Below are positions 1 through 13,816 of a DNA stretch of 13,816 nucleotides, piece by piece. The translations under genes and the position numbers were made by a program. The notes beneath the pieces are model-generated. The model saw only the letters and a list, made by a program, of their open reading frames with translations. It made no database searches and had not been told where the DNA came from. The stretch lies in contig WTGR01000142.1 of assembly GCA_011523485.1 (NCBI GenBank), positions 1 through 13,816 on the forward strand. Direction: 5' to 3'. This DNA comes from Acidobacteriota bacterium (lineage in GTDB: Bacteria; Acidobacteriota; Vicinamibacteria; Vicinamibacterales; UBA8438). Positions within the stretch are counted from its first letter, which is position 1; each line of letters opens with the position of its first letter.

Positions 1-1
1 C

Positions 2-1915
2 TACCTCGGCGCGGCCCGGCGCATCAGCCGGTTGGCCGTCGGCAGCGCGGCGATCAGTCCGGCCATTTCGACCTACCTCGTGCCGACGGTGCTGACCCAG
101 AACGACCATCTCGACGGTCTGCCGCTCGGCACGCGGGGCGGCATCGCCGTGCGGCACCGGTTTCCGCTCGACGGCGAGTACGTCGTTCGCGTGCGCCTGC
201 TGCGAACGGTCATAGACACGATTCGGGGATTGGGAGAGCCGCACCAGTTGGAGGTCAGCCTGGACGGCGAGCGTGTGCGGCTCTTCACCATCGGCGGCGC
301 GCAGCCGCGGGCGGACGCGTTCGAGCCGGATGACGACGCCGACGAGGAGGCGCGGGAGGCGGCGCGGCGAGCCGCGCGGGAAGCGGCGTTGGCGTACTCG
401 ATGAACGCGGATGCGGCACTGGAGGTGCGGCTGCCGGTCCAGGCCGGAACCCGCACGCTCGCCGTGGCGTTCCTCAGGAAGACCTCGGCGCAAGTGGCCA
501 CGATTCGCCAGCCGCTGCTGCGCAGCAACATCGATCCGGCCGACACGTCGGGCCCGCCCCACGTACGGAGCGTGGCCATCGGCGGACCGTACGGCGCGAC
601 AGGACCGGGGGACACGCCGAGCCGGCGCCGGCTGTTCGACTGCCGTCCGGATCATGCGGAAGAGGAAACGGCGTGCGCGCGGCGAATCATGGCGCAGGTC
701 GCCCGTCGCGCCTATCGCCGGCCGGTGACCGCGGCGGACCTTCGGGTATTGCTCGGGTTCTACGAGGCAGGGCGCCGGGAAGGCACTTTCGAGGACGGCA
801 TCGGGCGGGCGCTGCAGCGCGTTCTCGTGAGCCCGGAGTTCCTGTTCCGCATCGAGCGCGACGCCCCGACAGACACTGCCGGCACGGCGAGGCCGCTGCG
901 CGACCTGGAACTGGCGTCGCGCCTGTCGTTCTTCCTGTGGAGCAGCATTCCCGACGACGAGTTGCTCGAGGTGGCCGAGGCCGGGCGGCTCGGCGATCCC
1001 GGCGTGCTTCACGGGCAGGTGCGCCGGATGCTGCGGGACCCGCGCTCGCGGGCGCTCGTCGACAACTTCGGGGGGCAATGGCTGTACCTGCGCAACCTGG
1101 CCGGCACGGCGCCGGATCCCATCCAGTTTCCGGATTTCGACGAGAACCTGCGGCAGGCGATGCAGCGGGAGACGGAGCTGTTCTTCGACCGGGTGATCCG
1201 CGAGGACCGCAGCGCGCTGGAGTTCCTGACGTCGCGCACGACGTTCCTCAACGAACGGCTGGCCCGGCACTACGGCATTCCGCGGGTCTACGGCAGCCAC
1301 TTCCGCCCCGTGACCCTGACGGATCGCAATCGTGCGGGCGTGCTGGGACATGCCAGCCTGTTGACGGCGACTTCCTACGCGAACCGGACGTCACCCGTGA
1401 CCCGCGGCAAGTGGATCCTGGAGAACATCATCGGCGCGCCGCCGCCGCCTCCACCACCGGACATCCCGGAACTCGAAGAGGAAACCCCCGACGGTCGGGT
1501 GCGGTCGATGCGCGAGCGGATGGAGCAGCACCGCAAGAACCCGAGCTGCGCGGTTTGCCACGCGCAGATGGACCCGCTGGGGCTGGCGCTGGAGAACTTC
1601 GACGCGGTCGGCCGCTGGCGGGAACGTAGCGAGTCGGACGCGCCGGTGGATGCCTCCGGGGTGCTGCCGGACGGCACCCGGTTCGACGGGCCGCAGGGGC
1701 TGCGGACCGTGCTGGAGAGCCGCGCGGAGGAGTTCGTAACGACGCTGGCCGAGAAGCTGCTGACCTACGCCGTCGGCCGGGGGGTGGAGCTGACGGATGC
1801 GCCCGTGGTGCGGCGGATCGTCCGCGACGCCGCCCGCGACGACTACCGCTTCTCGTCGCTGATTCGCGGCGTCGTCGACAGCAAGCCGTTTCGGATGCGG
1901 AGAGTACAGCCATGA
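2..1915 (+). CDS. DUF1592-type haem-binding (PSD/PSCyt) protein, 5' truncated by window edge
   Basis: The reading frame is open to the left edge; its first residues (YLGAARRISRLAVG) align with an internal stretch of the complete paralogue at 8503-10974, so the N-terminal cytochrome domain lies outside the window. The 637 visible residues follow the PSD/PSCyt order: a beta-rich segment, DUF1595 (AYRRPVTAADLRVLL), DUF1592 (LASRLSFFLWSSIPDDELL), DUF1588/PSCyt3 with a CAVCH haem motif near visible residue 516 followed by MDPLGLALENFDAVG, and a C-terminal DUF1585. The seven-proline run before DUF1588 is a linker. A charged Asp/Glu/Arg/Ala-rich insert (about nt 305-395) is missing from the paralogue. 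The stop overlaps the next start as ATGA, so the two genes are translationally coupled. The protein is probably periplasmic. Its biochemical role is not established; the family assignment is firm. Confidence 0.93.
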   Translation, partial: YLGAARRISRLAVGSAAISPAISTYLVPTVLTQNDHLDGLPLGTRGGIAVRHRFPLDGEYVVRVRLLRTVIDTIRGLGEPHQLEVSLDGERVRLFTIGGAQPRADAFEPDDDADEEAREAARRAAREAALAYSMNADAALEVRLPVQAGTRTLAVAFLRKTSAQVATIRQPLLRSNIDPADTSGPPHVRSVAIGGPYGATGPGDTPSRRRLFDCRPDHAEEETACARRIMAQVARRAYRRPVTAADLRVLLGFYEAGRREGTFEDGIGRALQRVLVSPEFLFRIERDAPTDTAGTARPLRDLELASRLSFFLWSSIPDDELLEVAEAGRLGDPGVLHGQVRRMLRDPRSRALVDNFGGQWLYLRNLAGTAPDPIQFPDFDENLRQAMQRETELFFDRVIREDRSALEFLTSRTTFLNERLARHYGIPRVYGSHFRPVTLTDRNRAGVLGHASLLTATSYANRTSPVTRGKWILENIIGAPPPPPPPDIPELEEETPDGRVRSMRERMEQHRKNPSCAVCHAQMDPLGLALENFDAVGRWRERSESDAPVDASGVLPDGTRFDGPQGLRTVLESRAEEFVTTLAEKLLTYAVGRGVELTDAPVVRRIVRDAARDDYRFSSLIRGVVDSKPFRMRRVQP

Positions 1916-3252
1916 TCATCACCAAGAAGGCCTTGCCTCGCCGGACCGTGCTCCGGGGAATGGGAGCCGCCGTCGCCCTCCCGTTGCTGGACGCCATGGT
2001 GCCGGCGTTGACGGCCATGACCCGCACGCCCGCGCATCCCGCACGCCGGCTCGCCTTCATCTACATTCCGAACGGCGCCTATCACGCGGCCTGGACGCCG
2101 AAGGGCACGGGGCGTGACTTCGAGTGGTCGCCCTCGCTGCAGGCGCTCGCGCCGTTCCGCGAGCAGGTGGTCGTGGTGACCGACCTGGCCCATCGGCAGC
2201 TCGAGTCGCTCGGCGACGGCGGGGGAGACCACTCCCGGGCGAGCGCCGGGTGGCTGAGCGGCGTGCATGCCAAGCGGACCGAGGGAGCCGACGTCGAGGT
2301 GGGCACCACCGCCGATCAGATCGCGGCGCGGGAGATCGGCGCCGCGACGCCCCTCGCATCGCTCGAGCTCGCCCTCGATGCCGCCGACATCGTCGGCCAC
2401 TGCGACGCCGGCTACAGTTGCGCCTACATGAACACCATCTCGTGGCGCACGCCGACCACTCCCAACCCGATGGAGCGCAATCCGCGCGCGGTGTTCGAGC
2501 GGCTGTTCGGCGACGGCGACAGCACGGCCGACCGGTTGCGCGAGATGGAGATGGATCGCAGCCTGCTCGACTCGGTCACCGCGGAGATCGGGCGTCTGCA
2601 CACGGATCTGGGCGCGCAGGACAAGCGGCGGGTGGACGAATACCTGGAGGCGATTCGCGAGACCGAGCGGCGCATTCGCAAGACCGAGCAGTACAACCGC
2701 ACGACCGAGTTTCCGGTCCCGGACCGGCCCATCGGCGTGCCGGAGGACTTCGAAACCCACGCCGGGCTGATGATCGACCTGCAGGTACTGGCCTACCAGG
2801 CCGATCTCACGCGCGTGACCACCTTCGCCTTCGGCCGCGAGGCCAGCTACCGGACCTTCCCGGCCATCGGCATCAACGATCCGCACCACGCCCTGTCGCA
2901 CCACCAGAACGACGAGGGGAAGCTCGCCAGGCTGGGCAAGGTCAACGCGCACCACGTCGCGACCTTCGCGTCGTACCTGGAGAAGCTGCAGGCGACGCCG
3001 GACGGCGACGGCACGCTGCTCGACCACACGCTGCTCCTCTACGGGAGCGGCATGAGCGACGGCAACCTGCACAACCACTCGCCGCTGCCCATCGTGCTGG
3101 CGGGCGGTGCCGCGGGCAGGTTCAAGGGCGGCCGGCACCTGCGCGCCAGGCCCGAAACGCCGATGACGAACCTGTTGCTGAGCATGCTCGACATGGCCGG
3201 GGTGCGGCCCGAGCGCCTCGGCGACAGCACGGGTCGGCTGACCGGCCTCTGA
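1912..3252 (+). CDS. DUF1552 family protein, Tat-exported
   Basis: This 446-residue protein starts inside the stop codon of the DUF1592-type gene. Its N-terminus has a twin-arginine signal (PRRTVLRGMG, residues 9-18) followed by a hydrophobic AAVALPLLDAM stretch, so it is expected to be folded and exported by Tat. DUF1552 motifs include a His-rich DPHHALSHH near residue 323 and YGSGMSDGN near residues 376-385 followed by HNHSPLP. These resemble the conserved segments of the related DUF1501 family, which is thought to have a sulfatase/alkaline-phosphatase-like fold (established for relatives, inferred here). A Glu/Arg-rich helical stretch at about 210-265 could be a coiled coil. DUF1552 genes usually follow DUF1592/PSCyt genes, as here and at 11047. 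The last nine codons and stop recur 73 bp downstream in another frame. Substrate unknown. Confidence 0.93.
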   Translation: MIITKKALPRRTVLRGMGAAVALPLLDAMVPALTAMTRTPAHPARRLAFIYIPNGAYHAAWTPKGTGRDFEWSPSLQALAPFREQVVVVTDLAHRQLESLGDGGGDHSRASAGWLSGVHAKRTEGADVEVGTTADQIAAREIGAATPLASLELALDAADIVGHCDAGYSCAYMNTISWRTPTTPNPMERNPRAVFERLFGDGDSTADRLREMEMDRSLLDSVTAEIGRLHTDLGAQDKRRVDEYLEAIRETERRIRKTEQYNRTTEFPVPDRPIGVPEDFETHAGLMIDLQVLAYQADLTRVTTFAFGREASYRTFPAIGINDPHHALSHHQNDEGKLARLGKVNAHHVATFASYLEKLQATPDGDGTLLDHTLLLYGSGMSDGNLHNHSPLPIVLAGGAAGRFKGGRHLRARPETPMTNLLLSMLDMAGVRPERLGDSTGRLTGL

Positions 3253-3256
3253 TCGG
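3222..3256 (+). repeat. 35-bp direct repeat, copy A (3' end of DUF1552 gene)
   Basis: This exact 35-bp unit covers the last nine sense codons of the DUF1552 gene (DSTGRLTGL), its stop codon and four bases beyond. An identical unit lies at 3295-3329. Confidence 0.95.
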
Positions 3257-3294
3257 CTCTACCTGCCGGATGGCAACCTGTACGTCGTGCCGCA

Positions 3295-3329
3295 CGACAG
3301 CACGGGTCGGCTGACCGGCCTCTGATCGG
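3295..3329 (+). repeat. 35-bp direct repeat, copy B (non-coding duplicate of the gene tail)
   Basis: Identical to 3222-3256 and offset by 73 bp, so it lies in a different frame from the live gene. In its own frame it reads DSTGRLTGL then stop, preceded by LYLPDGNLYVVPH, which does not resemble the DUF1552 sequence just before copy A. It looks like the end of a lost or recombined coding sequence, or a short duplication joined to foreign DNA. Confidence 0.9.
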
Positions 3330-3587
3330 GAATCGATCCTGGCCGGGCTGGGCTCCTGGATTCCGGCCCGGCGGGCGGTGTCCACCGACCGGCGGAGATG
3401 CTCCGAAGCGGCGAGTGAATCCCGCGGAGCGCCTTCGCCACTCCTCGCCTCCATCGCGTGTCGGTCTCGCCGAGGCTGGGCAGCTCGCCTTCCGGCCTGT
3501 CCTCTTCGGGGGACGATTCGTGCCTCTCGTGGAACGAGTCGCACGCGTGCCGCCGAAGAAAGCGCTTGTTCCCGGCCTCGATGTTCC

Positions 3588-3603
3588 TGGCACGTGTCTT
3601 GCT
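3588..3603 (+). promoter_or_regulatory. Sigma-54 (RpoN) type -24/-12 promoter for the BON-domain gene
   Basis: The sequence reads TGGCACG, four bases, then TTGCT, preceded by C. This matches the RpoN consensus YTGGCACG-N4-TTGCW at every specified base, and the GG (3589-3590) and GC (3601-3602) doublets start 12 bp apart as required. Transcription would start near 3614, leaving a leader of about 59 nt before the ATG at 3673. Such promoters need an AAA+ enhancer-binding activator; the palindrome at 3541-3550 is a possible but rather close binding site. The motif is seen directly; its activity is inferred. Confidence 0.7.
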
Positions 3604-3618
3604 GTCACGTGAGAGTAG

Positions 3619-3655
3619 CGCGTGCGGCCATCGAGTCCGGTGAGACACGCACGCG
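3619..3655 (+). promoter_or_regulatory. Leader hairpin abutting the BON gene ribosome-binding site
   Basis: A perfect 8-bp GC-rich inverted repeat (CGCGTGCG at 3619-3626, CGCACGCG at 3648-3655) has a 21-nt loop. Its 3' arm ends on the first G of the Shine-Dalgarno run GGAGAAAGGA (3655-3664). On a transcript starting near 3614 it would form almost at the 5' end. It could stabilise the mRNA or modulate ribosome access; no ligand-binding core is recognisable. Confidence 0.4.
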
Positions 3656-3672
3656 GAGAAAGGACACCCACG

Positions 3673-4242
3673 ATGCACACTCTTTCGAATGCTCGCCGAA
3701 TCGCTCTGCCACTGATGGCGCTCGCCATCGCGGTCCTCTCGGTGTCGCCGGCGGCCGCCGACGGGCCGAAGTACGATCTGTTCCAGCGAGTGCAGGAACA
3801 GGTGCTCCGGTACTCGTTCTTCACGGTGTTCGACAACATCGACGTGGAGATCGCCGGCGAGGGACACGTCGTGCTCAGCGGCCACGTCACCGCGGGGCAC
3901 AAGGCGAAGAGCATCGAGGAGCGCGTCGAAGCGCTCGACGGGGTGACCAGGGTGACCAACGAGATCGCCGTGCTTCCGGTGTCGGGATTCGATGACCGGT
4001 TGCGATACGTCGTCGCCCGCGCGATCTACGGGAATCCCAACTTCTGGAGCTACGCCACGAGCGCGAATCCGTCGATTCACATCGTGGTGAATCGGGGGCA
4101 CGTGACGCTCACGGGCGTCGTCGACAACGAGATGGACCGGCAACTGGCCAGGGCGCTCGCCGGGCAGTTCAACGCCTTCTCCGTCACCAACGAGCTGCGG
4201 CTGCCGGAGGAGGTGACGGCAGAGCTCGAGGCGCTCGGATAG
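3673..4242 (+). CDS. Secreted double-BON-domain protein
   Basis: This 189-residue protein starts at the ATG placed 8 bp after GGAGAAAGGA; an in-frame GTG at 3622 would add 17 residues but lacks a comparable site and would sit within the leader hairpin. Residues 1-29 form a Sec signal peptide (RRIALPLMALAIAVLSVSPAAA, cleavage before DG). Two BON domains follow, at about 36-101 (VEIAGEGHVVLSGHV, then GVTRVTNEIAV) and 108-178 (IHIVVNRGHVTLTGVV, then FSVTNELRL). BON domains, as in OsmY, are periplasmic modules thought to contact lipids or membranes and are often linked to envelope stress. The gene stands alone between a sigma-54-type promoter and a hairpin, so it is probably an independently controlled envelope-stress protein. 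The domain call is firm; the role is inferred. Confidence 0.92.
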   Translation: MHTLSNARRIALPLMALAIAVLSVSPAAADGPKYDLFQRVQEQVLRYSFFTVFDNIDVEIAGEGHVVLSGHVTAGHKAKSIEERVEALDGVTRVTNEIAVLPVSGFDDRLRYVVARAIYGNPNFWSYATSANPSIHIVVNRGHVTLTGVVDNEMDRQLARALAGQFNAFSVTNELRLPEEVTAELEALG

Positions 4243-4271
4243 ACCGAGGGGTTCATACGAAGACGTGCTCG

Positions 4272-4299
4272 CGGCGGTCGCCACGCGAGGCGACCGCCG
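4272..4299 (+). terminator. Terminator-like hairpin after the BON gene
   Basis: A perfect 11-bp GC-rich stem (4272-4282 with 4289-4299) encloses a 6-nt loop, starting 30 bp after the stop codon. No T-tract follows, so it may act as a Rho-assisted terminator or an mRNA 3' stabiliser rather than a classical intrinsic terminator. Confidence 0.55.
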
Positions 4300-4410
4300 A
4301 TCACTCCGTGCGAGCCGACCACGCAGGGGCTGCACCCACTCGAAAGCGTGCGGGCAGCGGGGCGCGGGTTCGGCATCCGGCTCGGCCCAGGAGTCAGGAC
4401 ACCCGCTACA

Positions 4411-5706
4411 ATGGAACGGATGGCACTTCTTCCTCACGGCGGTGGTTGCTCTGTCGTGGCGTGGCATCTCCCACTCCTCGCGCTGGCCCTTGCCGCGTGC
4501 GGCGGCCGGGACGCTCCTCCCGTGGCTTCCGAGGCTTCATCCTGCGTCGGGTGTCATCGCGAGGAGACTCCCGGTGTCGTCACGGACTGGGAGCTGAGCC
4601 GGCACAGCGCGGCGGGAGTCGATTGCAGCCTGTGTCACGGCGAAGGGCACAGCACGGCGAACGATGTCGCCCTCGTCGAGATGGCGACCGTGGAAGTGTG
4701 CGCGGACTGCCATCCCATCCAGGCGGAGCAGTTCACGGGCGGCAAGCACGCCCTGGCGTGGGCCAGCATGAACGCGATGCCGACGACGCACTGGCTGCCG
4801 ATGGCGCTCACCGAGGGCATGAAGGGCTGCGGCGGGTGTCACCGTGTCGGGATCAAGACCGAGGACGACATGCGGCAGTTGCGGGCCGACGGCGCCACGT
4901 TCGGTCTGGCGTCGTGCGACGCCTGCCATACGCGCCACCTGTTCTCGGTCGCCGAGGCGCGGGAGCCGCAGGCGTGCCGGACGTGCCACATGGGCATCGA
5001 CCACCCGCAGTGGGAGATGTACTCGTCGTCCAAGCACGGCGTACGACACCTCCTGAAGCAGAACGGCACCCTGCCGGACGAAGCCGCGGCGCCCACCTGC
5101 CAGACGTGCCACATGCCGCGGGGAGACCACGAGGTCCGGACCGCTTGGGGGTTCCTGGGCGTGCGGCTGCCCCTGCCGGAGGATCCGGCATGGGCCGCCG
5201 ACCAGACGACCATCCTGCAGGCCCTCGGAGTCCTCGACCCCGAGGGCAACCCGACGGCGCGCCTGGAGGTCGTGCGGCAGGCCGACGTCGCCCGGCTGAC
5301 GCAGGAGGACTGGCAGCGCGAACGCGACCGCATGATCGCGGTCTGTGAAGAGTGCCACTCCGGCAACTTCGTGCGTGCGGAACTCGAGAAGGGCGACGGC
5401 ATGATCAAGGAGGCGGACCGCCTGCTGGCCGAAGCGATCCGCATCGTCGCCGCTCTCTACACCGACGGCGTGTTGCGCAGGCCGGACCACTACGAGTACG
5501 ACTACCCCGACCTGCTGGCGTTCCACGACGCGCCGACGGTGATCGAACAGCGCCTGTTCAGGATGCATCTGGAACACCGGATGCGGACCTTCCAGGGCGC
5601 CTTTCACAACAACCCCGACTACTCCCTGTGGTACGGCTGGAGCGAGATGGTGCAGGATCTGACCGAAATCAGGACGTTGGCGCAGGAACTGCGCGAGCGT
5701 CGCTAG
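4411..5706 (+). CDS. Octahaem cytochrome c lipoprotein, hydroxylamine oxidoreductase (HAO) family
   Basis: From the ATG at 4411 this is a 431-residue protein with a lipoprotein signal (LALAAC, lipid-bearing Cys30), so it is probably membrane-anchored in the periplasm. Eight CxxCH motifs lie at residues 45, 72, 97, 140, 169, 189, 230 and 312, the haem count of the HAO/octahaem family. Family signatures are clear: CHTRHLFSVAEA, then CHMGIDHPQWEMYSSSKHG, then APTCQTCHMPRGDH. A helical, haem-free C-terminus (about 320-431) contains HNNPDYSLWYGW. HAO oxidises hydroxylamine using a Tyr-cross-linked P460 haem; relatives lacking that cross-link reduce nitrite or hydroxylamine. Which applies cannot be settled by eye, because I could not place the catalytic tyrosine. 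It is shorter than ammonia-oxidiser HAO. The NapC-like partner begins 22 bp downstream. The start is uncertain: an upstream GTG (4348) and an ATG at 4420 are also possible. Confidence 0.87.
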   Translation: MERMALLPHGGGCSVVAWHLPLLALALAACGGRDAPPVASEASSCVGCHREETPGVVTDWELSRHSAAGVDCSLCHGEGHSTANDVALVEMATVEVCADCHPIQAEQFTGGKHALAWASMNAMPTTHWLPMALTEGMKGCGGCHRVGIKTEDDMRQLRADGATFGLASCDACHTRHLFSVAEAREPQACRTCHMGIDHPQWEMYSSSKHGVRHLLKQNGTLPDEAAAPTCQTCHMPRGDHEVRTAWGFLGVRLPLPEDPAWAADQTTILQALGVLDPEGNPTARLEVVRQADVARLTQEDWQRERDRMIAVCEECHSGNFVRAELEKGDGMIKEADRLLAEAIRIVAALYTDGVLRRPDHYEYDYPDLLAFHDAPTVIEQRLFRMHLEHRMRTFQGAFHNNPDYSLWYGWSEMVQDLTEIRTLAQELRERR

Positions 5707-5728
5707 CCGGAGGCAGGGAACGTCGCCG

Positions 5729-6346
5729 ATGACCGCTGCCGACGTCAGCCTGGGGGTCCTGGCCGTTGCGGCCCTTGTGCTCATCGGGGTCGTGACCCGT
5801 CGACCCGAGGCGGCGGCCACGCTCGGGGGCAGGATCGTCGCGTTCGCGGCCCTGTTCGCGCTGCCCGGGCTCGTGCTGCTGGGCGGCACGGTCCGCCACT
5901 ACGAGCAGGCCCGGACCACGACGTTCTGTCTTTCCTGCCACATGATGGAACCGTGGCGGGAGAGCCTGCACATCGACGATCCGCGTTTCCTGCCGGCGGC
6001 GCACTATCAGAACCGGCGGGTTCCGGTGGACCGCGCCTGCTACACCTGCCATACGAACTACACGATGTTCGGCGGTGTCGACGACAAGGTCCGGGGTGTC
6101 CGGCATGTGTGGCACACCGTGTGGGGAACCGTCTCCGACCCCGTCGAGCTGTACGAGCCGTTCGAGAACCGTGCCTGTCTCGCCTGTCATCAGGGCGGCC
6201 GTTCCTACGAGGAGCAGGCCGCCCACGCACGCTTTCTGGCCGACCTGCGCGAGGGGACGAGGTCCTGCGTCATGTGCCACAACCTGGTGCACGAAGTGGC
6301 GCAACTCGACCGGTTCCCGCGCTGGGCCCCGGGGAAACCGCAATGA
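5729..6346 (+). CDS. Membrane-anchored tetrahaem NapC/NrfH-like cytochrome c (quinone/quinol redox partner)
   Basis: This 205-residue protein has a good ribosome site (GGAGGCAGGGAA, 8 bp before the ATG). Two hydrophobic segments, about residues 7-23 and 36-53, are joined by an Arg-bearing loop; the positive-inside rule places the haem domain in the periplasm. Four CxxCH motifs lie at 67, 104, 150 and 180, and the first is CLSCHMM, like the CxxCHxM haem-1 site of NrfH. NapC/NrfH proteins oxidise menaquinol or ubiquinol and feed periplasmic reductases; cM552 of ammonia oxidisers is a relative thought to work in the reverse direction. The gene follows the octahaem gene and overlaps the next by ATGA, so it is probably that enzyme's quinone-side partner. 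Typical NapC/NrfH proteins have a single N-terminal anchor, so the second helix is unusual. Confidence 0.85.
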   Translation: MTAADVSLGVLAVAALVLIGVVTRRPEAAATLGGRIVAFAALFALPGLVLLGGTVRHYEQARTTTFCLSCHMMEPWRESLHIDDPRFLPAAHYQNRRVPVDRACYTCHTNYTMFGGVDDKVRGVRHVWHTVWGTVSDPVELYEPFENRACLACHQGGRSYEEQAAHARFLADLREGTRSCVMCHNLVHEVAQLDRFPRWAPGKPQ

Positions 6347-6555
6347 GCCGGTTACGCGTGCCCGGGCTGCGGGACGGACTCGCCGGTCGGCTGCAGGTGT
6401 CCGGCGTGTTGATCGTGTCGGGGCTCGGCGTGGCGCTGGCCACGTTCTTCTGGAACCATCCGATCTCTTTCTTCCTGTTCCTCGTTCCGGGCGCGGCGCT
6501 CATGAGCGCCGGCATGTTGCTGTACCTGTGGTCGGTGGCGACCGGTAGCAAGTGA
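6343..6555 (+). CDS. Small two-helix membrane protein, third gene of the octahaem operon
   Basis: This 70-residue frame starts at an ATG that overlaps the stop of the tetrahaem gene (ATGA), a common sign of translational coupling. Residues 1-16 are Arg-rich (MSRLRVPGLRDGLAGR) and should lie in the cytoplasm. Two predicted transmembrane helices follow, about 18-37 (VSGVLIVSGLGVALATFFW) and 41-64, split by a short NHP turn, with a short polar tail (ATGSK). No cysteine is present, so it binds no c-type haem. I do not recognise the family. Its coupling to the tetrahaem gene suggests an assembly factor or small subunit of the membrane module; that is inference. Confidence 0.72.
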   Translation: MSRLRVPGLRDGLAGRLQVSGVLIVSGLGVALATFFWNHPISFFLFLVPGAALMSAGMLLYLWSVATGSK

Positions 6556-6819
6556 TCCGGCGCGAGCCCGCGCCCGCGCTTCCAGCGTAGCCGATCCCTT
6601 CTGACGGCCGAGCCTGGATCGACACCGAAGTGCCATCACCCGCGACGGGCGCCAGCGCCGCGCCGAGGAGTGCGCCAGCCGGGACAGGAGCGGCAACAGG
6701 ATGTCGGTATGCTATTCGAGGAGCCCCCCTCCGTGGAGCAAGCTGGGGCAGCCGGCTGGCGCGGCTCCGGTAGCGGGGTTGCAGGTTGACTACTCGTCGT
6801 CGCGGAGCGCCTCGCCTCG
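6556..6819. other. 264-bp gap between convergent genes
   Basis: This lies between the end of the octahaem operon and the 3' end of the minus-strand ankyrin gene. Just after the operon stop is a small GC hairpin (6559-6564 with 6569-6574, 4-nt loop) without a T-tract, a weak terminator candidate. The palindrome AGCCGGCT near 6751 is unremarkable at this GC content. I see no credible gene, although minus-strand frames run open through it. Confidence 0.5.
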
Positions 6820-8337
6820 CTACTCGGTCCCGCCGAGGGAGCGGAGCAGGTTCGCCGTGGGCGTCTGTCCCCGACTGGCGGCCCAGGCGGCGTAGATCTC
6901 TCGATAGCGCCCGAGGGCGGCCCCGCCGATGGCCGATCCGTCGGGGGCCTCGGGTGGCGCGAGCGCAACCGCCAGCGGCGTCTGGCCCATCCGATTCCGC
7001 GCGTTCACGAGCGCGCCGCGCTCGGCAAGGAGCCGAATGACGCTGTCGAACTTGGTGCCCGCGGCTACGTGCAGGGCGGTGTCGCCGGACTGGCTGACGG
7101 CGTTCGCGTCCACGCCGAGATCGAGCGCTGACCGCACCGTTTCCAGGATCTGCCATTCCGCGAGCCTGAGTCGCTGAAGCCCGGTGTTTCTCCCGCCTGC
7201 CGCAACCATGACCGCCGTGCGGCCGTCCTGCAGCGGCAGCGACGTGTCGGCGCCGCCGGCCTCCAGGATCTGCATGATCCCGATGTCGGATCGCCGGGCG
7301 GCCAGCACGAACGGCGTCGCGCCGACCAGGAACTTGTCGAAGGCGAACGCGCGCCGGTCGTGCTTGAGGAACGAGCCCCGCGTGAGCCGTACGTCCGGAT
7401 CGGCGCCGTGGGCCAGGAGAATCTCCACCAGCGCGCGATCGCCTCGGAGCGCGGCCCAGTGCAGGGCGGCCTGCCCCGCGCCGGCGGCGTCGGGGTCCGC
7501 TCCCCGCTCCAATAGCACCGCGGCGACCTCGTGGAAACCGTGCTGGGCCGCGACGACCAGCGGCGTGGTCCCGATTGCAGCCGTGTCGTCGACTGGCGCG
7601 CCGGCGGCCAGCAGGAGCTCGGCCGAGGCCGCGGCCCCGTGCCGCGCGGCGAACAGCAGTGGCGTGAAGCCGCCCTGCTCGATCCAGATGGTCCCCTCGG
7701 TCTTGCCGAGACTCTTCTGGCAGCACAACAGGACATGCCGGCGTGACGACTTCGTCCGGGCGTGCGGATCCGCTCCGACTTCCAGCAGGACCCGCACGAC
7801 CTGCGGATGCCGCCGCGCAACGGCCCACATGAGCGCGGTCTGTCCCTGTGCGCCCTCCGTCGCGTTCATGTCGGCGCCGTGAGCGAGCAACGCCCGCACC
7901 GCGGCGACGTTGCCCTGGCGGGCGGCGATCATGAGGGGGGTGCCGCCGGTGTCCGGCGCGATGTCCGGTTCGGCGCGCGCCTCGAGCAGTTTCGAGACCA
8001 TTGCCGCGCTGCCGCCCGTCGTCGCGACCCAGAGCGGGGTGACGCCCAGATCGTTGGCCGCGTCCACGGCCGCGCCGGCCCGGATCAACAAGTCCGCCGC
8101 TTGGAGGTCGTTCAGGTGGGCGGCCCAGTGGAGGGCGGTCGCGCCGTCGCCCCGCCGCGCATCCACGTCGGCGCCGCTGTCGAGGAGCGCGCGCACCGCG
8201 GACGCATCGCCGTTCCTGACCGCTTGAATCAGCTCGGCATCGGCGGCGCTCGCGCCGTTGGCGGCGGTTGCCGCGAGTGTCGCGATGATCAGCAGGCGGA
8301 GCGACAGTCTGCAGAGCCGTCTCGTCGAGATGCGCAT
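6820..8337 (-). CDS. Exported ankyrin-repeat protein
   Basis: This 505-residue protein starts 8 bp after AGGGAGGG on the minus strand. Residues 1-31 are a Sec signal peptide (LRLLIIATLAATAANGASA, cleavage near 31), so the repeats act in the periplasm or beyond. About eleven ankyrin repeats fill residues 33-460, recognisable by TPLxxAA and LLxxGADP/V motifs (GATALHWAA, GTTPLVVAA, QAALHWAAL, GDTALHVAA). Two non-ankyrin inserts interrupt them: about 197-225, which includes a CC pair (HVLLCCQKSLGKTEG), and about 325-350 (RGSFLKHDRRAFAFDKFLV). The C-terminus (IYAAWAASRG) is non-repetitive. Ankyrin repeats bind proteins and have no catalytic role of their own. The gene is divergent from the cassette 2 haem protein, and such neighbours are common in Acidobacteriota, so it may scaffold or inhibit that system (inference). 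Confidence 0.93.
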   Translation of the reverse strand: MRISTRRLCRLSLRLLIIATLAATAANGASAADAELIQAVRNGDASAVRALLDSGADVDARRGDGATALHWAAHLNDLQAADLLIRAGAAVDAANDLGVTPLWVATTGGSAAMVSKLLEARAEPDIAPDTGGTPLMIAARQGNVAAVRALLAHGADMNATEGAQGQTALMWAVARRHPQVVRVLLEVGADPHARTKSSRRHVLLCCQKSLGKTEGTIWIEQGGFTPLLFAARHGAAASAELLLAAGAPVDDTAAIGTTPLVVAAQHGFHEVAAVLLERGADPDAAGAGQAALHWAALRGDRALVEILLAHGADPDVRLTRGSFLKHDRRAFAFDKFLVGATPFVLAARRSDIGIMQILEAGGADTSLPLQDGRTAVMVAAGGRNTGLQRLRLAEWQILETVRSALDLGVDANAVSQSGDTALHVAAGTKFDSVIRLLAERGALVNARNRMGQTPLAVALAPPEAPDGSAIGGAALGRYREIYAAWAASRGQTPTANLLRSLGGTE

Positions 8338-8502
8338 GTTCGTGCCCTCCCTGTACCGCGACTCGACGCGTACGCGACCGGAAAACCCGCTGGCTTGCCG
8401 AGTCTACCACGCGGGCCGAGCGCTGCCCGTACTCGAAAACACTGAGCTTTCCGGGGCCGCGATGCTATCATGCGACCTGATCGGTTGCAGGGAGGCAAGG
8501 AC
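8338..8502. promoter_or_regulatory. Divergent promoter region between the ankyrin and cassette 2 genes
   Basis: These 165 bp separate two outward-facing genes and must hold both promoters. For the plus-strand gene, TATCAT at 8466-8471 matches five of six bases of the -10 consensus and would give a leader of about 25 nt; no good -35 box lies 17 bp upstream. For the minus-strand gene only the ribosome site (8345-8352) is clear. No operator-like repeat stands out. Confidence 0.4.
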
Positions 8503-10974
8503 ATGTCGCGCTGGCGCTCCGTCGGCGGGCTCGTGGCGGCGGCGTGGTTCGTTCTTCTGGCGCCGCCGGCAGCCGGCCAGACGGCCGCTTCACGCCCGCA
8601 GGCCTCGCCGGCGGAACCTTCGCCGCTGCGCCCCGTACTGAACCGCTACTGCGTCGGTTGCCACAATGACCGGCTCCTGACGGCGGACCTCTCCCTGGAG
8701 GCGATGGACGCGGTCCACGTCGCCGGGGGCGCGGAGGTGTGGGAGAAGGTCATCCGCAAGCTCCGGAGCGGCGCGATGCCGCCGCCGGGCCGGCCGCGGC
8801 CCGACGCGACGGTCGTCGAGGACGTGCTCGCGTGGCTCGAGACGGAGCTGGACGGCGCCGCCGCGCTCGACCCGGACCCGGGCCGGACCGACAGCGTCCA
8901 CCGGCTCAATCGCACCGAGTATCGGAACGCGATTCGCGACCTGCTGGCGCTCGACGTCGACGTCACGTCGCTGCTGCCGGCCGACAGCGCGGACGAGCAC
9001 GGCTTCGACAACATCGCGAGCATGCTGTCGGTCTCGCCGACGCTCCTGGACCGTTACCTGTCGGCCGCGCGGCGGCTGAGCCGGCTCGCGGTCGGACTGC
9101 CTCCGGCAGCGCCCACCACCGACGAGTACCGGATCCGGCTCGATCAGGACGAGTACCTGGGCGAGGACCTGCCGTTCGGGTCGCGGGGAGGCGCCGCGAT
9201 TCGCCATCGCTTTCCGGTCGATGGCGAGTACGTCATCGACGTCCGCCTGTACCGCCAGTTGTTCGACGTGGTCGTCGGGCTCGGGTCGCCGCACGAGGTC
9301 GAGATTCGGATGGACGGCGAACGGATTCTCTCGTCGGTGGTCGGCGGCGAAGAGACCGGCGGCGCCCCGCCGGCCGGCTTCGTGGGCGACATCTTCGGTA
9401 GTCCGGCGTGGGAGCGGTACGCGCGCAACGCCGACGCCGGCCTCGAAGTGCGGTTCCCGGCGCAGGCCGGCTGGCGTCTGCTGACCGTGTCGTTCCTCGG
9501 GCGCCCGACCGAGGTCGAGGACGGCGTTCCGCACCCGCCGAGATATCCCGAGCGCGACGAGTCGCTCGAGAGCAACCCGTGGGTGCACACCGTCGCCATC
9601 CGCGGCCCGTACGGCGTGTCGGGCCCGGGCGATACCCCGAGCCGTCGCAAGATCTTCGTCTGCCGACCGGCGGAACCGCGCGAGGAGGAGCCCTGCGCGG
9701 AGCGGATTCTCACGGCGCTCGCAGGCCAAGCGTATCGCCGGCCCGCGACCGCGCGCGAGGTGCGGACGCTCCTGCGGTTCTACGGCGAGGGTCGCCGCGA
9801 CGGCACGTTCGATGACGGCGTGCAGTTCGCGCTGGAGCGGCTCCTGGCCGACCCGAAGTTCCTGTTCCGCATCGAGCGGGAGCCGGTCGACCTCGCCCCG
9901 GGTACGGTCTACGACGTCGGCGATCTGGATCTCGCGGCGCGCCTGTCGTTCTTCCTGTGGAGCAGCATTCCCGACGCCGAGCTGCTCGGCGCGGCGGCCC
10001 GCGGGGAACTGAGCGCTCCCGGCGAACTCGAGCGGCAGGTGCGGCGGATGCTGGCCGACGAGCGCTCCCAGGCTCTGGTGGACAACTTCGTCGGCCAGTG
10101 GCTGCTGTTGCGCAATCTGCCGAGCGCGGCGCCGGACCCGAACGCCTTTCCCGCGTTCGACGAGAACCTGCGCGAGGCGTTCGAGCGGGAGACGAGGTTG
10201 TTCGTCGAGAGCATGTTCCGGGAGGACCGGAGCGTGGTCGACCTCCTGCGGGCGAACTACACGTTCCTGAACGAGAGACTGGCGCGGCACTACGGCGTCC
10301 CGAACGTGTACGGCAGCCACTTCCGGCGCGTGACTTTCGGCGACGACGAGCCGCGGGGCGGGTTGCTCGGGCAGGGGAGCTTCCTGACGGTGACGTCGTA
10401 TCCGAATCGAACGTCTCCGGTGCTGCGGGGCCGCTGGGTCCTCGAGAGCCTGCTGGGCACGCCGCCGCCCTCGCCGCCGGCGGACGTGCCGGGTCTGCCG
10501 GACCGCGGCGAAGACGGACGGCCGGCGTCGGTGCGCGAGCGGCTGGAACGGCACCGCGAGAGCCCCGCCTGCTCCACGTGTCACGCTCCCATGGATCCGC
10601 TGGGCTTCGCGCTGGAGAACTTCGACGCGGTGGGCGGCTGGCGCGACGCCGAGGGCGGAACGCCCGTGGACAGCTCTGCCGTGCTGCCGGACGGAACGCG
10701 GTTTCGGGGCCCGGCCGGACTCCGCGCGTTCCTGGTGGCGCAGCGCCGGCAGTTCGTCGAAGCGATGACCGAGAAGCTGCTGGCGTACTCCCTGGGCCGC
10801 CGGCTCGAGTACTACGATCGTCCGACGGTGCGCGGCATCGTGCGGGAAGCCGCGGCGAGCGACCATCGCCTGTCCGATATCATTCTGGGCATCGTCCGGA
10901 GCCCTGCGTTCAAGCTGCGGCGCGCGGCCGGGGATCCCGTGCCGGCGAGGTCGGCAGACGCGGCCAACCCCTGA
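8503..10974 (+). CDS. DUF1592-type haem-binding (PSD/PSCyt) protein, complete paralogue
   Basis: This 823-residue protein starts at the ATG 7 bp after GGGAGG; an upstream in-frame ATG at 8470 falls inside the probable -10 box and is less likely. Residues 1-25 are a signal peptide. A cytochrome-c-like domain follows, with CVGCH at 50-54 and GAMPPPG (candidate Met ligand, M92). Next come DUF1587 from about 133 (HRLNRTEYRNAIRDLL), a beta-rich segment at about 200-395, DUF1595 at about 399-460, DUF1592 at about 474-600 (LAARLSFFLWSSIPD), DUF1588 with a second haem motif CSTCH at 690-694, and DUF1585 to the end (LAYSLGRRLEYYDRPTV). Two haems suggest periplasmic electron transfer, but the family's reaction is unknown. 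It pairs with the DUF1552 gene 72 bp downstream and is a paralogue of the gene at 2-1915. Confidence 0.95.
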   Translation: MSRWRSVGGLVAAAWFVLLAPPAAGQTAASRPQASPAEPSPLRPVLNRYCVGCHNDRLLTADLSLEAMDAVHVAGGAEVWEKVIRKLRSGAMPPPGRPRPDATVVEDVLAWLETELDGAAALDPDPGRTDSVHRLNRTEYRNAIRDLLALDVDVTSLLPADSADEHGFDNIASMLSVSPTLLDRYLSAARRLSRLAVGLPPAAPTTDEYRIRLDQDEYLGEDLPFGSRGGAAIRHRFPVDGEYVIDVRLYRQLFDVVVGLGSPHEVEIRMDGERILSSVVGGEETGGAPPAGFVGDIFGSPAWERYARNADAGLEVRFPAQAGWRLLTVSFLGRPTEVEDGVPHPPRYPERDESLESNPWVHTVAIRGPYGVSGPGDTPSRRKIFVCRPAEPREEEPCAERILTALAGQAYRRPATAREVRTLLRFYGEGRRDGTFDDGVQFALERLLADPKFLFRIEREPVDLAPGTVYDVGDLDLAARLSFFLWSSIPDAELLGAAARGELSAPGELERQVRRMLADERSQALVDNFVGQWLLLRNLPSAAPDPNAFPAFDENLREAFERETRLFVESMFREDRSVVDLLRANYTFLNERLARHYGVPNVYGSHFRRVTFGDDEPRGGLLGQGSFLTVTSYPNRTSPVLRGRWVLESLLGTPPPSPPADVPGLPDRGEDGRPASVRERLERHRESPACSTCHAPMDPLGFALENFDAVGGWRDAEGGTPVDSSAVLPDGTRFRGPAGLRAFLVAQRRQFVEAMTEKLLAYSLGRRLEYYDRPTVRGIVREAAASDHRLSDIILGIVRSPAFKLRRAAGDPVPARSADAANP

Positions 10975-11046
10975 AGGATGCCGGCCGCCATACGGCCCTG
11001 TGCAACCGAGACCGACAACGGTTCAACCGAAGCGGAGAGCCCGACC

Positions 11047-12393
11047 ATGATGATCACGAAGACGGCGTTGCCGCGGCGTACTTTCTTGCGCGGCGCAGGC
11101 GCCGCGGTGGCGCTGCCGCTGCTGGACGCGATGGCGCCCGCGCTCACCGCGTTCGCGAAGACGCCGGCGGCGCCGGTCCGGCGTCTCGGCGTGGTCTACG
11201 TACCCAACGGGATGATCATGCCGGCCTGGACGCCGCCCGCCGAGGGTCCGCTCGAGCTGTCGCCGGTGCTTCAGCCGCTCGCGCCCTTCAAGGACCGCAT
11301 GCTCGTCTTCTCGGGGCTGGACGGCGTGCAGAACCGCGGCGGGACCCATACGACCGCGGCGACGAGATTTCTGACCGGCGTGGTCGGGAAGCGGACCGCC
11401 CAGGGGATCGAGGCGGGCACGTCGATCGATCAGATCGCGGCCCGGCAGTTCGGGCGACACACGCAGTTGGCCTCGCTCGAACTCGCGCTCGACCGCCTCG
11501 ACCTCGTCGGCACGTGCGACAACACCACGTGCGCCTTCATCAACTCGCTCTCGTGGACGAGTCCGACGACGCAGGCGCCGGCCGAGGACAACCCCCGCGT
11601 GGTCTTCGAGCGGCTGTTCGGCGACAGCGGGACGACCGACCCGGCCGAGCGCAAGGTGCGCCTGCGGCGCAGCCGCAGCATTCTCGACTCGCTGCTGGAG
11701 TCGCTCTCGGACCTGGAGCAGGAGCTCGGCTCGGGCGACCGCTCCCGGCTCGACGAGTACCTGACGGCCGTGCGCGACGTGGAGCGCCGCATTCAGAACG
11801 CCGAGGCGCAGAGTGCGATGGACCTGCCGCTGGTGGAGCAGCCCGGCGGCATCCCCGCGGACTACGAAGACTACTGTGCGCTGATGTGCGATCTGCAGGT
11901 GCTGGCCTACCAGTGCGATCTGACGCGGGTCGTGACGTTCATGCTCGGTCGCGAGTACAGCGGGCGGACGTACCCGCAGATCGGCATCGCCGAGGCCCAC
12001 CATCCGCTGTCCCATCACCAGGACGATCCCGAGAAGAAAGCGCTGCTCGCCAAGCTGAACACGTACCACGCCGCGCTGTTCGGTTCCTACCTGGAGAAGC
12101 TGCAGCGGACGCCGGACGGCGATGGATCGCTGCTGGACCACACGCTGCTGCTGTACGGGGCCGGCATGGCGGACGGCAACTCCCACGACTCGCAGAATCT
12201 GCCGCTGATGCTGATCGGATCGCGGGAGCACTTCCGCTTCCGGGGCGGCCGTCACCTGCGTTACGAGCACGGGCCGGCGGCATCGCTGCTGGTCACCGTG
12301 CTGGACAAGCTCGGCGTGCCCGTCGAGCGGATCGCCAACAGCCGCGGCCCGCTCGACCTCGATGCGCCTCCGGGGCCGCTGGCCGGGATCTGA
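11047..12393 (+). CDS. DUF1552 family protein, Tat-exported, cassette 2
   Basis: This 448-residue protein starts at the first of two adjacent ATGs, 7 bp after GGAGAG; a start at 10978 would put 23 unrelated residues before the signal, and the paralogue at 1912 also begins near this point. The Tat motif is PRRTFLRGAG (residues 9-18), closer to the canonical form than its paralogue's. Conserved segments include HHPLSHHQDD near 318 and YGAGMADGN near 370-378. A likely helical, charged stretch lies at about 195-255. It follows the DUF1592-type gene by 72 bp rather than overlapping it, so coupling is looser than in cassette 1. The fold is probably sulfatase/phosphatase-like by relation to DUF1501 (inference); the substrate is unknown. 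Confidence 0.93.
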   Translation: MMITKTALPRRTFLRGAGAAVALPLLDAMAPALTAFAKTPAAPVRRLGVVYVPNGMIMPAWTPPAEGPLELSPVLQPLAPFKDRMLVFSGLDGVQNRGGTHTTAATRFLTGVVGKRTAQGIEAGTSIDQIAARQFGRHTQLASLELALDRLDLVGTCDNTTCAFINSLSWTSPTTQAPAEDNPRVVFERLFGDSGTTDPAERKVRLRRSRSILDSLLESLSDLEQELGSGDRSRLDEYLTAVRDVERRIQNAEAQSAMDLPLVEQPGGIPADYEDYCALMCDLQVLAYQCDLTRVVTFMLGREYSGRTYPQIGIAEAHHPLSHHQDDPEKKALLAKLNTYHAALFGSYLEKLQRTPDGDGSLLDHTLLLYGAGMADGNSHDSQNLPLMLIGSREHFRFRGGRHLRYEHGPAASLLVTVLDKLGVPVERIANSRGPLDLDAPPGPLAGI

Positions 12394-12440
12394 ACGGCCA
12401 GGAAGACGCAGTCCGAGCCGGGGTTCGGCTGAAGCGGTTG

Positions 12441-12470
12441 CTGACGGAGCGCCCGTTGGGTTTCCGTCAG
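12441..12470. terminator. Hairpin between convergent genes
   Basis: A perfect 8-bp stem (CTGACGGA with TCCGTCAG) encloses a 14-nt loop in the 110-bp gap between convergent genes. It could end transcripts from both sides, but no T-tract follows on either strand. A second 5-bp hairpin lies at 12416-12430. Confidence 0.35.
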
Positions 12471-12503
12471 GTCCCGGCGGTTGGACTCGGTCGAGGCCTC
12501 TCG

Positions 12504-13151
12504 CTACCTCGCCTCCACGTTCAGCAGGCGAAACGCCGGGGTGCCGAACGTCTCCCTGAACGTCTCGACCGCGAGCCGGCCGTCCGGATCCAGGTGGAGC
12601 CGGGCCGCCACCACCAGCACGCCGTCGCCTCTGCCGTTGTGGTCGAGCTGGAGCTCGATCATGCCGAAGGGGTATTCGCGGCTACGGGACCGACCCACCG
12701 ACTCGTCGAAACCGAGGTGCCGGACGGTGAACACCCGGACCACGCGCCCGCTCCGGGTCGGTGTGGAGCGGGCCAACGCGATGTCGTAGCCCAGGCTGTC
12801 GATGACGATCCGCCCCTTCCGTGACCTCAGGAATGCGTCCTCCAGCCGTCGCGGACCCCCGCCGGCCAGGATCTCCAGGAACTCGATGAACTCCTCGTCG
12901 CTCGTGTACTCGTCGATCTGGATGCTGAAGAAGTTGGAGCCGGCGTTGCCGAAGGTGCCCGTGTTCGCGATGCGTCCCTCGAAGCGCTCGGGTCCGGGGG
13001 GCTGGCCCTGGGCGAAGACCGCGGCGGCGCAGAAGGTCGCCGCGACGGCGAGCAGGACGCGGGCGACGGAGGAGAAACGCCGCTCACGCGGGATGCATCG
13101 CCGCCCGAATGCGGCGGGGCTGTTGCCTGGGGCCGACTTCCTTCCGCACAT
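12504..13151 (-). CDS. Secreted protein of unknown family
   Basis: This 215-residue protein has a good ribosome site (GGGAGG, 6 bp before the ATG). The signal peptide is unusually long: a 30-residue basic N-region precedes the hydrophobic core (VARVLLAVAATFCAAAVFA, cleavage near AQG, about residue 48). The mature part of about 165 residues looks like mixed alpha/beta structure, with NTGTFGNAGSNFFSIQIDEY, an acidic helix (DEEFIEFLEILAGGG) and beta-strand-like segments (RVVRVFTVRHLGF, FGMIELQLDHNG, GVLVVAARLHL). Apart from Cys residues in the leader, the mature protein appears cysteine-free. I do not recognise the family. It lies 81 bp downstream of the TonB-receptor gene on the same strand, with a strong terminator between them, so it may be periplasmic or outer-membrane associated with that receptor (inference). 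Confidence 0.8.
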   Translation of the reverse strand: MCGRKSAPGNSPAAFGRRCIPRERRFSSVARVLLAVAATFCAAAVFAQGQPPGPERFEGRIANTGTFGNAGSNFFSIQIDEYTSDEEFIEFLEILAGGGPRRLEDAFLRSRKGRIVIDSLGYDIALARSTPTRSGRVVRVFTVRHLGFDESVGRSRSREYPFGMIELQLDHNGRGDGVLVVAARLHLDPDGRLAVETFRETFGTPAFRLLNVEAR

Positions 13152-13170
13152 CGAAACCTCCCGGGGCCGA

Positions 13171-13209
13171 AAGAACGACGGGCCGCGCCCCCGCAGGGGC
13201 GCGGCCCGT
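13171..13209 (-). terminator. Strong intrinsic terminator after the TonB-receptor gene
   Basis: Read on the minus strand, a perfect 14-bp GC-rich stem (13196-13209 with 13178-13191) with a 4-nt loop is followed by the T-rich tail CGTTCTT. It starts about 24 bp after the receptor's stop and ends only about 20 bp before the next start codon. This is the best terminator in the window. Confidence 0.85.
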
Positions 13210-13232
13210 TCCGCCGCAAGGATCTCCAGGAC

Positions 13233-13814
13233 TCAGAACTCGTAGGTCGCGCTGAGCCGTGCGATCCGCGGCGGGATGTTCTCCAGCACGTTGCCGAACG
13301 ATGGGCCCGAGACCTGCGAGATGCGCAGGATGTCGTTGGCGTTGAGCAGGTTGAATACCTCGACCGCCATCTGGAACCGGCCCGGACCCATGTCGAGGAA
13401 CTTCGACAGGCGGACGTTCCAGACGTGCTGGGCAGTGAGCTTCGACGCGCCGTACGGCTCCACGCGGATCGTCTGGGTGCCCTGGTTGCGGAAGTGGAAC
13501 AGCCCGTCGGGGTCGTTCCGCAGGAACCGCGCGGTCCGCTGAATCGGGAAGCCGCTCAGGCCCTGATAGAACACGCCGAGCTGGACGTCGCCCGGGAACA
13601 TGTAGCTGCCGTGCGCCTTCAGGCCCCACTCCCAGGTCTCGTCGAGCCCATGGAGGGCGACTTGCGGGGGCACGAAGTCGGTCAGCGAGGCGTTGGGGAG
13701 CCAGCGGTGGTTCTGCGTGCCGATGAACGACACGAGACCCTGCCACCCGTCCCGCAACCGTCTCTCCAGCGTGAACTCGTAGCTGTGGTAGAAGTCCGGC
13801 TCGGGATAGTTGAT
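13233..13814 (-). CDS. TonB-dependent receptor (Oar-like), C-terminal part; 5' end beyond the window
   Basis: The frame is open to the right edge and gives 193 residues up to the stop. They look like the last strands of an outer-membrane beta-barrel: alternating hydrophobic/aromatic stretches (FYHSYEFTLERRL, WQGLVSFIG, VQLGVFYQGLSGFP), a NLLNAND motif typical of TonB receptors (VEVFNLLNANDI) and a terminal aromatic residue (RLSATYEF), the usual C-terminal signal for BAM insertion. Oar-like receptors with carboxypeptidase-regulatory domains are abundant in Acidobacteriota, often for uptake of glycans, peptides or metal complexes, but the substrate-defining N-terminus is missing. A strong terminator follows. 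Confidence 0.85.
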   Translation of the reverse strand: MNYPEPDFYHSYEFTLERRLRDGWQGLVSFIGTQNHRWLPNASLTDFVPPQVALHGLDETWEWGLKAHGSYMFPGDVQLGVFYQGLSGFPIQRTARFLRNDPDGLFHFRNQGTQTIRVEPYGASKLTAQHVWNVRLSKFLDMGPGRFQMAVEVFNLLNANDILRISQVSGPSFGNVLENIPPRIARLSATYEF

Positions 13815-13816
13815 CC

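Follow-up and report, generated by a model that had tools for sequence, protein, structure and literature searches.

A predicted lipid-anchored octahaem protein of the HAO family encoded with a NapC-like cytochrome and a small membrane protein in an acidobacterial genome

Contig WTGR01000142.1, from an Acidobacteriota bacterium, encodes an octahaem protein of the HAO family immediately upstream of a NapC-like membrane cytochrome, which raises the question of what substrate such a pair acts on and in which direction electrons pass between that substrate and quinone. We analysed the whole stretch of 13,816 nucleotides (hereafter the window), in which the following features bear on the question.

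4420 to 5706, + strand: octahaem HAO-family lipoprotein (predicted) coding sequence, with an in-frame alternative start ATG at 4411
4489 to 4500, + strand: lipobox L-A-A-C (residues 27-30, Cys30) in the sequence at the end of the signal stretch
4543 to 5358, + strand: eight CxxCH haem sites, starting at 4543, 4624, 4699, 4828, 4915, 4975, 5098 and 5344
4828 to 4842, + strand: fourth CxxCH (CGGCH), its His144 aligned with NeHAO His233
4999 to 5004, + strand: Asp197-His198, aligned with NeHAO Asp267-His268
5170 to 5310, + strand: long conserved, family-specific stretch between haems 7 and 8
5629 to 5634, + strand: Trp407-Tyr408, Trp407 lying at His399+8, the spacing of the HAO/HOX cross-link Tyr
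5729 to 6346, + strand: NapC/NrfH-like tetrahaem membrane cytochrome with two hydrophobic N-terminal segments (by eye)
6343 to 6555, + strand: 70-residue membrane protein with two hydrophobic segments (by eye)

Three genes and their products

The three module genes lie on the + strand and are tightly spaced; the octahaem and NapC-like genes are directly adjacent with none between, as originally described, and the start of the 70-residue gene overlaps the stop of the NapC-like gene by 4 bp. The range 4411 to 6555 delimited in the original prediction does span all three genes, but the 70-residue gene had gone unnamed there; its product had no match in Pfam or NCBIfam. For the octahaem gene, proteins P0005, P0006 and P0007 start at the ATG equivalent to 4420. 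No known nitrogen gene and no outer-membrane conduit gene was recognised within the window. A pair of genes, the first for a DUF1592-type multidomain protein and the second for a DUF1552 (HXXSHH) protein, occurs in two copies (32-3252 and 8470-12393) that flank the module on both sides, and a BON-domain gene (3673-4242, + strand) lies immediately upstream of it. We considered the BON gene as a part of the module and rejected it, BON-like matches having been found in 2 of the best 80 loci, in neither case adjoining the octahaem gene. Convergent to the module, 6820-8337 (- strand) encodes a 505-residue ankyrin-repeat protein; eukaryotic-like repeats are described as frequent in sponge-associated Acidobacteriota and Latescibacterota in the available text of PMC8163846.

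The octahaem protein was assigned to the HAO family at the outset, and the haem motifs, Pfam score, trees and structure model all agree with that assignment. Eight CxxCH motifs occur in every one of the best 120 homologues (out of at least 7259, and mostly close relatives), PF13447, the HAO Pfam signature, scored 87.7 bits against a cut-off of 21.9, and the HAO fold was seen in a structure model; the hydrazine dehydrogenase model NF052343 gave 89.7 bits, under its cut-off of 900. Among solved structures the reducing HAO-like protein of Kuenenia (6H5L) matched best, though by a narrow margin, with 31% identity in the structural alignment, and the nearest solved structures are all, except the Ignicoccus protein, named HAO-like or for nitrogen compounds. 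The models contain no haem, and residues 126-143, near haem 4, had pLDDT values below 50; a first model, built from 31 rows of which the other 30 were 67-92% identical to the window protein, was poor (pLDDT 60.6) and was not used for matching. Spacing between haems further characterises the family: the spacer from haem 4 to haem 5 measures 24 residues in 118 of the best 120 homologues (two unread by the pattern) and is special to it, and the spacer from haem 7 to haem 8, which is 77 residues long in the window protein, measures 44-45 in NeHAO and Ruegeria HAO and, by chain numbering, approximately 40 in Kuenenia HOX and 65 in 6H5L. The lipobox noted earlier is present as LAAC followed by GG, and its position after a hydrophobic signal stretch predicts a lipoprotein.

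The partner likewise fits the NapC-like quinone partner first proposed, with four CxxCH motifs, N-terminal membrane segments visible by eye and a PF03264 score of 53.9 bits (cut-off 24.1); it fell far under the NCBIfam cut-offs for NapC, TorC and NrfH. A CxxCHxM motif at haem 1 is a feature of NrfH, and the CLSCHMM of the window protein fits it; within the clade described below the motif was found in 8 loci (L001-L007, L031) and was absent from the 16 others read. NapC-like relatives that lack an octahaem partner are 41-49% identical to the window protein. Five regions of the seven such non-module matches were examined, and the neighbours comprised a 10-haem cytochrome in two (one of them with an MtrB/PioB-like barrel), only single-haem genes in one and no haem neighbour in two. 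Recruitment of the NapC-like protein from an outer-membrane conduit module is thus a tenuous possibility.

A single clade under several phylum labels

The octahaem family is large: the protein search gave at least 7259 relatives among the 7999 candidates scored, and the genome scan at least 568 encoding stretches, of which the best 80 were taken as loci. HAO-family proteins occur in 65 phyla according to Speth et al., and clades I and II of the family outside Campylobacterota are there given as of unknown function, as are family members outside both the nitrifier/anammox group and the Campylobacterota lineage (PMC9213671, available text). A lipobox at the equivalent place was found in the window and in 26 of the best 80 loci (L001-L025, L031), hereafter the module loci; the other 54 carry other signal stretches, with motif matches in L048, L050 and L053, that in L050 being ambiguous. 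The NapC-like gene follows the octahaem gene in 25 of the 26 module loci (truncated in L017 and L018, where the contig stops within it), the contig of L025 ending 12 bases past the octahaem gene, and the 70-residue gene is present in 23, the contigs of the other three ending earlier. All but one of the 23 complete loci show the same three-gene order, L004 being rearranged, so that the gene order is conserved and not scattered. Among the 54 non-module loci there was no same-strand downstream frame with three or more CxxCH motifs within 2.5 kb, as far as the contigs allowed; in several of these loci other multihaem genes lie close by, for the most part upstream. In a tree of 82 rows, from which L034 and L080 were left out for their broken octahaem frames and L079 for want of a complete ORF, the 27 module carriers form one clade (SH-aLRT 100, one change). 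Because the carriers are monophyletic, the lipobox and the partner were apparently gained once, and the module loci represent one event and not many independent ones.

In smaller trees of 34 and 37 rows, in which hydrazine dehydrogenase 6HIF was not included, the window protein clusters with 14 close relatives (100/98 and 100/99), and in both trees this group joins NeHAO, Kuenenia HOX, Brocadia HAO and 6H5L (100/99 each time) and is separate from the Met/Trp and Ignicoccus types. The phylogeny thus places the octahaem protein inside the HAO family, on the HAO/anammox side; the split held after omission of NeHAO, of 6H5L or of rows L081, L118 and L119 (SH-aLRT 99 each), and the branches are long, which makes the branching order on the HAO side provisional. 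Control proteins fell where their annotation would put them, Ruegeria HAO, annotated beside haoB, with NeHAO, and the Desulfosarcina and Desulfobaculum proteins with the Met/Trp type. The likeness to the Campylobacterota (epsilon-HAO) proteins that had been suggested did not hold as far as motif and tree tell: that type, identified in the tree by its motif, has Met at -8 where the window protein has His399, and the tree groups the window protein with the HAO/anammox side, and on both grounds we dropped an epsilon-HAO identity. Second octahaem genes were found near window-type ones in three contigs. In two zixibacterial contigs (L036, 2561-4066; L047, 876-2336) the second protein groups with the Ignicoccus cytochrome, that of L036 matching the archaeal protein with an E value of 2.6e-126, and in a Bacteroidota contig (L060, 4562-5905) a Met/Trp-type octahaem gene directly precedes the window-type gene.

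By record title, the 26 module loci belong to Acidobacteriota (including Vicinamibacteria and Terriglobia), Latescibacterota, Gemmatimonadota and one Aminicenantes. The acidobacterial context first proposed is therefore supported as to kinship, but by the same titles the pairing spans several phyla and is not confined to Acidobacteriota. The closest cross-phylum pair among the module loci by title, L022 and L024, has octahaem proteins 95% identical. Distances of the three proteins correlate across 24 rows (r 0.88, 0.73 and 0.70, values that none of 2000 permutations reached in any of the three cases), which fits transfer of the module as a unit, although mislabelled bins could account for some pairs and shared descent for such correlations. 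In the order to which the genome of L001 belongs, an HAO-like protein was found in 22 of 149 genomes (E<=1e-20). Matches were at 86-91% in eight of these, at 80-96% in one whose protein is in fragments, at 62-67% in two and at 55% in one with a single fragment; the proteins of the remaining ten belong to other types. Across the phylum of L001, the octahaem family occurs in 31 of 247 genomes (E<=1e-60) and NapC-like relatives in 10 of the 247 (E<=1e-15), and the two genes lie side by side in three of these genomes and far apart in one.

The window bacterium is possibly a marine sponge symbiont, to judge from bin names: ten names among the module loci, with the prefixes COS, RHO, APA, CO and SB, fit sponges, SB being a prefix that we take to denote a sponge. 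COS, RHO, APA and CO match the initials of sponge species that Robbins et al. studied (PMC8163846, available text). No paper combining Versatilivorator with sponges was found among the open-licence papers searched.

The haem 4 site and the position of the cross-link

The fourth CxxCH aligns with the NeHAO site that we take to be the catalytic P460 haem, and haem 4 of the window protein would be an open site. Asp197-His198 aligns with what is presumably the distal pocket pair of NeHAO, and the pair reads DH in 119 of the best 120 homologues and DL in one. Just before haem 4, His127 is present in 118 of the same 120 (two unread by the pattern), is invariant in alignment A1 and has no counterpart in the HAO references; it may be the sixth ligand of haem 4 or a pocket residue. 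As a sixth ligand it would count against a reductase and for a protein that is no enzyme at all, an electron-transfer or storage cytochrome with eight bis-His haems that perhaps feeds an outer-membrane conduit, a role that the conduit-type neighbours of NapC-like relatives (10-haem cytochrome in two of five regions, barrel in one of five) would also suit. The near-universal retention of the HAO pocket pair argues against such a cytochrome, as does the lack of a recognised conduit gene in the window, and we hold it to be very doubtful.

For the residue that would form the Tyr-haem cross-link, spacing and alignment give different answers. His399, Trp407 and Tyr408 are each kept in all of the best 120 homologues. 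Tyr occupies His+8 in NeHAO, Ruegeria HAO, Kuenenia HOX and Brocadia HAO; 6H5L, like the window protein, has Trp there. In the Met/Trp type the Trp comes after a Met and aligns to the window protein without a gap, Met standing at -8 in 118 of the 120 best relatives of the second octahaem protein of L060 (two unread by the pattern). Campylobacterota HAO is described as having Trp in place of the key Tyr, with Met eight residues earlier (PMC8940962, available text), which is the same register, and Trp407 was therefore read as occupying the cross-link position; a missing Tyr is treated as the mark of the reductive form in the accessible parts of PMC12758564, PMC5317091 and PMC3701875. The spacing rule is, however, not borne out by the alignment programs: HMMER, MAFFT and hhalign all paired the cross-link Tyr of Kuenenia HOX with Tyr408 and not with Trp407, and all paired Tyr467 of NeHAO with Leu406 by way of a one-residue gap, while the alignment to 6H5L is gap-free here and sets Tyr408 opposite Trp. 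Position 408 is not Tyr in the reductive references, being Trp in 6H5L and His in nearly all of the Met/Trp type. The place of the cross-link is thus 406, 407 or 408, and Tyr408 could serve. From the residue pattern, the octahaem protein has likely lost the Tyr-haem cross-link, and we did not adopt an oxidative HAO identity on account of Trp407 at His+8; through Tyr408 it survives as a rival.

Direction, substrate and relation to known systems

The reading that we prefer, with a probability of roughly 0.48, is that the whole chain is a quinol-driven periplasmic enzyme that reduces nitrite, NO or hydroxylamine. Quinol would be oxidised by the NapC-like membrane cytochrome, which the 70-residue protein may hold, and the four haems of this cytochrome would conduct the electrons to the octahaem lipoprotein in contact with it. 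There nitrite (or NO or hydroxylamine) would be reduced at haem 4, most likely towards ammonium. The direction had been called unknown in the original prediction; Trp407 at the published cross-link position tilts it towards reduction, which on the residues considered here is probably the favoured course at about 65%, yet the adjoining Tyr408 keeps an oxidative course alive. Several observations weigh against a quinol-driven N-oxide reductase: the pairing of Tyr408, with its complete conservation, with the HOX Tyr; the lack of a recognised nitrogen gene in the window; the lack of narG and the partial NrfA-like matches in the module-bearing genomes described below; and the possible ligation by His127. 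By the E. coli rule, a Gly after the lipid Cys directs a lipoprotein to the outer membrane, which would place the octahaem protein away from the NapC-like protein and argues against the quinol chain. Some organisms with HAO-family members, moreover, have no tie to the nitrogen cycle (PMC9213671, available text).

The last point favours a rival in which the acceptor is a sulfur compound (e.g., sulfite or polythionate) or another non-nitrogen compound. Many of the 65 phyla with family members are not nitrogen-linked, sulfur reduction was put forward by Speth et al. for a different part of the family (PMC9213671, available text), and the window has no recognised N-oxide gene. That proposal, however, is speculative in its authors' own words and concerns a different branch, and the naming of the solved structures nearest to the window protein, Ignicoccus apart, points to nitrogen compounds or to HAO; a sulfur reductase is therefore quite unlikely in our estimate.

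The module might instead run forward, with hydroxylamine from neighbouring ammonia oxidisers oxidised by a Tyr408 cross-linked enzyme and the electrons passed through the NapC-like protein to quinone without a c554. HAO and cM552 do pass electrons from hydroxylamine to quinone, and the placement of the window protein on the HAO/anammox side (100/99), the retained Asp-His pair and HAO-type His at -8, and the invariant Tyr408 that three programs pair with the Kuenenia HOX Tyr are all in keeping with this course. On the other side stand Trp407, by both His spacing and published equivalence, the pairing of the NeHAO Tyr with Leu406, and the next genes, which are NapC-like and 70-residue genes and neither haoB nor c554. 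AMO was unmatched in the seven module-bearing genomes that we searched for nitrogen-cycle genes, though the control genomes gave no AMO match either. We consider a forward module unlikely.

The same seven genomes bear on the source and fate of nitrite in the reductase that we prefer. No narG match exceeded the cut-off in any of the seven, all of which gave weak partial matches, nor did any nirK match (weak partial matches in three), and Hcp was found in none of the seven, the control genomes giving matches. NrfA-like partial matches over the Pfam cut-off of 24.1 occurred in five of the seven, and these genomes may contain an NrfA relative; the matches, which lie within frames of approximately 500-830 residues, were not counted as NrfA, the best one scoring 41.7 bits and covering under half of the model. 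With narG lacking, nitrite would have to be made by another enzyme or be taken from the surroundings, where ammonia-oxidising archaea living in sponges are a possible source. With Hcp lacking, a Nautilia-type route, in which hydroxylamine is handed to Hcp (PMC3701875, available text), looks unavailable.

Each known system that we compared shares part of this organisation. The Kuenenia stuttgartiensis protein of 6H5L (Kustc0457/Kustc0458 complex), which we take to be HAOr, differs in having Trp at 408 where the window protein has Tyr, in its complex with Kustc0457 and in its haem spacers, and it is to our knowledge not a lipoprotein with a NapC partner. In the Campylobacterota epsilon-HAO or reverse-HURM system, an octahaem HaoA with Trp at the Tyr position is proposed to work with a CycB of NapC/NrfH/cM552 type, but it has Met at -8 instead of His, Met-motif proteins fall on the other side of the tree, and the proposed pathway uses Hcp; a lipoprotein is not mentioned in the accessible part of PMC3701875, which describes the Nautilia-type Hcp route. 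The HAO/c554/cM552 system of ammonia oxidisers agrees in fold, haem order, Asp-His pair, His at -8 and a quinone partner of the NapC family, whereas the window protein has Trp at His+8 (with Tyr one later) and a lipobox, and the locus has no c554 between the genes and no adjacent haoB. Plasmids of Desulfosarcina ovata and Desulfobaculum bizertense also have a NapC/NirT gene adjoining an octahaem gene, but the octahaem proteins are of the Met/Trp type and only 27-29% identical to that of the window, the NapC gene comes first, and the next gene is of the ferredoxin family or unrelated and not for a 70-residue membrane protein. The octahaem cytochrome of Ignicoccus hospitalis (4QO5) lies on a distant branch and has Phe near the Trp position. 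A pairing of HAO and NapC types is thus already known, and what is new here is the lipid anchor, the third gene and a single origin followed by spread across phyla, as record titles have it; no lipid-anchored or acidobacterial HAO/NapC module was described in the titles and abstract openings of the open-licence papers that our searches listed.

Since a dedicated quinol partner and a lipid anchor have both become fixed in one clade, substrate, direction and electron path can be tested there as a unit. If the protein is an N-oxide reductase, it would be an additional sink for nitrite or hydroxylamine in uncultured bacteria in whose genomes our searches did not find the marker genes looked for. 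A mobile lipid-anchored module for hydroxylamine or N-oxide respiration in sponge symbionts, in its boldest form running forward with a Tyr408 cross-link, is a long shot; if true, it would tie several phyla to nitrite or hydroxylamine from ammonia-oxidising archaea of the same host, and the boldest form would link HAO to quinone without c554, with a cross-link one residue past the usual spacing. Surveys based on gene names may call such proteins 'hydroxylamine dehydrogenase', as some sources already do for relatives. On the Desulfosarcina ovata plasmid (L161, 3260-9140), the NapC/NirT and octahaem genes precede a ferredoxin-family gene, norR on the opposite strand and a nitric-oxide reductase large subunit gene, a context that hints that such pairs act on NO or nitrite.
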